From the NCBI GenBank assembly GCA_900318835.1, contig ONLW01000019.1, forward strand, positions 1-52,406: 52,406 nt of DNA, given 5' to 3'. The notes under the pieces were generated by a model. That model worked only from the letters and a program-made list of their open reading frames with translations, did no database searches and was not told the origin of the DNA. Made by a program: the position numbers and the translations under genes. Shown here piece after piece: positions 1 to 52,406 of this stretch. This DNA comes from an uncultured Bacteroidales bacterium (GTDB taxonomy: Bacteria; Bacteroidota; Bacteroidia; Bacteroidales; P3). Positions within the stretch are counted from its first letter, which is position 1. Every line of letters begins with the position of its first letter.

Positions 1-669
1 AGCGAGGAGGTCTATAAAACACTCCTTCCGGGAGGAAGCATTGACTTTGCCGACACTGTCATCACCGATACCGGCACCTATGTCTTCCATCTAACTGCCG
101 CCAACGGCTGCGATTCCACACTGACGCTCCATGTGCAAGACTGCGATGTTACAATCTGCGTTGAATTCATTGGACGTCCCTTCATCGATTTTGATTTCCC
201 CGTCGTCACACTCCACAACTGTTCCCCCGACCGACGCAGCACGCGATGGATATTCGACGACGGATACCACATCAATGGCGAGCGCGCACGGCGTCTGTTC
301 CAACAACCGCTGCCCGACACCGTCATTGTCACCATGACCACCTGCAACAAGGACGGTTGTTGCGCTGACACCACCTTCGGTTTTGCGCCGAAGATTCGCT
401 CCGTTTGGTTCCCCAATATCTTCTTCCCCGGCCAGGAAAGCAACAACCGATTCGGCTGCTATACCAGTTATGAAGTGGTCGAGTTTGAGTTGGAGATATA
501 CAACCGCTGGGGGCTCTTCGTATGGAGCACCACCGACATCACTACCACATGGGACGGTACCCACGAGGGGGAACCTGTGCCACAAGGTGCGTACGTCTAT
601 AAATGGTTCCTTGAGGACATCTACGGCGACCGCGAGACCGGCGTCGGCACTGTCACTCTTATCCGATAG
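1..669 (+). CDS. C-terminal part of a secreted protein with a type B T9SS sorting domain (gliding-motility-associated C-terminal domain)
   Basis: The reading frame is open from the first base, so the gene begins before the window; 222 residues are visible. The last ~90 residues have the CHU_C / gliding-motility-associated C-terminal layout: VWFPNIFFPG, then VVEFELEIYNRWGLFVW, then TTTWDGTHEGEPVPQGAYVYKW, ending in VGTVTLIR. Such domains direct export through the type IX secretion system and attachment at the cell surface. The visible N-terminal part has a Cys/Asp/Ser motif (NGCDSTLTL) also seen repeatedly in the protein at 14128-16038, so the missing upstream part is probably repetitive. The substrate or role on the surface cannot be read from this fragment. 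The family assignment of the tail is firm; the function is unknown. Confidence 0.85.
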   Translation, partial: SEEVYKTLLPGGSIDFADTVITDTGTYVFHLTAANGCDSTLTLHVQDCDVTICVEFIGRPFIDFDFPVVTLHNCSPDRRSTRWIFDDGYHINGERARRLFQQPLPDTVIVTMTTCNKDGCCADTTFGFAPKIRSVWFPNIFFPGQESNNRFGCYTSYEVVEFELEIYNRWGLFVWSTTDITTTWDGTHEGEPVPQGAYVYKWFLEDIYGDRETGVGTVTLIR

Positions 670-715
670 ACATACTCTCCCTCTTCTTCCTTTATTCCCA
701 CAACAGGAAAATTAT

Positions 716-747
716 TTTGCCAGTTTGGGAATTTTTCGTATTTTTGC
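716..747 (+). promoter_or_regulatory. Bacteroidetes-type promoter of the S46 peptidase gene
   Basis: TTTG at 716-719, a 19-nt spacer, and TATTTTTGC at 739-747 match the Bacteroidetes sigma-ABfr consensus (TTTG, 19-21 nt, TAnnTTTG). Transcription would begin near 754, leaving an AT-rich leader of about 40 nt before the ATG at 794. Confidence 0.8.
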
Positions 748-793
748 AGTTTCGATACAATTAAATTAATAATTAATAAAAACATTTAAGACA

Positions 794-2956
794 ATGAAAA
801 TTCGCACATTAGTAATTGCCCTCGCGATGACGCTGGTGCTGCCTAACGCAGTGCGCGCCGACGAAGGCATGTGGCTCCTCTCCCTGATTGGCAAGAACTA
901 TCAGGACATGCAAAAAGCCGGTTTCAAACTCACCCCCGAAGACATCTACAACATCAACCGCAGCTGCCTGAAGGACGCTATCGTAGGTCTCGGCAATGCC
1001 GGCAGCCCCTTCTGGCACTTCTGCACCGGTGAGATTATTTCGAGCAAGGGTCTCATCAGCACCAACCACCACTGCGGCTATGGCAAGTTGCAGGAGCATT
1101 CCTCCGTGGAGCATGACTATCTGCGCGACGGTTTCTGGGCCTACAGCATGGACCAGGAGCTTCCCAACCCCGGTCTCACCGCATCCATCCTCGTCCGCAT
1201 GGAAGATGTCACCGACCAGGTGAAGAAAGCCCTCACCGACGAGATGAGCGAGAGCGACCGCGAGACCGCCATCGAAAAAGTCTGCAAAAAGATTGAAGAA
1301 GAGGCCGTCAAGGGCACCCAGTACAGCGCCAAAGTGAAACCCATGTTCAACGGCAACCAGTTCTTCCTCTTCGTCCACATCATCTACAAGGATGTCCGCC
1401 TTGTTGGCGCCCCTCCCTCGTCGATGGGCAAGTTCGGTGGCGACACCGACAACTGGAGCTGGCCACGTCACACCTGCGACTTCTCCATGTTCCGCATCTA
1501 CACCGCCCCCGACGGCAGCCCCGCCGAATACAGCAAGGACAATGTTCCCCTGAGCCCCAAGCACCACCTGCCCGTCAACGCCGGTGAGATCAACGATGGC
1601 GACTTCGCCATGGTGATGGGCTTCCCCGGCACCACCGACCACTTCCTCACCTCTTTCGGCCTCGAGGAGACCATGAACATCACAAACAAACTGGTCTACG
1701 AGATTCGTACCGTGAAGATTAACATCCTCCGTGAGGAGATGGCTGCCAGCCAGGCCACCCGTATCAAATACGCTTCCAAATATGCCTCCTGCTCCAACTA
1801 CTGGAAATATAGCAATGAGCAGAACAAAGCCCTCAAAGCCTTGAACACCATGGGGGTCAAGAAAGAAGTGGAGAAAGAATACATGCAGTGGGCCAGCCGC
1901 CAGACCAACCCCAAATACAGCCGCGCCCTCGACCTCATACAGAAGGGCTATGCCGCCCGCGCCACCGTCGAAGAGGCCCAACTCTATCTCCGCGAAGGCC
2001 TCCTCTCCGGCCCCGAGAGTCCGCTCTTTGCCATCCGCGTGTCCAATACCTTCAAGAAAGTCCTTGAGAACGACCCCAAGTCCGATCTTAGCTTCCTCCA
2101 AGACTACATTGACAACTTCTACAAAGACTACGACATGGATGTTGAGAAACGTCTCGTCGCAGCCCTTTTCAAATATGTCGTCGACCACATGAACCCCGAC
2201 TATTGCCCCCAGTTCCTCCTCGATGCCAACAAGAAATACAAAGGCGACTTCAACGAGTATGCCGAATATCTCTTCAAGAAATCCATCTTCGCGGATGCCG
2301 AAAGTTTGGCCAAATTCATGAACAAACCCAGCATCAAAGCCCTCGACAAAGACCCGCTGGTGCAGGTTGGCAACAATATCTATGACGCCTACATTGCCCT
2401 CGGCGACCAGGTGCCCCAGGATGTCCAGGACAACCTTGAGCGCGGTATCCGCGACTTCACCGACGGTATTCTCCAAATCAACGATGGCAAGAAACTCATG
2501 TCGCCCGACGCCAACTCCACCATCCGCCTCACCTACGGCAACGTGAAGAGCTACGATCCCCGCGACGGTGTCTCCTACCACTACTTCACCACCCTCAAGG
2601 GTGTCATCGAGAAAGAGGATCCCGAGAGCAGCGAATTCAACGTCCCCGCCCGGCTCAAAGAACTCTACAACAAGAAGGAGTTCGGCCGCTATGCCAACAA
2701 GAATGGTGAGCTGCCCACCTGCTTCATCACAAACAACGACATCACCGGTGGCAACTCCGGATCGCCCGTCATCAACGGCAAAGGTCAACTCATCGGTCTG
2801 GCCTTCGACGGCAACAGCGAGGCCATGAGCGGCGACATCGACTTCGAGGAGAACCTGCAGCGCTGCATCTGCCTCGACAGCCGCTACATGCTCTGGGTCA
2901 TCGACGTCTTCGCCGGTGCCAAAAACCTCATTGAGGAAATGGACATCGTCAGATAA
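794..2956 (+). CDS. S46 family dipeptidyl peptidase, DPP7-like
   Basis: 720 residues, the usual length for S46 peptidases, which remove dipeptides from the N-termini of peptides in the periplasm of asaccharolytic Bacteroidota. A signal peptide (MKIRTLVIALAMTLVLPNAVRA) precedes the mature protein. The chymotrypsin-like triad is visible: His92/93 in STNHHCGYG, Asp229 in WPRHTCDF, and Ser655 in TGGNSGSPV. The residue 18 positions after the catalytic serine (673) is Gly (LAFDGN). In characterised members Gly here gives DPP7-type preference for hydrophobic or aliphatic P1 residues, whereas Arg gives the DPP11 Asp/Glu preference. I therefore infer DPP7-type specificity. The gene has its own promoter and appears monocistronic, followed by a palindromic gap before rpoN. 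Third codon positions are strongly C-rich, which creates a long antisense ORF that is not a gene. Confidence 0.95.
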   Translation: MKIRTLVIALAMTLVLPNAVRADEGMWLLSLIGKNYQDMQKAGFKLTPEDIYNINRSCLKDAIVGLGNAGSPFWHFCTGEIISSKGLISTNHHCGYGKLQEHSSVEHDYLRDGFWAYSMDQELPNPGLTASILVRMEDVTDQVKKALTDEMSESDRETAIEKVCKKIEEEAVKGTQYSAKVKPMFNGNQFFLFVHIIYKDVRLVGAPPSSMGKFGGDTDNWSWPRHTCDFSMFRIYTAPDGSPAEYSKDNVPLSPKHHLPVNAGEINDGDFAMVMGFPGTTDHFLTSFGLEETMNITNKLVYEIRTVKINILREEMAASQATRIKYASKYASCSNYWKYSNEQNKALKALNTMGVKKEVEKEYMQWASRQTNPKYSRALDLIQKGYAARATVEEAQLYLREGLLSGPESPLFAIRVSNTFKKVLENDPKSDLSFLQDYIDNFYKDYDMDVEKRLVAALFKYVVDHMNPDYCPQFLLDANKKYKGDFNEYAEYLFKKSIFADAESLAKFMNKPSIKALDKDPLVQVGNNIYDAYIALGDQVPQDVQDNLERGIRDFTDGILQINDGKKLMSPDANSTIRLTYGNVKSYDPRDGVSYHYFTTLKGVIEKEDPESSEFNVPARLKELYNKKEFGRYANKNGELPTCFITNNDITGGNSGSPVINGKGQLIGLAFDGNSEAMSGDIDFEENLQRCICLDSRYMLWVIDVFAGAKNLIEEMDIVR

Positions 2957-2966
2957 TGAATGAATG

Positions 2967-3018
2967 TTGATTGCTTGAGTGTTTGAGTGGCTGACGCAGC
3001 AAATACCCAAGCAATCAA
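2967..3018. repeat. Palindromic intergenic element built of 8-nt units
   Basis: The 80-nt gap between the S46 peptidase and rpoN contains three left units (TTGATTGC, TTGAGTGT, TTGAGTGG) and, after a short centre, three right units (AAGCAATC, AAGCAACC, AAGTAATC, the last running past 3018) that are their approximate reverse complements. The arms 2967-2977 and 3008-3018 pair perfectly over 11 bp. It could fold as a hairpin with a 30-nt loop. There is no T-tract, so it is a poor intrinsic terminator. Confidence 0.6.
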
Positions 3019-3036
3019 GCAACCAAGTAATCACAG

Positions 3037-5313
3037 ATGAAACAAGTTCAGCGACAGCAACTGCAGCAGAAATTCTCACCGCAACAGATACAACTGATGC
3101 GGCTGCTGCAGTTGCCCGTCACTGACCTTGAACAGGCCATCAAGGAGGAAATAGAGAAAAACCCTCTCCTCGAGGCCGAAGCCCCTGACAATGCCGAAGA
3201 CATCGACAGTCTGTCGGCAGACAACAACCAGTCGGACTGGGACACCGACGAAGAGGAGCTCGACTACGACTACCGCGAGCATCTCGAAAGCGACCCCAAC
3301 GTCCAACGCCGCGAATTCGTCCTTTCAGACACCCCTTCGTTCACCGAACGACTCACCTCTCAACTCATCACTCGCCACCTCACCGAGCGACAACAACTCA
3401 TCGCCACCGAACTCATTGGCACCCTCGATGACGCAGGCTACCTCAGCCGCGACCTTGACTTGGTGACCAACGACATGGCTTTCCGCCAAGGAATCGATGC
3501 CTCGCGGGAGGAAGTCTTCGAGGTGTTACGCATCATCCAAAGCCTCGAACCCGCTGGTACTGGTGCCCGCAGCCTGCAGGAATGTCTGCTGCTGCAACTG
3601 GAGCGGATGAAAGATGGAGGCATCGCCACCACCATCATCCGCGACCATTTTGACGACTTCGCCAACCACCGATACGAGCGAATATGCAACACCCTTGGCA
3701 TCAGCAGTGAAGAATTGGAAGAAGCCGCATCCCTCATCCGACGACTCAACCCCAAGCCTGGTTCCTCCGATGCCGACAGCAACTCGGCAGCCAGCATCAT
3801 CACCCCCGACATCATCCTCCAGCAACACGACGGCGAACTACGCTTCTACCTCAACGACGGCAATCTGCCACGCCTCTCCCTCAACACCTACTACACTGAC
3901 CTCTTGGCCGAATATGAGAAATCCAAGGGCGACCGCGAGACCATCAACTTCCTGCGCACCAAGCAGGCCGATGCCCAAGGATTCATCGACCTACTCCAGC
4001 AGCGTCACGACACCATTGTGCATGTCATGCGCTACATCGTCAAGCACCAGCGCCGCTTTCTCCTCACCGGTGACCCCGACCAGAAACAGCCCCTGCGCCA
4101 ACGAGAAGTGGCCGACGCCACAGACCTCGACATCTCCACCATCTCACGCATGGCCAATAGCAAATACCTCCAAACCGATTTCGGCACCATCCCCCTCAAA
4201 GAATGTTTTTCGCAAGGAATGGCCAATGCCGAAGGCGAGGAAGTCTCCGTCGAGGCCATCAAGCAGCGCCTCTCCGACGCCATTGAGCACGAGGACAAGC
4301 AGTCCCCCCTCTCCGACGATGCACTGGCGAAACTTCTCAATGAGCAAGGCTACCCTCTGGCACGCCGCACCGTGGCCAAATACCGCGAACAGATGGGATT
4401 TCCCGTGGCCCGATTGCGTCGCGTACTGCTGCTAATATTGCTGCTGCTTGCAGGCATAGGGAATTCGCGAGCCCAAACATCCTATTATGATTCCCTCATC
4501 AACGCACGTCTCGAAGCCTCGAGGCGCTCCAACCGCTCAGTCACCCCACCACCCAGCCACTCGGCCACATCAAAAGCCGAAAGCAAGCAAGCCGTCAAAG
4601 CCATCCGCGAAGCTGCCCGCGCCATCGACGACAGCACAGCTCCCGCGGCAGCGCTCGTTCCTCTTTGGTACGACGCTTTCCCTCATAACCGCGTCAATCC
4701 ACTAGGCCGCACCAAACTCGACAACCTGCCCGACGAGATAAACCTGAAGCTCGTCAAGGACTCCTCCGATTTCTGCTTCCCTGTACGCAACAGCAAGACA
4801 TCCAACTATGGATGGCGATGGAATCGCGGCCACCACGGTGTCGATATACGTCTCAACACTGGCGAGCCTGTCCACAGTGCTTTCCGTGGCGTGGTGCGCG
4901 TGGCCACGCGCATGGGCGGCTACGGGAACTGCGTCGTTATCCGCCATCCCAACGGCCTCGAAACCCTCTATGGACACCTTTCCAAAATCAACGTCCAGAT
5001 TAACCAGCCCGTCGAAGCCGGCGACGTCATAGGCCTCGGCGGCAGCACCGGAAATTCCACCGGTCCCCACCTCCATTTCGAATGCCGATTTCTATACCAA
5101 ACTTTCGATCCCGAATGGATTATCGACTTCAACAACTTCTCCCTCCGCACTCGCCAACTCCATCTCGACAAGACCTACTTCGGCATCCATCAGCCCCGCA
5201 AAGGCCAACGTCTCGACTACAAAGCCGACAACAGCATCATCAAGGAGCCCAAGAAGAAAAAGAAAGGCAACTCATCTACTGCTGTCCCCACATATAGTGC
5301 ACAAGATTTCTAA
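3037..5313 (+). CDS. rpoN: RNA polymerase sigma-54 factor (RpoN) fused in frame to an M23 family peptidoglycan peptidase
   Basis: 758 residues in one frame. Residues 1 to ~462 are a complete sigma-54: a Gln-rich activator-interacting region (KQVQRQQLQQKFSPQQIQLM), acidic region II, a core-binding region, the helix-turn-helix (DLDISTISRMANSKYLQ) and the RpoN box at 442-450 (ARRTVAKYR). Known RpoN proteins stop a few residues after this box. Here the frame runs straight on into a signal-peptide-like stretch (VLLLILLLLAGIGNSRA, then QTSYYDSL) and a LytM/M23 zinc peptidase domain with all metal ligands: H-x3-D in NRGHHGVDI and HLH in GPHLHFE. Met453 (base 4393) begins MGFPVARLRRVLLLILLLL, a good signal peptide for a separate 306-residue M23 enzyme, but it is in the same frame as RpoN, so RpoN has no stop of its own. 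Reading one frame over gives a TAA at 4433-4435, so a single-base error or mutation could create the fusion. ribH follows after 15 nt. Confidence 0.85.
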   Translation: MKQVQRQQLQQKFSPQQIQLMRLLQLPVTDLEQAIKEEIEKNPLLEAEAPDNAEDIDSLSADNNQSDWDTDEEELDYDYREHLESDPNVQRREFVLSDTPSFTERLTSQLITRHLTERQQLIATELIGTLDDAGYLSRDLDLVTNDMAFRQGIDASREEVFEVLRIIQSLEPAGTGARSLQECLLLQLERMKDGGIATTIIRDHFDDFANHRYERICNTLGISSEELEEAASLIRRLNPKPGSSDADSNSAASIITPDIILQQHDGELRFYLNDGNLPRLSLNTYYTDLLAEYEKSKGDRETINFLRTKQADAQGFIDLLQQRHDTIVHVMRYIVKHQRRFLLTGDPDQKQPLRQREVADATDLDISTISRMANSKYLQTDFGTIPLKECFSQGMANAEGEEVSVEAIKQRLSDAIEHEDKQSPLSDDALAKLLNEQGYPLARRTVAKYREQMGFPVARLRRVLLLILLLLAGIGNSRAQTSYYDSLINARLEASRRSNRSVTPPPSHSATSKAESKQAVKAIREAARAIDDSTAPAAALVPLWYDAFPHNRVNPLGRTKLDNLPDEINLKLVKDSSDFCFPVRNSKTSNYGWRWNRGHHGVDIRLNTGEPVHSAFRGVVRVATRMGGYGNCVVIRHPNGLETLYGHLSKINVQINQPVEAGDVIGLGGSTGNSTGPHLHFECRFLYQTFDPEWIIDFNNFSLRTRQLHLDKTYFGIHQPRKGQRLDYKADNSIIKEPKKKKKGNSSTAVPTYSAQDF
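4393..5313 (+). CDS. Possible separately translated M23 peptidase with signal peptide (internal start in the RpoN fusion)
   Basis: Alternative reading of the second half of the fused ORF. An ATG at 4393 would give 306 residues: a positively charged n-region (RLRR), a Leu-rich h-region, and an SRA-Q cleavage site near residue 27. A Ser/Ala/Lys-rich linker follows, then an M23 domain near the C-terminus (GWRWNRGHHGVDI, VVIRHPNGLETLYGHLS, GPHLHFE). M23 enzymes are zinc endopeptidases acting on peptidoglycan cross-links in the periplasm. The signal peptide placed exactly where RpoN should end suggests that two genes ancestrally overlapped here. No clear ribosome binding site is visible, as is usual in this phylum. 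The basic tail after the catalytic domain (EPKKKKKGN) is unusual but not diagnostic. Confidence 0.6.
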   Translation: MGFPVARLRRVLLLILLLLAGIGNSRAQTSYYDSLINARLEASRRSNRSVTPPPSHSATSKAESKQAVKAIREAARAIDDSTAPAAALVPLWYDAFPHNRVNPLGRTKLDNLPDEINLKLVKDSSDFCFPVRNSKTSNYGWRWNRGHHGVDIRLNTGEPVHSAFRGVVRVATRMGGYGNCVVIRHPNGLETLYGHLSKINVQINQPVEAGDVIGLGGSTGNSTGPHLHFECRFLYQTFDPEWIIDFNNFSLRTRQLHLDKTYFGIHQPRKGQRLDYKADNSIIKEPKKKKKGNSSTAVPTYSAQDF

Positions 5314-5328
5314 TTCATATATAATATA

Positions 5329-5814
5329 ATGAAAAAGACCAACCTCTCCGATTACGATCCAACGGCAGTGCCCGACGGTAGCAACTATCATATTGGCGTC
5401 ATCGCCGCCGAATGGAACCCCGAAGTCACCAACGCGCTCCTCGAAGGCGCCGTCGATACCCTTCTTCAGCATGGCGTCAAAGAGGAGAACCTCATCGTGA
5501 GACGTGTTCCCGGCACCTTCGAACTCTCCTCGGCCGCCGACATCATGCTCGACTCCCAGTATCCCGACGCCGTCATCTGCATCGGTTGTGTCATCCAGGG
5601 CGAAACACGCCACTTCGAATTCATCTGTCAGGCTGTATCACAAGGACTTACCAACGTGGCAATCAAGCACGAAAGCCCTGTCATCTTCAGCGTCCTCACC
5701 ACCGACACCATGCAACAGGCCCTTGATCGCGCCGGTGGAAAACATGGCAACAAAGGCGTCGAAGGCGCCGTCACTGCCCTCAAGATGCTCGCTTATAAAG
5801 AATCTGTCGCCTAA
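5329..5814 (+). CDS. ribH: 6,7-dimethyl-8-ribityllumazine synthase
   Basis: 161 residues, standard length. The enzyme condenses 5-amino-6-ribitylaminouracil with 3,4-dihydroxy-2-butanone-4-phosphate in the penultimate step of riboflavin synthesis. Visible motifs are the substrate loop GTFELSSAA, the GCVIQGETRHFEF segment carrying the catalytic His95, and the C-terminal signature SVLTTDTMQQALDRAGGK followed by GNKG. It lies 15 nt after the RpoN-M23 ORF and 3 nt before fmt, so it is probably cotranscribed with both. The riboflavin genes are dispersed: ribD is 37 kb away in this window on the other strand. Confidence 0.97.
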   Translation: MKKTNLSDYDPTAVPDGSNYHIGVIAAEWNPEVTNALLEGAVDTLLQHGVKEENLIVRRVPGTFELSSAADIMLDSQYPDAVICIGCVIQGETRHFEFICQAVSQGLTNVAIKHESPVIFSVLTTDTMQQALDRAGGKHGNKGVEGAVTALKMLAYKESVA

Positions 5815-5817
5815 ACC

Positions 5818-6753
5818 ATGAGAATAATCTACTTCGGCACCCCCGATTTTGCCGTCGAGAGCCTTGACGCTATCATGCAGTCGCGCCACGAAGTGGTGGC
5901 TGTTGTCTCTGTTCCCGACCGCCAGGCCGGACGCGGTCAGAAAGTGGTCTTCAGCCCCGTCAAGCAGTATGCCCTCGACCACAACCTGCCCTTGATGCAG
6001 CCTGAGAAGCTTCGCGACCCGCAATTCCTTGAGCAACTGGCATCCTACAAGGCCGACATGTTCGTCGTCGTAGCCTTCCGCATGCTCCCCGAGGCAGTGT
6101 GGAACATGCCAACCCACGGCACCTTCAACCTCCACGCTTCGCTCCTGCCCCGCTACCGTGGCGCAGCACCCATCAATCACGCCATCATCAACGGAGACTC
6201 TCTCACCGGTGTCACCACCTTCCTCCTCAACCACCAGATTGACGAAGGCCAGATACTCCTCCAGGCCGAAACTCCCATCCGCCCCGATGACAACGTCGGC
6301 ACCCTACATGACCGTCTCGCCGCCATGGGCCGCGAACTGGTGGTAAAGACCCTCGACGGCATCGAGGACGGCACCCTCACCCCGCGTCCCCAGGAAGGCA
6401 TCCCCACAGCGGCGCCCAAAATCTTCAAGGACGACTGCTTCATCAACTTCAACCAGCCTGCCCGGAAGGTCGTCGACTTCATCCGCGGTCTCTCTCCCTA
6501 CCCCGCGGCGCTCCTCACCCTCGTCAATCTGCAGGGAGAGAAAGTGCTCTTCAAAATCTTTGAAGCAGTGCCCGTTTCTGACCCTTCAGGCACCCCCAAA
6601 GCACTCATCTGCGATGAAAAAAAGGTGCTAAAAATTGGTGTAAACGACGGATTTATACAGATTTTGAGCCTGCAAATGAGTGGAAAACGGAAAAATTCCA
6701 TCGAAGATTTCCTTCGCGGAAATAAACTAACTAACTGGAAATTATATACTTGA
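5818..6753 (+). CDS. fmt: Methionyl-tRNA formyltransferase
   Basis: 311 residues, typical for the family. It formylates initiator Met-tRNA using 10-formyltetrahydrofolate. The catalytic Asn104 and His106 lie in FNLHASLLPRYRGAAPI, and Asp142 in HQIDEGQIL; the N-terminal formyltransferase domain starts MRIIYFGTPDFAV. The C-terminal OB-like domain is present (KVVDFIRGLSPYPAALL). The start ATG follows the ribH stop by 3 nt, so the two are translationally close. The last ~120 nt are noticeably more AT-rich than the rest of the gene and lead into the AT-rich promoter region of the HU gene. Confidence 0.97.
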   Translation: MRIIYFGTPDFAVESLDAIMQSRHEVVAVVSVPDRQAGRGQKVVFSPVKQYALDHNLPLMQPEKLRDPQFLEQLASYKADMFVVVAFRMLPEAVWNMPTHGTFNLHASLLPRYRGAAPINHAIINGDSLTGVTTFLLNHQIDEGQILLQAETPIRPDDNVGTLHDRLAAMGRELVVKTLDGIEDGTLTPRPQEGIPTAAPKIFKDDCFINFNQPARKVVDFIRGLSPYPAALLTLVNLQGEKVLFKIFEAVPVSDPSGTPKALICDEKKVLKIGVNDGFIQILSLQMSGKRKNSIEDFLRGNKLTNWKLYT

Positions 6754-6793
6754 ATAAATGCAAGAAAAAAATCTTAAAAAAAATTAAAAAAAA

Positions 6794-6827
6794 TTTGTTT
6801 TGTATAAAAAAAAATTCTTACATTTGC
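6794..6827 (+). promoter_or_regulatory. Promoter of the HU gene
   Basis: TTTG at 6794-6797, a 21-nt spacer and TACATTTGC at 6819-6827, in a very A/T-rich stretch. The predicted leader before the ATG at 6875 is about 40 nt. Confidence 0.75.
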
Positions 6828-6874
6828 ATCGAAAAGTAAAACAAAGATTTATAAACCCTTAAACACAAATCATT

Positions 6875-7138
6875 ATGAACAAATCAGAACTTGTTAATGC
6901 AATGGCCGAGAAAACCGGCATGACCAAAGTAGCCGCCAAACAGGCTTTGACCGCTTGCTTTGAATCCATTCAGGCTGAGCTGAGAAAAGGCGAGAAAGTG
7001 ACCCTCATCGGCTTCGGTTCGTTTAGCGTTGTGAAGCGCAAAGCCCGCACCGCCAAGAACCCCCGCACCGGCAAGCCCGTGAAAGTCGCCGCCAAGAAAG
7101 TGGCCAAATTCAAAGCCGGCAGCAATCTCCTCAAATAG
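6875..7138 (+). CDS. HU family DNA-binding protein
   Basis: 87 residues. This is the histone-like HU/IHF fold: an N-terminal helical dimerisation region (MNKSELVNAMAEKTGMTK), the GFGSF turn at about 47-51, and the beta-arm motif ARTAKNPRTGKPVKV that wraps into the DNA minor groove. It compacts and bends DNA in the nucleoid. It has its own promoter and a strong terminator, so it is a single-gene transcript. The stop codon is TAG at normal protein length, which shows TAG is an ordinary stop in this genome. Confidence 0.97.
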   Translation: MNKSELVNAMAEKTGMTKVAAKQALTACFESIQAELRKGEKVTLIGFGSFSVVKRKARTAKNPRTGKPVKVAAKKVAKFKAGSNLLK

Positions 7139-7169
7139 TCTGAGAGCAGCCGCTTGAAAATCGTTAAAT

Positions 7170-7203
7170 GGACCGGAACTCTTCCGGTCCGTTTCTTTTT
7201 TTG
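7170..7203 (+). terminator. Intrinsic terminator after the HU gene
   Basis: Perfect 9-bp stem GGACCGGAA (7170-7178) / TTCCGGTCC (7182-7190) with a 3-nt loop, followed by a T-rich run with one interruption. Confidence 0.9.
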
Positions 7204-7210
7204 TCTCCTT

Positions 7211-7303
7211 CTGCCACCTACCTCCACCCCACCATCCCCTACCCTCGTAGGAGATGGGTAAGGGATGGGTAGGAGATGGTAAAGACTTGGGTAAGACTTG
7301 ATA
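7211..7303 (+). repeat. Eleven-nt-unit palindromic element, copy A
   Basis: Left arm: three 11-nt pyrimidine-rich units (CTGCCACCTAC, CTCCACCCCAC, CATCCCCTACC). Centre CT at 7244-7245. Right arm: five 11-nt units, CGTAGGAGATG, GGTAAGGGATG, GGTAGGAGATG, GTAAAGACTTG, GGTAAGACTTG, then ATA. The right arm has almost the same unit order as copy E near 41 kb and the reverse-complemented left arm of copy C near 26.8 kb. Confidence 0.85.
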
Positions 7304-7459
7304 CCTTCTAGGCACTGATTTCCAGCACAATATTTCGTACATTTTTTGTTCCAAATTTCAATCTGTTTTCAAAAAAAATAAAATCCTTTTATTGGATGGG
7401 GGGCAACTCATGTTAAGGGATTTTAACATAATTATGTTATAAAATGTGAAAACATTTCG

Positions 7460-7468
7460 TATCTTTGC
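7460..7468 (+). promoter_or_regulatory. Promoter -7 element of gpsA
   Basis: TATCTTTGC matches the TAnnTTTGC box. No TTTG lies at the expected distance upstream, so the -33 element is weak or absent. The leader to the ATG at 7536 is about 60 nt and AT-rich. Confidence 0.65.
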
Positions 7469-7535
7469 ACTTTAAACCTAAAGCACCCAATAGCTCTATG
7501 CTATTGTATAACAATTATATATATTATATATAGAA

Positions 7536-8528
7536 ATGATAGGAGTGATTGGAAGTGGCACTTGGGCCACTGCAATTGTCAAAATACTGCTTGAACAAGA
7601 GGGTCGAAAAATCAATTGGTGGGTAAGAAGTGATGAAGTGCGTAACGGATTGGAGCATGATGGCCACAATCCCAAATACCTGCCCTCAGTCCAGCTCGAT
7701 AATTCGCGGCTGAACCTCAGCGGGAACCTCGCCGAAGTAGTGGGAGACAGCGACTATCTTTTTCTGGTCACCCCGTCGGCCTATATCGCCGATGTGTTGG
7801 AGACCCTCCCCAAGTCGGCCTACAAGGGCAAGAAATTCATCTCCGCCATCAAAGGCATCATACCCGACAAACGCACCAGCGTGTCGGTATATTTGGAAAC
7901 AACATTCAAAATCAAGAAGAACGACATCTGTGTCATCAGCGGCCCGACACATGCCGAGGAGGCTTCGCGGTGTATGCCGACCTTCTTGACCATGGCCTCT
8001 GCCAGTCCCACGCTGGCCATTGAGGTGGAGCAGATGATGCGTTGTCCCTATCTCCACACCACCCACACCTCCGACATCTGGGTGGTGGAACGCATCGGCC
8101 TCACTAAAAACATCTATGCCATTTGCGCCGGCATGTGTCAGGGGCTAGGCTATGGCGACAACCTCAATGCTGTGATGGTCAGTGCCGCCATGCGCGAAAC
8201 GAGCCGTCTTACAAGACTTTACAGTTCGCAAAACGTCCCCACCACAGACAACTGGTATCTCGGAGACATGATGGTTACCTGCTGGTCGAAGCACAGCCGC
8301 AACCGCCGTCTGGGAGAAGAGATTGCCAAAGGCAAAGCACTGAACGACATCTTCACCGAAATGGGCATGATTGCAGAGGGGTATTTCTCGGCAAAGAACT
8401 ATCACGAGTTGGGCATGATGACAGGCAAAGTTGACGAGATGCCCATCGTGGAGGCTGTCTACCATGTACTCTACGAGAGTGCCGACCCCAAAGCAGAGAT
8501 TGACTACCTGATTGAACATGTATTCTAA
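7536..8528 (+). CDS. gpsA: NAD(P)H-dependent glycerol-3-phosphate dehydrogenase
   Basis: 330 residues, family length. It reduces dihydroxyacetone phosphate to sn-glycerol-3-phosphate for phospholipid synthesis. The Rossmann loop GSGTWATA is at residues 6-13, the catalytic Lys191 is in RIGLTKNIYAICAG, and the C-terminal helical signature GYGDNLNAVMVSAAMRE follows. The stop codon is directly abutted by the ATG of the downstream acyltransferase. The pair makes the backbone and then acylates it, so this is a two-gene lipid-head operon. The substrate-binding region is well conserved and I see no sign of damage. Confidence 0.95.
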   Translation: MIGVIGSGTWATAIVKILLEQEGRKINWWVRSDEVRNGLEHDGHNPKYLPSVQLDNSRLNLSGNLAEVVGDSDYLFLVTPSAYIADVLETLPKSAYKGKKFISAIKGIIPDKRTSVSVYLETTFKIKKNDICVISGPTHAEEASRCMPTFLTMASASPTLAIEVEQMMRCPYLHTTHTSDIWVVERIGLTKNIYAICAGMCQGLGYGDNLNAVMVSAAMRETSRLTRLYSSQNVPTTDNWYLGDMMVTCWSKHSRNRRLGEEIAKGKALNDIFTEMGMIAEGYFSAKNYHELGMMTGKVDEMPIVEAVYHVLYESADPKAEIDYLIEHVF

Positions 8529-9644
8529 ATGAGCGACAATATTTTTGACGACATAAGGCCCTATAACGACAGCGAGTTACGCGAAGCCATCGGACGCATA
8601 TCCCAATGGGAACTCATTCCTCAGATTCTGCGATTCATCTACCCCCAGGTTCCAGTGGAGGAATCGATGAAAAAACTCCAGAACATACAGACAGTCAAGG
8701 AACTGCAGGTATCTTTCATGTATGATGCCGTCTGCCGCATCGTCAAGACCACTTCGCAAGGTTTCACCTATTCGGGATTCGACTACATCCGCCGCGACAA
8801 ACCTTGCCTTTATATCTCCAACCACCGCGACATTACCCTCGACGCATTCCTGCTCCAGATGATTCTCATCGAGCGCAAGCGCGAAACATCCTACATTGTC
8901 TTTGGCAACAACCTGATGGAAAGCCCCTTGCTACGCGACCTCTTCCTCAGCAACCACCTCGTCCAGATGGAGCGAGGCGGAGGCAACCCCAGGGCCTTCT
9001 ACCGCAGCCTGCAGCATCTCTCGCAATACCTCCACCAACTGATTGTCAACGAGCACCAGTCGGTATGGATAGCGCAAAAGAACGGCCGTAGCAAGGATGG
9101 TATCGACTCCACCGCTCCGGCCATCATCAAGATGCTTACCCTCGGCAGCGACAAACCCGCCGAACAAGCCTTGGCCGACCTCAACATCATCCCCGTGGCA
9201 GTGTCCTATGAGTGGGATCCATGCGACCTACTGAAGGCCACCGAATTGCACAAACGATCGCTGGGCGAATACCACAAAGTGGAAGGTGAAGACACCAACA
9301 GTGTGACCACTGGTATCATCGGCCCCAAAGGTCACATACACCTCTCGATAGGAAAACCCCTCACCACAGCCGAACTAAGCAGCGAGAAGGCTCCTGGGGA
9401 AAAAGACCTGGCCGAACATGTCGCCAATGTCCTCGACCATCGCATCAAGAAACTCTATAAGCTGATGCCCACCAACTACTTGGCCTACGACATGCTAACC
9501 GGCACAAACCAGCACCGCCAGCACTACTCGTCCGAGGTAAAAAACATGTTCCTCCAACGAATGAACCAGCTTCCCGAAGGCAACTGCCAGCGAATCTTCC
9601 TTGAAATGTACGCCAACCCCGTCATCTCCGCACAACAGCTTTAG
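8529..9644 (+). CDS. 1-acyl-sn-glycerol-3-phosphate / glycerol-3-phosphate acyltransferase family protein
   Basis: 371 residues. The acyltransferase block is visible: SNHRDITLDAF with His99 (motif I), GNNLMESPLLRDLF, then VQMERGGGNPRAFYRS and SVWIAQKNGRSKDG (motifs II-III). In PlsB/PlsC families the catalytic pair is H-x4-D. Here acidic residues sit at H+2 and H+6 instead, so the exact catalytic aspartate is uncertain. The ATG immediately follows the gpsA stop, which argues for a role in acylating glycerol-3-phosphate or its monoacyl product at the inner membrane. The long C-terminal part is specific to the Bacteroidota form. Its stop codon overlaps the stop of the convergent helicase gene (TTAG at 9641-9644). 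Confidence 0.85.
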   Translation: MSDNIFDDIRPYNDSELREAIGRISQWELIPQILRFIYPQVPVEESMKKLQNIQTVKELQVSFMYDAVCRIVKTTSQGFTYSGFDYIRRDKPCLYISNHRDITLDAFLLQMILIERKRETSYIVFGNNLMESPLLRDLFLSNHLVQMERGGGNPRAFYRSLQHLSQYLHQLIVNEHQSVWIAQKNGRSKDGIDSTAPAIIKMLTLGSDKPAEQALADLNIIPVAVSYEWDPCDLLKATELHKRSLGEYHKVEGEDTNSVTTGIIGPKGHIHLSIGKPLTTAELSSEKAPGEKDLAEHVANVLDHRIKKLYKLMPTNYLAYDMLTGTNQHRQHYSSEVKNMFLQRMNQLPEGNCQRIFLEMYANPVISAQQL

Positions 9645-11074
9645 GAAAAGAAACGGGGTTCAAAATTAAGTAGATAGACCCGATCGGTAGCTCGAGTGAA
9701 AGCAGTATAGAGCCACCGCAGGTATTCACGGTCCAGTTTCATATCAGGGGGCAAGAACCCCTGGTCGATGATAACAGTGCGCCACTGGCCACCCTGGGTC
9801 TTGTGGCAAGTCAATGCATAGGCGAACTTCACCTGAAGAGCATTGTAATAGGGGTTGCTGCGCAACTCGCGCAGACGGTCGGCTTTGTGCGGCAGGTCCG
9901 CATAGTCCTCCATTACATTATTAAATAAAGTATTGGCTTCCTCTCCGGTGAGCGATGGCGATTCTGAATAGAGCGTGGAGAGCATCAGTTTGCAGTCGCG
10001 AGGTTCCTCGTCCGGATAGTCGACAAAGCGCACGGTAGCGTCAGCAAATCGAAATCCATAAAGTTCCTGTACATTGCGCACACTGAGCACCTCAACGATG
10101 TCTCCATTGGCGATGAAACCGATAGTACTCTCCGCATCTAGCCAGAAATAGTTGTTCTTCACCACCATAAGGTAATCACCCGCATTCACTTCTTCCTCAC
10201 GGAGAAGGACGCTGTTACGGATGCCTTGGTTGAAGAGATTGGCACGCTTGTTGGAGCGGCAGATAACCACCACCTGATCGAGGGCGAAGTCGCCGTATTC
10301 GCGGTAGAGGGTTTCCATCAAATCCTCACCAGCAAGACGTATGACGTCAGTGCCATTGGGGCTGAAGAGGGGCAAGGAAGCCTCGACAGTCTCCAGAAAA
10401 GAAGATATCTGTCCGCGGAGTGAAGTGGCACCGGCAAGGATGCCGGAGAGTTGTTTCTGACGAACCACCTCAGTTAGTTCAGCCGAGAGAACATTGAGAG
10501 AGAAGGCCGTAGCAAGATAGCGCTCGTCGAGGGCAGGGCTTTCGCTCTGACCCACAGGAGGTAACTGGGCGCTGTCACCGATAAGCATCAGTCGGCAATG
10601 GTTTCCATCGTAGACATAGTCTATAAGATCCTCCAATAAGCTCTGCCGCGAAGAGGTAGGCTCTAAACCTATCATCGATGCTTCGTCGACAATAAAGAGG
10701 GTATAGGAATGTTTGTTGACGGCACGGACTGTCCGGACAACTCCTGTGGAGTCGGTGACAGTCATATAGATTTTCTTATGGATGGTATAAGCTGGACGCT
10801 CTGCATAGGAAGAGATTACCTTGGCAGCACGTCCCGTGGGCGCCAGCAGCAAAGAGTTGACCCGCAGAGCGGGCAGGGTTTGAATAAGCGCAGAAACTAG
10901 AGAAGTCTTACCCGTGCCAGCATATCCCTTCAGCAAAAAAGTCGACCGAGGGTCACTGTCATAAAGGAAATGTGCCATAGCAGCACAAACATCCCACTGA
11001 CCACACGTGGGATCGTGTGGAAAGTGGGATAGTATAAGTTTCTGGACAACTGGCTCGAAGCCGGTGGTAGCCAC
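9641..11074 (-). CDS. RecD-like ATP-dependent DNA helicase (AAA / UvrD-C domains)
   Basis: 477 residues, much shorter than full RecD2 (700+). Walker A GYAGTGKTS has Lys56; Walker B is LFIVDEASMI; motif III is GDSAQLPPVGQ. The C-terminal UvrD-like half has FAYALTCHKTQGGQW and a final motif VI-like LYTAFTRATDRVYLLNF. This matches the compact SF1B helicases common in Bacteroidota, which lack the N-terminal RecD2 extension. Likely 5'-to-3' DNA unwinding in repair or replication, inferred from family. It is the last gene of a leftward group (TPR protein, secG, helicase): the start lies 3 nt past the secG stop. It ends tail-to-tail with the acyltransferase, sharing stop-codon bases. Confidence 0.9.
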   Translation of the reverse strand: MATTGFEPVVQKLILSHFPHDPTCGQWDVCAAMAHFLYDSDPRSTFLLKGYAGTGKTSLVSALIQTLPALRVNSLLLAPTGRAAKVISSYAERPAYTIHKKIYMTVTDSTGVVRTVRAVNKHSYTLFIVDEASMIGLEPTSSRQSLLEDLIDYVYDGNHCRLMLIGDSAQLPPVGQSESPALDERYLATAFSLNVLSAELTEVVRQKQLSGILAGATSLRGQISSFLETVEASLPLFSPNGTDVIRLAGEDLMETLYREYGDFALDQVVVICRSNKRANLFNQGIRNSVLLREEEVNAGDYLMVVKNNYFWLDAESTIGFIANGDIVEVLSVRNVQELYGFRFADATVRFVDYPDEEPRDCKLMLSTLYSESPSLTGEEANTLFNNVMEDYADLPHKADRLRELRSNPYYNALQVKFAYALTCHKTQGGQWRTVIIDQGFLPPDMKLDREYLRWLYTAFTRATDRVYLLNFEPRFFS

Positions 11075-11077
11075 GGG

Positions 11078-11428
11078 TTACTGCTGGTCAGCCTCAGCCT
11101 CGGAAGGGGTAACAGGCATGGCGGCAGGAGCAGCAGGAGCCTGTTGCACGGGAGCGTAGTCGGCAACCTTTACCTCAGACTTGAGGGGATCGGTAGTCTG
11201 TCCACGGTGAATGCTAATTGTAGCTATCAAACTGAGACCCACAAGGAGACCAGCGAGCCACCAAGTAGCCTTCTCAATGAAATCAGCCGACTGGCGGGCA
11301 CCTAATACCTGAGTAGGGGCTGAGAAATTGGCGGCAAGACCACCACCTTTGGAATTCTGGACAAGCACAACCAATGCGAGCAAAACGCAGACAATGATAA
11401 TCAGGATTACAATGATGTTATACAGCAT
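11078..11428 (-). CDS. secG: Preprotein translocase subunit SecG
   Basis: 116 residues. The first transmembrane segment (YNIIVILIIIVCVLLALVVL) is followed by the SecG signature VQNSKGGGLAANF, then a second transmembrane segment (WWLAGLLVGLSLIATI) and a low-complexity Pro/Ala tail (APVQQAPAAPAAMPV), which is common in the phylum. SecG is the small subunit of the SecYEG channel in the inner membrane and speeds protein export. It sits between the TPR protein (17 nt upstream) and the helicase. Confidence 0.93.
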   Translation of the reverse strand: MLYNIIVILIIIVCVLLALVVLVQNSKGGGLAANFSAPTQVLGARQSADFIEKATWWLAGLLVGLSLIATISIHRGQTTDPLKSEVKVADYAPVQQAPAAPAAMPVTPSEAEADQQ

Positions 11429-11444
11429 TTTTTTTATAATTTAT

Positions 11445-12041
11445 TTACTTTATTAATAATTTCAAATTTTCAATTCGAGGTGCAAAAATACTACTTTTTT
11501 CGGGATTATGAGCCAATAAATTCTCATAAATTGCCAAAGCTTTATCATATCGACCTTGTTTTTCAAGTATAACAGCAAGAGTCTCAGTGCCTAAAGAAAC
11601 ATCTGCCCTCAAACTTTTTTTATCATCGAAACCAGTTTTTTGAGCCGTCGAAGTCTCTATATTTTCACCCTCCGAAGGGGCGACCTGCAGAAAATTGGAC
11701 AAAATAACGCTCTTGGGAGCGGTCTTGAAAGAGACCTCCTGGAATGTATTGATTTCCGTCAATATATCAAAATTGGGGTCAACGCTTTGCGGTACAGTAG
11801 CAGCTGCAGTGGTGGCACCTGCAAGTAGACCGTCAAGAACACCTGGATGGCAGACGGAAAGGGCGACTGCTCGACGCTCATTAGGAGTGTCATAGCCGAA
11901 GGCATGGTCGGCCAACAACGTCAAAGTGCTCACCACAGAAGAAAAGGGATATTTGGCCAGCATGGCCTTGAGCCATCCGCGGTCCTGTGAGGTGAACCTG
12001 CCCGGATCTGCTATCCTGTCGACAAACTGTTTTTTATCCAT
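11445..12041 (-). CDS. Hypothetical protein with a C-terminal tetratricopeptide-like repeat
   Basis: 198 residues. There is no signal peptide or membrane segment, so it is probably cytoplasmic. The only recognisable element is near the C-terminus: TLAVILEKQGRYDKALAIYENLLAHNP, a single TPR-like helix pair often involved in protein contacts. The N-terminal half (FVDRIADPGRFTSQDRGWL) is not one I can place. It is the first gene of the secG group, with a -7 box 46 nt upstream. Proteins of this shape commonly precede secG in Bacteroidota, which I take as weak support for an envelope- or export-related role. Confidence 0.75.
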   Translation of the reverse strand: MDKKQFVDRIADPGRFTSQDRGWLKAMLAKYPFSSVVSTLTLLADHAFGYDTPNERRAVALSVCHPGVLDGLLAGATTAAATVPQSVDPNFDILTEINTFQEVSFKTAPKSVILSNFLQVAPSEGENIETSTAQKTGFDDKKSLRADVSLGTETLAVILEKQGRYDKALAIYENLLAHNPEKSSIFAPRIENLKLLIK

Positions 12042-12087
12042 ATGAAGTGACTGAAATTTTGACTTTTTAACATTAAAATTTCGAATT

Positions 12088-12096
12088 GCAAATGTA
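12088..12096 (-). promoter_or_regulatory. Promoter -7 element of the TPR-secG-helicase group
   Basis: On the minus strand this reads TACATTTGC, matching TAnnTTTGC. No convincing TTTG was found at the -33 position. It lies in the 232-nt AT-rich divergent gap shared with rpmH. Confidence 0.65.
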
Positions 12097-12222
12097 CAAA
12101 TAATTTTTTAAACAGAAAAAAAAGAATTTATTTTTATTATATTTCACACTAAAACACAGTACTTTATAATCAAAAAAGATTTTTCAAAGAGATTTTTTTA
12201 TCAACAATTCAAAAAAAATGTG

Positions 12223-12231
12223 TACTTTTGC
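12223..12231 (+). promoter_or_regulatory. Promoter -7 element of rpmH
   Basis: TACTTTTGC, 43 nt before the rpmH ATG. No TTTG at -33; the region upstream is a poly-A/T stretch. Confidence 0.65.
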
Positions 12232-12273
12232 AAACTCAATTTTGACGAAAAAAGAATAAAAAATATAGTAAAA

Positions 12274-12420
12274 ATGAAAAGAACATTCCAACCTTCGCTG
12301 AGAAAAAGAGCAAACAAGCACGGTTTCCGCAAGAGAATGTCTACCGCTAATGGTAGAAAAGTGCTGGCCGCACGCCGCAGAAAAGGCAGAAAAAGACTGA
12401 CCGTTTCTGACGAGCGCTAA
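12274..12420 (+). CDS. rpmH: 50S ribosomal protein L34
   Basis: 48 residues, highly basic: [18 protein letters not shown] then [17 protein letters not shown], ending in [13 protein letters not shown]34 is a small protein of the large subunit. The frame is open further upstream (from 12220), but the conserved N-terminus MKRTFQPS and the promoter at 12223-12231 fix the start at 12274. It has its own terminator and is not linked here to rnpA or yidC as in many bacteria. Confidence 0.97.
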
Positions 12421-12470
12421 CACCTTGTTCTCCAACAAATATGGAGACCGAGAAGGCTTTGCTAAGGAAA

Positions 12471-12498
12471 AAGAAGTATTGAGGATACTTCTTTTTTT
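12471..12498 (+). terminator. Intrinsic terminator after rpmH
   Basis: Stem AAGAAGTAT (12471-12479) / ATACTTCTT (12485-12493) with a 5-nt loop, running into seven T. It lies inside the 5' extension of the next ORF and so argues that rlmD starts at 12527, not 12425. Confidence 0.9.
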
Positions 12499-12526
12499 GT
12501 TTTATCCACCCAAAACCGAATTCATC

Positions 12527-13957
12527 ATGGGAAGAAAAAACAGAGAATTGCCACTGCTGGAACACATTACCATCAGCGACACTGGTGCCGAAGGCATGGC
12601 AGTAGCAAAAGTTGACGGACTGGTAGTTTTCGTACCGTTCGTTGTGCCTGGCGATGTGGTTGACATACAACTTTACAAGAAAAAAAAGAGCTATGCCGAA
12701 GGGCGTGCAGTAAAGTTCCACAGACATTCTTCCCTCCGCGTAGAGCCCAATTGTCCTCACTTTGGCATCTGTGGAGGGTGCAAATGGCAGACCCTCAACT
12801 ACTCGTCCCAGCTGGAAGCCAAACAGCGTCAAGTGCGTGATAACCTCGAACGTTTAGGGAATATCGATTGTTCTGGCATGCGACCCATCTGCGGATCGGA
12901 GAACATTTTTTACTACCGCAACAAATTGGAATTCACCTTCTCCACCAAGACATGGCGCACTCCCGAAGAGATTGCATCCGGCGAGCCCCTACCCACCCGT
13001 GGCGCATTGGGATTCCACATACCACAGATGTTTGACAAAGTACTAAACATCGAACACTGTGCTCTTCAGGCCGCACCCAGCAATGAGATACGTCTCGCCG
13101 TGCGTGAATATGCAGAAACCCATAGTCTCGACTACTACGACATCCGGAGTCACACGGGATTCCTGCGCAACCTCGTCATCAGAAACACCTCGACGGGTCA
13201 TTGGATGGTCATTGTCATCGTGGCCCAGAACGACCCAGAGAGACTCTTCCCCCTGCTCGACATGCTCGCCAGGCGATTCCCGCAAATCACCTCACTGCAA
13301 TACATTGTCAACACCAAACTAAACGACTCCTACAACGACCAGACTGTGGTAACCTACCGCGGCAGCGACCACATTGAGGAGCACATGGTAGGTTATAACG
13401 GCAGCCGCGAACTGAAGTTCATTATCAACCCAAAGTCGTTTTACCAGACCAACTCGGCACAAGCGCAACGCCTTTACAGTTTCGTTGCAGAACTTGCTGA
13501 TCTGCAATCTACCGACACTCTCTACGACCTCTACACTGGCGCTGGCACCATTGCCCTCTTTCTGGCCGACAAATGCAGCAATGTGGTAGGCATTGAATAT
13601 GTCGAAGAGGCCATCGCCGACGCCAAAGTCAATGCCCGCCTCAATGGCTTTGGCAACACCCGTTTTTATGCCGGCGATATGGCGCAGGTGCTCACCGATG
13701 AATTCATCGCTGCCAATGGTCGCCCCGACGTGGTGGTCACCGACCCCCCACGTGCTGGCATGCATGAAAAAGTCATAGCACAACTTCTTACCACTGCTCC
13801 GCGCAAGATTGTTTACGTCAGTTGCAACCCCGCCACCCAAGCGCGCGATCTCCAATTGCTCAATACCCACTATGAAGTGCGTCGCATACAGCCTGTCGAC
13901 ATGTTTCCCCACACTCAACATGTAGAGAACATTGTCGAACTGGTGTTAAAATCTTAA
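12527..13957 (+). CDS. rlmD: 23S rRNA (uracil-5-)-methyltransferase, RumA/RlmD type
   Basis: 476 residues from the chosen ATG. An N-terminal TRAM domain (GAEGMAVAKVDGLVVFV) precedes an Fe-S-type cysteine cluster (CPHFGICGGCKWQ). The C-terminal half is the SAM-dependent fold with YDLYTGAGTIALFLADKC, VVTDPPRAGMH, and the nucleophilic cysteine in YVSCNPATQARDL. The family methylates C5 of a uridine in 23S rRNA; the exact target position is inferred. The ORF can be extended to 12425, but that would include the rpmH terminator. No separate promoter box was seen, so expression may depend on readthrough from rpmH. Confidence 0.92.
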   Translation: MGRKNRELPLLEHITISDTGAEGMAVAKVDGLVVFVPFVVPGDVVDIQLYKKKKSYAEGRAVKFHRHSSLRVEPNCPHFGICGGCKWQTLNYSSQLEAKQRQVRDNLERLGNIDCSGMRPICGSENIFYYRNKLEFTFSTKTWRTPEEIASGEPLPTRGALGFHIPQMFDKVLNIEHCALQAAPSNEIRLAVREYAETHSLDYYDIRSHTGFLRNLVIRNTSTGHWMVIVIVAQNDPERLFPLLDMLARRFPQITSLQYIVNTKLNDSYNDQTVVTYRGSDHIEEHMVGYNGSRELKFIINPKSFYQTNSAQAQRLYSFVAELADLQSTDTLYDLYTGAGTIALFLADKCSNVVGIEYVEEAIADAKVNARLNGFGNTRFYAGDMAQVLTDEFIAANGRPDVVVTDPPRAGMHEKVIAQLLTTAPRKIVYVSCNPATQARDLQLLNTHYEVRRIQPVDMFPHTQHVENIVELVLKS

Positions 13958-14007
13958 AAAAAGCAGTTTTTTTTCAACAAAAATCCGTTCATTCCGAAAA
14001 AAAGTGT

Positions 14008-14016
14008 TATCTTTGC
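14008..14016 (+). promoter_or_regulatory. Promoter -7 element of the type A T9SS protein gene
   Basis: TATCTTTGC, with no clear -33 TTTG. It implies an unusually long leader of about 105 nt before the ATG at 14128. Confidence 0.6.
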
Positions 14017-14127
14017 ATGTTGTTCTTAACGGCAGAGTTCACATTCCCGTTGGCACAATAAACTATATAACAAAAGATTATATATTTTAACAAAGAATAA
14101 AAATAATAATAAATACAAACTAACAAG

Positions 14128-16038
14128 ATGAAAAAAGCATTATTCAGTCTGTTATTGGCTATTGCATGCATGCCTATGGCTTTCGGTCAAAACAAAGCCG
14201 GCAGTTTAGTAATCACTGACACTACGGTCTGCAGCGAATTCTTGTGGACCATTGACAGTATCGTGTACTATCGCGACACCACTGTCATGTACCAGAAACC
14301 CAGCGACAGCATTCACACCTATGTGCTTAATCTCACCGTGCGCTCCAACAACTATGACACCCTCGACGCACGCCAAATTACCGGAAACTGTTTCGCCTCC
14401 TGGAATGGAAAAACATGGGAAACCCCCGGTGAATATTTTGACACCATCAAAATCACAGGTCAGTGCGACAGTATTGTAAAGATTCAGGTTGTCCTGAATG
14501 GTCCCGACACGACATGGACCACCGGTGTTGCCTGCGACAGTCTTATCTTCCACAGCAACGCGCTGAAGACTTCCGGAGACTTCTTCCATCTCGACGCCGC
14601 CACGGCCACTACCGATTGTCACGTACAAGGAATCCACCTCACCATTGTTAACAGCATGCGCGACACCGCTTCCGTCGTTGTCCAAGATACCATGGGAGGT
14701 TGCCGCATTACATGGCTAGGCAACACATACTCCTTTGAGGATGTTGACTCCGTCATTTACGGCATGGGCAAGACAAACGTCGCCAACTGCGACAGTCTCA
14801 TGGCTATCCGCATCACCAGTTTCGACAGCATCCAGCACGATACCACTTATGTCGAGAACTGTGGTAAATATCGGTGGACCATCGATGGGCAGACCATCAA
14901 TTGTGATAGCACCGGTATTTACACCCACACTACCACCTCTAGCAACTGCACAGAGAACCAATATCTCAACCTGGCAATCACCGCCAAATACGACACTATC
15001 ATCGGTCAAGGCTGCGAAAGCTACACCTATACCTTCATCGCCCGCGCCGGTATTGCCGGTGCCACAGAACACGCCACATTCACTGAAAGTGGTATTTACG
15101 ATGCCGACACCGCAGGTATCCCCCTCTACTCCACCCAGTATTCCACGCGCTGCATCACCTACCACACTCTCAAACTCACCATCGACACTGTCGAAATCCG
15201 TAATCGTGATTATATTGACACCGCCGTTGCTTGCGACGCCTATAAGTTTTCCTTCAGCAACATCGAGCGCACCCTTACCGAGAGCGTCGACACAACCCTC
15301 GTCCGCCACGTCCGCTATGGAGACTTCTGCTACGATTCCATCGGCCGCGTCATTGTTACCATTAAACACAAATCCTACCAAAACTATAATGTCACCTATT
15401 GCGATAGCTACTTCTGGCCTTTCACTGGCGAAACCTACACAGCATCCACCACTAAGGAAGTTATTCTCGATAGCGTCAAAAACGCCGAAGGATGTGACTC
15501 CATCGGCCGCTTAAACCTCACCATCAACTACACCCCCGAAGTCTCTATCGTCGGCAACTGGCATCTCAACCCCGATTCCACCAACACTGCCATTCTGAAG
15601 GTTTCTGACAACCCTGACGATCACAACACCTACAAATGGTTCAAGAACAACGAGGCAACTCCCTTCAGCACCAGCGATTCCGTGAGTGTCACCGTCAACA
15701 CCAACACAGACATCCGCCTTGAGAGCACCAGCAGAAAGGGCTGTATTGCCAACAACTGGATTACCATCACCTACACCTTAGGTATAGATGATGTCGACGG
15801 CCTCAACGTCAATCTCTACCCCAACCCCGCCAGTCGCATCCTCAATGTCGAGAATGCCGAAGGTATCAACCAAGTGACCGTCTACAACGTCATTGGACAG
15901 CAGGTCATCGTCCTCCGCGACGTCAACGCCAACGCCACCCAACTTAACCTTGGCGCTTTGGCCAACGGCACCTATACCCTGCAGGTCCGCACCCTCAACG
16001 GCAAACAAGCTACCCGCAAATTCATTGTCAATAAATAA
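14128..16038 (+). CDS. Secreted repeat protein with type A T9SS sorting domain
   Basis: 636 residues. A signal peptide (MKKALFSLLLAIACMPMAFG, cut before QNKAG) is followed by about six loosely repeated blocks rich in Asp, Thr and Cys, each ending in a CDS(I/L) motif and a strand such as IVKIQVVLN, MAIRITS or GRLNLTI. The C-terminal ~85 residues (LNVNLYPNPASRILNV, VTVYNVIGQQV, LANGTYTLQVRT, ATRKFIVNK) are a Por-secretion-system type A sorting domain, which is removed on export with anchoring to surface lipopolysaccharide in known cases. The Cys-containing blocks match the visible part of the protein at 1-669. Probably a surface adhesin or structural protein; the ligand is unknown. Confidence 0.9.
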   Translation: MKKALFSLLLAIACMPMAFGQNKAGSLVITDTTVCSEFLWTIDSIVYYRDTTVMYQKPSDSIHTYVLNLTVRSNNYDTLDARQITGNCFASWNGKTWETPGEYFDTIKITGQCDSIVKIQVVLNGPDTTWTTGVACDSLIFHSNALKTSGDFFHLDAATATTDCHVQGIHLTIVNSMRDTASVVVQDTMGGCRITWLGNTYSFEDVDSVIYGMGKTNVANCDSLMAIRITSFDSIQHDTTYVENCGKYRWTIDGQTINCDSTGIYTHTTTSSNCTENQYLNLAITAKYDTIIGQGCESYTYTFIARAGIAGATEHATFTESGIYDADTAGIPLYSTQYSTRCITYHTLKLTIDTVEIRNRDYIDTAVACDAYKFSFSNIERTLTESVDTTLVRHVRYGDFCYDSIGRVIVTIKHKSYQNYNVTYCDSYFWPFTGETYTASTTKEVILDSVKNAEGCDSIGRLNLTINYTPEVSIVGNWHLNPDSTNTAILKVSDNPDDHNTYKWFKNNEATPFSTSDSVSVTVNTNTDIRLESTSRKGCIANNWITITYTLGIDDVDGLNVNLYPNPASRILNVENAEGINQVTVYNVIGQQVIVLRDVNANATQLNLGALANGTYTLQVRTLNGKQATRKFIVNK

Positions 16039-17069
16039 TGAATATATTTTATAAAAACAGAAGCGTTCGGCACCATGGTGCCGAACGCTTTTTGGTAACG
16101 ATGACAACCGTTGCTATCCTTACGGTCTCCTGTCACCAAAAGGAGCCCGTACGCCTTATGGGAGAAGCGCAGGGCACCTACTACAGTGTCCAGTACTACG
16201 ATTCACTGCAGCGCAATTTTCAGCCACAGATTGACTCCATCCTCACAGCCTTCGACAAGTCGGCCTCCCTCTGGGTCGAGAGTTCTCTGCTGCGGCACAT
16301 CAACGCCAATCTCACCGACAGTCTCGACAACATCCTACACTTCCTACTCACCAACTCTCTCTTTATTGAGGACTACACTGGCGGAGCCTTTAACTGTCGT
16401 GTGGGTCGCATAGTGCAGTCATGGGGATTCAGCTTCAAAGATCGCACCGAACCCGATAGCACTGAGTTAGCCGCCATGTTACAGGCCTCTCACGCCCCTC
16501 TCACCCTTAACAATCATCATCTGTCGAAAGACCCTGCCACCGAACTCGACTTCAATGCCATTGCTCAAGGCTACGCTTCCGATCTTCTAGCCAAGTTTCT
16601 TGCCAGCCAAGGTATTGAAAACTACCTTGTCGACATAGGAGGCGAAGTAATTGCCCATGGCCACAAGGCCAACGGAAAACCTTGGACGGTGGGCATTGAG
16701 CGTCCTGCCGAGAATCGCTACAGCGAGCCTGTGGTCGAAACAGCCATCCCCCTCGTAGACCGTTCCGTAGTCACCTCGGGCAGCTATCGGAAATACTACG
16801 AGAAAGACGGTGTAAAATACTCCCACACCATCGACCCCACCACAGGCCGTCCCGTCACCCATTCACTCCTCAGCGTATCCGTCGTCGAGAACGAATGCTG
16901 GCTAGCCGATGCCATGGCCACAGCCTACATGGTTATGGGGCTCAAGCGTGCGAAAGAGTTCATTTCCCAAAATCCTAAAGGTCCCGGCACCCAAGCGGTA
17001 TTTTTCATTTACGACTCTTGCGGAACCATGAAGACCTATGCCACCCCTGAATTCGAAAAATTAAAATAA
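16038..17069 (+). CDS. apbE: FAD:protein FMN transferase (ApbE)
   Basis: 343 residues from the ATG at 16038 (taATG overlap with the previous stop). The family attaches FMN to a Thr in Rnf/Nqr-type subunits in the periplasm. Visible motifs are MGEAQGTYYSVQYY near the N-terminus, LDFNAIAQGYASDLL, NYLVDIGGEVIAHG, and the C-terminal HTIDPTTGRPVTH with DAMATAYMVMG. The start is uncertain: a perfect 30-bp palindrome (16061-16090) lies inside the first codons. Starting at 16101 instead would give a very short lipoprotein-like signal (MTTVAILTVSC) without the usual basic n-region; the long start supplies basic residues before the same hydrophobic stretch. A Cys lipid anchor is plausible either way. 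Confidence 0.9.
   Translation: MNIFYKNRSVRHHGAERFLVTMTTVAILTVSCHQKEPVRLMGEAQGTYYSVQYYDSLQRNFQPQIDSILTAFDKSASLWVESSLLRHINANLTDSLDNILHFLLTNSLFIEDYTGGAFNCRVGRIVQSWGFSFKDRTEPDSTELAAMLQASHAPLTLNNHHLSKDPATELDFNAIAQGYASDLLAKFLASQGIENYLVDIGGEVIAHGHKANGKPWTVGIERPAENRYSEPVVETAIPLVDRSVVTSGSYRKYYEKDGVKYSHTIDPTTGRPVTHSLLSVSVVENECWLADAMATAYMVMGLKRAKEFISQNPKGPGTQAVFFIYDSCGTMKTYATPEFEKLK
16061..16093 (+). terminator. Perfect 30-bp palindrome, likely terminator of the upstream T9SS gene
   Basis: Bases 16061-16090 equal their own reverse complement (arms begin AAGCGTTCGGCACC), and the run ends in five T (16089-16093). It sits 23 nt after the stop at 16038 and inside the possible 5' codons of apbE. It may limit readthrough into apbE. 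Confidence 0.7.
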
Positions 17070-17076
17070 TCATCAT

Positions 17077-17952
17077 ATGAAATCAATGACAGGCTATGCC
17101 AAGGTACAATGTGCCATTGGTGACAAAAAACTGAACATCGAAATCAAAACCCTCAACAGCAAACAACTCGACCTCATCGTCAAGACACCCGCTGCCTATC
17201 GCTCGCGTGAGCTTGACATCCGCGCCATGCTGGGCCAATTGGAACGTGGCAAGGTGGAATGTCTTTTCAATGAAGAGAGTGGCAACAATGCTGCTGCGAC
17301 CTTCAATAGCGAGCTTCTCACCACCCGCTATCAGTCGCTTGTCGACCTAGCCGCCAACCTCGGTGCCGACTGTGCGGATAACCGCCCGACCCTTTTCAAC
17401 ACCGTTGCCGCCATGAGCGACATCTGGAACAGTGCCGCCGACAGTGAAATCAATGATGAGCAATGGGTCGTGGTCAGTGCCGCCCTCCAGCAAGCCATCA
17501 ACCTTTGCGACCAGTTCCGCAGCCATGAGGGAAGTGTCCTCGAGGTGGACTTCCGTAAGCACGTGGACCTCATCGAGGAGAAACTGAACCAGATTCCCGC
17601 TCTCGAGAGCGAACGTATAGACACCGCCAAAGAGCGTATCAAACGCTACATGGCCGATGCCGCCATCAAGGATATCGACGAGAACCGTTTCGAGCAGGAA
17701 CTCATCTACTATCTAGAAAAACTCGACATCACCGAGGAAAAGGTACGTCTGCAGAAACACATCGACTACTTTCGCCAAACCATGGCCGACGAGGCCACCT
17801 GTGGCAAAAAGCTGGGCTTCGTGGCTCAAGAAATGGGGCGCGAAATCAATACTACCGGCTCCAAAGCCAACCATGCCGGAATACAGAAGATTGTCGTTGA
17901 GATGAAAGACGAGTTGGAGAAGATAAAAGAACAACTCGGAAACGTATTATAA
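17077..17952 (+). CDS. YicC family endoribonuclease
   Basis: 291 residues, family length. It begins with the signature MKSMTGYAKVQ and ends with the conserved helical C-terminus (GKKLGFVAQEMGREINTTGSKAN). YicC proteins have been shown to be RNA endonucleases involved in stress and RNA turnover. The central part carries long helices (ALESERIDTAKERIKRYM). It follows apbE by 7 nt on the same strand, so it may be cotranscribed; the usual neighbour gmk is absent. Confidence 0.92.
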   Translation: MKSMTGYAKVQCAIGDKKLNIEIKTLNSKQLDLIVKTPAAYRSRELDIRAMLGQLERGKVECLFNEESGNNAAATFNSELLTTRYQSLVDLAANLGADCADNRPTLFNTVAAMSDIWNSAADSEINDEQWVVVSAALQQAINLCDQFRSHEGSVLEVDFRKHVDLIEEKLNQIPALESERIDTAKERIKRYMADAAIKDIDENRFEQELIYYLEKLDITEEKVRLQKHIDYFRQTMADEATCGKKLGFVAQEMGREINTTGSKANHAGIQKIVVEMKDELEKIKEQLGNVL

Positions 17953-17996
17953 ATTACCAGGACATCCTAGGGTTCCTAAGATATTCTGGAAAGAAA

Positions 17997-18026
17997 AAAG
18001 GCTCCCAAATGGGAGCCTTTTTTTTT
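17997..18026. terminator. Bidirectional terminator between yicC and the convergent T9SS gene
   Basis: Stem GGCTCCC (18000-18006) / GGGAGCC (18011-18017), extended by A/T pairs, with nine T on the right and an A-rich run on the left. It serves both convergent genes. Confidence 0.9.
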
Positions 18027-18044
18027 GCACTATCACGGAGGAAC

Positions 18045-20831
18045 TTACTTGACAATAAGTTTCTCGATCTTGCTGAAGGTGTTGTTGGTGATGCGAACGA
18101 AGTAGGCACCAGCGGGGAAGTTGCTAACGTTGATGGTGTTCTCAACCTCGGCATTGATTTCGCGGTTGTAAATCACACGGCCGCTCATATCGAGGATGCT
18201 GCAGTTCACCATACCGCTGACACCAGCGACATTCAGCTTCACAACAGAAGTGGCGGGATTGGGCGACACAGAGAAGCGCACATCGGGAGAGACAGGGTCA
18301 ATACCGGAGACATCCCAGCTCTGCCACTCGTAGTCGGCAGTGATGACATAGCCACCATTGCGCTCAGGAATGTTGAAAAAGACCACACGATAGTAGTTAC
18401 GATAAAGAATCACATTTTCACCGCTTGCATCGAAGGTGTCAATAACATTGTAGGGACCTTCATAGAGGAGGACGGTATCCTGCTCGGTAGGAGTATATTC
18501 TTCATCAACGGGAGTAAGCTCAACGCCATTGACATAGACATTGGTAATAACAGAGTGAGAGAGTTTGCCGAAAGGAACGACGTCGAAAATCTGACGGGTG
18601 CCAGCAGCGCAGTCCTCATCTTCGCCACAAATGGCAGTATTGTTATGCTCAACAACATAACCAATGGAATCGCCACTATGTTCGGCATCGGCCCTCACAT
18701 CGCAGGGAGAGGTAACAATGACCGGGACACGAGCCTTGGCCGGTCCAATGATGGGGCGAATCATGGGGAAAGCATCGCAACTCCAACCATAAATCCAGTG
18801 ACGGACATCCGAAGCATCGTTAGGATTGGTGTAGCCAGTACGGTCATACACAAGGAGGTCGAGAGGCGAGATGGGATAGTTCTGACGATAGTAGGGTCTG
18901 GTCTGAGCATTGCCACTATAATAATAGGTGGAGTCGCCATATTTGTATCTATTGCTCTGGGCAGCAAGTTCGAAAGTATAGTTGCCGGCGAGCACATAAC
19001 CGAAGTAGTAGGCAGTATTCTTCTTGATGACAGGCTCATCGCCAAACTCAATATTAAGAGCGCTGTAGTTGGACTCATTGGGGCTGGGCAGAGCAAAGCT
19101 GGAGGGCAGGTTGCTAACATCCTTATCAGTCACCTCAAAGGCCATGTTGTCGATACCGACAGAAAGCTCGGTCCAGTCTGTACCACCATTACTCTCAAAA
19201 ATAAGAGGATAGATGGCAGATTCCTTCATAAGGTCGGGATCAATGCTGGTGGAGGGGATATACTCAATACCCTTGAAGACATAACCTTCGGGAATCTGAT
19301 CACCGGTGATAAAGCGGGTCATAACCTGATAACCACGCTGGTTGGCGTGACCATCCTGATCGGCATCAGTCAAATAGCCATCATCAGTAAAAGCATTGTG
19401 GAAACTGGTACCATTACCAATGATACCATTTTCGCGGGCCCAACGGTAACCGTTGACACGACCTGCCGTAGTGGGATCTTCGGGGTCAAACTGCATGTTG
19501 CCGGTGACAGTGTAGAGGACGGAGTCGCGGAGAGTACGACGAATCTGAGAGTCGGCACTGTCGCCTTCAAACTTGATGGAGAAGAAGTTCATACCAAGGG
19601 TCTCGGTATTGAATCCACGTCCCTGATAACCACCCGTATAGCCTTCCTGCTGACGTCCATAGTTGGGCTGATTCTCCAAATAAGCATATTTTCCCCAGCT
19701 GTAGGTGGTGTCGTCGTCATGAGAAGTGTTGGCCAAGAAACCACGCTCATTGATGTAGAGTCTATAGTCTTTCTCCACATTGCCGGCAGGGATATTGTAG
19801 GGAGTGCTGGTGGCAACATTCGTCCAGTCACCACTGGTGTTGACAGGGGCGTTGGCGATAGAAATAGTAGCATTGTTGATGGCATTAACGTTGGTGTTAC
19901 GCACATGAACACCATAGGTCAGAGGAATGTTCATGCCCTGAGGAATCATGCCATAGAAACCGTCGAAAGTCGAAGAGGTATTAGCTTCGTAACTGTGAGT
20001 GCGGTTGTCGGAAAGGATGGAGAGGTTACCAACAAACCACATGTTACCGTAAGAGTTGCCCGAATGAGCGGAATAGACACGGAGACGAACCGTGACATCG
20101 GTCTGGTTGGCCAGATTGTTGGGCATGACATAACGGACATGGAGGCTGCCCCAGCTATTGATATCGCAATCGACACCCATGACGTTGACCTCACGGGCAT
20201 ACCAGTCATTGCCAATCTTGTAATCAATAAAGCACTGATCGTAGTACTTATAGTAAATTTGGGTAAAGGAAACCGCAATCATCTTGCTGGCACCGGCAGC
20301 AAGTGTGCGGGGTTTGGTAGGAAATTCGCAGTAGGCATTGACAAAACCCACGCTACGGGCACCCTGAGCCTCGTCGTAAACAAATCCGACGAAAGCGCCG
20401 TCAAAAAATTCGGCGAAGTAGCCGTTGTTTGAGAACCACTGATCGTTGTTGGGATACTCAGAGGCGGAACGGTTAGCCAAATCGGTAGAACTTGAGAAGC
20501 TCTTCCAAGCACACCATGTGTAATTTCTGGTGGGCACGGTATTATAATTGGTGTGGAAGACGCTGTCACGGCCGTCGAACTTGATGACGTCATCCTGACG
20601 GATAAGGCCGGGGGTGATGCCAGTGAGGTCGGCGAAAGTAAAGACGGTGTCGAACATTTCTCCATCCTTGGTAAAGACGGAAGCCTTGTAGTCGACAGAA
20701 GCCTTCTTCAACTCGCTCAGATTAGGCTTCTGAGCCTTGAAGGATCCACGGTCGGTGGAAACCACATTGGTTTGTGCAAAGGCAAAAGTGGCGCACAATG
20801 CAAAACCCAAAACCATTAATGCTTTTTTCAT
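18045..20831 (-). CDS. Large secreted protein with type A T9SS sorting domain
   Basis: 928 residues from the ATG at 20831. The frame extends upstream, but that part lacks a signal peptide and overlaps the promoter leader. The signal peptide is MKKALMVLGFALCATFAFA, cut before QTNVV. The body has no domain I can name; it is rich in aromatic residues, Asn and Gly, and contains an Asp-rich stretch (DADQDGHANQRG) that could bind calcium. The C-terminal sorting domain is clear: VRFSVSPNPATSVVKLNV, CSILDMSGRVIYN, FPAGAYFVRITN, KIEKLIVK. Probably a large surface or extracellular protein. It is transcribed alone, ending at the shared terminator. A long ORF on the opposite strand is a codon-bias shadow. 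Confidence 0.88.
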   Translation of the reverse strand: MKKALMVLGFALCATFAFAQTNVVSTDRGSFKAQKPNLSELKKASVDYKASVFTKDGEMFDTVFTFADLTGITPGLIRQDDVIKFDGRDSVFHTNYNTVPTRNYTWCAWKSFSSSTDLANRSASEYPNNDQWFSNNGYFAEFFDGAFVGFVYDEAQGARSVGFVNAYCEFPTKPRTLAAGASKMIAVSFTQIYYKYYDQCFIDYKIGNDWYAREVNVMGVDCDINSWGSLHVRYVMPNNLANQTDVTVRLRVYSAHSGNSYGNMWFVGNLSILSDNRTHSYEANTSSTFDGFYGMIPQGMNIPLTYGVHVRNTNVNAINNATISIANAPVNTSGDWTNVATSTPYNIPAGNVEKDYRLYINERGFLANTSHDDDTTYSWGKYAYLENQPNYGRQQEGYTGGYQGRGFNTETLGMNFFSIKFEGDSADSQIRRTLRDSVLYTVTGNMQFDPEDPTTAGRVNGYRWARENGIIGNGTSFHNAFTDDGYLTDADQDGHANQRGYQVMTRFITGDQIPEGYVFKGIEYIPSTSIDPDLMKESAIYPLIFESNGGTDWTELSVGIDNMAFEVTDKDVSNLPSSFALPSPNESNYSALNIEFGDEPVIKKNTAYYFGYVLAGNYTFELAAQSNRYKYGDSTYYYSGNAQTRPYYRQNYPISPLDLLVYDRTGYTNPNDASDVRHWIYGWSCDAFPMIRPIIGPAKARVPVIVTSPCDVRADAEHSGDSIGYVVEHNNTAICGEDEDCAAGTRQIFDVVPFGKLSHSVITNVYVNGVELTPVDEEYTPTEQDTVLLYEGPYNVIDTFDASGENVILYRNYYRVVFFNIPERNGGYVITADYEWQSWDVSGIDPVSPDVRFSVSPNPATSVVKLNVAGVSGMVNCSILDMSGRVIYNREINAEVENTINVSNFPAGAYFVRITNNTFSKIEKLIVK

Positions 20832-20972
20832 TGTTGTTTGATTTTTGATGAATAAATTTAATTTGTTTTCTATTTCAATTCCAATATTTCCACTATCTTC
20901 TCTATCTACAACATACTCTAACACACCGCAATAAATCAATATACTACACTATTCTACACTATATTTCACGGT

Positions 20973-20981
20973 GCAAATATA
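20973..20981 (-). promoter_or_regulatory. Promoter -7 element of the large T9SS gene
   Basis: On the minus strand this reads TATATTTGC. A weak GTTG occurs 19 nt further upstream in place of TTTG. The leader before the ATG is about 135 nt. Confidence 0.6.
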
Positions 20982-21054
20982 GCACTTTTTTCTGACTCAA
21001 CAACATTTTTTGTATTTTTTAACCATCGTGAAGACTTGAATAATGGCAGATTGA

Positions 21055-21145
21055 CACCCTCCCCCTATCATCTACCTACCAACACCCTACCAACTCCTAC
21101 CATGGTAGGAGTTGGTTAGGAGTTGATAGGGTGTTGGTTGGTGGT
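21055..21145. repeat. Eleven-nt-unit palindromic element, copy B (most symmetrical)
   Basis: Bases 21090-21115 form a perfect 26-bp palindrome (each half CCAACTCCTACCA). Outside it, CAACACCCTA (21080-21089) pairs with TAGGGTGTTG (21127-21136), separated on the right by exactly one extra 11-nt unit (TTAGGAGTTGA, 21116-21126). Further left, more 11-nt pyrimidine-rich units are visible. It lies between two divergently transcribed genes, so it is not simply a terminator. Confidence 0.85.
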
Positions 21146-21275
21146 TATCAGCCAGTTGCCCCCCAGGGCGTTTTTTGCGTTTTTCTGACACAATAAAAGA
21201 CGTTTTTTTGAGTTTTTATTGATACTAATGACCCTATAAACCAAAGAAGATATAGCCACTGTTAATAATAACATA

Positions 21276-22925
21276 ATGTATATATATAAAAAGGGAACTA
21301 TCATTCTGTGCATGCTGGTGGCAGCGGTGTTGTGGAGCTGCAGCGGCGGAAAAAGAGCTGCCACGGCGGAGCGCGGACGCTATGAGCGCCCCCCTATCAA
21401 GGAGGTGACCGAGGAGGAACTGGCTGCCGACGGCATGCTCATCGACGCCCTGTCGCTCCAAGAGAGCGGCCGTACCGGCGAGGCACTTGCCGCCTACGCC
21501 CGCACCACAGAAAAATATCCCGGGTGTGCTGCTGCATGGTATGGCATGAGCCAGTTGCTGGCCGCCCGCGGATGGGCCGACAGCGCCGAAGCCTGCGCCC
21601 AACGCGCCGTGCGTCTCAACGGCGACAACGTGTGGTACCGCCTCTCGCTGGCGCAATGCCAGCAGATGAAGGGGAACACCAAAGGACTGACTTCCAACTG
21701 GGAGGCCATCGTCAAGGGGCATCCCGAAGTGCTGGAATACTACTACGAACTCTCCAACGCCTATATCGCCGCCGGCGACTTGCCGAAAGCCGTGGAAGTG
21801 CTGAACCGTGTGGAGAAGAAGATAGGCATCACCGAGCCCATTTCGCTACAGAAGCAGAAATTGTGGAATGCCGCCGGCAAACAGGACAAGGCCATGAAGG
21901 AGGTCGAAGCCCTGGCCGAGGCCATGCCACACGAAAAACGCTACCAGGCCATCCTCGCGGAAAGCCACATGCAACAGAAACACTACGCAAAGGCCAAAAC
22001 CTATTATGACCGAATTCTCAAGGCCGACCCCAGCGACCCCTACATCCACATCCAGCTGGCCGAATACTACAAAACCACGAGCCATCCTGCGGAGGCCGAC
22101 AGCGAGATGCTACGCGCCTTCGACAATCCTGAGCTTGACGCCAAAAGCAAACTGCAGATCCTAGGCTCGTTCTATACCGACGAAGAGTTTTTCGGTTCGC
22201 GCAAAGCCACCACATTCCGCTTGATGGACAAGGCCATGGCTGGTTGCAAAGACAGCGCCGAGTTTGCAGCCTTCTACGGCAACGTGCTCTTCAACCAGGG
22301 ACGTTACGTCGAGGCCACACGGCAGCTCGAAATAGCCCTGCAGCGCGACAGCAGCATGTACGAAGTGTGGGAACTGCTGCTGATAAGCCTTGCCAGCAGC
22401 AATGCCGACAACGAACGCATTGAAAGCCATGCCCGTCGCGCAGCACAGCTCTTCCCAGTCCACACACTGCCACATTTCCTGCTGGCACAAAGCGCTTTGA
22501 AACAAGAACACTATGACGAAGCCCTCAAGGAACTCCAGGCCGCCGAGCGGTGGGGTTTCACCAAAGGCTACCTCGAAGCCGAGACCTACAGCCTGATGGG
22601 CGAGGCCTACTACCGGATAGGCGAGTATGACAAAGCCTGGAAAAGCTTCGACCGCAGCCTTGCATTGCAACCCGACGACATGGCGACCCTCAATAATTAC
22701 GCCTACTATCTCTCGGAGCAAAACACCGAGCTTGAAAAAGCCGAACGCATGAGCCGTCGCACCATCGAGGCGCAACCCGACAATGCCAACAACCTTGACA
22801 CCTACGCATGGATTCTCCACCTGATGGGGCGCGACAAAGAGGCGTTGCCCTACATGGAGAAAGCCGTGAAGCTCGACCCCAAGAGCGAGACTCTGCAGAA
22901 CCACTTCAAAGCCATCAAGAAATGA
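21276..22925 (+). CDS. TPR-repeat lipoprotein
   Basis: 549 residues. The signal ends in a lipobox-like LWSC, so the protein is probably lipid-anchored in the envelope. Tetratricopeptide motifs run through almost the whole length, for example GRTGEALAAYARTTEKYPG, KQDKAMKEVEALAEAMP, KHYAKAKTYYDRILKADPSD and YDKAWKSFDRSLALQPDD. The C-terminal repeats are the most regular. TPR proteins of this kind scaffold envelope complexes; the partner is unknown. Its stop overlaps the next start (ATGA, 22922-22925). A TPR protein followed by a DUF4292 lipoprotein is a recurring Bacteroidota pair. Confidence 0.85.
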   Translation: MYIYKKGTIILCMLVAAVLWSCSGGKRAATAERGRYERPPIKEVTEEELAADGMLIDALSLQESGRTGEALAAYARTTEKYPGCAAAWYGMSQLLAARGWADSAEACAQRAVRLNGDNVWYRLSLAQCQQMKGNTKGLTSNWEAIVKGHPEVLEYYYELSNAYIAAGDLPKAVEVLNRVEKKIGITEPISLQKQKLWNAAGKQDKAMKEVEALAEAMPHEKRYQAILAESHMQQKHYAKAKTYYDRILKADPSDPYIHIQLAEYYKTTSHPAEADSEMLRAFDNPELDAKSKLQILGSFYTDEEFFGSRKATTFRLMDKAMAGCKDSAEFAAFYGNVLFNQGRYVEATRQLEIALQRDSSMYEVWELLLISLASSNADNERIESHARRAAQLFPVHTLPHFLLAQSALKQEHYDEALKELQAAERWGFTKGYLEAETYSLMGEAYYRIGEYDKAWKSFDRSLALQPDDMATLNNYAYYLSEQNTELEKAERMSRRTIEAQPDNANNLDTYAWILHLMGRDKEALPYMEKAVKLDPKSETLQNHFKAIKK

Positions 22926-23398
22926 AGACATTCAGGATACTCCTATGTGTCGCCATGCTGGCATTGACCACGGTGGGCTGCCGCAGCACACAGGGTGTCT
23001 CCCCTACCCCCTCGCAGACAGAGCGTCACGACTACACGGTGATGACCTTCACCGGCATGGTGGATGGCATGAGCGTGAGCGGACAGGTGAGAACGGACAA
23101 GGACCGGGTGATCTGGTGCAGTGTAAACAAATTCATCGAGTTGGGACGCGCCATGGCCACAACAGACTCGATATGGGTGCGTGTGCCGATGCTCAATCGC
23201 TACCAACAGGGCAACTACGACGACTTGAGCCGACTGGCACAGAGAAGAATAACCTTCACCGACCTGCAGGCCATTCTGGAAAGCGACGACGTCGAGCGAC
23301 GCGTCACAGAACTGGCACGGCAGTTAGGGATGACCGTGACAATAAAAATCACAAAAAAGGAGAAGGCGGAAACCTTGACGTTCCCGTTCAACAAATAG
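22922..23398 (+). CDS. DUF4292-like lipoprotein (short)
   Basis: 158 residues. The ATG overlaps the TPR gene's stop. The signal peptide has a lipobox (LALTTVGC), then a region with strand-like segments: HDYTVMTFTGMVDGMSVSG, QVRTDKDRVIWCSVNK. DUF4292 proteins are outer-membrane-associated lipoproteins with a LolA-like fold; this one is shorter than the usual ~230-260 residues. The placement after a TPR protein is the main reason for the call. The function is unknown. Overlapping stop/start suggests translational coupling. What else it could be: a lineage-specific lipoprotein unrelated to DUF4292. Confidence 0.65.
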   Translation: MKTFRILLCVAMLALTTVGCRSTQGVSPTPSQTERHDYTVMTFTGMVDGMSVSGQVRTDKDRVIWCSVNKFIELGRAMATTDSIWVRVPMLNRYQQGNYDDLSRLAQRRITFTDLQAILESDDVERRVTELARQLGMTVTIKITKKEKAETLTFPFNK

Positions 23399-23409
23399 AA
23401 TCTTTAGAT

Positions 23410-24150
23410 ATGAAAAAACTGGCTTTGCTTTTCTTGCTACTGCCGCTGACAGTGCAGGCGCAGAATCATCAGGATGTACTGAGCGACTCGGCCAAAGTGG
23501 TGGTGGAGCGATACTTGCAGATGCTCAACATTGATGGCCTGCCTCAGGACAGCCTGCTGGTGATGGAGACTGCCATCACCTTCTACGGCGAAAAAGACAC
23601 CATTTGGATGCGCCGCTGGTATGCCACACCAAACATGTTCCGCGTCGAGGTTTGGAACCACGGCGAACTGGAGACGGGGTTGGTCAGCAACGGGAAGGAC
23701 CGCTTCCGAAAGTATGTACCTGCCGACAAGGGCTGGGAGAGCATCAAACTTGAGGAGTTCCATGATCGTTTGCAGGGTTACGACTTCCGCGGACCATTGT
23801 ACGACTGGCGCAACAAGGGTGCCATGCTGTCGTGGAACGGCACCACCACCCTCAAGGGCGAGCCTCTGCTGGTGGTGAAAGTCAGCTGCCCAGCGATGTA
23901 CGAACGCTATTATATGTTCGAGCCCGAGAGTGGTCTGCTGACCCTTATCTTCGAGACCGACAACCGCGAAGACGGCTACGCTCCACGGCGAGAAGGTCAT
24001 ATCGACTGGAAGAGCATCCACGAATATCAGCCCCTCAGTACAGGCATCCTACCATCATTAGAGAGCTTTATGCGCGGTGGCGTGCTGACCATCATGAGCA
24101 GCACCACCCATTTCGAGAAGTTGGACACCGAAATATTTGAACACGACTAA
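23410..24150 (+). CDS. Secreted protein of unknown function (possible LolA-like fold)
   Basis: 246 residues from the ATG at 23410, which starts a clear signal peptide (MKKLALLFLLLPLTVQA, then QNHQD). The mature part has alternating strands that resemble outer-membrane lipoprotein-sorting (LolA/LolB) proteins: ITFYGEKDTIWMRRWYATPN, FRVEVWNHGELETGLVSNGK, then YYMFEPESGLLTLIFE. That likeness is an inference from pattern, not a recognised motif. It follows the DUF4292-like gene by 11 nt, and its stop overlaps the tadA start (taATG), so all three are in one transcript. Confidence 0.7.
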   Translation: MKKLALLFLLLPLTVQAQNHQDVLSDSAKVVVERYLQMLNIDGLPQDSLLVMETAITFYGEKDTIWMRRWYATPNMFRVEVWNHGELETGLVSNGKDRFRKYVPADKGWESIKLEEFHDRLQGYDFRGPLYDWRNKGAMLSWNGTTTLKGEPLLVVKVSCPAMYERYYMFEPESGLLTLIFETDNREDGYAPRREGHIDWKSIHEYQPLSTGILPSLESFMRGGVLTIMSSTTHFEKLDTEIFEHD

Positions 24151-24596
24151 TGGGAATTCTAGCACCTGACGACGACTACTTTATGGGCGAAGCGCTGCGC
24201 GAAGCACGCAAGGCCGAAGCCAACGGCGAAATACCGGTAGGCGCAGTAGTGGTATGCAACGACACCATCATTGCCCGTGCCCATAACCAGACAGAGATGC
24301 TGCACGACGTTACGGCACACGCCGAGATGCTAGCCATCACGGCTGCGGCCGAGCATCTGGGGGCTAAATATCTCACAGGCTGCACCCTCTTCGTCACCTT
24401 AGAGCCCTGCGTGATGTGCGCCGGAGCTCTGGGATGGAGCCAGCTGGCACGCATCGTCTACGGTGCCAGCGACGAGAAGCGGGGATTCGAGCGTCTGGGA
24501 CGCAACATGCTGCACCCCAAGACCGAGGTGGCCAATGGCGTGCGCGCCGAAGAATGCTCGGCATTGGTAAAAGATTTTTTTAAAAACAAGCGATAA
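24150..24596 (+). CDS. tadA: tRNA-specific adenosine deaminase
   Basis: 148 residues, family length. It converts A34 of tRNA-Arg(ACG) to inosine so that one anticodon reads CGU/CGC/CGA. The zinc site is complete: His57-Ala-Glu59 (TAHAEM) and Pro86-Cys87-Val-Met-Cys90. The substrate loop is GWSQLARIVYGASDEKRGF. The start overlaps the previous stop by one base. The nucleotidyltransferase follows after 1 nt. Confidence 0.96.
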   Translation: MGILAPDDDYFMGEALREARKAEANGEIPVGAVVVCNDTIIARAHNQTEMLHDVTAHAEMLAITAAAEHLGAKYLTGCTLFVTLEPCVMCAGALGWSQLARIVYGASDEKRGFERLGRNMLHPKTEVANGVRAEECSALVKDFFKNKR

Positions 24597-24597
24597 T

Positions 24598-25488
24598 ATG
24601 AAACCTACACTATTAGTTCTGGCTGCCGGCATGGGCAGCCGCTACGGCGGACTGAAACAGATGGACGGCGTAGGCCCCCACGGCGAAATCATCATGGACT
24701 ACAGCATCGAGGATGCCATCCGGGCCGGCTTCGGCAAGGTGGTTTTCGTCATCCGCCACTCGTTTGAAGAGGAATTCAAGAAGCACATCAACGCCGACCA
24801 CTTCGGCAACCGCATCGCGGTGGAGTATGTCTTCCAAGAGCTCGACAAGCTTCCCGCAGGCTTCAGTGTCCCCGAAGGGAGAGAGAAACCCTGGGGCACC
24901 AACCACGCCATCCTCATGGCAAAGGAGGCCATCCACGAACCTTTCGCCATCATCAACGCCGACGACTTCTACGGCCGCGATGCCTTTGAGGTAATGGCAA
25001 AACACCTGATGACCCTCGACGGTACCAAAGGCAAATACTGCATGGTGGGCTACCGTCTGGAGAACACCCTGAGCGAAAACGGCACCGTGAGCCGCGGCGT
25101 CTGCGAGACCTCGGCCAACGGCCTCCTCATCGGCATGACAGAGCGCACTTCAATAGGCCGTACTGCCAACGGTATCGAGTTCAAAGATACCGACGGCAGT
25201 ATGCATCCCCTGGCCGCCGATGCTACCGTGAGCATGAACCTCTTCGGCTTCACACCCGACTATTTCGAAAAGAGCGAGGAGCTCTTCGTGGACTTCTTGA
25301 AAGAGCATGGCAACGAACTGAAGAGCGAATACTACATTCCCTTCGCGGTGAACACCTTCATCCATAGCGGCTACGCCACAATGACCGTCCTCAAGACCAC
25401 GGCCCAGTGGTTTGGCGTCACCTACAAGGAAGACCGACCGATGGTCGTCGCACGCCTGCAGAAACTGCATGACCAGGGAGTTTATTAA
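24598..25488 (+). CDS. NTP transferase family sugar-phosphate nucleotidyltransferase
   Basis: 296 residues. The N-terminal nucleotide-binding signature is LAAGMGSRYGGLKQMDGVG, followed by GEIIMDYSIEDAIRAG, and a catalytic metal-binding segment FAIINADDFYGRDAFEVM. The family makes NDP-sugars from sugar-1-phosphates; the sugar cannot be read here. Such proteins are common in Bacteroidota, often alongside an aminoglycoside-phosphotransferase-like kinase, which is absent here. The 3' end overlaps the methyltransferase gene by 20 nt. Confidence 0.85.
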   Translation: MKPTLLVLAAGMGSRYGGLKQMDGVGPHGEIIMDYSIEDAIRAGFGKVVFVIRHSFEEEFKKHINADHFGNRIAVEYVFQELDKLPAGFSVPEGREKPWGTNHAILMAKEAIHEPFAIINADDFYGRDAFEVMAKHLMTLDGTKGKYCMVGYRLENTLSENGTVSRGVCETSANGLLIGMTERTSIGRTANGIEFKDTDGSMHPLAADATVSMNLFGFTPDYFEKSEELFVDFLKEHGNELKSEYYIPFAVNTFIHSGYATMTVLKTTAQWFGVTYKEDRPMVVARLQKLHDQGVY

Positions 25489-26635
25489 TTTCGTAAACGC
25501 CCATAAGGACGAGGATACCGCGAGGCTGCTGCTGAGTGCCACGCGGTATCCTTCTATTGATATGTCCGCAGCGGTGCAGCAAATCGAGGGGCTTCGGACG
25601 GCTCGCGAGAAGTGGCCTTCTCTGTCGGAATGCGAAGAGTTTGTCTACCCGCCAAGACTCAACCGCGAGCAAGCATCGTCAGAGGAGACAGCCCACTACA
25701 AGGCCTCGCTTGTTTCACCTTTCTCCATTGCCGACCTGACAGGCGGCATGGGTATCGACACCCTGGCTTTCGCCGAAATCGAACACCGACATCCTGCCAG
25801 CCCCGTCCTGATAGACTATGTGGAACGCGACCCACAGCTCTGCGCCTTGATGGAACAAAATCTCAAGGTCCTCGGCATAACCAACGTCTGCGTCCACTGC
25901 GCCGACAGCATGGAGTGGCTGTCAACTGCAGGCCATTTCAACCTGATTTTCATCGACCCCGCACGCCGAAGCGCCGCGGGACGCAAGGTAGCCGCCTTCG
26001 AGGACTGCACGCCCAATATCCTCGAGCACAGAAAACTACTACAATCCCACTGTCAACAGCTCATGGTCAAGGCCAGCCCCATGATTGACATCGACCTTGC
26101 CGTACAACAACTCGGAAACGTGATCAGTGTGCATATCGTTGGGGTGAAAGGCGAGTGCAAAGAGGTGCTGTTCATCTGCGGCGAACCGGCAGGCGAGCCG
26201 CGAATCACTTGCGGAAACTTTTCTTTCTCGCGCAGCGAGGAGACTGCTGCCGAAGGACACTATGGTCAATCCGTAGGTCGTTATCTCTATGAACCCGATG
26301 CCACACTAATGAAAGCCGGCCCCTTCAAGCTCATCAGCCAACGTTACCACTTGGCGCAACTGGGGCGCAACACCCACCTCTACACCTCCAACGAGCGGGT
26401 CATCAACTTTCCAGGCCGAGTGTTTGAAGTATTGAAAGAGATGAAAATCAGTCGCAAAGAAGTATCATCTGCCATTCCCGGCGGCAAAGCGCATGTGGTA
26501 ACCCGCAACTATCCCGTAGAGGCATCAGCGCTGCAACACCAGCTGGGCCTCAAAGAAGGAGGTGACCTCTTTATCATCGCCACCACGGTTGGCAACAGGA
26601 AAGCTAGTTATCTGTGCGCCAGGAACTTAGCATAA
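25469..26635 (+). CDS. THUMP-like class I SAM-dependent methyltransferase
   Basis: 388 residues from the ATG at 25469 (MTREFINFVNAHKDEDT), chosen because it begins the conserved helical N-terminus; a longer ORF runs back into the previous gene. Methyltransferase motif I is IADLTGGMGIDTLAF, the acidic residue after strand 2 lies in IDYVERDP, and NLIFIDPARRSAAG holds motif IV. The C-terminal part (EMKISRKEVSSAIPGGKAH) is a THUMP-like RNA-binding extension. It probably methylates an RNA base; the target is not known. Confidence 0.82.
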   Translation: MTREFINFVNAHKDEDTARLLLSATRYPSIDMSAAVQQIEGLRTAREKWPSLSECEEFVYPPRLNREQASSEETAHYKASLVSPFSIADLTGGMGIDTLAFAEIEHRHPASPVLIDYVERDPQLCALMEQNLKVLGITNVCVHCADSMEWLSTAGHFNLIFIDPARRSAAGRKVAAFEDCTPNILEHRKLLQSHCQQLMVKASPMIDIDLAVQQLGNVISVHIVGVKGECKEVLFICGEPAGEPRITCGNFSFSRSEETAAEGHYGQSVGRYLYEPDATLMKAGPFKLISQRYHLAQLGRNTHLYTSNERVINFPGRVFEVLKEMKISRKEVSSAIPGGKAHVVTRNYPVEASALQHQLGLKEGGDLFIIATTVGNRKASYLCARNLA

Positions 26636-26708
26636 GAAATCAATCCCTTCTGCAAGAAACGCAAAAAATCTTTCGGAACCCCGAATAGATCACCAGCCTA
26701 TTTACCTG

Positions 26709-26820
26709 ACATTCAACACCATCCACCCATCAAGTCTTACCCAACTCTTTACCAACTCCTACCCACCCCCTACCCATCCCTTACTTTGGTAGGAGATGAC
26801 AGGGTGCAGGAAGGTCGCTG
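26709..26820 (-). repeat. Eleven-nt-unit palindromic element, copy C
   Basis: Here the long arm is on the left: seven 11-nt units ending CAAGTCTTACC, CAACTCTTTAC, CAACTCCTACC, CACCCCCTACC, CATCCCTTACT, then centre TT (26786-26787), then right units GGTAGGAGATG, ACAGGGTGCAG, GAAGGTCGCTG. Read on the minus strand, the long arm has the same unit order as the right arms of copies A and E, so this copy is inverted relative to them. Confidence 0.85.
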
Positions 26821-26828
26821 ACGCAGTC

Positions 26829-26859
26829 CATGAAGGTGCAACATACCTAGCCTTCATGG
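26829..26859 (+). repeat. Hairpin upstream of the rplM promoter
   Basis: CCATGAAGG (26829-26837) pairs perfectly with CCTTCATGG (26851-26859) across a 13-nt loop. No T-tract follows, so it is either a processed 3' end of the upstream gene or an operator. Confidence 0.6.
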
Positions 26860-26897
26860 AACAAATTGTCGTCAAAAGTAAAAAAATCAAAAAATAT

Positions 26898-26929
26898 TTT
26901 GCCGGTTGAAAAAATGTTCGTAACTTTGC
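26898..26929 (+). promoter_or_regulatory. Promoter of the rplM-rpsI cluster
   Basis: TTTG at 26898-26901, 19-nt spacer, TAACTTTGC at 26921-26929: a full match to the Bacteroidetes consensus. Confidence 0.85.
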
Positions 26930-26935
26930 ACTCTC

Positions 26936-27096
26936 CAAAAATGGGGAAGTTGCACCTTGTCTACCCGTTCAAGTTGCACTTTTTCAGATTGCTACGTATG
27001 TAGACCAATTATCCGTCAGCGGTCAAAATACGTAATAATTGGCGGAGAAATTAACAGCGAAAACTAAAAAAACATCATCGTTAGTAAAATAAAAAA
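26936..27096 (+). promoter_or_regulatory. Candidate ribosomal-protein leader of rplM (L13)
   Basis: About 160 nt of transcribed leader. Two direct repeats of AAGTTGCAC (26947-26955, 26971-26979) are followed by a stem CCAATTAT (27005-27012) / ATAATTGG (27035-27042) enclosing a small hairpin CCG-TCAG-CGG. Autoregulatory L13 leaders have been proposed for Bacteroidia; whether this is a member needs a covariance-model search. Confidence 0.5.
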
Positions 27097-27552
27097 ATGA
27101 GTACGTTAAGTTACAAAACCGTATCAGCCAACAAGCAGACCGTCCAGAAGGAATGGGTGCTGGTTGATGCCGAAGGACAGACCGTAGGTCGCCTGGCCAC
27201 CCGCGTTGCCAACATTCTGCGTGGCAAGACCAAGCCCTGCTTCACCCCGCACGTCGACTGCGGCGACAATGTCATCATCATCAATGCCGAGAAGGTTGTC
27301 TTCAGCGGCAAGAAGGAGACTGACAAAATCTATCAGCGCTACACCGGTTATCCCGGCGGCCAGCGTGAGACCACCCCTGCCAAGGTGCGCGCCATCCACC
27401 CTGAGCGTATCCTCGAGCACGCCATCAAGGGCATGCTTCCGAAGAACCGTCTCGGTGCTGCTCTCTACCGCAACCTCTACATCTATGCCGGCAGCGAGCA
27501 TCCCCATCAGGGTCAGAACCCCAAAGCCATCAATATTAACGAAGTAAGATAA
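27097..27552 (+). CDS. rplM: 50S ribosomal protein L13
   Basis: 151 residues, standard. Recognised by EWVLVDAEGQTVGRLATRVA, KPCFTPHVDCGDNVIIINA, and the C-terminal HPERILEHAIKGMLPKN with LGAALYRNLYIYAG. L13 is an early assembly protein of the large subunit. It is first in the cluster rplM-rpsI-rpsB-tsf with a strong promoter and a long structured leader; rpsI follows after 9 nt. Confidence 0.98.
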   Translation: MSTLSYKTVSANKQTVQKEWVLVDAEGQTVGRLATRVANILRGKTKPCFTPHVDCGDNVIIINAEKVVFSGKKETDKIYQRYTGYPGGQRETTPAKVRAIHPERILEHAIKGMLPKNRLGAALYRNLYIYAGSEHPHQGQNPKAININEVR

Positions 27553-27561
27553 GAATAAGAT

Positions 27562-27951
27562 ATGGCAGAAGTTATCAACACCATTGGTAGAAGAAAGACC
27601 GCCGTGGCCCGCGTCTATATGACCCTCGGCAATGGCGAAATCAAGGTCAACGGCCGCGACTACAAGGAATATTTCCCCACCGGTCCGCTACAGTACATTG
27701 TGAACCAGGCTTTCGCCGTGGCTAACGCCGAAGGCAAATGGGATGTCAAAGCCAACCTCGACGGTGGCGGCATCACCGGTCAGGCTCAGGCACTGCGTAT
27801 GGCTATCGCCCGCGCCCTCTGCGAGAACAACATCGAGGATCGTCCCGCCCTGAAGAAGGAAGGCTTCCTGATGCGTGACCCGCGTATGGTCGAGCGTAAG
27901 AAAGCTGGTCAACCCAAGGCCCGTAAGCGCTTCCAGTTCAGCAAGCGTTAA
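27562..27951 (+). CDS. rpsI: 30S ribosomal protein S9
   Basis: 129 residues, standard. The N-terminus GRRKTAVARVYMTLG, the GGGITGQAQALRMAIARAL segment, and the basic tail RKKAGQPKARKRFQFSKR, whose C-terminus contacts the P-site tRNA, are all present. It is 9 nt after rplM in the usual L13-S9 pair. Confidence 0.98.
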   Translation: MAEVINTIGRRKTAVARVYMTLGNGEIKVNGRDYKEYFPTGPLQYIVNQAFAVANAEGKWDVKANLDGGGITGQAQALRMAIARALCENNIEDRPALKKEGFLMRDPRMVERKKAGQPKARKRFQFSKR

Positions 27952-27960
27952 GATTGTCCA

Positions 27961-28126
27961 GTATGTAGCCGTGCCACGGCAACATACAGAAAGTTTAGTA
28001 TCCAAACTGCCCGAATGCTCCGCTGCATTGACACAGCGAGCCGCATAGAAAGGCCACTAAATGCAGCCTGAAGGACTCACGGACAGTTGGCAAAAGTTTA
28101 ACAACAAAAAAGGAAAGTAAACAAAC
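27961..28126 (+). promoter_or_regulatory. Structured leader between rpsI and rpsB
   Basis: Right after rpsI a two-part hairpin is visible: GTATGT (27961-27966) with ACATAC (27982-27987) and inside it GCCGT/ACGGC (27968-27972, 27976-27980). A second interrupted stem pairs bases around GCTCCGCTG with CAGCGAGC further on. There is no T-tract and no clear promoter, so this looks like an RNA control element for S2, or a processing site, rather than a terminator. Confidence 0.5.
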
Positions 28127-28957
28127 ATGAACGAACTCAAATTCGAAGAACTGCTCGAGGCTGGTTGCCACTTTGGCCACCTCAAGCGTAAATGGAATCC
28201 CAAAATGGCTCCTTATATCTTCAAGGAGCACAACGGCATTCACGTCATCGACCTCCAGAAGACCATCGCCAAAGCCGACGAGGCCGCCGCTGCACTGAAG
28301 CAGATGGCCAAGAGCGGCAAGAAGGTCCTCTTCGTGGCCACCAAAAAGCAGGCCAAGGAAGTGGTCGCCGAGATGGCCAAGAGCGTGGATATGCCCTTCG
28401 TCACCGAGCGTTGGCCGGGCGGTATGCTCACCAACTTCCAAACCATCCGCAAGGCTGTCAAGAAGATGAACAGCCTCGATGCTCTGATGCACGACAAGGA
28501 TTTCAACAATATCAGCAAGCGTGAGCGCCTCCAGGTGCAGCGCGAGCGTGCCAAACTCGACAAGAACCTCGGTTCCATCGCCGACCTCACCCGTCTGCCC
28601 AGCGCCCTGTTTGTCATCGACATCAACAAGGAGCACATTGCCGTCGCCGAGGCACGTCGCCTGAACATCCCCACCTTCGCCCTCGTGGACACCAACACCA
28701 ACCCCGAACTTATCGACTTCCCGATTCCCGCTAACGATGATGCGTCGAAGTCGATTGCCGCTATCCTCAAGCACATGTGCGAGGCCATTCAGGAAGGTCT
28801 GAACGAGCGTATGCTCGACAAAGACGCTCAAGCCGAGGAAGAGGCTCCCGTCGAGGCTACTGAGGCTCCTGTGGAGAAGAAGACCCGCGCCCGCCGTCCT
28901 CGCAAGAACGAGGAGGCTCCCAAGGCCGAGGCCGAAGAAGCTCCCAAAGCTGAATAA
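28127..28957 (+). CDS. rpsB: 30S ribosomal protein S2
   Basis: 276 residues. Recognised by FEELLEAGCHFGHLKRKWNP, VTERWPGGMLTNFQTI, LPSALFVIDINKEHIAVAEA and FALVDTNTNPELIDFPIPAN. The last ~40 residues are a Glu/Ala/Pro/Lys-rich tail (EEEAPVEATEAPVEKK, ARRPRKNEEAPKAEAEE) beyond the conserved core, as in many Bacteroidota. rpsB-tsf is the canonical pair. Confidence 0.98.
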   Translation: MNELKFEELLEAGCHFGHLKRKWNPKMAPYIFKEHNGIHVIDLQKTIAKADEAAAALKQMAKSGKKVLFVATKKQAKEVVAEMAKSVDMPFVTERWPGGMLTNFQTIRKAVKKMNSLDALMHDKDFNNISKRERLQVQRERAKLDKNLGSIADLTRLPSALFVIDINKEHIAVAEARRLNIPTFALVDTNTNPELIDFPIPANDDASKSIAAILKHMCEAIQEGLNERMLDKDAQAEEEAPVEATEAPVEKKTRARRPRKNEEAPKAEAEEAPKAE

Positions 28958-28969
28958 GAAATAAAACAT

Positions 28970-29020
28970 AGGAAGCTCTAGGACAACCCTAGGACCTCCT
29001 AGGCAATCCTAGGGCTTCCT
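28970..29020. repeat. CCTAGG-array palindrome between rpsB and tsf
   Basis: Outer arms AGGAAGC (28970-28976) and GCTTCCT (29014-29020) enclose TCTAGG at 28977 and CCTAGG at 28988, 28998 and 29008. CCTAGG is itself a palindrome, and the copies lie 11, 10 and 10 nt apart. The element can fold in several registers. It may adjust the S2/EF-Ts ratio. Confidence 0.7.
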
Positions 29021-29059
29021 GCAATAATTAATCATTAAAAGAAAAGAAAGGAACACAAT

Positions 29060-30046
29060 ATGGCAATTACCGCTTCACAGGTTAACGAACTCCGCCAACT
29101 CACCGGCGTCGGCATGATGGACTGCAAGAAAGCCCTTGTCGAGACCGACGGCGACATGCAGAAAGCTATCGAGCTGCTCCGTCAGAAAGGCCAGAAGATG
29201 GCCGCCAAGCGCGCCGACCGCGACGCTAACGAAGGCTGCGTCCTCGCCAAGACCACCGGCAACTTCGGCGCCATCATCATGGTGAGCTGCGAGACCGACT
29301 TCGTGGCCACCAACGCTGGCTTCGTCGAGTTCACCACCTCCATCCTCGATGCCGCTATGGCCAAGCACCTCACCACCAAAGAGCAGGTCATGGACATGGA
29401 TCTCAACGGCAGCAAGGTTGCTGACGCCATCACCGACCAGATTGCCAAGATTGGCGAGAAGATCGAGCTTGCTCACTTCGAGACCATCGAGGCCGAGAAG
29501 GTCTACTCCTACATCCATCCGGGCAACCGTATGGCTTCCATCGTCGGACTGAACAAGGCCGGTTACGACCAGGTCGGTCACGACATCGCCATGCAGGTCG
29601 TCGCCATGCGTCCCGTGGCCCTCGACGCCGAGAGCGTGCCCCAGGAGATTAAGGACCAGGAGTTCCGCGTGGCCGTCGAGAAGACCAAAGAGGAGCTCAT
29701 CGGTAAGGCCGTCGACGCCGCCCTCAAGAAGGCCGGTATCAACCCCGCCCACGTCGACAGCGAGGAGCACATGGCCTCCAACATGGGCAAAGGCTGGATC
29801 ACCGAGGAACAGGTCAACCAGGCCCGCCAGATCAAAGAGCAGGTCGCTGCCGAGAAGGCCGCCCAGCTCAGCGAGCAGCAGATCAACCAGATTGCCAACG
29901 GCCGTCTGAACAAGTACTTCCAGGAGAACACCCTCATGGAGCAGGAGTACATCATGGAAGCCAAGGTGAAAGTCAAAGACTTCATCGCCAAGGCCGACAA
30001 GGATCTGAAGTGCACCGGCTTCAAGCGCCTCGAACTTGGTGCCTAA
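29060..30046 (+). CDS. tsf: Elongation factor Ts
   Basis: 328 residues. The N-terminal signature ITASQVNELRQLTGVGMMDCKKAL contacts EF-Tu; the TDFVATN motif lies in MVSCETDFVATNAGF. It catalyses GDP release from EF-Tu. The C-terminal end (MEQEYIMEAKVKVKDFI) is complete. It closes the ribosomal cluster, with a strong terminator 25 nt after the stop. Codon use is even more biased toward C-ending codons than in neighbouring genes, as expected for a highly expressed gene. Confidence 0.98.
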   Translation: MAITASQVNELRQLTGVGMMDCKKALVETDGDMQKAIELLRQKGQKMAAKRADRDANEGCVLAKTTGNFGAIIMVSCETDFVATNAGFVEFTTSILDAAMAKHLTTKEQVMDMDLNGSKVADAITDQIAKIGEKIELAHFETIEAEKVYSYIHPGNRMASIVGLNKAGYDQVGHDIAMQVVAMRPVALDAESVPQEIKDQEFRVAVEKTKEELIGKAVDAALKKAGINPAHVDSEEHMASNMGKGWITEEQVNQARQIKEQVAAEKAAQLSEQQINQIANGRLNKYFQENTLMEQEYIMEAKVKVKDFIAKADKDLKCTGFKRLELGA

Positions 30047-30070
30047 GCCGACAGGTACATACACAAATAG

Positions 30071-30102
30071 AGGGCAATCCACAAGGATTGCCCTTTCTTT
30101 TT
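30071..30102 (+). terminator. Intrinsic terminator after tsf
   Basis: Perfect 10-bp stem AGGGCAATCC (30071-30080) / GGATTGCCCT (30085-30094) with a 4-nt loop and a T-rich tail. Confidence 0.92.
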
Positions 30103-30117
30103 AGTCCCCAGAGGACG

Positions 30118-31035
30118 CTAACGTACGATGACTTTCACGCCCTCGACCTCCATTTCTTGTGTAGAACCGTTCGGACCAATCAAATCCGGACCTTCCACGT
30201 TCTGGATGGGCATTCCCTGCACTGGGGCCTGCCCTTCGATAAGTGGGATGCAATATTTCTTGTCAAAAACAACAGGCAAGTTGTACTGCACTCGTACTGG
30301 CTTGCCCTTCAGTTTTCCGGGCTTCCATTTGGGCATCAGATTCACGACACGTATTGCCTCGGCACCACAGCCACAGCCGATGTCACGGAGGAGGCGAGGT
30401 TTCAGTACTGTACCATCGGTGTCTATGCCGAAGGTGACATACACCTTGCCACTGATACCGTTCTCTGCCGCCAGCCGCGGGTACTGCATGTTGTCCTCAA
30501 TAAACTTATACATGGCTTTCTCCCCACCAGGGAACTCGGGGTCTTCATCAACTTGTACGAAAAGAAAGTCATTATCTATTTCACCCTCTACCAGCTCGCC
30601 ATCATTCGGAATTACAGCCTCGATAGGCAACGTATCATTGACATCATGCACTGTAAAACCACCAAGGTAGATGTCGTCAGGGAGCTCCGGTTCGCGCCAC
30701 ACGGGCTGGGCGCTGTCGGCCGTATGGGTGGTGTCAACGTTGGCAGGAGTGGTGTCGATGGTGAGCTGTGTCTTGCTGCCTTGGGGCGACGAAGGTCCGT
30801 TGCCGCATGAGGCGAGACCCAGGGCGAGGCCAGCGACGGTGGCCACTTTGCCGATGCGCAGACGGTCGGCCAGCGCGTTCTCCAGATACCGCACCTCAGC
30901 TTCACACCGCGGACAAGTACCACGACACTCTCCCTTGTAGGTGCACTCTTTTATCTCCAAAGGAATATCATTTTCCTCGGCGATACGTTTCCGCACTTGT
31001 TTTAACTGCTTACAGATATTCTTCCCATGTGTCAT
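30118..31035 (-). CDS. Energy-transducer TonB-like protein with N-terminal zinc-knuckle module
   Basis: 305 residues. The N-terminal ~78 residues (MTHGKNICKQLKQVRKRI, Cys31/37/41/44 as C-x5-C-x3-C-x2-C, then IGKVATVAGLALGLASC) are a module also present at the start of the gene just upstream. The middle is Asp/Pro/Thr-rich. Then comes a TonB C-terminal domain (FIEDNMQYPRLAAENGISG, KVYVTFGIDTDGTVLKPRL, MPKWKPGKLKGKPVRVQY). The last residues EVEGVKVIVR nearly match the end of the neighbour (REGVKVIVR). The TonB domain suggests envelope signalling or energy coupling; the cysteine module could bind zinc. Orientation at the membrane is unknown. The spacer to the upstream gene is 17 nt. Confidence 0.8.
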   Translation of the reverse strand: MTHGKNICKQLKQVRKRIAEENDIPLEIKECTYKGECRGTCPRCEAEVRYLENALADRLRIGKVATVAGLALGLASCGNGPSSPQGSKTQLTIDTTPANVDTTHTADSAQPVWREPELPDDIYLGGFTVHDVNDTLPIEAVIPNDGELVEGEIDNDFLFVQVDEDPEFPGGEKAMYKFIEDNMQYPRLAAENGISGKVYVTFGIDTDGTVLKPRLLRDIGCGCGAEAIRVVNLMPKWKPGKLKGKPVRVQYNLPVVFDKKYCIPLIEGQAPVQGMPIQNVEGPDLIGPNGSTQEMEVEGVKVIVR

Positions 31036-31052
31036 AAGTACATTTGTATCTA

Positions 31053-32336
31053 TTACCTTACGATGACCTTCACTCCCTCACGCTCCAAGTATTGCGATGA
31101 GCCATAGGGGTCGATTTCAAGGACCGGATGAAGATTAGGGTCGAAAACTGGTATCTCGCCCAGCAACATCGCTGTGCCCACAAGTTTAATCGGCGGCAGC
31201 GTACAGTTCTTTTGGTATTTATCCTCCAGCATCACGTATTTTGCGTAGCCCAGAGCAGAGAACGTGATGGTGTAACTACCCTTGACCACCTTCACGGCAA
31301 AGTTTCCGTCGAAGTCGGTCGCAGTGCCGGTTACCGTGCCGTTGCTGTCGGTGATGATGACATTGACAAACGGAAGCGGATCGTCCGTCTTGGAATCCAC
31401 CACCGTACCCTTTATCGTGACGCTATCGGCCACATGCACAGCCTCCTTGACGATGGGCGGTACCTCGGACAGCACGGCAGGATACGTCTCAGCGGCCTGT
31501 GCTGTGCTGGCTGCCAGCCCCAATGCAAGAGCGGCGATGGAGAGCACTTTCACCCGCGCTCCCTGTTGCTCTTTATCCTCGTAGAAAATCGGCTGCTTCT
31601 TGGGAGTGGGCTGGTTGGCCGGCGTACCGGGGAGCTTCACCTGTATCTCGCCCGGGACATCTCTGGGCACATTCACCTTTCCTCCTGGCGCCATTTGCTC
31701 GATTATCTCCTCCACAGAAGAGGGCATCCCTATATCAATCACAGGCCTTTTCCCACCATCGATGATGACGGCGCTGTCCAAATCCATGCCGACATCCATC
31801 ACGGTGAAGCCCGTCTTGTTGACGGTAATCCCTTGCTCGAACGGTTGTTTCCTCTCGGGCGTTTTGATACACAACGTGTAGTCGCCGAAGGGTATCGGCT
31901 TGAGGGTATATCGTCCGTCGAAGTCGGTCGTTCCTACAAGTATCTGCTTTCCGTCTTGTATCAGGACAACATTGCAGAACGGCAACGGCTCGTTGGTCTT
32001 GATGTCGAACACCATACCTTTCAGGGTACCGAGACATTCAGCCTTGTGGACTTTGGTGGTGTCCTGCAACGGCACCACGTCGGTCTGCGGAGCCTGAGCC
32101 TGTGCGGTGGTGGCCAGACCTAGCGCGATGCCTGCGACGGTGGCCACCTTGCCGATGCGCAGCCTCTCGGCCAATGCGTTCTCCAGATACCGAACCTCTG
32201 CCTCGCACCGTGGGCAGGTGCCCCGGCACTCACCCTTGAAGGTACATTCCTCTATTTTTAAAGGGATATCATTCTCCTCGGCGATGCGTTTCCGCACCTC
32301 CTTCAACTGCTTGCAGATGTTCCTTCCGTGTGTCAT
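31053..32336 (-). CDS. Two carboxypeptidase-regulatory-like domains behind the same N-terminal zinc-knuckle module
   Basis: 427 residues. The first ~78 residues (MTHGRNICKQLKEVRKRI, ECTFKGECRGTCPRCEAEV, IGKVATVAGIALGLATTAQA) are nearly the same as in the downstream gene. Two carboxypeptidase-regulatory-like beta domains follow: LKGMVFDIKTNEPLPFCNVV with GTTDFDGRYTLKPIPFGDY, and IKGTVVDSKTDDPLPFVNV with GTATDFDGNFAVKVVKGSY. Between them is a second hydrophobic stretch (VLSIAALALGLAASTAQA). It ends in REGVKVIVR. Such domains usually sit at the N-termini of SusC/TonB-dependent proteins; here they form most of the protein. Likely an envelope protein paired with the TonB-like neighbour. Confidence 0.75.
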   Translation of the reverse strand: MTHGRNICKQLKEVRKRIAEENDIPLKIEECTFKGECRGTCPRCEAEVRYLENALAERLRIGKVATVAGIALGLATTAQAQAPQTDVVPLQDTTKVHKAECLGTLKGMVFDIKTNEPLPFCNVVLIQDGKQILVGTTDFDGRYTLKPIPFGDYTLCIKTPERKQPFEQGITVNKTGFTVMDVGMDLDSAVIIDGGKRPVIDIGMPSSVEEIIEQMAPGGKVNVPRDVPGEIQVKLPGTPANQPTPKKQPIFYEDKEQQGARVKVLSIAALALGLAASTAQAAETYPAVLSEVPPIVKEAVHVADSVTIKGTVVDSKTDDPLPFVNVIITDSNGTVTGTATDFDGNFAVKVVKGSYTITFSALGYAKYVMLEDKYQKNCTLPPIKLVGTAMLLGEIPVFDPNLHPVLEIDPYGSSQYLEREGVKVIVR

Positions 32337-32351
32337 GATAATATAACGCTA

Positions 32352-32466
32352 TTTATCGTTGTTTATTGTCCGGTAGATGAATCGGTCGATGCGGGTAATG
32401 CCCATGTCGGCGAGGCGCTTGCGCACCTCCTTCTGCTACTCGCAGATGTTCTTTTCGTGTATCAAA
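32352..32466 (-). pseudogene. Remnant of a third copy of the zinc-knuckle N-terminal module
   Basis: Upstream of the gene at 31053-32336 the minus strand, read in frame, gives a TTG in place of ATG, then IHEKNICE, a TAG stop, then QKEVRKRLADMGI. This aligns with THGRNICKQLKEVRKRIAEENDI of the intact copies (NIC, KEVRKR and A conserved). The frame ends at a TAG just past 32352. The cysteine cluster is gone. I read this as a decayed paralogue, so the pair was once at least three genes. Confidence 0.7.
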
Positions 32467-32557
32467 TTCCAGCATTTATGGCAATAACGATACCGGAACA
32501 CATTTATTCTCCTTTTTAACTTTTTCCATAGACACCAAACTAATACTTTGACCTTAT

Positions 32558-32603
32558 GAAAACCCTACCAACTCCTACCATAGTAGGTGATGATAGGGTG
32601 ATA
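32558..32603. repeat. Eleven-nt-unit palindromic element, copy D (shortest)
   Basis: Two left units (GAAAACCCTAC, CAACTCCTACC), centre AT, two right units (AGTAGGTGATG, ATAGGGTGATA). ACCCTA pairs with TAGGGT and CCTAC with GTAGG. Confidence 0.8.
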
Positions 32604-32712
32604 AAAGGGAGGCGAAGTGTCAAAATTAACAGTTGTTAGGAAAGTTTGTCCCCATTTTCAAAAACAATCGATGGCGGGCAATAAATATATTTTTTTTACG
32701 TTTTTGAGAGCG

Positions 32713-33399
32713 ATGGCGAAGAAGCAGAAATACTACGTGGTGTGGCAGGGCAAGAAGCCCGGCATCTACACTGACTGGGACGAGTGCAAGGAACAGGTCG
32801 CAGGGGTGAAAGGGGCACAGTACAAGGGCTTCGACTCTCTAGCGGAGGCCGAGGCGGCGAGCAAGCTGCCGTACAGCAGCGTAGTGATTCGAAATACTCC
32901 GAGTAATCAGAGTAATCAGAATACTCCGATTCTCACCATCGACGAGAATGGTATGACTGTCTTGCAGACGGGGACGTCGGCGCTCCCAGGAGGTGTTCCG
33001 GTACTCGACGCGTTGGCCGTCGATGCGGCCTGCAGCGGTAATCCCGGAGTGATGGAATATCAGGGCATCTACATTCCCACCCGAACGCGCGTCTTCCACT
33101 ACCGAGCTGAGAAAGGCACCAACAACATCGGCGAGTTCCTCGCTATTGTTCATGGTTTGAGCTACCTGAAGAAGCATCATCTAAACCAGATTATTTACAG
33201 CGACAGCGTCAACGCCATCTCGTGGGTGCGACAGAAGGTGTGCAAAAGCAAGTTGCCTGAGAACGCCTCGACTGCCGAGCTGTGGGACTATATCCACCGC
33301 GCCGAGAACTGGCTGCGCACCAATAGCTATACTACTGAGATTCGCAAATGGGATACCGACCACTGGGGCGAGATTCCAGCAGATTTTGGAAGAAAATAG
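32713..33399 (+). CDS. Ribonuclease HI with N-terminal viroplasmin-like domain
   Basis: 228 residues from the ATG at 32713 (MAKKQKYYVVWQGKKPGIY). Residues 1-55 are the viroplasmin / hybrid-binding domain (WQGKKPGIYTDWDECKEQV, FDSLAEAEAA), which grips RNA-DNA hybrids. The RNase HI domain carries Asp104 (VDAACSGNPG), Glu141 (NNIGEF), Asp164 (IYSDSVNA) and Asp214 (KWDTDHW). The enzyme removes RNA from RNA-DNA hybrids. The linker between the domains (residues ~60-76, NTPSNQSNQNTPI) is encoded by a 9-nt-period TCNGA array, also seen in uvrD. prmC begins 5 nt after the stop. Confidence 0.92.
   Translation: MAKKQKYYVVWQGKKPGIYTDWDECKEQVAGVKGAQYKGFDSLAEAEAASKLPYSSVVIRNTPSNQSNQNTPILTIDENGMTVLQTGTSALPGGVPVLDALAVDAACSGNPGVMEYQGIYIPTRTRVFHYRAEKGTNNIGEFLAIVHGLSYLKKHHLNQIIYSDSVNAISWVRQKVCKSKLPENASTAELWDYIHRAENWLRTNSYTTEIRKWDTDHWGEIPADFGRK
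32889..32929 (+). repeat. TCNGA-N4 array in the rnhA linker
   Basis: TCCGA, TCAGA, TCAGA and TCCGA begin at 32898, 32907, 32916 and 32925, with a degenerate TCGAA at 32889: an exact 9-nt period. It encodes the flexible linker between the two domains. Confidence 0.85.
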
Positions 33400-33404
33400 G
33401 GTTA

Positions 33405-34415
33405 ATGGCTTTAATAAACAGAATGGGCATGAATACTCGTAACCTTCGCTTCCGTTCAAATTGCGTGCGCGACATCCTCCTCCTCTATCATGAGGAGCTG
33501 GACGGCGTGTATGGCAGCGGCGAGGTGGGGGCGTTCCTAACCATGCTCTTCGAGGCCTTCCTCGGTTGGGGCAAAGTGCGGCTACTGACCTCCAAGGAGC
33601 AGACCATTGACCAGAGCGACCTGCTACGGTTCCATTGGGCGCTGGAAGACTTGAAACAATACCGTCCCATCCAGCATATCATAGGTTATACCGACTTCTG
33701 CGGCTGCCGCATTGTGGTGAGTCCCGACGTGCTGATACCACGGTCCGAGACAGAGGAAATAGTAGACTGGATTACTTCATATATGTCTTATGGAGAATCG
33801 GAAGTCAACCGAAACTCAATCGAAACTCAACCGAAACTCAATCGGAGGAACATCGGAGGAACATCGGAGCTAGGACGGAGGAACACCGAAGGACGGCCGA
33901 AGCTGATAGACCTCTGTACCGGTAGTGGCTGCATCGCCATCGCCCTAAAGAAAGCCTTCCCGCAGGCCGATGTGACAGCAGTGGATATCTCGTCCGCAGC
34001 GTTGAAGATAGCGCAAAAGAACGCCCAAAGCAATGACGTAGAGGTGCGTTTCCTGCAGGGGAATGTGCTGAATGATATTAATGGGTTGAATGGGGTTGAT
34101 GGGTTTTATGGGCTTATTGTGAGTAATCCGCCCTATGTGATGGAGAGCGAGCGGGCGCAGATGCAGCGCAACGTCCTCGACTACGACCCTGAGTTGGCTC
34201 TCTTCGTGCCCGACGACGACCCGCTGCGCTTCTACCGGGCCATAGCTGCCATTGCCAAACATCATTTGGACAAAGATGGCCTCCTGGTGGTGGAAATCAA
34301 CGAAGCCCTTGCCGACGAGACCTGCGAGGTGATAAAAGCCGCTGGGCTAGCACCCACCGTCCATGACGACTTCCGAGGTAAACACCGCTGGATCAGCGCT
34401 GTTTGGAATCCATAA
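33405..34415 (+). CDS. prmC: Peptide chain release factor N5-glutamine methyltransferase, with two repeat inserts
   Basis: 336 residues from the ATG at 33405 (starts at 33423 or 33429 are also possible), longer than the usual ~280. It methylates the GGQ glutamine of release factors. The N-terminal helical domain ends in RPIQHIIGYTDFCGCRIVV, followed by LIPRSETEEIVDW. The SAM site is LIDLCTGSGCIAIALKKAFP, and the catalytic NPPY is in LIVSNPPYVMESE. Two inserts account for the extra length: about 36 residues of a 110-nt, 11-nt-period repeat (~130-166), and 15 residues from a 9-nt-period repeat (NDINGLNGVDGFYGL, 223-237) just before the NPPY strand. Both keep the frame. The 3' end overlaps the convergent dtd gene by 23 nt. 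Confidence 0.92.
   Translation: MALINRMGMNTRNLRFRSNCVRDILLLYHEELDGVYGSGEVGAFLTMLFEAFLGWGKVRLLTSKEQTIDQSDLLRFHWALEDLKQYRPIQHIIGYTDFCGCRIVVSPDVLIPRSETEEIVDWITSYMSYGESEVNRNSIETQPKLNRRNIGGTSELGRRNTEGRPKLIDLCTGSGCIAIALKKAFPQADVTAVDISSAALKIAQKNAQSNDVEVRFLQGNVLNDINGLNGVDGFYGLIVSNPPYVMESERAQMQRNVLDYDPELALFVPDDDPLRFYRAIAAIAKHHLDKDGLLVVEINEALADETCEVIKAAGLAPTVHDDFRGKHRWISAVWNP
33793..33902 (+). repeat. Ten-fold 11-nt tandem repeat inside prmC
   Basis: Units such as GTCAACCGAAA, CTCAATCGAAA, CTCAATCGGAG and GAACATCGGAG follow one another without gaps. The core YCGRA begins at 33798 and recurs every 11 nt to 33897; the eighth unit has A for Y. Because 11 is not a multiple of 3, each unit is read in a different codon phase, which masks the repeat in the protein. 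Confidence 0.9.
34071..34115 (+). repeat. Five-fold 9-nt repeat inside prmC
   Basis: AATGATATT, AATGGGTTG, AATGGGGTT, GATGGGTTT, TATGGGCTT. It encodes NDI-NGL-NGV-DGF-YGL directly before the LIVSNPPY strand of the methyltransferase core. Confidence 0.85.
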
Positions 34416-34845
34416 GGATGGTGACGGGGCCGTCGTTGACGAGTGCCACCTGCATGTCGGCCCCAAACTCCCCCGTCTGTATCTCTTTGCCGAAGAGTTC
34501 GCCTATGCGGGCGATAAACTTCTCGTACATCGGCACGGCAAATTCGGGCCGCGAAGCATGGATATAACTCGGCCGGTTGCCCTTCTTGGTGGAAGCCATG
34601 AGGGTGAACTGGCTCACCACGAGGATGCCGCTGCCCTTGATGTCGGTGATGGGCAGGTTCATCACGCCTTCGCTGTCGTCGAAGATGCGCAACTTCACCA
34701 CCTTCTGGCAAAGATACTCGATATCCTCGTCAGTGTCCTCGTCGCAGACACCCACCAGAATCAGCATACCTTCGCCTATCTCACTCTTGCGTTGGCCTGC
34801 GATGTCAACTGATGCCGTCAGAACCCTTTGAATCACTATCTTCAT
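34393..34845 (-). CDS. dtd: D-aminoacyl-tRNA deacylase
   Basis: 150 residues, family length. It hydrolyses D-amino acids from mischarged tRNA. The active-site segments are SQFTLMASTKKGNRPSY and the C-terminal NDGPVTILMDS, the cross-subunit GP motif. It lies 5 nt after the first CotH gene as the last gene of the leftward operon, and its end overlaps the end of prmC. Confidence 0.95.
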   Translation of the reverse strand: MKIVIQRVLTASVDIAGQRKSEIGEGMLILVGVCDEDTDEDIEYLCQKVVKLRIFDDSEGVMNLPITDIKGSGILVVSQFTLMASTKKGNRPSYIHASRPEFAVPMYEKFIARIGELFGKEIQTGEFGADMQVALVNDGPVTILMDSKQR

Positions 34846-34850
34846 ATTAC

Positions 34851-36590
34851 TTAGTCTTTGATTTCCATCTTCTTTATTTCCCCACTGTCCATGCGCAAGA
34901 AGTAGATGCCCTGGGGCAAGACCTGTAGCATCTCTTCGCGGCTCTCCGAGGACAACACTTGGCGCCCATAGAGGTCATACACGACGAAATTGTCGCTCTG
35001 TGGCACCGAAAGGTTGAAATATTGTGCGTACTCGTTCACCATGGCCTCGGGTTCGGTACGCAGAAAGTCGTCTATCGTCTCGACGGCTATCCGCCACCGC
35101 ACCATTGATGACGGCTTGTCAAAACGCCTAATCTGATACGGGACCTCGTTTTCCACCTGCTTTACGATGTCGTTCAACAAGGCTGAGGAACGGCGATAGG
35201 TGAACTGGGTATTGGCAATCTCGCGCAGCCGGGCCATCGAGCGCTCGAGGAATTGCTTGTTCGCCAAGAGGCGACGAAACAGCAACGTGGACTGTAGTGA
35301 GGTGTGACGGTTGGGGACAACGAGGTTGTACGTCATATAATCAAGGATGAGGGAGCGGTCGGTAAACATCGACAGGGCCCCATCACCGTCGAAGAATATC
35401 CAGCGCCACTTGCCGTTGAGGGGAGCCCACTGGCGCGCATTGCTCACAGGCCAGTCGTCGTTGAGAATGAGGATTTGCAGCATCATGTAGTCCATCAAGG
35501 CGTCGACATCCACTTGCGAGGCAAGGTAGGCGTAGTCTCGCTCCTTCTGTAGGTTGGCTTTTTCCAGCCATTGGAAGAGCGTGTCCCAACGTGCCGCGTT
35601 GCCGTTCTCCACCTCGCCACCCCAATAGGCCAGCAAGTCCACCTCCTTGTCGGGAATGCCATGCCGTTCCTCCACGTAATGCTCGTCGGCCTTCTCTTCG
35701 AGGAAATAGATGCCCCAGTATTCGCCGTTGATGAAAAGCACCACAGGCCGTGTGGCCAGATTGTCGACACGCAGCGAATCGGCCAGATGCTGGCAGAGCC
35801 AGTCCTCGATGCCCGCGCTGCTCCACGAGGTGGACCAAGGCCGCAGTACCAGACGGCGGTAGCTGCCGCGCGAGCGCTGGTCGAAGAAAGGATAGCGAAA
35901 ATCCCTAGCTCCATATTCGCGGCGTGCATAAAGAGACAACCCCTTCTGCACCAGCACCCGCTGGCTGTTGCCATGCACCCGCAGACCACAGTCCTGCAAC
36001 AACTTTCCCCCGTCAGGATCCAGATAGGCAAAGGCTGCATCGCGCTCCCAGTGACGTCCGCGCTGGAAATAGTTGCCCGTACTGTAGGCAAAGTGCGGAT
36101 TGTGATACCATCCCGGAATAAACAGACCTGTGTCGTGGTCGAAAAGGCTCAGTGAGTCGGTGCAGAGCGACACCACTGGGAGGCTGATACGGCGTCCCAA
36201 CAGGCTATCTATCAGGTACGAGTGTGTCGTCACCGGCGAGCGGCGATAGCCATTGGTGTCATACAATGCCGCCCGCACCACGATGATGCGTTCCACCCTC
36301 TCGGGCTGGAACCATCGGTCTTCCGGCACCGTCGGCACCCGGTAGATGCCTGAGCGCGAATAGCACTCGGGGGAGAGCCTTATCGGCCCACTGTATTGTG
36401 CGTCGCACTCCGTAGGGGCGTTGCCGTTGAAGGTATAGTGTATGGTGAGCGTGGAATCGGCCGGGACCTGCTGCATCGTCAGACTGAAGGTGTCGGCATA
36501 GAAGCCGCTCTCGTGCGAGAAAACCACCGTCTGTCCCCATGCCAGCAGGGACGACATCAATAGTATCAGTAACAACCAACATTTTCTCAT
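34851..36590 (-). CDS. CotH kinase family secreted protein with T9SS-type tail (copy 1)
   Basis: 579 residues. The signal peptide (MRKCWLLLILLMSSLLAWG, then QTVVF) is followed by a chitobiase-like beta domain (LTIHYTFNGNAPTECDAQYS, with the end YRRSPVTTHSYLID). The CotH atypical kinase domain runs from about residue 130: LPVVSLCTDSLSLFDHDTG, LRVHGNSQRVLVQKGLSLY, LFINGEYWGIYFLEEK, LNDDWPVSN and WRWIFFDGDGAL, where DGD and the NDDW motif are the likely ATP/metal site. The C-terminal tail (FVVYDLYGRQVL, LPQGIYFLRMDS) resembles a type A sorting domain. CotH kinases phosphorylate secreted proteins in sporulating bacteria; the target here is unknown. It is a paralogue of the next gene. Confidence 0.88.
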   Translation of the reverse strand: MRKCWLLLILLMSSLLAWGQTVVFSHESGFYADTFSLTMQQVPADSTLTIHYTFNGNAPTECDAQYSGPIRLSPECYSRSGIYRVPTVPEDRWFQPERVERIIVVRAALYDTNGYRRSPVTTHSYLIDSLLGRRISLPVVSLCTDSLSLFDHDTGLFIPGWYHNPHFAYSTGNYFQRGRHWERDAAFAYLDPDGGKLLQDCGLRVHGNSQRVLVQKGLSLYARREYGARDFRYPFFDQRSRGSYRRLVLRPWSTSWSSAGIEDWLCQHLADSLRVDNLATRPVVLFINGEYWGIYFLEEKADEHYVEERHGIPDKEVDLLAYWGGEVENGNAARWDTLFQWLEKANLQKERDYAYLASQVDVDALMDYMMLQILILNDDWPVSNARQWAPLNGKWRWIFFDGDGALSMFTDRSLILDYMTYNLVVPNRHTSLQSTLLFRRLLANKQFLERSMARLREIANTQFTYRRSSALLNDIVKQVENEVPYQIRRFDKPSSMVRWRIAVETIDDFLRTEPEAMVNEYAQYFNLSVPQSDNFVVYDLYGRQVLSSESREEMLQVLPQGIYFLRMDSGEIKKMEIKD

Positions 36591-36602
36591 CTAGACCCCT
36601 CG

Positions 36603-38447
36603 TTATTGTTGCACAATCCAGCGTGCTCCATCCTTAAAGCCGTGCAGTGCCACCAGATAAACTCCAGAAGCCATGTGTGGCAGTCGAAAAAGGTTTGGTC
36701 CAGCAATAATCCGAAGAGTCTCATAATAGATGCCACCACCTCGAAGGTCATAAATTCCCAGTTCACTGTCTCTTTCAGAATCGCTATACACCCAAAGTAA
36801 TGCTTCTCCAATACTGGGATTGGGGAATATCGTCATCTTGGAGAAGTCGGTATGATTCTCCGATGAATCTATGGCAAGGAAGTTCTGGTATTCATTTACA
36901 ATGTATCGGTTGTTGCGCAATAGATAATTGTCGACAAAGGACAAGTCGTCCAACCACACTTGTCTTGTGGCTGGATAGTTGAAGCGATCCATTTGATACT
37001 TCAACTCTGGATCGAGTGCCGCACGTATCTCATCAACGAGAGTTCTACAACGGCGATCCGAGAAATGACTGTTTACAAGTTGTTGCAGTCGTTCTGCTGA
37101 CCTCTGTTTCCAAGTTTCGTTAGCTAGTAATAGGCGAATCAGCAGCGTGGCGCGTGGCGATGTGGGGTAGCTAACTTCCGGGTCCTCGCACACTAGATTA
37201 GCATAGCGGTCGAATGTACGGTCATCCATAGAATAGTCGCCGTCGAAAAATATCCAGCGCCACGGTTGCCCCGACGCACTCCAACATCGGGCGTTGTTGG
37301 CTGGCCAGTCACGATTGGTGATAAATAACTCAAGTAGCATGTAGTCAATAAATGCGTCGATATCCACAGAGGCTGCAAGCCAGGCCGAGTCAACCGGATT
37401 TGTAATGTCGAGTTCCGTTAACCTGTCGTAGAAATTGTTCCACCTATCTGGATCACCACTTTCGGTAGCAGACCAGAAGTTTACCACTGAAACGCTATCA
37501 TCGTCGATATCATGGAGGTTCTCAATATAATGTTGGTCTGGCTTCTCCTCCAGAAAATAGATGCCCCAGTATTCGCCGTTGAGAAACATCACAACGGGCC
37601 GTGAGGCTAGATTGTCGCACCGTAGCGGCTCAGCCAGTTGTTGGCACAGCCAGTCTCGTACACCATCGGAACTGTATGGCTGTGTAGCCTGCAAAGTGCG
37701 TAATACCAGACGCTTGTATTTCTTGGCAGTGCGGTTTTTGAAAAATGGGTAGGAGAACTTCTTCTCTCCATAGTCCTCTCGGGCATATAGGGTCAGCGCC
37801 TTTTGTGACTTGTTGCGTTGACTGATGCCATGGATACGCACACCGCAGTCTTGGCTGAGACGACGCTTGCCTCCTTCGCAAAAGGTGAAGTGTGCCCGCC
37901 TTTCCCATTCTCTGCCACGCATATAATAGTTGCCTGTGCGGTAGCTGTTGGGGTCATTGGGGTCATAGTGGCGTCCGGGGACAAAGATGCCCGAGTCGTA
38001 ATCGAATAGGTCGGTTGAGTCGACACAAAGCGACACAACAGGTAAACTCATATCACGTCCCAACAGACTGCTCACAAGGTAGTCCTGTGTGGCTACCGGC
38101 GAACGACGAACGCCCTGACTGTCAAAAAGGGCAGCACGTACCACGATGATGTGCTCCACTTCCTCTGGGAGATACCATCGGTCATCGGGAGCATTCTGCA
38201 AACGGTAGATATTCGACGGGGAATAGGCCTGCTCTGTCAAGGATATAGGTGCTGTATATGCCTTTGAAGCTGCTGTCGGTATACTGCCATTGAGAGTGTA
38301 TCGGATGGTATAGTCTCCCGGACCATAAAGACTTAGATCAAAGGCGTCGGCATAGAAACCGCCATTGTGCGAGAAAATAACGTTCTGTCCTGTAGCAGAG
38401 GCTACCGTAATCAACAACAAAACGAAATATGTACAAACCGCTCGCAT
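36603..38447 (-). CDS. CotH kinase family secreted protein with T9SS-type tail (copy 2)
   Basis: 614 residues, the same architecture as copy 1: signal peptide (MRAVCTYFVLLLITVASATG), chitobiase-like domain (YTIRYTLNGSIPTAASKAYT), CotH domain (LPVVSLCVDSTDLFDYDSG, VRIHGISQRNKSQKAL, MFLNGEYWGIYFLEEK, NRDWPANNARCW, WRWIFFDGDYSM) and a type A-like tail (TIFPNPSIGEALLWVYS, LGIYDLRGGGIYYE). The gene is visibly more AT-rich and less C-ending in codon use than copy 1, so the two have diverged or arrived separately. The gaps are 12 nt to copy 1 and 7 nt from uvrD upstream. Confidence 0.88.
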   Translation of the reverse strand: MRAVCTYFVLLLITVASATGQNVIFSHNGGFYADAFDLSLYGPGDYTIRYTLNGSIPTAASKAYTAPISLTEQAYSPSNIYRLQNAPDDRWYLPEEVEHIIVVRAALFDSQGVRRSPVATQDYLVSSLLGRDMSLPVVSLCVDSTDLFDYDSGIFVPGRHYDPNDPNSYRTGNYYMRGREWERRAHFTFCEGGKRRLSQDCGVRIHGISQRNKSQKALTLYAREDYGEKKFSYPFFKNRTAKKYKRLVLRTLQATQPYSSDGVRDWLCQQLAEPLRCDNLASRPVVMFLNGEYWGIYFLEEKPDQHYIENLHDIDDDSVSVVNFWSATESGDPDRWNNFYDRLTELDITNPVDSAWLAASVDIDAFIDYMLLELFITNRDWPANNARCWSASGQPWRWIFFDGDYSMDDRTFDRYANLVCEDPEVSYPTSPRATLLIRLLLANETWKQRSAERLQQLVNSHFSDRRCRTLVDEIRAALDPELKYQMDRFNYPATRQVWLDDLSFVDNYLLRNNRYIVNEYQNFLAIDSSENHTDFSKMTIFPNPSIGEALLWVYSDSERDSELGIYDLRGGGIYYETLRIIAGPNLFRLPHMASGVYLVALHGFKDGARWIVQQ

Positions 38448-38454
38448 GCAAAAA

Positions 38455-40758
38455 CTATTCCACTATGGTAAGTTTGGCGAATTTGAGCATCAGCTGTTTC
38501 TGCCCGACACCATCGAAAAAGACTGTTGCTTTGCGTGAATCGCCGACACCCTCGACTCCCAGCACCTTGCCGATGCCAAACTTCTCGTGGCTCACTCGCA
38601 TACCGGGCTGGATGCTGTTGATGGCGGCAGGGTTGTTGGGGATAGCTGCCGTCCGGGGCTTCTGAATAGTCTGAGTACTCCGAGTATTCTGAGTATTCTG
38701 ATTGGGTTTCCCTGCATTGAAGAAAGCTCGCGGCAGGGTGCCCGGCTCGGGCATGCTGCGTCGCGTGGTCGGCATCTCTATGTATTGGGGGTCTATCTCC
38801 TCCACAAAACGGCTCACCTCGCCGCCCATGCGCTGGCCGTTGTTGAAGCGCGTCTGGGCGTAGGAGAGCGTTACCTGTTTCTCTGCACGTGTCACCGCTA
38901 CATAAAACAGCCTCCGTTCCTCTTCGAGCTCCGGCCGACTCATGGCGAGGAACGACGGGAATATCTGCTCCTCCATGCCCACCACAAAGACGTAGGGGAA
39001 TTCCAGGCCTTTGGCGGCGTGGATGGTCATCAGGCTCACTTTGTTGGCATCCTTGTCCTTGTCTTTATCCTCGGAGGTGTAGAGGAGCACTTGCTGGAGA
39101 AACTCGTCGAGAGTACGGAGGGGTTTCTCAGAGTTCTCTGATTTTTCGGAGCTTTCTGAATGTTCAGATTCTTCCGATTCGCAGAATTCCTGCACGCCAT
39201 TGAGGAGCTCGTCAATATTGTCGATGCGCTCGGCACTCTCGGGATCGTCCTCCTCGCGCAGGGCTTTGACGATGCCGCTGGCATAGACAATCTGCTTGGC
39301 CAGCGTGAAAGCGTCGGTGGTCGGCACCTCGGCCTCGAAGCGCTTTATCATGTAGACGAACTCGGTGATCTTCTGCACCGCACCACTCTGGATGGGTAGG
39401 CCGAAATCGACGATATTCTCCAGCACCGTCCAAATGCTCACGTCGTTGTCGGCAGCCGCCACGCGTATCTTGTCCATGGTAGTCTGTCCGATGCCACGGG
39501 TGGGGTAGTTGATGACGCGCACGAGGGACTCATCGTCGTGGGGGTTGATAGCCAAGCGCAGGTAGGCCAGCACGTCTTTTACCTCGCGACGCCCGTAGAA
39601 CGAAAGTCCCTGGTAAATCTTGTAGGGGATGTTCATCTTGCGCAGCGCATCCTCGATGGAGCGCGAGAGGGAGTTCTGACGGTAGAGGATGGCGAAGTCG
39701 CGGTAGTTGGCATCCTCACCAAGGCGCAGATTCTGAATAGAATCCGCTACGCGCATACCCTCGTCCTTTTCGTCGACGGCACGGATGAGCTTGATGCGGT
39801 TACCCACGCTGTTGTCACTCCAAAGTTCCTTCTGTATCTGGTCGCGATTGCGGCTGATGATGCTGTTGGCGGCATTAACGATGTTCTTGGTCGAACGGTA
39901 GTTCTGCTCCAGTTTGAAGAGTTGCATCGTCGGATAGTCGCGCTTGAAGTTGAAGATATTCTGAATGTTAGCCCCACGGAAGGCATAGATGCTCTGTGCG
40001 TCGTCGCCCACCACGCAGATGTTCTGGTTGCGTGCGGCCAACTTTTTGACAATCAAATACTGTGCATAGTTGGTGTCCTGATACTCATCCACCATGATGT
40101 AGTGGAAGCGCTGCTGGTATTTCAGCAACACGTCGGGGAAGTCGCGGAGCAGGATGTTCATGTTGAACAGCAGGTCGTCGAAGTCCATGGCGTTGCTGTT
40201 GTGCAGACGCTGGTCGTACATCTGGTAGATTTGGCCGATGGCGGGGCGCTTGCTGTCGATATCGGTCTGGTAGATTTCGGGGTTCTCCTGATAGTCTTTA
40301 GGACTGAGGAGGTTGCTCTTGGCCATCGAGATGCGGCTCATCACGAAGGAGGGCTTGTAGGTCTTGGGGTCGAGGTTGAGTTGCTTGACAATCTGCTTGA
40401 TGGAGGCTTTTGAGTCGTCGGTGTCGTAGATGGTGAAGCTGGAGGTGTAGCCCAGCTTGGTGGCTTCGGCGCGCAACACGCGTGCGAAGATGCTGTGGAA
40501 GGTACCCATCCAGAGGTTACGGCCCTCGCCGCCCACCAATTTGATGATACGCTCTTTCATCTCGTTGGCGGCTTTGTTGGTGAAAGTCAGCGCCAAAATA
40601 TGGAACGGGTCCACGCCCAGCTCCATCAGGTGGGCTATGCGGTAGGTCAGCGTGCGCGTCTTGCCGCTGCCCGCACCGGCGATAATCATCACCGGCCCGT
40701 CGACACATGCTGCCGCCTCACGTTGGGGTTCATTCAGTTGATCAAGCAGTTCACTCAT
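38455..40758 (-). CDS. UvrD/PcrA-type DNA helicase with two repeat-coded linkers
   Basis: 767 residues. SF1A motifs are complete: Q-motif LNEPQREAA, Walker A IIAGAGSGKTRTL, GTFHSIFARVLR, Walker B YIMVDEYQDTN, GDDAQSIYAFRGA, YRSTKNIVNAAN, VSLMTIHAAKGLEFPYVFVV and VAVTRAEKQVTLSYA. It unwinds DNA 3' to 5' in repair and replication restart. Two linkers are made of short repeats: residues ~525-545 read (SEx)n from six TCNGA units, and ~686-700 read QNTQNTRSTQ from five TCNGA units, the second next to the C-terminal Tudor-like domain (GMRVSHEKFGIGKVLGVE). It is first in the operon uvrD-cotH-cotH-dtd. Confidence 0.95.
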   Translation of the reverse strand: MSELLDQLNEPQREAAACVDGPVMIIAGAGSGKTRTLTYRIAHLMELGVDPFHILALTFTNKAANEMKERIIKLVGGEGRNLWMGTFHSIFARVLRAEATKLGYTSSFTIYDTDDSKASIKQIVKQLNLDPKTYKPSFVMSRISMAKSNLLSPKDYQENPEIYQTDIDSKRPAIGQIYQMYDQRLHNSNAMDFDDLLFNMNILLRDFPDVLLKYQQRFHYIMVDEYQDTNYAQYLIVKKLAARNQNICVVGDDAQSIYAFRGANIQNIFNFKRDYPTMQLFKLEQNYRSTKNIVNAANSIISRNRDQIQKELWSDNSVGNRIKLIRAVDEKDEGMRVADSIQNLRLGEDANYRDFAILYRQNSLSRSIEDALRKMNIPYKIYQGLSFYGRREVKDVLAYLRLAINPHDDESLVRVINYPTRGIGQTTMDKIRVAAADNDVSIWTVLENIVDFGLPIQSGAVQKITEFVYMIKRFEAEVPTTDAFTLAKQIVYASGIVKALREEDDPESAERIDNIDELLNGVQEFCESEESEHSESSEKSENSEKPLRTLDEFLQQVLLYTSEDKDKDKDANKVSLMTIHAAKGLEFPYVFVVGMEEQIFPSFLAMSRPELEEERRLFYVAVTRAEKQVTLSYAQTRFNNGQRMGGEVSRFVEEIDPQYIEMPTTRRSMPEPGTLPRAFFNAGKPNQNTQNTRSTQTIQKPRTAAIPNNPAAINSIQPGMRVSHEKFGIGKVLGVEGVGDSRKATVFFDGVGQKQLMLKFAKLTIVE
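38661..38701 (-). repeat. TCNGA-N4 array in uvrD, C-terminal linker
   Basis: On the plus strand TCTGA, TCTGA, TCCGA, TCTGA, TCTGA begin at 38661, 38670, 38679, 38688 and 38697: exact 9-nt period. The spacers (GTAC, GTAT) match or resemble those of the rnhA array. Confidence 0.88.
39128..39177 (-). repeat. TCNGA-N4 array in uvrD, 2B-domain linker
   Basis: Six TCNGA units begin at 39128, 39137, 39146, 39155, 39164 and 39173. They encode the Ser-Glu-x repeat SEESEHSESSEKSENSEK. Confidence 0.88.
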
Positions 40759-40779
40759 TTTTCAGTTGAAATTTAAATT

Positions 40780-40788
40780 GCAAAGATA
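40780..40788 (-). promoter_or_regulatory. Promoter -7 element of the uvrD-cotH-cotH-dtd operon
   Basis: The minus strand reads TATCTTTGC, 21 nt before the uvrD ATG. No good -33 TTTG is seen. Confidence 0.65.
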
Positions 40789-40935
40789 CGAAAAATATTC
40801 CATCTGCCACGGCTATTTTTTTCAATGGGGAATTACTCGGATTTTACGAACCATCGACGACAACCTTGCGGAATCATGTCACGCAGACCTATTACAGGTG
40901 AATTACCTGAGTGTTACATCGGCCAATAGACCTGT

Positions 40936-41036
40936 CACCGACCCACCATCAACCCACCATCACCTACCATGGTAAGGGATGGGTAGGAGTTGGGTAGGAG
41001 ATGGTAAAGAGTTGGGTAAGACTTGATAGGTGGACA
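40936..41036 (+). repeat. Eleven-nt-unit palindromic element, copy E
   Basis: Left units CACCGACCCAC, CATCAACCCAC, CATCACCTACC; centre AT (40969-40970); right units GGTAAGGGATG, GGTAGGAGTTG, GGTAGGAGATG, GTAAAGAGTTG, GGTAAGACTTG, then a partial unit. It lies 10 nt beyond the end of yigZ and upstream of uvrD, in the 288-nt gap at 40759-41046. The rest of that gap holds the uvrD promoter and unassigned sequence with small inverted repeats. Confidence 0.88.
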
Positions 41037-41046
41037 ATGTTAATTA

Positions 41047-41658
41047 TCAGGTAGTTGCAATGACGTCAATTTTAACGGTTCGCAAGTTTGCGACGGAATC
41101 GTAGAGACGGACGCTTAGTGACTGACGGACAGATACTTCAAGTGAGCAGTCGAGGTTAAAGTCCTGATTTTCGGGTTTGAGGTCGAACTCCTTGAGAATG
41201 CGCATCACATCGTTCATGGTCTCATAGGCGAATGAGAGTCGGTAGCGGGTGTCGATGGTTTTCTCGATAATCTGTGCACGGTGGATGGCATCGCGGGCGG
41301 CGACCTTGTATGCGTTGGCCAAGCCGCTGGCACCGAGGAGGATGCCGCCGAAATAGCGCACTACCACGATGAGGGTGTCGGTGAGGTCGGCCGAGAGGAG
41401 CTGGCCGTGGATGGGGCGGCCGCCGGTGCCACTGGGCTCACCGTCGTCGTTGGCGCGGAAAGCGTCCTTGCGGGGCCCGAGGATGTAGGCGTAGCAGTGG
41501 TGGCGGGCATCGAAGTAGTCTTTCCGTAGCTGCTCCAGATGCGCCTTGATTTCCTCCAGAGAATGAACGGGATAGGCGAAAGCCAGGAACTTGGAGCCTT
41601 TCTCCTTGTAGAGTCCCTCTGCGGGACCCGCCAGTGTCTTATAGGTGTCGTCGAACAT
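41047..41658 (-). CDS. YigZ / IMPACT family protein
   Basis: 203 residues. The family signature is complete: KGSKFLAFAYPV, DARHHCYAYILG, ANDDGEPSGTGGRPI, and VVVRYFGGILLGASGLANAY. The C-terminal ferredoxin-like domain (DVMRILKEFDLKPE) is present. The role is poorly defined; relatives of eukaryotic IMPACT bind ribosomes or the GCN pathway, and bacterial members bind nucleic acid in vitro. It is last in the ribD-secreted protein-yigZ operon, 12 nt after the secreted protein gene. Confidence 0.92.
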   Translation of the reverse strand: MFDDTYKTLAGPAEGLYKEKGSKFLAFAYPVHSLEEIKAHLEQLRKDYFDARHHCYAYILGPRKDAFRANDDGEPSGTGGRPIHGQLLSADLTDTLIVVVRYFGGILLGASGLANAYKVAARDAIHRAQIIEKTIDTRYRLSFAYETMNDVMRILKEFDLKPENQDFNLDCSLEVSVRQSLSVRLYDSVANLRTVKIDVIATT

Positions 41659-41670
41659 GGTTTATCAAAT

Positions 41671-42714
41671 CTATTCCCACCACGGGGTGAATATCTGTTT
41701 GTCTTCTAGGTGCCACGAGCTGCATGAGGTGCCGAGGAAGTAGCCCTGTCCGGTGGGAGGCACGATATCGGTCAGACGGTCGGTCGTGGGCAACAGCATG
41801 TAGCAATGCCACTCGTTGACGAAGCACTGCCGTTGTGTGACGGTGTCGCTGAGTATAATCTCCACTGGATATGGGTGGTAGTCGTTCACACAGAGAGTGC
41901 GCGACAGGGTGACGAATTCCTCGCGGCGGCCGAGGGCAAACGAGACAATCATGGCGGAGTCGACCTCACGGTCGCAATACTGATAGACCTTTAAGTAGCG
42001 TCCTTTAAGACCCATTAAAGGAGACTCTCCTGTATAAGAACTACCGCGAAACAAGTCGTGTTGTTTCAAGAGTGGCTTCAGCCACGCATCGCGCTTGTCT
42101 ATCTCACTCCGGTCGCCGTTGATGCCAGGGAACCAATGGCTTCCCTTGTCGTCGCTCACCATATAGCTGAGCACGATGGTGGGGCGATACCACGACAGAG
42201 GGTAGTCGTGGCGGAAACTGCGGCCTAAATTACTTGCGGCTATGATATGCCAGTACATTGATGCACTGTCGTTCTGCATTACGGAAGTAGTGATTTTATT
42301 CATCAGGCTGTCCAACTGCAATGCACGGCCATAGGTGGGCGAGTTGTTTGTTGCCGCACGTCTGGGAACACGGAGTTGAGTCAAAGAAATCCCCATCCAT
42401 TCGCCGACAAAATGATTGGCAGTCATGGTGGCGGCATCGGCCAATTGCTCCAAAGTCTTCACCCAAAAACGTGGTGCCTTCATAACATACAGCCGGTAGT
42501 ACTCATAGTGACGGTATTCGGCGAAAGCTATCGTGTCGTTCTGCCACGCCAAGATACCCGTGGGAGTTTGGTGTTCATCGCAACTGTACTGATAGCGGTA
42601 ATCATTGAGAGGCATGATGGTGTCGTCGAACCACCATGTGTCTGGCGTCAAGAAATCCTGTGCCTGCAAGGCGAAAGGAACCATCAGGGCAATAAGAAGC
42701 AGCACTCGTTTCAT
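41671..42714 (-). CDS. Secreted protein of unknown function
   Basis: 347 residues. The signal peptide is MKRVLLLIALMVPFALQA, then QDFLTPDTWWF. The mature protein is rich in Trp, Tyr and His and contains a stretch VGEWMGISLTQLRVPRRAA and HDYPLSWYRPTIVLSYMVS. It has no sorting domain, no lipobox and no repeats, so it is probably periplasmic. I do not recognise a family. Its ATG overlaps the ribD stop by 4 nt (42711-42714), so it is translationally coupled to a riboflavin enzyme, with no evident functional link. Confidence 0.75.
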   Translation of the reverse strand: MKRVLLLIALMVPFALQAQDFLTPDTWWFDDTIMPLNDYRYQYSCDEHQTPTGILAWQNDTIAFAEYRHYEYYRLYVMKAPRFWVKTLEQLADAATMTANHFVGEWMGISLTQLRVPRRAATNNSPTYGRALQLDSLMNKITTSVMQNDSASMYWHIIAASNLGRSFRHDYPLSWYRPTIVLSYMVSDDKGSHWFPGINGDRSEIDKRDAWLKPLLKQHDLFRGSSYTGESPLMGLKGRYLKVYQYCDREVDSAMIVSFALGRREEFVTLSRTLCVNDYHPYPVEIILSDTVTQRQCFVNEWHCYMLLPTTDRLTDIVPPTGQGYFLGTSCSSWHLEDKQIFTPWWE

Positions 42715-43691
42715 GGATCGACGATAATTAAACGGTTAGAATCGATGGGTGGTATCTCGGAAGCGGGGAGGCCGCTGCCGAGGGTCTGGGGGCTGCGGAG
42801 GATGCGCACTTCGTCGTAGAGGCCGCTGGCGATGAATGCGTCTAATATTTTTCGGCCGCCTTCAACGATGACGCTCTGCAGTTTGGCTTTGTAGAGGGCT
42901 TGCAGGGTCTCTTCCACGGTTTGGGTGTGAAAGTGGAACCAGTGGGAAGGGACGCTAGTGAGACGGTTGCGGCGGTCGAGGACCACAGGCTGCGGTGCAG
43001 GGCCGATATAGTGTCTTGGGGTCAGACTTGGCTTATCCAATAGATATGTCTCGCTTCCCACAAGGATAGCAGCCTCCTCGGTGCGCCAGCGGTGGTTCAA
43101 CCGGTTCTGCCGCTGAGTGCTCAGCCAGTATCCTCTAACCGAATTATCCGAATCATTTTGAATTCGGTTTCCTTTGTTTTTTTCGGTTAGAGATTCCGGC
43201 GCCATGAAACCATCTTTGCTCTCGGCCCACTTAAGGATGACATAGGGGCGCTGCTTCTCCATGAAGGTGAAGAAGCGACGGTTGAGTTCCCTGCCTTTAT
43301 CTTCCAGCACATGGCGCACCACTTCGATACCGGCGGCTTCGAGTTTGCGGAAGCCGTTGCCCGCCACGAGCGGGTTGGGGTCGTCGTTGCAGCAGACCAC
43401 ACGGTGGATGCCCTTCTCGATGATGAGGTCGGCGCAGGGAGGTGTCTTGCCGTAGTGCGAGCAGGGTTCGAGGTTGACGTAGAGCGTGGCGCCGACTGCG
43501 TCGACGTCACGCAACAAGGCGTTGCGTTCAGCATGGTTATGGCCATATTCCTGATGGTAGCCCTCGGAGATAATCATGCCATCTTTCACCACGACGCAGC
43601 CCACTAACGGATTGGGTCTCACACGTCCCAAACCGTTGGCAGCCAGCTGCAGGCAGCGCCGCATATATCGTTCGTCATTATCCATAGCCAT
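42711..43691 (-). CDS. ribD: Bifunctional diaminohydroxyphosphoribosylaminopyrimidine deaminase / 5-amino-6-(5-phosphoribosylamino)uracil reductase
   Basis: 326 residues from the ATG at 43691; a start two codons later (43685, MDNDERYMRR) is as likely. The deaminase domain has the zinc motif HAERNALL and PCSHYGKTPPCADLI; the reductase domain has YVILKWAESKDGFMAP and RTEEAAILVGSETYLLD. It carries out two early steps of riboflavin synthesis. Between the reductase's first strand and its RTEEA helix there is an insert of about 20 residues (LTEKNKGNRIQNDSDNSVRG) encoded by an inverted repeat. The promoter (-33 and -7) lies just upstream, giving a very short leader. Confidence 0.95.
   Translation of the reverse strand: MAMDNDERYMRRCLQLAANGLGRVRPNPLVGCVVVKDGMIISEGYHQEYGHNHAERNALLRDVDAVGATLYVNLEPCSHYGKTPPCADLIIEKGIHRVVCCNDDPNPLVAGNGFRKLEAAGIEVVRHVLEDKGRELNRRFFTFMEKQRPYVILKWAESKDGFMAPESLTEKNKGNRIQNDSDNSVRGYWLSTQRQNRLNHRWRTEEAAILVGSETYLLDKPSLTPRHYIGPAPQPVVLDRRNRLTSVPSHWFHFHTQTVEETLQALYKAKLQSVIVEGGRKILDAFIASGLYDEVRILRSPQTLGSGLPASEIPPIDSNRLIIVDP
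43133..43192. repeat. Inverted repeat inserted in ribD
   Basis: CTCTAACCGAA (43133-43143) pairs perfectly with TTCGGTTAGAG (43182-43192). Inside, CCGAATT (43139-43145) pairs with AATTCGG (43161-43167), and a further TCCGA occurs. The region is AT-rich compared with the rest of the gene and falls in a surface loop of the reductase domain. Confidence 0.75.
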
Positions 43692-43702
43692 AAATTCGGA
43701 GT

Positions 43703-43734
43703 GCAAAAATACGAAAAATCCTTCAGCTGACAAA
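43703..43734 (-). promoter_or_regulatory. Promoter of the ribD operon
   Basis: On the minus strand TTTG (43731-43734), 19-nt spacer, TATTTTTGC (43703-43711): a full consensus match. The start codon is only about 11 nt past the -7 box, so the transcript is nearly leaderless. Confidence 0.82.
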
Positions 43735-43785
43735 AATAATCTCTCTTTCGGCAATAAAACGAAGCACTTGACGTTTAACAACGCA

Positions 43786-44706
43786 ATGAAACATATCTTT
43801 ATCATCAATCCCTGTGCCGGCGGAGAAGACCATAGCCAGACCATCGCCGATGAGGTGAAGACGATGGATGTAACGGCTGAGATTTACATTACCCTAGGGG
43901 AAAAAGATGCCACGCGTTATGTAGAGGACTACTGTCGCCAGCATCCTTGCGAGAACGTGCGTTTCTATGCCTGCGGCGGCGACGGCACCTTGAATGAGGT
44001 GGTCAGTGGAGCCATCGGACATGAAGGCGCAGAGGTAACCTGCTATCCCTGCGGCAGCGGTAACGACTATGTGAGATATTGGGATGGAGTCGACTTCCAT
44101 CATATCAAAGGATTAATAGAAGCACCGGCGGTTGAAGTCGATGTAATGAAGGTGTGTTATTATGACGGTCCTAATCTTAAGGTGTGTTATGCCCTCAACA
44201 CCATGAACTATGGATTTGAGGCAGAGGTGTGCCGTGCCATGGACGACGTGCGCCGGAAACCTTTCATCGGCGGCCGTATGGCCTACACTACGGGCATTGT
44301 GAAGAGCCTCTTTGCCGGACGGCACAATCCTTGCCGTTTCACTGTCGACGGCAGACTCTGGAAGGAGGGCGACCTACTATTGGCATCGATGGCCAACGGA
44401 CGCTACGAGGGTGGCGGGTTCCTCAGCGCCCCCCGGTCGAAGAATGACGATGGATTGCTCGAGATAACGGCCATACGTCCCATCTCGATAGTACGGTTTG
44501 CCAGTATTATTGGCGATTACAAAAGTGGAAAATACCTCGACCGTACCGACCTTCAGGACATCGTTTCCCATTGTCGTGGTCGGCAAGTGACCATCGAACA
44601 CGACAGTCCGTTTTATATCGGCATTGACGGGGAACTTTTGCGCGGCAATTACTTCGAGGTGGAAAACCTGCCTCGCGTATTACGCTTCGCAGTGCCGAAG
44701 AAATAA
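43786..44706 (+). CDS. Diacylglycerol kinase family lipid kinase (YegS-like)
   Basis: 306 residues from the ATG at 43786 (MKHIFIINPCAGGEDHSQT). The catalytic loop is YACGGDGTLNEVVSGAIG, followed by the second glycine motif YPCGSGNDYVRYW; the C-terminal beta domain carries LLLASMANGRYEGGGFLSAP and PFYIGIDGELLRGNYFEV. The family phosphorylates diacylglycerol or related lipids with ATP. It is divergent from ribD (94-nt gap) and convergent with nrdJ. The frame is open far upstream but that extension runs into ribD and lacks family sequence. Confidence 0.9.
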   Translation: MKHIFIINPCAGGEDHSQTIADEVKTMDVTAEIYITLGEKDATRYVEDYCRQHPCENVRFYACGGDGTLNEVVSGAIGHEGAEVTCYPCGSGNDYVRYWDGVDFHHIKGLIEAPAVEVDVMKVCYYDGPNLKVCYALNTMNYGFEAEVCRAMDDVRRKPFIGGRMAYTTGIVKSLFAGRHNPCRFTVDGRLWKEGDLLLASMANGRYEGGGFLSAPRSKNDDGLLEITAIRPISIVRFASIIGDYKSGKYLDRTDLQDIVSHCRGRQVTIEHDSPFYIGIDGELLRGNYFEVENLPRVLRFAVPKK

Positions 44707-44739
44707 AAAAAGCCCCTGCTTCGGCATCGAAGCAGGGGC
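44702..44739 (-). terminator. Intrinsic terminator of nrdJ
   Basis: Perfect 12-bp stem 44712-44723 / 44728-44739 (GCCCCTGCTTCG and its complement) with a 4-nt loop. The A-rich run at 44702-44711 becomes a T-tract on the minus strand. Confidence 0.9.
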
Positions 44740-44769
44740 CTGGCTTGATATGCTTGCTTACTTGTTTCT

Positions 44770-47343
44770 TTAACTGCACTTGCTCCAGCCGCACTGGGGA
44801 CAACTCTTGCAGCCACCGGTGTAGACGAGCTTGCTGCCACAGTCGGGACAAGTCTCGCCAGTCTCGGTGCCATCCTTGATGTAACGTTTCAAGGCTCGTG
44901 CCACGCCGTTACTCCAGGTAGTGATGCTGTCGGTGTCGAAGTTGAGTTTGCCGATAAGCTCAACCACGTTGGGGATGGGCATACCGTGGCGCAGGACGCC
45001 GGAGATGAGCTTGGCGTAGTTCCAATATTCTTTCCGGAACATGCGCGAGAGGCCTTCCATGGTGATGTGGTAGCCGTCCTGGTCGAGGAACTGGAAGTCG
45101 TAGCGGGCATGCTCCTGGTCTTTCTCCTTCACGCGGATGACCCAACCCTTCTCCACCCACTTGGGCAGCAGGAAGTTCTCGGCACGGCCGGTGAAAATCT
45201 CGTAGGGGTGCCCTTCGTACATACCGACGACAGCAATCCAATCCTCCTTCTCGTTCTTGAAGCGCACCACCTCGGCCTCGAGTTTCTTGGGGCGCTTGGG
45301 GGCCTTGCTTTCGCCGAAGCAGGTGGTATCTTTCTTGCCCTCGCTGGTGCTGACGAGGACGCCGGTACGCGAGCCGTCGCGGTAGATGGTGCACCCCTTG
45401 CAGCCACTCTCCCAGGCGGTCTCATAAATTTTGCTGACTACCTCCTTGGTGGTCTCCTTTGGGATGTTGACGGTAACAGAGATGCTATGGTCGACCCATT
45501 TCTGGATGGCACCCTGCATTTTCACCTTGGCCACCCAGTCGATATCTGCGCTGGTGGCATGGAAGTAGGGACTCTTTTCTATCATTTTCTGCAGGTCGGC
45601 GTCGTTCATGTGCATTACCTCGTCGACATCGTAGCCGTTGATGCTTGCCCAATCGAGGAATTTGGGATGGAATACGTTGTATTCCTCGAAGTAGTCTCCG
45701 TTCTCGTCCTTGATGATGGTCTGCTTGCTGGTGTCCTTGTCGTTGGGGTTAATCTTCTTGCGACGCTTGTAGCTCACCAGAAAGACGGGCTCGATGCCGC
45801 TAGTGGTCTGTGTACAGATGGAGACGGTGCCTGTGGGGGCGATGGTCAGCAGGGCGATATTGCGGCGGCCGTATTTCACCATCTCTTTGTAGAGTTCGGG
45901 CTCGGCTTCGCGGATGCGGCTGATGAGTGGATTATTTTCTTCGCGACGGGCATCATAGATGGGGAAGCATCCGCGCTCCTTGGCGAGTTGCACGCTCGAA
46001 GTGTAGGCGGCACAGCAAAGTGTCTGTTGCACCTTGACGGCGAAGGCAGTAGCCTCTTCGGTACCATATTGCAGACCCATGGCGGCTAGCATGTCGCCCT
46101 CGGCAGTGATGCCGAAACCGCTGCGTCGACCCTCGAGACACTTCATTTTGATGTTGAGCCACAGGTTGTGCTCCACCATCTTGATTTCGTCACTCTCAGG
46201 GTCGGCCTCAATCTTCTTGAGAATCTGCTCCACCTTTTCGAGCTCCAAGTCGATGAGGTCGTCCATCAGGCGTTGACCCTTGCGGACATGCTCCTTGAAG
46301 AGATCGAAGTTGAATGAGGCTTCTTTGGTGAAGGGTTTTTCGACGTAGGAGTAGAGGTTGATGGCCTGCAGACGGCAGCTGTCGTAGGGACACAGCGGTA
46401 TCTCACCGCAGGGGTTGGTGCTCACGGTGCGGTAGCCGAAGTCGGCATAGCAGTCGGGCACACTCTCACGGAGGATGGTGTCCCAGAAGAGCACGCCGGG
46501 CTCGGCGCTCGACCATGCGTTGGCAATAATCTTGTTCCACAGCGCACGGGCGTCAATCTGTTTGGTATAGACAGGATTGGGTGAGTCGATGGGATACTGC
46601 TGCGTGAAGGTCTTTCCCTCCATGGCGCAGCGCATGAACTCATCGGTAATCTTCACACTGACATTGGCCCCAGTAATCTTGCCCTGCTCCAACTTGGCAT
46701 CGATAAACTGCTCAGCGTCGGGGTGTTTAATACTGATACTTAGCATTAAGGCACCGCGGCGCCCCCCTTGCGCTACCTCGCGAGTGGTGTTGGAATAGCG
46801 CTCCATGAAAGGAACGATGCCGGTGGAGGTGAGTGCGGCATTCATCACGGGAGTGCCACTGGGGCGGATGTGGCTGAGGTCGTGTCCCACACCACCGCGA
46901 CGCTTCATCAACTGCACCTGTTCCTGATCAATTTTCATGATACCGCCGTAAGAGTCGCTGTTGCCTTGGTTGCCGATGACGAAGCAGTTGGAAAGAGAAA
47001 CCACTTGGAAGTTGTTGCCAATGCCGCTCATTGGACTGCCCTGTGGGACGATATACTTGAAGCCCTTGAGCAACTGGTATATCTCTTCTTCGCACATAGG
47101 ATTCTGGTAGTTGGCCTCGATACGGGCATACTCGGCAGCCAGGCGGCGGTGCATCATGTCGGGATTGAGTTCGTAGATGCGGTTGTCCTCACGCAAAGCA
47201 TATTTGTTCATCCACACGTTGGCGGCAAGTTCATCGCCGTGGAAATAGTCGACAGAGGAGCGCATAATCTCCTCGAGGGTGTACTGCTTATATTCTTTGG
47301 GGGCCTTGACAGGCTCAATCGCTGAAAACAAGTCGCCTTGCAT
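44770..47343 (-). CDS. nrdJ: Vitamin B12-dependent ribonucleotide reductase (class II)
   Basis: 857 residues. It reduces ribonucleotides to deoxyribonucleotides using adenosylcobalamin as radical source, without oxygen. The active site is visible: VVSLSNCFVIGNQ (N-terminal redox cysteine) and VSTNPCGEIPLCPYDSC (catalytic Cys and Glu); MKRRGGVGHDLSHIRPSG and ALLTIAPTGTVSICTQTT are further family blocks. The C-terminus has a zinc-ribbon-like CPDCGSKLVYTGGCKSCPQC and ends CGWSKCS, probably the reducing swivel. The tail region from ~720 is the Bacteroidota-type C-terminal extension. It is transcribed alone from a consensus promoter. Confidence 0.96.
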   Translation of the reverse strand: MQGDLFSAIEPVKAPKEYKQYTLEEIMRSSVDYFHGDELAANVWMNKYALREDNRIYELNPDMMHRRLAAEYARIEANYQNPMCEEEIYQLLKGFKYIVPQGSPMSGIGNNFQVVSLSNCFVIGNQGNSDSYGGIMKIDQEQVQLMKRRGGVGHDLSHIRPSGTPVMNAALTSTGIVPFMERYSNTTREVAQGGRRGALMLSISIKHPDAEQFIDAKLEQGKITGANVSVKITDEFMRCAMEGKTFTQQYPIDSPNPVYTKQIDARALWNKIIANAWSSAEPGVLFWDTILRESVPDCYADFGYRTVSTNPCGEIPLCPYDSCRLQAINLYSYVEKPFTKEASFNFDLFKEHVRKGQRLMDDLIDLELEKVEQILKKIEADPESDEIKMVEHNLWLNIKMKCLEGRRSGFGITAEGDMLAAMGLQYGTEEATAFAVKVQQTLCCAAYTSSVQLAKERGCFPIYDARREENNPLISRIREAEPELYKEMVKYGRRNIALLTIAPTGTVSICTQTTSGIEPVFLVSYKRRKKINPNDKDTSKQTIIKDENGDYFEEYNVFHPKFLDWASINGYDVDEVMHMNDADLQKMIEKSPYFHATSADIDWVAKVKMQGAIQKWVDHSISVTVNIPKETTKEVVSKIYETAWESGCKGCTIYRDGSRTGVLVSTSEGKKDTTCFGESKAPKRPKKLEAEVVRFKNEKEDWIAVVGMYEGHPYEIFTGRAENFLLPKWVEKGWVIRVKEKDQEHARYDFQFLDQDGYHITMEGLSRMFRKEYWNYAKLISGVLRHGMPIPNVVELIGKLNFDTDSITTWSNGVARALKRYIKDGTETGETCPDCGSKLVYTGGCKSCPQCGWSKCS

Positions 47344-47368
47344 GATATTATACCTTTATATTTGCTTT

Positions 47369-47402
47369 GCAAAAGTAGTCAGAAAAACGCAACCGTAGCA
47401 AA
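47369..47402 (-). promoter_or_regulatory. Promoter of nrdJ, with an opposite -7 box beside it
   Basis: The minus strand has TTTG (47399-47402), 21-nt spacer, TACTTTTGC (47369-47377). Four bases away, on the plus strand, TATATTTGC at 47357-47365 could serve the gene at 47536, so the two start signals are back to back. Confidence 0.75.
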
Positions 47403-47482
47403 CAAGTTTTCAACAAAACGTCTCCCAATTTTGATTCCTCTTTTACAGACAAACATTTACTCGGTGAATAAAGCAATAAAAT

Positions 47483-47497
47483 CCGCAGGGCGGCGTT
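47483..47497 (+). repeat. CCGC-nnn-GCGG-CGTT leader motif, copy 1
   Basis: CCGC AGG GCGG followed by CGTT, preceded by AATAAAAT, 39 nt before the ATG at 47536. Copies 2 and 3 precede the next two small genes. Confidence 0.75.
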
Positions 47498-47535
47498 TAC
47501 TTAAAAACAATTACACAAATCGATTTGACATTTCC

Positions 47536-48480
47536 ATGAACAACCATCTTCGTGTCATTTTATTGGCGCTCTTCCTGAACATCTTTAGCGTGCTGTCGGC
47601 ACAGGCTCCGTACACCGCCTATTACGAAAAAACCATTAGCGCCTATGGCAATATGGCGGAAGGCAATTACAGTCTGGCGGCGAAACTCTACGAAGAAGCC
47701 TTTGCCGATAACCTCCCTTTCCCTGACGACCTCGCCAATCTGCGCGACTGCTACCTCGCGATGGGCGACACCGCCAGTGCGGTCAACTGCGTCGAGCGCA
47801 TGATAGCCTGCGGATGGCAGCTCCGCGAGACCTACCCCGTGATGGACTTTACTCCTATGGAAAACAAAATCGGGTCTTTTGACTCGGTACGGATAGCCCA
47901 TATAACCGACATCTACCCGGCGTTGCGCCAAAAGTATCTGCAACAGATCGACCCTGCCCTGAACGCCTATCTCGAACGGATTGTCCTGAACGAAATCTTC
48001 TGTCAGGAAGTAAGGGACGGAGCGTTCGGTGAGGAGCGATGGACCAATGCGCCGTTTGCGCAGAATGCGGCCGACCTCTGCGATTTGCTCAAGAACAAGG
48101 AACTGGACAGAAAGCATGTCGACGTGTGGAACAGCCAGCTGCTGCAGATTGCCTTGGTTCATTGCGCGAAGGCCTTGGGGTTGAAAGAATACGCGAGGGA
48201 CACGCTGTACACCGGTATGATGGAGCTGTTGAAGCAGGAGGTGCTGAAAGGCAATCTGTATCCGGATGTTTACGCCAGCGTCTACGACATCGTCTATTGG
48301 TTCAATTATGGCAAGTCCTACTATGGACGGCAACTAACCTTCGACCCGGAGACCGGCAAGCACCGCTGCGTCGAGATAGAGGACGCCGCCACTGTCGACA
48401 AACGCCGTGCCGCGATTGGCCTCCCGCCCGTCTGGGCTTTTTGTAAGAAATACAATATCACTCCGCCTGCCAATTATTAA
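47536..48480 (+). CDS. Secreted protein with TPR-like N-terminal part, unknown function
   Basis: 314 residues from the ATG at 47536 (MNNHLRVILLALFLNIFSVLSA, then QAPYTAYYEK). The start was chosen for the signal peptide; the frame is open further up, but into the nrdJ promoter. Residues ~35-80 look like TPR helices (AEGNYSLAAKLYEEAFADN, GDTASAVNCVERMIACG). The C-terminal part (ATVDKRRAAIGLPPVWAF) resembles the end of DUF6624-type proteins, a weak match from memory. It is the first of three small plus-strand envelope genes sharing a leader motif. Confidence 0.75.
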   Translation: MNNHLRVILLALFLNIFSVLSAQAPYTAYYEKTISAYGNMAEGNYSLAAKLYEEAFADNLPFPDDLANLRDCYLAMGDTASAVNCVERMIACGWQLRETYPVMDFTPMENKIGSFDSVRIAHITDIYPALRQKYLQQIDPALNAYLERIVLNEIFCQEVRDGAFGEERWTNAPFAQNAADLCDLLKNKELDRKHVDVWNSQLLQIALVHCAKALGLKEYARDTLYTGMMELLKQEVLKGNLYPDVYASVYDIVYWFNYGKSYYGRQLTFDPETGKHRCVEIEDAATVDKRRAAIGLPPVWAFCKKYNITPPANY

Positions 48481-48508
48481 CCTTTCGCCACTCTGCGGGC
48501 TCTAAAAA

Positions 48509-48524
48509 CCGCATCGCGGCGTTA
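48509..48524 (+). repeat. CCGC-nnn-GCGG-CGTT leader motif, copy 2
   Basis: CCGC ATC GCGG then CGTTAT-TT-ATAACG, a second small stem. It is preceded by CTGCGGGC at 48494, as in copy 3. It lies 20-33 nt before the lipoprotein start. Confidence 0.75.
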
Positions 48525-48544
48525 TTTATAACGTTTATTTTTAA

Positions 48545-49096
48545 ATGGTTAAGAATATGAAGAAAACAATGTTAGTATGCGCGGCTCTCCTCGCCCTCGG
48601 GGCAATGACCGCCTGTAAGAGTGAGACATCAAGCAGCAATAATGAGTCTCAATACCCCGCTGCACCGATACTGGATAGCGTGCGGTTTAATTGTTCTGCG
48701 GCCTATGACAGCATAGATGCTGCACTAAGAGCATCGAGCATGCCTTTGCATGTGGAATGGGATGAAGACGGCGTGGCGTGGCTCGCTATCGAATGTGAGA
48801 TTCCGAGGGGACTGGTTTTAAGCGACAGCAATCACTATTTATGCAATGCCGAATGTTTGGTAATTGACGGCAAAGAATGGGTTGCAATCACATTCACAGA
48901 GGATATTACAGGACAATATTGGATGTATATGTGGCCAAAGAATGAGTGTGGATTAGTACATGAGACGGGGATGTTTGACGAACAGGCGGAGCCTTACACC
49001 ATATTGGATCATTTTACTGAGGACGGTCACATGATTGTTCGATACTCTGAAAGCAGGACATTCGACACAATTCAGCTCGCACAAACATTTGATTAA
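48545..49096 (+). CDS. Small lipoprotein of unknown function
   Basis: 183 residues (179 if the start is the second ATG at 48557, MKKTMLVCAALLALGAMTAC, which begins a cleaner signal). A lipobox-like AMTAC gives the lipid anchor, followed by a Ser/Asn-rich linker (KSETSSSNNESQYP). The rest is acidic with no known domain: LDSVRFNCSAAYDSIDAALRA, WDEDGVAWLAIECEIPRG, FTEDITGQYWMYMWPKNE. It is likely attached to the envelope. It is AT-richer and has more relaxed codon use than the neighbouring housekeeping genes, which suggests accessory DNA. Confidence 0.72.
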   Translation: MVKNMKKTMLVCAALLALGAMTACKSETSSSNNESQYPAAPILDSVRFNCSAAYDSIDAALRASSMPLHVEWDEDGVAWLAIECEIPRGLVLSDSNHYLCNAECLVIDGKEWVAITFTEDITGQYWMYMWPKNECGLVHETGMFDEQAEPYTILDHFTEDGHMIVRYSESRTFDTIQLAQTFD

Positions 49097-49158
49097 TCCC
49101 ATATCCTGTACAAAGCAGTATTCTGCGGCTCGTCGATGCCGCATAATAATAGCTAAAA

Positions 49159-49195
49159 AGAAAAGCGAGACCCGACGGCCTCGCTTTTCTGTTTT
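49159..49195 (+). terminator. Terminator after the lipoprotein gene (GAGACC type)
   Basis: 11-bp stem AGAAAAGCGAG (49159-49169) / CTCGCTTTTCT (49180-49190), a 10-nt loop starting ACC, tail GTTTT. Confidence 0.8.
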
Positions 49196-49232
49196 AAGTG
49201 TGTCGATGCATGATTGCTGCGGGCAATAAAAT

Positions 49233-49248
49233 CCGCCTTGCGGCGTTA
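49233..49248 (+). repeat. CCGC-nnn-GCGG-CGTT leader motif, copy 3
   Basis: CCGC CTT GCGG then CGTTACC-TTT-GGTGACG (second stem with one mismatch), preceded by CTGCGGGC. It lies 117 nt before the next lipoprotein gene. Confidence 0.75.
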
Positions 49249-49257
49249 CCTTTGGTG

Positions 49258-49315
49258 ACGTTGCTACATCTCGGCAGAGCAAGCTAGCTTGCTCTGCGCT
49301 CGACTTCCGCAACGT
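49258..49315. repeat. Nested palindrome in the leader of the lipoprotein gene at 49350
   Basis: A perfect 24-bp palindrome occupies 49274-49297 (half GCAGAGCAAGCT). Outside it ACGTTGC (49258-49264) pairs with GCAACGT (49309-49315). There is no T-tract. It could extrude as a cruciform, or form an RNA hairpin in the leader. Confidence 0.8.
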
Positions 49316-49349
49316 TTGTTTCAGTGATTAACTTTTAATGATTTAAGAT

Positions 49350-49853
49350 ATGAAGAAAGCAATCTTAACACTCGCCGTGCTGTGCGGCATCGGGTTAATA
49401 GCCGGATGCAAGAACGGCACCTTTGACGAATCTACCACCGATACCGATGAGGAAATAATCAACCAATACAACGCTGATGGCAAAAAGGATGGTTTGTGGC
49501 GGTACAACGAAGGTGATGTGATGATTACAGAAGTACACTACGACAATGGCAACGAGTGCGTGGAACTAAAGATGTTCCTTGATGGGAAACTGTGGTGCCA
49601 TATCAGCGACATCGAAAAGGCTGACACTATGATTGGAGAGAACATGTTCGAATACAGAGCGCATTACAAGGAATTCGAAGACGGCTCCTTCATCATAAAA
49701 GAAGGCAACGGATATTATAACGGATACGAGGGTTTGATACCCGACGGCTTCCTCGGCGTGGGTGATTGGCGTGTCTATGACCCCAAAGACGGCACATACA
49801 AGACAGTAAGTCTCACCGAACCCACATTCGACGAATCAATACGAATCAAATAA
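49350..49853 (+). CDS. Small lipoprotein of unknown function
   Basis: 167 residues. The signal peptide MKKAILTLAVLCGIGLIAGC has a good lipobox (LIAGC), so the protein is lipid-anchored. The mature part has a MORN-like motif (YNADGKKDGLWRYNEGDVM) with following strands (VELKMFLDGKLWCHI, FIIKEGNGYYNGYEG). MORN-type repeats occur in toxin-immunity and surface proteins, but a single motif is not enough to assign a role. It is preceded by copy 3 of the CCGC motif and a large palindrome, and followed by a terminator. Confidence 0.75.
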   Translation: MKKAILTLAVLCGIGLIAGCKNGTFDESTTDTDEEIINQYNADGKKDGLWRYNEGDVMITEVHYDNGNECVELKMFLDGKLWCHISDIEKADTMIGENMFEYRAHYKEFEDGSFIIKEGNGYYNGYEGLIPDGFLGVGDWRVYDPKDGTYKTVSLTEPTFDESIRIK

Positions 49854-49943
49854 TGTTTAACCCTACAAAATGAATCTGGAATTAAGCAATCAGATTTCTG
49901 TCATCACCGTCAGGTGATTAATCGAGTGGAATAACCACAAAAT

Positions 49944-49983
49944 GAAAGCCGAGACCAGTTGCTAGCCTCGGCTTTCGTCGTTT
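49944..49983 (+). terminator. Terminator-like hairpin (GAGACC type) after the lipoprotein gene
   Basis: 10-bp stem GAAAGCCGAG (49944-49953) / CTCGGCTTTC (49967-49976), a 13-nt loop beginning ACC, short T-tract. It lies 90 nt past the stop at 49853. The rest of the 194-nt gap to rubrerythrin shows only a small hairpin near 49910. Confidence 0.7.
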
Positions 49984-50047
49984 ATGTCTGAGGGAAATGG
50001 TTAAAGCAATGCGTCAGCTTTCTTTAAACGTTAACCTTTAACCGTTA

Positions 50048-50755
50048 TCAATAGTTCTGCTTGTTGATTTCGAAGTAGGCTTGGGGGTGGTTGCATACGG
50101 GGCAGACCTCGGGGGCCTTGGTGCCGACCACGATGTGGCCGCAGTTGCGGCATTCCCATACCTTCACCTCGCTCTTGGCGAAGACCTCTTTGGCCTCGAC
50201 GTTGTGGAGCAGGGCGCGGTAGCGCTCCTCGTGGTGCTTCTCGATGGCGGCCACGCCACGGAAACGCTCGGCCAACTCGTGGAAGCCCTCGGCTTCGGCG
50301 GTGCGGGCAAAGCCTTCGTACATATCGGTCCACTCGTAGTTCTCGCCTGCGGCGGCAGCGGCCAGGTTCTCGGCGGTGGTGCCGATGCCGTTCAGCTCCT
50401 TGAACCACAGCTTGGCGTGCTCCTTCTCGTTCTCAGCGGTCTGCAGGAAGAGGGCGGCAATCTGCTCAAAGCCCTCCTTCTTGGCCTTCGAGGCGAAGTA
50501 GGTGTACTTGTTGCGGGCCTCGCTCTCGCCGGCGAAAGCGACGTGCAGGTTCTTCTCGGTCTGCGTGCCGGCGTAGGGATTGGTGGCTTTCGGCTCTTCG
50601 ACAGGTTCGAACTTCTCCTTACCCTGCTTGCAGCGCGGGCATTTCCAGTCGGCCGGCAGCTGCTCGAAAGGTGTTCCCGGTGCAATGCCCTGTGTGGGGT
50701 CGCCCTGTGCCGGGTCGTACTCATACTTGCAAATGGTGCATTTGTACTTCTTCAT
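50048..50755 (-). CDS. Rubrerythrin with rubredoxin domains at both ends
   Basis: 235 residues. An N-terminal rubredoxin domain (CTIC at 6-9, CPRC at 39-42) is joined by a short linker to a diiron erythrin four-helix domain ([44 protein letters not shown]), followed by the usual C-terminal rubredoxin-like domain ([22 protein letters not shown]). Rubrerythrin reduces hydrogen peroxide in the cytoplasm of anaerobes. The extra N-terminal rubredoxin probably supplies electrons directly, so the usual separate rubredoxin may not be needed. No TAnnTTTG box was found upstream. Confidence 0.95.
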
Positions 50756-50834
50756 TGTTTTAGATTATTATGGATTAATCGTTTGTATAACGCTAATCGT
50801 TTGAATTTATTGTATTCTAAATATTTGTATTTCT

Positions 50835-50877
50835 TCCTAAAAACAGAAAAGCCGAGACCATTGCTGGCCTCGGCTTT
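50835..50877 (-). terminator. Terminator of the interrupted lipoprotein gene (GAGACC type)
   Basis: Stem AAAGCCGAG (50848-50856) / CTCGGCTTT (50869-50877). The A-rich run to its left is a T-tract on the minus strand. The loop begins ACC and it closely resembles the hairpins at 49159 and 49944. Confidence 0.8.
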
Positions 50878-50897
50878 CATCATTTGTTGCAGGATGC

Positions 50898-51572
50898 TTA
50901 CAAGAAGGCTTTGTATAGCTTGGTGAGCTGTTTCTTCATATCCACGCCGTCCAGCGGATTGAACTTGTAGCTGCGGGGAGCGGTGCCGAACCACACCACT
51001 TCACCCGTCTGGGCGCCGAAAATCACCGAAAATAGACCATTGAGATAGGCCTCGGTGTCGTCCGAGATTTCTATGTGGTTATTGATGAGCGCATCCGCAA
51101 TCTTCATAGCCGTTTCAATAGCTTTCTCGAGATTATACTGGCGTGCATTTTTCACATATCCTATGTCGGCAAGCACCATACCGTAGCGGCATCCGCTGCC
51201 CTTCACGGCATCGAGGATGTTGGAGGGGACGGTCATGTTCTTGGCGCCGCTCTTACCGACGTCGGCCAGGTGGCGCATCCAGCGGACTGTGGCGTCCGAT
51301 TTGTCGGCACAGTTGAATTCAAAAGGAATCACCTTCTCGATGGGCAACCCCAGCGTGGGAATAGTTTCCATGAGGATGGCGTTGTTGACCTTCGCCACCG
51401 GTTCGTAATAGACGGTGGCGAAGTCACCGACGGCGTCGGTAAGATAGCTGCAGGGCTGCACAAGAGCCAACGGACGAACCGTAGCGGCGTCCTGCGAATA
51501 GAACTACGAGGTGGCACACGAGGTGAACACCAATGCTGCCAAAATAGTCAGCGGAAAGATTATACGTTTCAT
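50898..51572 (-). pseudogene. Lipoprotein gene interrupted by an in-frame TAG after the lipobox
   Basis: From the ATG at 51570-51572 the frame reads MKRIIFPLTILAALVFTSC-ATS, then TAG (51504-51506), then FYSQDAATVRPLALVQPCSYL and a further ~175 intact residues to a normal stop. The signal peptide and lipobox (FTSC) are perfect and the downstream frame is open (VYYEPVAKVNNAIL, ADIGYVKNARQYNLEKA, FSVIFGAQTGEVVWFGTAP). One substitution (for example TAT/TAC to TAG) would restore a 224-residue lipoprotein. TAG is a normal stop elsewhere here. An internal TTG start at 51470 would give a cytoplasmic form without the signal. It may be a recent pseudogene or a sequence error. I do not recognise the family. 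Confidence 0.8.
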
Positions 51573-51709
51573 GTTATTGTTGTTATTTGTTTTTAATTAA
51601 ATCCAAGTTTCCGAATCCGCGAGGTGAGGAAGAGTGCTTCTCGCGTTTCCACAGTTCTGTATTCCTTATGGTTTTTATTACTTTCATCAGATCAATTGGG
51701 GTTACTTTT

Positions 51710-52321
51710 TCACTCGTCGAATTCGTTACGATTCTTTCTAATCACGATGGAAGCCTCCTTTTGCTTGGGTATGCAGTACAAGGAATACAATGCTTCATTC
51801 TCAGCCTTGAAAGTTTTTCTATCGAACTGTAAAACTGTCTTCGCAGGAGAATAACTAATATTATACTTAGACGATGAGTATTTATCCAAATGGAGTTCTG
51901 TCATTTGTTGCATGATTCGAGAACGTAAATCGGCAATCTTTTCTTCAATACCTGCCTTCTCGAGAAGAAGTCTGTCCAGTTCCTGCTCTAGATTGTCGAA
52001 CCAATCTTTATTGGGAGTCGATACATCATCATCTTTCACCAAAGGTGATTTATTATCATGCTGCACAATTACCTCTCCTTCATTTTTCCCTTCAATCAAG
52101 CAACCAGACAACTGCAGATAGCAACGTTCTTCATCATCCGAATCTTCGGGTTTCCACCAATGCGCAAGCGAAAGTCGGACAAGAGAACCTGGCTCAATTG
52201 TATCTAAAGGTTCTGCCGACCCGACATAGGAAATCGTGTATCCATATCGGTTCGACATATCGGTGTATCGGTACTGCCAACGTCCACGGTCGTTTTTATA
52301 GTTCAACACATTAGTGTCCAC
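51710..52321 (-). CDS. Protein with a phage Gp157-like C-terminal part
   Basis: 203 residues with a GTG start at 52321 (uncertain; an in-frame TAA lies 18 nt upstream, and no ATG is in frame before residue 22). The N-terminal ~90 residues are acidic and unfamiliar. The C-terminal ~100 residues begin with a coiled coil (LEQELDRLLLEKAGIEEKIA, RSRIMQQMTELH) and continue with SSKYNISYSPAKTVLQFDRK, then FKAENEALYSLYCIPKQKEA and SIVIRKN. This layout (coiled coil, then two strands, FD..FK..., and a basic SIVIRK end) is like phage Gp157 and related proteins, known next to recombination genes. The likeness is from memory. The gene is AT-rich compared with the rest of the window. Confidence 0.6.
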   Translation of the reverse strand: MDTNVLNYKNDRGRWQYRYTDMSNRYGYTISYVGSAEPLDTIEPGSLVRLSLAHWWKPEDSDDEERCYLQLSGCLIEGKNEGEVIVQHDNKSPLVKDDDVSTPNKDWFDNLEQELDRLLLEKAGIEEKIADLRSRIMQQMTELHLDKYSSSKYNISYSPAKTVLQFDRKTFKAENEALYSLYCIPKQKEASIVIRKNRNEFDE

Positions 52322-52406
52322 TAAAAATTTAACATATTAAAAGTTTAACAATAATTGTCCATTTGAATTGTTGAGTTCTTTGAAATCGTTGAGTTGATTA
52401 TTGTTG

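Follow-up and report, generated by a model that had tools for sequence, protein, structure and literature searches.

The window, the whole stretch of 52,406 nucleotides analysed here, is contig C40 of genome G000 (2,336,476 bases in 43 contigs), which belongs to an uncultured Bacteroidales bacterium. Five of its intergenic gaps, the same five named in the first-pass annotation, harbor copies of one repeat element (Table 1). Element A lies between an HU-like gene (6875-7138, plus strand) and a gpsA-like gene (7536-8528, plus strand), with its long C-rich arm carried by the minus strand. Element B, the copy under study, occupies a divergent gap between genes encoding a Por_Secre_tail protein (18045-20939, minus strand) and a TPR protein (21276-22925, plus strand). 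Element C is located between a gene with a THUMP-like/PG_1098 domain (25412-26635, plus strand) and rplM (27097, plus strand), and element D, a short copy, between a gene with a carboxypeptidase-regulatory-like domain (31053-32336, minus strand) and an RNase H gene (ORF 32617-33399, plus strand), with a profile match that runs into the first codons of the RNase H ORF as listed. Element E is found upstream of pcrA (38455-40758, minus strand). Two further features of the window were recorded. Long ORFs overlap on both strands at 18009-20939, where the minus-strand ORF (964 aa) has the Por_Secre_tail domain and the plus-strand ORF (807 aa) gave no match, and an inverted repeat, CCATGAAGGTGCAAC/TAGCCTTCATGG, is present at 26826-26859, just after element C and upstream of rplM.

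Table 1. Repeat elements in the window, with the evidence used to place them
Feature	Position	Strand	Evidence
Element A	7207-7321	-	Profile match, sequence, genes
Element B	21042-21162	-	Profile match, sequence, genes, alignment of the gap with its orthologues in three further species
Central perfect 26-bp palindrome of element B	21090-21115	.	Sequence
Element C	26711-26837	+	Profile match, sequence, genes, comparison with other genomes
Element D (short copy)	32524-32637	+	Profile match, sequence, genes
Element E	40919-41049	-	Profile match, sequence, genes, comparison with other genomes

Anatomy of the element

In G000, the element is a dispersed non-coding intergenic repeat of ~100-130 bp, both arms of which are arrays of 11-nt units arranged around a CTACC-NN-GGTAG dyad. 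The single design of 11-nt units in variable number proposed in the first-pass annotation is upheld, and the perfect palindrome ascribed to element B is present; the arms of this copy also allow a second pairing, 92% complementary, that leaves 17 nt between them. The unit GGTARGRGWTG, with at most one mismatch, matches the window 26 times, compared with a mean of 4.61 and a maximum of 10 in 100 dinucleotide shuffles. For a wider view, 75 centres were read in the window and 71 fetched G000 loci, and 74 elements were kept, a set that represents the best-listed pattern places rather than all places in G000. Two loci (L147 and L191) had no centre under the centre rule, and an unlike palindrome at L171:2222 was dropped from the counts; it spans roughly 50 bp around the centre CTACCATGGTAG, and its arms do not follow the unit.

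The offset of the arms by whole units, first noticed in element B, turned out to be general, as the best register between left and right arms was 0 nt in 41 elements, 11 nt in 23 and 22 nt in 6 (70/74 together), with another value in the remaining 4. Among these 74 elements, the mean identity of the long arm with itself reaches 0.752 at a lag of 11 nt and 0.655 at 22 nt (next highest 0.466, at 21 nt), and the periodicity of the short arm is weaker (0.477 at 11 nt, 0.452 at 22 nt, next 0.387 at 21 nt). Outer units of the arms decay gradually. When the long C-rich arm was placed first, inspection by eye revealed several subfamilies, each with its own tail and partner end, so that G000 copies appear by eye to share common non-repeated ends within subfamilies. 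One such group (L128, L133, L146, L151, L153, L169 and L174) has a common non-repeated end like TTAAGTTAAAATC..TTTTAACGTTYRTTAGGAAAGTTTG.

Pairing between the arms of one element exceeds that between arms of different elements only in unit 1 (0.854 versus 0.832, a difference reached by 0 of 1000 shuffles); units 2-4 showed no significant excess, the observed values being reached by 119, 851 and 667 of 1000 shuffles, respectively. Beyond unit 1, the arms of one element are thus no more alike than those of different elements, which indicates that each arm follows the unit consensus and not its partner, and the proposal that a hairpin is kept by compensatory change was rejected. Folding with RNA parameters gave z-scores of -4.91 for element B and -3.72 for element D relative to dinucleotide shuffles, but the other three window elements fold no better than shuffles (-0.94, -0.81 and -0.72). 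The earlier suggestion that the arms could extrude is therefore weakly supported.

Copy number, placement and turnover

The exact centre CTACCNNGGTAG (CTACC-NN-GGTAG) occurs 83 times in G000, compared with 7 occurrences of a reversed-pattern control. It is also frequent in G009 (87) and G061 (74), is found 15 times in G051, 14 in G002, 5 in G007 and 4 in G015, and occurs 0-3 times in the remaining 52 of the 59 genomes of the genus. Because only 33 of the 74 collected G000 elements have the exact centre, the total in G000 is estimated at roughly 150-190. The doubled unit, with at most two mismatches, likewise gave 98/98 strand matches in G000 versus 8/5 for the reversed pattern, so that the genome-wide scan suggested at first pass did recover further copies. 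This pattern matched 12 of the 41 genomes searched (G000 and 11 others, all of one genus); the 16 genomes from other families gave no match. A scan of named species genomes returned at least 108 matching stretches; among the 80 matches listed, 78 were metagenome-assembled genomes that carry the label Bacteroidales or Bacteroidetes and in many cases come from rumen or reticulum, and the other two were an Erwinia contig and a Burkholderiales contig. In line with the annotation's view that no named family fits, Rfam at gathering thresholds gave no match in the window and only a tRNA in six other stretches. A single query of a plasmid collection with element A gave no match. Dispersed extragenic palindromes are already known as a class, and no palindromic array family of 11-nt units like that of G000 was found described among the matches listed in a search of titles and abstract openings of the open-access literature.

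Genes around the elements were called by a home-made hexamer model that gets some contexts wrong (element B, for example, was scored as tandem and is really divergent). With this proviso, the 76 profile-matched G000 elements comprise 34 in tandem gaps, 29 in divergent gaps, 9 in convergent gaps, 1 inside a gene and 3 at edges. Intergenic DNA in 112 kb amounts to 5352 tandem, 3923 divergent and 942 convergent bases (52/38/9%), a share taken from four stretches, three of which were picked for holding elements. The gap types of the elements follow this share closely, and an apparent enrichment in divergent gaps, striking at first (28 divergent versus 8 convergent), did not survive correction for the length of intergenic DNA. 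Of the 34 G000 elements scored in tandem gaps, 28 have the long C-rich arm turned towards the upstream gene (27/33 without element B, p=0.0003), a bias that is not significant in other species (17/28, p=0.34). An outward TAnnTTTGC-like promoter motif occurs within 300 nt on the sense side of 37/74 elements and on the other side of 17/74. A replication-strand bias was discarded, as sense orientations read off along contigs C16 and C23, with no statistic applied, are mixed within each.

Comparison of gaps between sister species, the test of gain or loss put forward earlier, revealed both absent copies and a net length difference of 11 nt in one shared copy. The nearest genome found is G061 (PcrA 96% identical), and 13 G000 elements lie in stretches compared with it, element A being outside the comparison. 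Five of them have a copy at the same place in G061 (B, C16:68528, C32:4827, C32:10355 and C32:19645), and three have none despite alignable flanks (C, C23:132940 and C23:119760). The copy at C16:77025 is absent from a poorly aligned interval, element D has no counterpart match in a rearranged gap, element E and C16:62952 are not syntenic, and C23:125698 falls at a synteny break between two G061 contigs. The gap of element C is empty at the aligned place in G071 as well, and the G007 gap corresponding to element E is short and lacks the element. The G000 and G061 copies at C16:68528 align with gaps of 1 and 10 nt at the centre, a net difference of 11 nt. One subfamily has several matching places in G061, the longest extending over about 213 bp. 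No target-site duplication was obvious at the three empty sites, where the ends are not resolvable at this divergence. Taken together, dispersal of the repeat is well supported, and the copies probably spread as a non-autonomous mobile element. Two side observations come from the same comparison. An element and its flanks at L319:16020-16330 are (nearly) identical to L325:130-440 across G000 and G061 over more than 200 bp in surroundings of ~89% identity, for which recent transfer, conversion or constraint are possible readings. Past the C23:119760 element, a promoter-like GTACCTTTGCA is followed by a conserved stretch (L318:911-1000) that resembles a cobalamin riboswitch.

An 11-nt step with changing unit sequences across the genus

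Where other species have pcrA, arrays that keep this design but use different units were recognised by eye in the upstream gap. A census of intergenic tandem arrays was then read in three sets of stretches, taken mostly at coordinates of known gene matches. Set A (451 kb) consists of the window and 20 stretches, and set B of 20 stretches totalling 400 kb; the two together cover 31 genomes of the genus. Set C draws 254 kb, in 19 usable stretches, from 15 genomes that belong to other families of the order. The first of these sets was not fully blind, as it includes the window (3 arrays) and two pcrA-upstream arrays seen beforehand (L239 and L240). Arrays containing N were left out of the census and one all-N stretch was dropped, whereas the separate lag counts and the Markov control include N runs. 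The commonest fundamental period was 11 nt, found in 52 of 126 arrays of the genus (30/69 in A, 22/57 in B) and in 0 of 19 arrays of set C; for set B alone versus set C, Fisher's p=0.0008. The 52 include weak arrays, and a score of at least 16 leaves 25 in A, 18 in B and 0 in C. At least one such array was present in 22 of the 31 genomes, within only 20-60 kb of each. The second commonest period was 7 nt (15 in A, 12 in B, 3 in C). These 7-nt intergenic arrays also have varied units (TTTAGTG, TTTAAGG, AATTGAG), for example at L230:16935-17020, L231:9179-9274 and L252:18544-18609, and some form inverted arms with a GC-rich spacer between them. A 9-nt period was seen in arrays at L236:13320-13397, L244:12952-12997 and L234:1304-1400, with TTAATGGGG as an example.

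The units themselves vary widely, both inside one genome (TTGGTAAGTCG, GTTTAACTTGA, CTCGGAGTTGT and ACGGTAGTATT in G012) and between genomes (AGTTCTTCAGT in G022, ATTTAGTTTGT in G063, where arms are C-poor, and TGTTGTTCGTT in G071). Alignment of 26 units from outside the G000 clade gave 6.84 bits, compared with a mean of 6.31 and a maximum of 6.79 in 40 letter-shuffled controls, and 6.36 bits with the G000 clade kept, against a maximum of 5.85 in 20 controls. This excess is weak, so a conserved core in all units was rejected, and a weak common bias remains. Nor is YC alone the common feature, since by eye some units are without any. The strict gapless palindrome test was passed by 16 of the 52 arrays, and many 11-nt arrays are thus not clearly palindromic. 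The gap of element B offers a direct comparison at one orthologous place: four species align, G000 and G061 have palindromes of GGTAGGAGTTG, G071 has a palindrome of AGTATTTGTTC units, and G009 has no 11-nt array there. These data show that the 11-nt step persists across the genus while the unit sequence changes. The interpretation given at first pass is accordingly partly supported and refined, in that the layout extends beyond any one sequence and is built from different 11-nt units elsewhere in the genus. What is new beside the known class is that, across the genus, intergenic tandem arrays most often have a period of 11 nt, although the unit sequences differ widely.

Arm polarity and possible functions

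In sets A and B, 73 intergenic palindromes were found, 14 with an 11-nt period, 57 without and 2 intermediate. The 14, which were not selected by unit and are not all independent (several come from one genome or unit family), have a mean pyrimidine fraction of 0.65 in the 5' arm (13 above 0.5, 1 at 0.5, none below), in contrast to 0.415 in the 57 non-periodic palindromes (14 above, 40 below, 3 at 0.5); both intermediate cases exceed 0.5. In the looser genus-wide set, C does not exceed G in the 5' arm of 5 of 19 palindromic arrays. Among the 74 G000 elements, the 66 nt before the centre contain 0.40 C and 0.06 G, with C/G>1.5 in 74/74 (67/74 on the opposite strand), a median longest G-free run of 46 nt and a mean chain of 3.91 YC dinucleotides spaced at 11 nt, versus 0.20 C, 0.20 G, 230/1166, 13 nt and 1.44 in other intergenic windows; part of this composition is built in, as the elements were found via a G-rich consensus. 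A pyrimidine-rich arm met first on both strands, a feature absent from the first-pass annotation, points to a rut-like function at the RNA level.

Rut sites, as described in the available text of two reports, have more C than G with cytosines every 11-13 nt (PMC6407284) and YC dimers 9-13 nt apart (PMC9160355). The pyrimidine-first arms on both strands, together with few Gs and the 11-nt step, are similar to these published marks, closely so in the G000 family, with the proviso that its elements were found via their consensus. We tentatively favour the reading, to which we give somewhat less than an even chance, that the arms act as outward-facing rut sites and the element as a bidirectional Rho-dependent transcription insulator. 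Whichever strand is read, the dyad would put first an arm that is poor in G, rich in pyrimidines and phased at 11 nt; RNA polymerase entering from either side would then make C-rich, G-poor RNA with cytosines about every 11-13 nt, on which Rho could load and stop read-through, and the element may be tolerated between genes for this reason. REPs are reported to facilitate Rho-dependent termination in the portion of PMC2817692 at hand. Such an insulator would account for the dyad and the polarity, as well as for the orientation seen in G000. It leaves unexplained the strict step of 11, because Rho spacing tolerates 9-13 nt, as well as arrays with C no higher than G, single arrays and the many copies between divergent genes. 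Against it also stand the placement of the elements, which follows intergenic length instead of favouring transcript ends (tandem or convergent gaps) and leaves divergent gaps, the least useful site for a terminator, undepleted, the non-significant orientation bias of other species, and the fact that a full hairpin would hide the rut site. Arrays with little palindromy (inv<11) in tandem gaps oppose it as well, since their transcribed strand is pyrimidine-rich in 4/16 cases (2/13 without the three window elements), the opposite of the prediction. Rut sites in the available text of PMC6407284 and PMC9160355 are loose composition motifs and not tandem palindromes dispersed as a repeat family.

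An alternative scenario, somewhat unlikely in our estimate, is that the element is purely selfish, a non-autonomous repeat of REP/MITE type that does nothing for the host and is intergenic because genes do not tolerate it; its 11-nt units would arise via repeated slippage or hairpin-templated copying. Gap types proportional to intergenic length, presence and absence between sister species, arms without compensatory change beyond unit 1 and a second, 7-nt class of arrays with varied sequence in the same genus are all consistent with it, but pyrimidine-first polarity across differing units, different 11-nt palindromes in one gap of G000/G061 and G071 and the orientation bias in G000 would go unexplained, and no transposase was identified (RAYT was searched by PF01797). 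An array read at the DNA level, in which one unit per helical turn would offer a nucleoid or regulatory protein a constant face or would create a phased bend between promoters, is unlikely, though it keeps alive the earlier idea of a protein binding each unit on one face. The 11-nt step independent of unit sequence, the arms offset by whole units and the promoter motif on the sense side argue for it; the nearly free change of unit sequences ill suits a sequence-specific protein, and the pyrimidine-first polarity finds no reason in it. The helical turn is about 11 bp in negatively supercoiled DNA and 10.5 in B-DNA, and with the latter value the phase would drift over 5 units unless the DNA is underwound. 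Cruciforms that buffer supercoils between promoters are very unlikely: long palindromes are perfect or near-perfect in some species (e.g. L239:12768-12878), but the arms of the G000 family do not covary beyond unit 1 and divergent gaps are not enriched beyond their length. Intrinsic bidirectional terminators (a hairpin plus U-run), extremely improbable here, would suit the strong hairpins of B and D, and were rejected because the arms have the reverse polarity of the remaining intergenic palindromes, which by eye often look like A-rich/T-rich terminators. In the elements inspected by eye, the right arm is not directly followed by a U-run, convergent gaps hold only 9/76 elements, and three of the five window elements fold no better than shuffles.

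The elements also invite comparison with REP/BIME sequences, which in the available text of PMC3733652 and PMC2817692 are likewise extragenic and palindromic, with many copies per genome and oppositely oriented units. Mobilisation as GTAG-type REPs by a RAYT (Y1 tyrosine transposase) is highly improbable. In its favour, GTAG occurs in most units, the elements are palindromic, extragenic (1/76 inside a called gene) and numerous, and two PF01797 matches were found in G000, one of them confirmed by Pfam. REPs as those texts describe them (PMC3733652, PMC2817692) are 20-40 bp stem-loops with an unpaired end tag, GTAG REPs being linked to RAYTs, whereas the G000 elements are ~100-130 bp, consist of two arrays of 11-nt units around a dyad and have GTAG paired at the centre and recurring in the units. 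No PF01797 match was detected in G009, which has 87 exact centres and is 95% complete, or in G044, a carrier of an 11-nt palindrome, and no element adjoins the PF01797 gene at either fetched G000 locus (L121 and L122), the nearest to C23:53309 being 2.2 kb off in an 8-kb stretch. Membership in the GTAG-REP family thus fails on three tested features, stem-loop size, unpaired end tag and a RAYT flanked by repeats, and the PF01797 searches together with the scan of RAYT flanks largely refute mobilisation by RAYT.

The host of the BrickBuilt MITE also belongs to the Bacteroidales. BrickBuilt of Porphyromonas gingivalis resembles the G000 elements in being an intergenic array of tandem units with variable unit number and specific ends, and differs in its 23-nt direct-repeat unit, leader and tail, IS5-like TIRs and 19 copies in ATCC 33277, as given in the available text of PMC4596501, whereas the G000 units are 11 nt long and make up two inverted arms. 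MITEs are marked by dispersed copies whose sites are empty in relatives, and such sites are seen for element C (empty in G061 and G071) and for C23:132940 and C23:119760 (empty in G061). Heptameric repeats of bacteria, in the portion of PMC4692102 at hand, are also tandem units of fixed length, but these are 7 nt long, form G-quadruplexes and come from Xanthomonas and Nostoc.

A further prospect, rather doubtful at present, is a repeat class defined by metre and not by sequence, in which the 11-nt step, the dyad and the pyrimidine-first polarity on both strands would be kept across a genus and the letters left free to change within and between genomes, owing to outward Rho-loading sites or to some other reader of nothing but phase and composition. 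If the arms do load Rho in both directions, the family would be a dispersed repeat that brings its own transcription insulation and would let the rule of cytosine spacing for Rho be tested in nature; if they do not, the strict 11-nt step calls for some other mechanism, of copying or of binding, in this genus. Sequence is what normally identifies a repeat family, whereas here period, symmetry and strand polarity outlast the replacement of the sequence, even at one orthologous gap, and spacing and symmetry may matter more than the letters.
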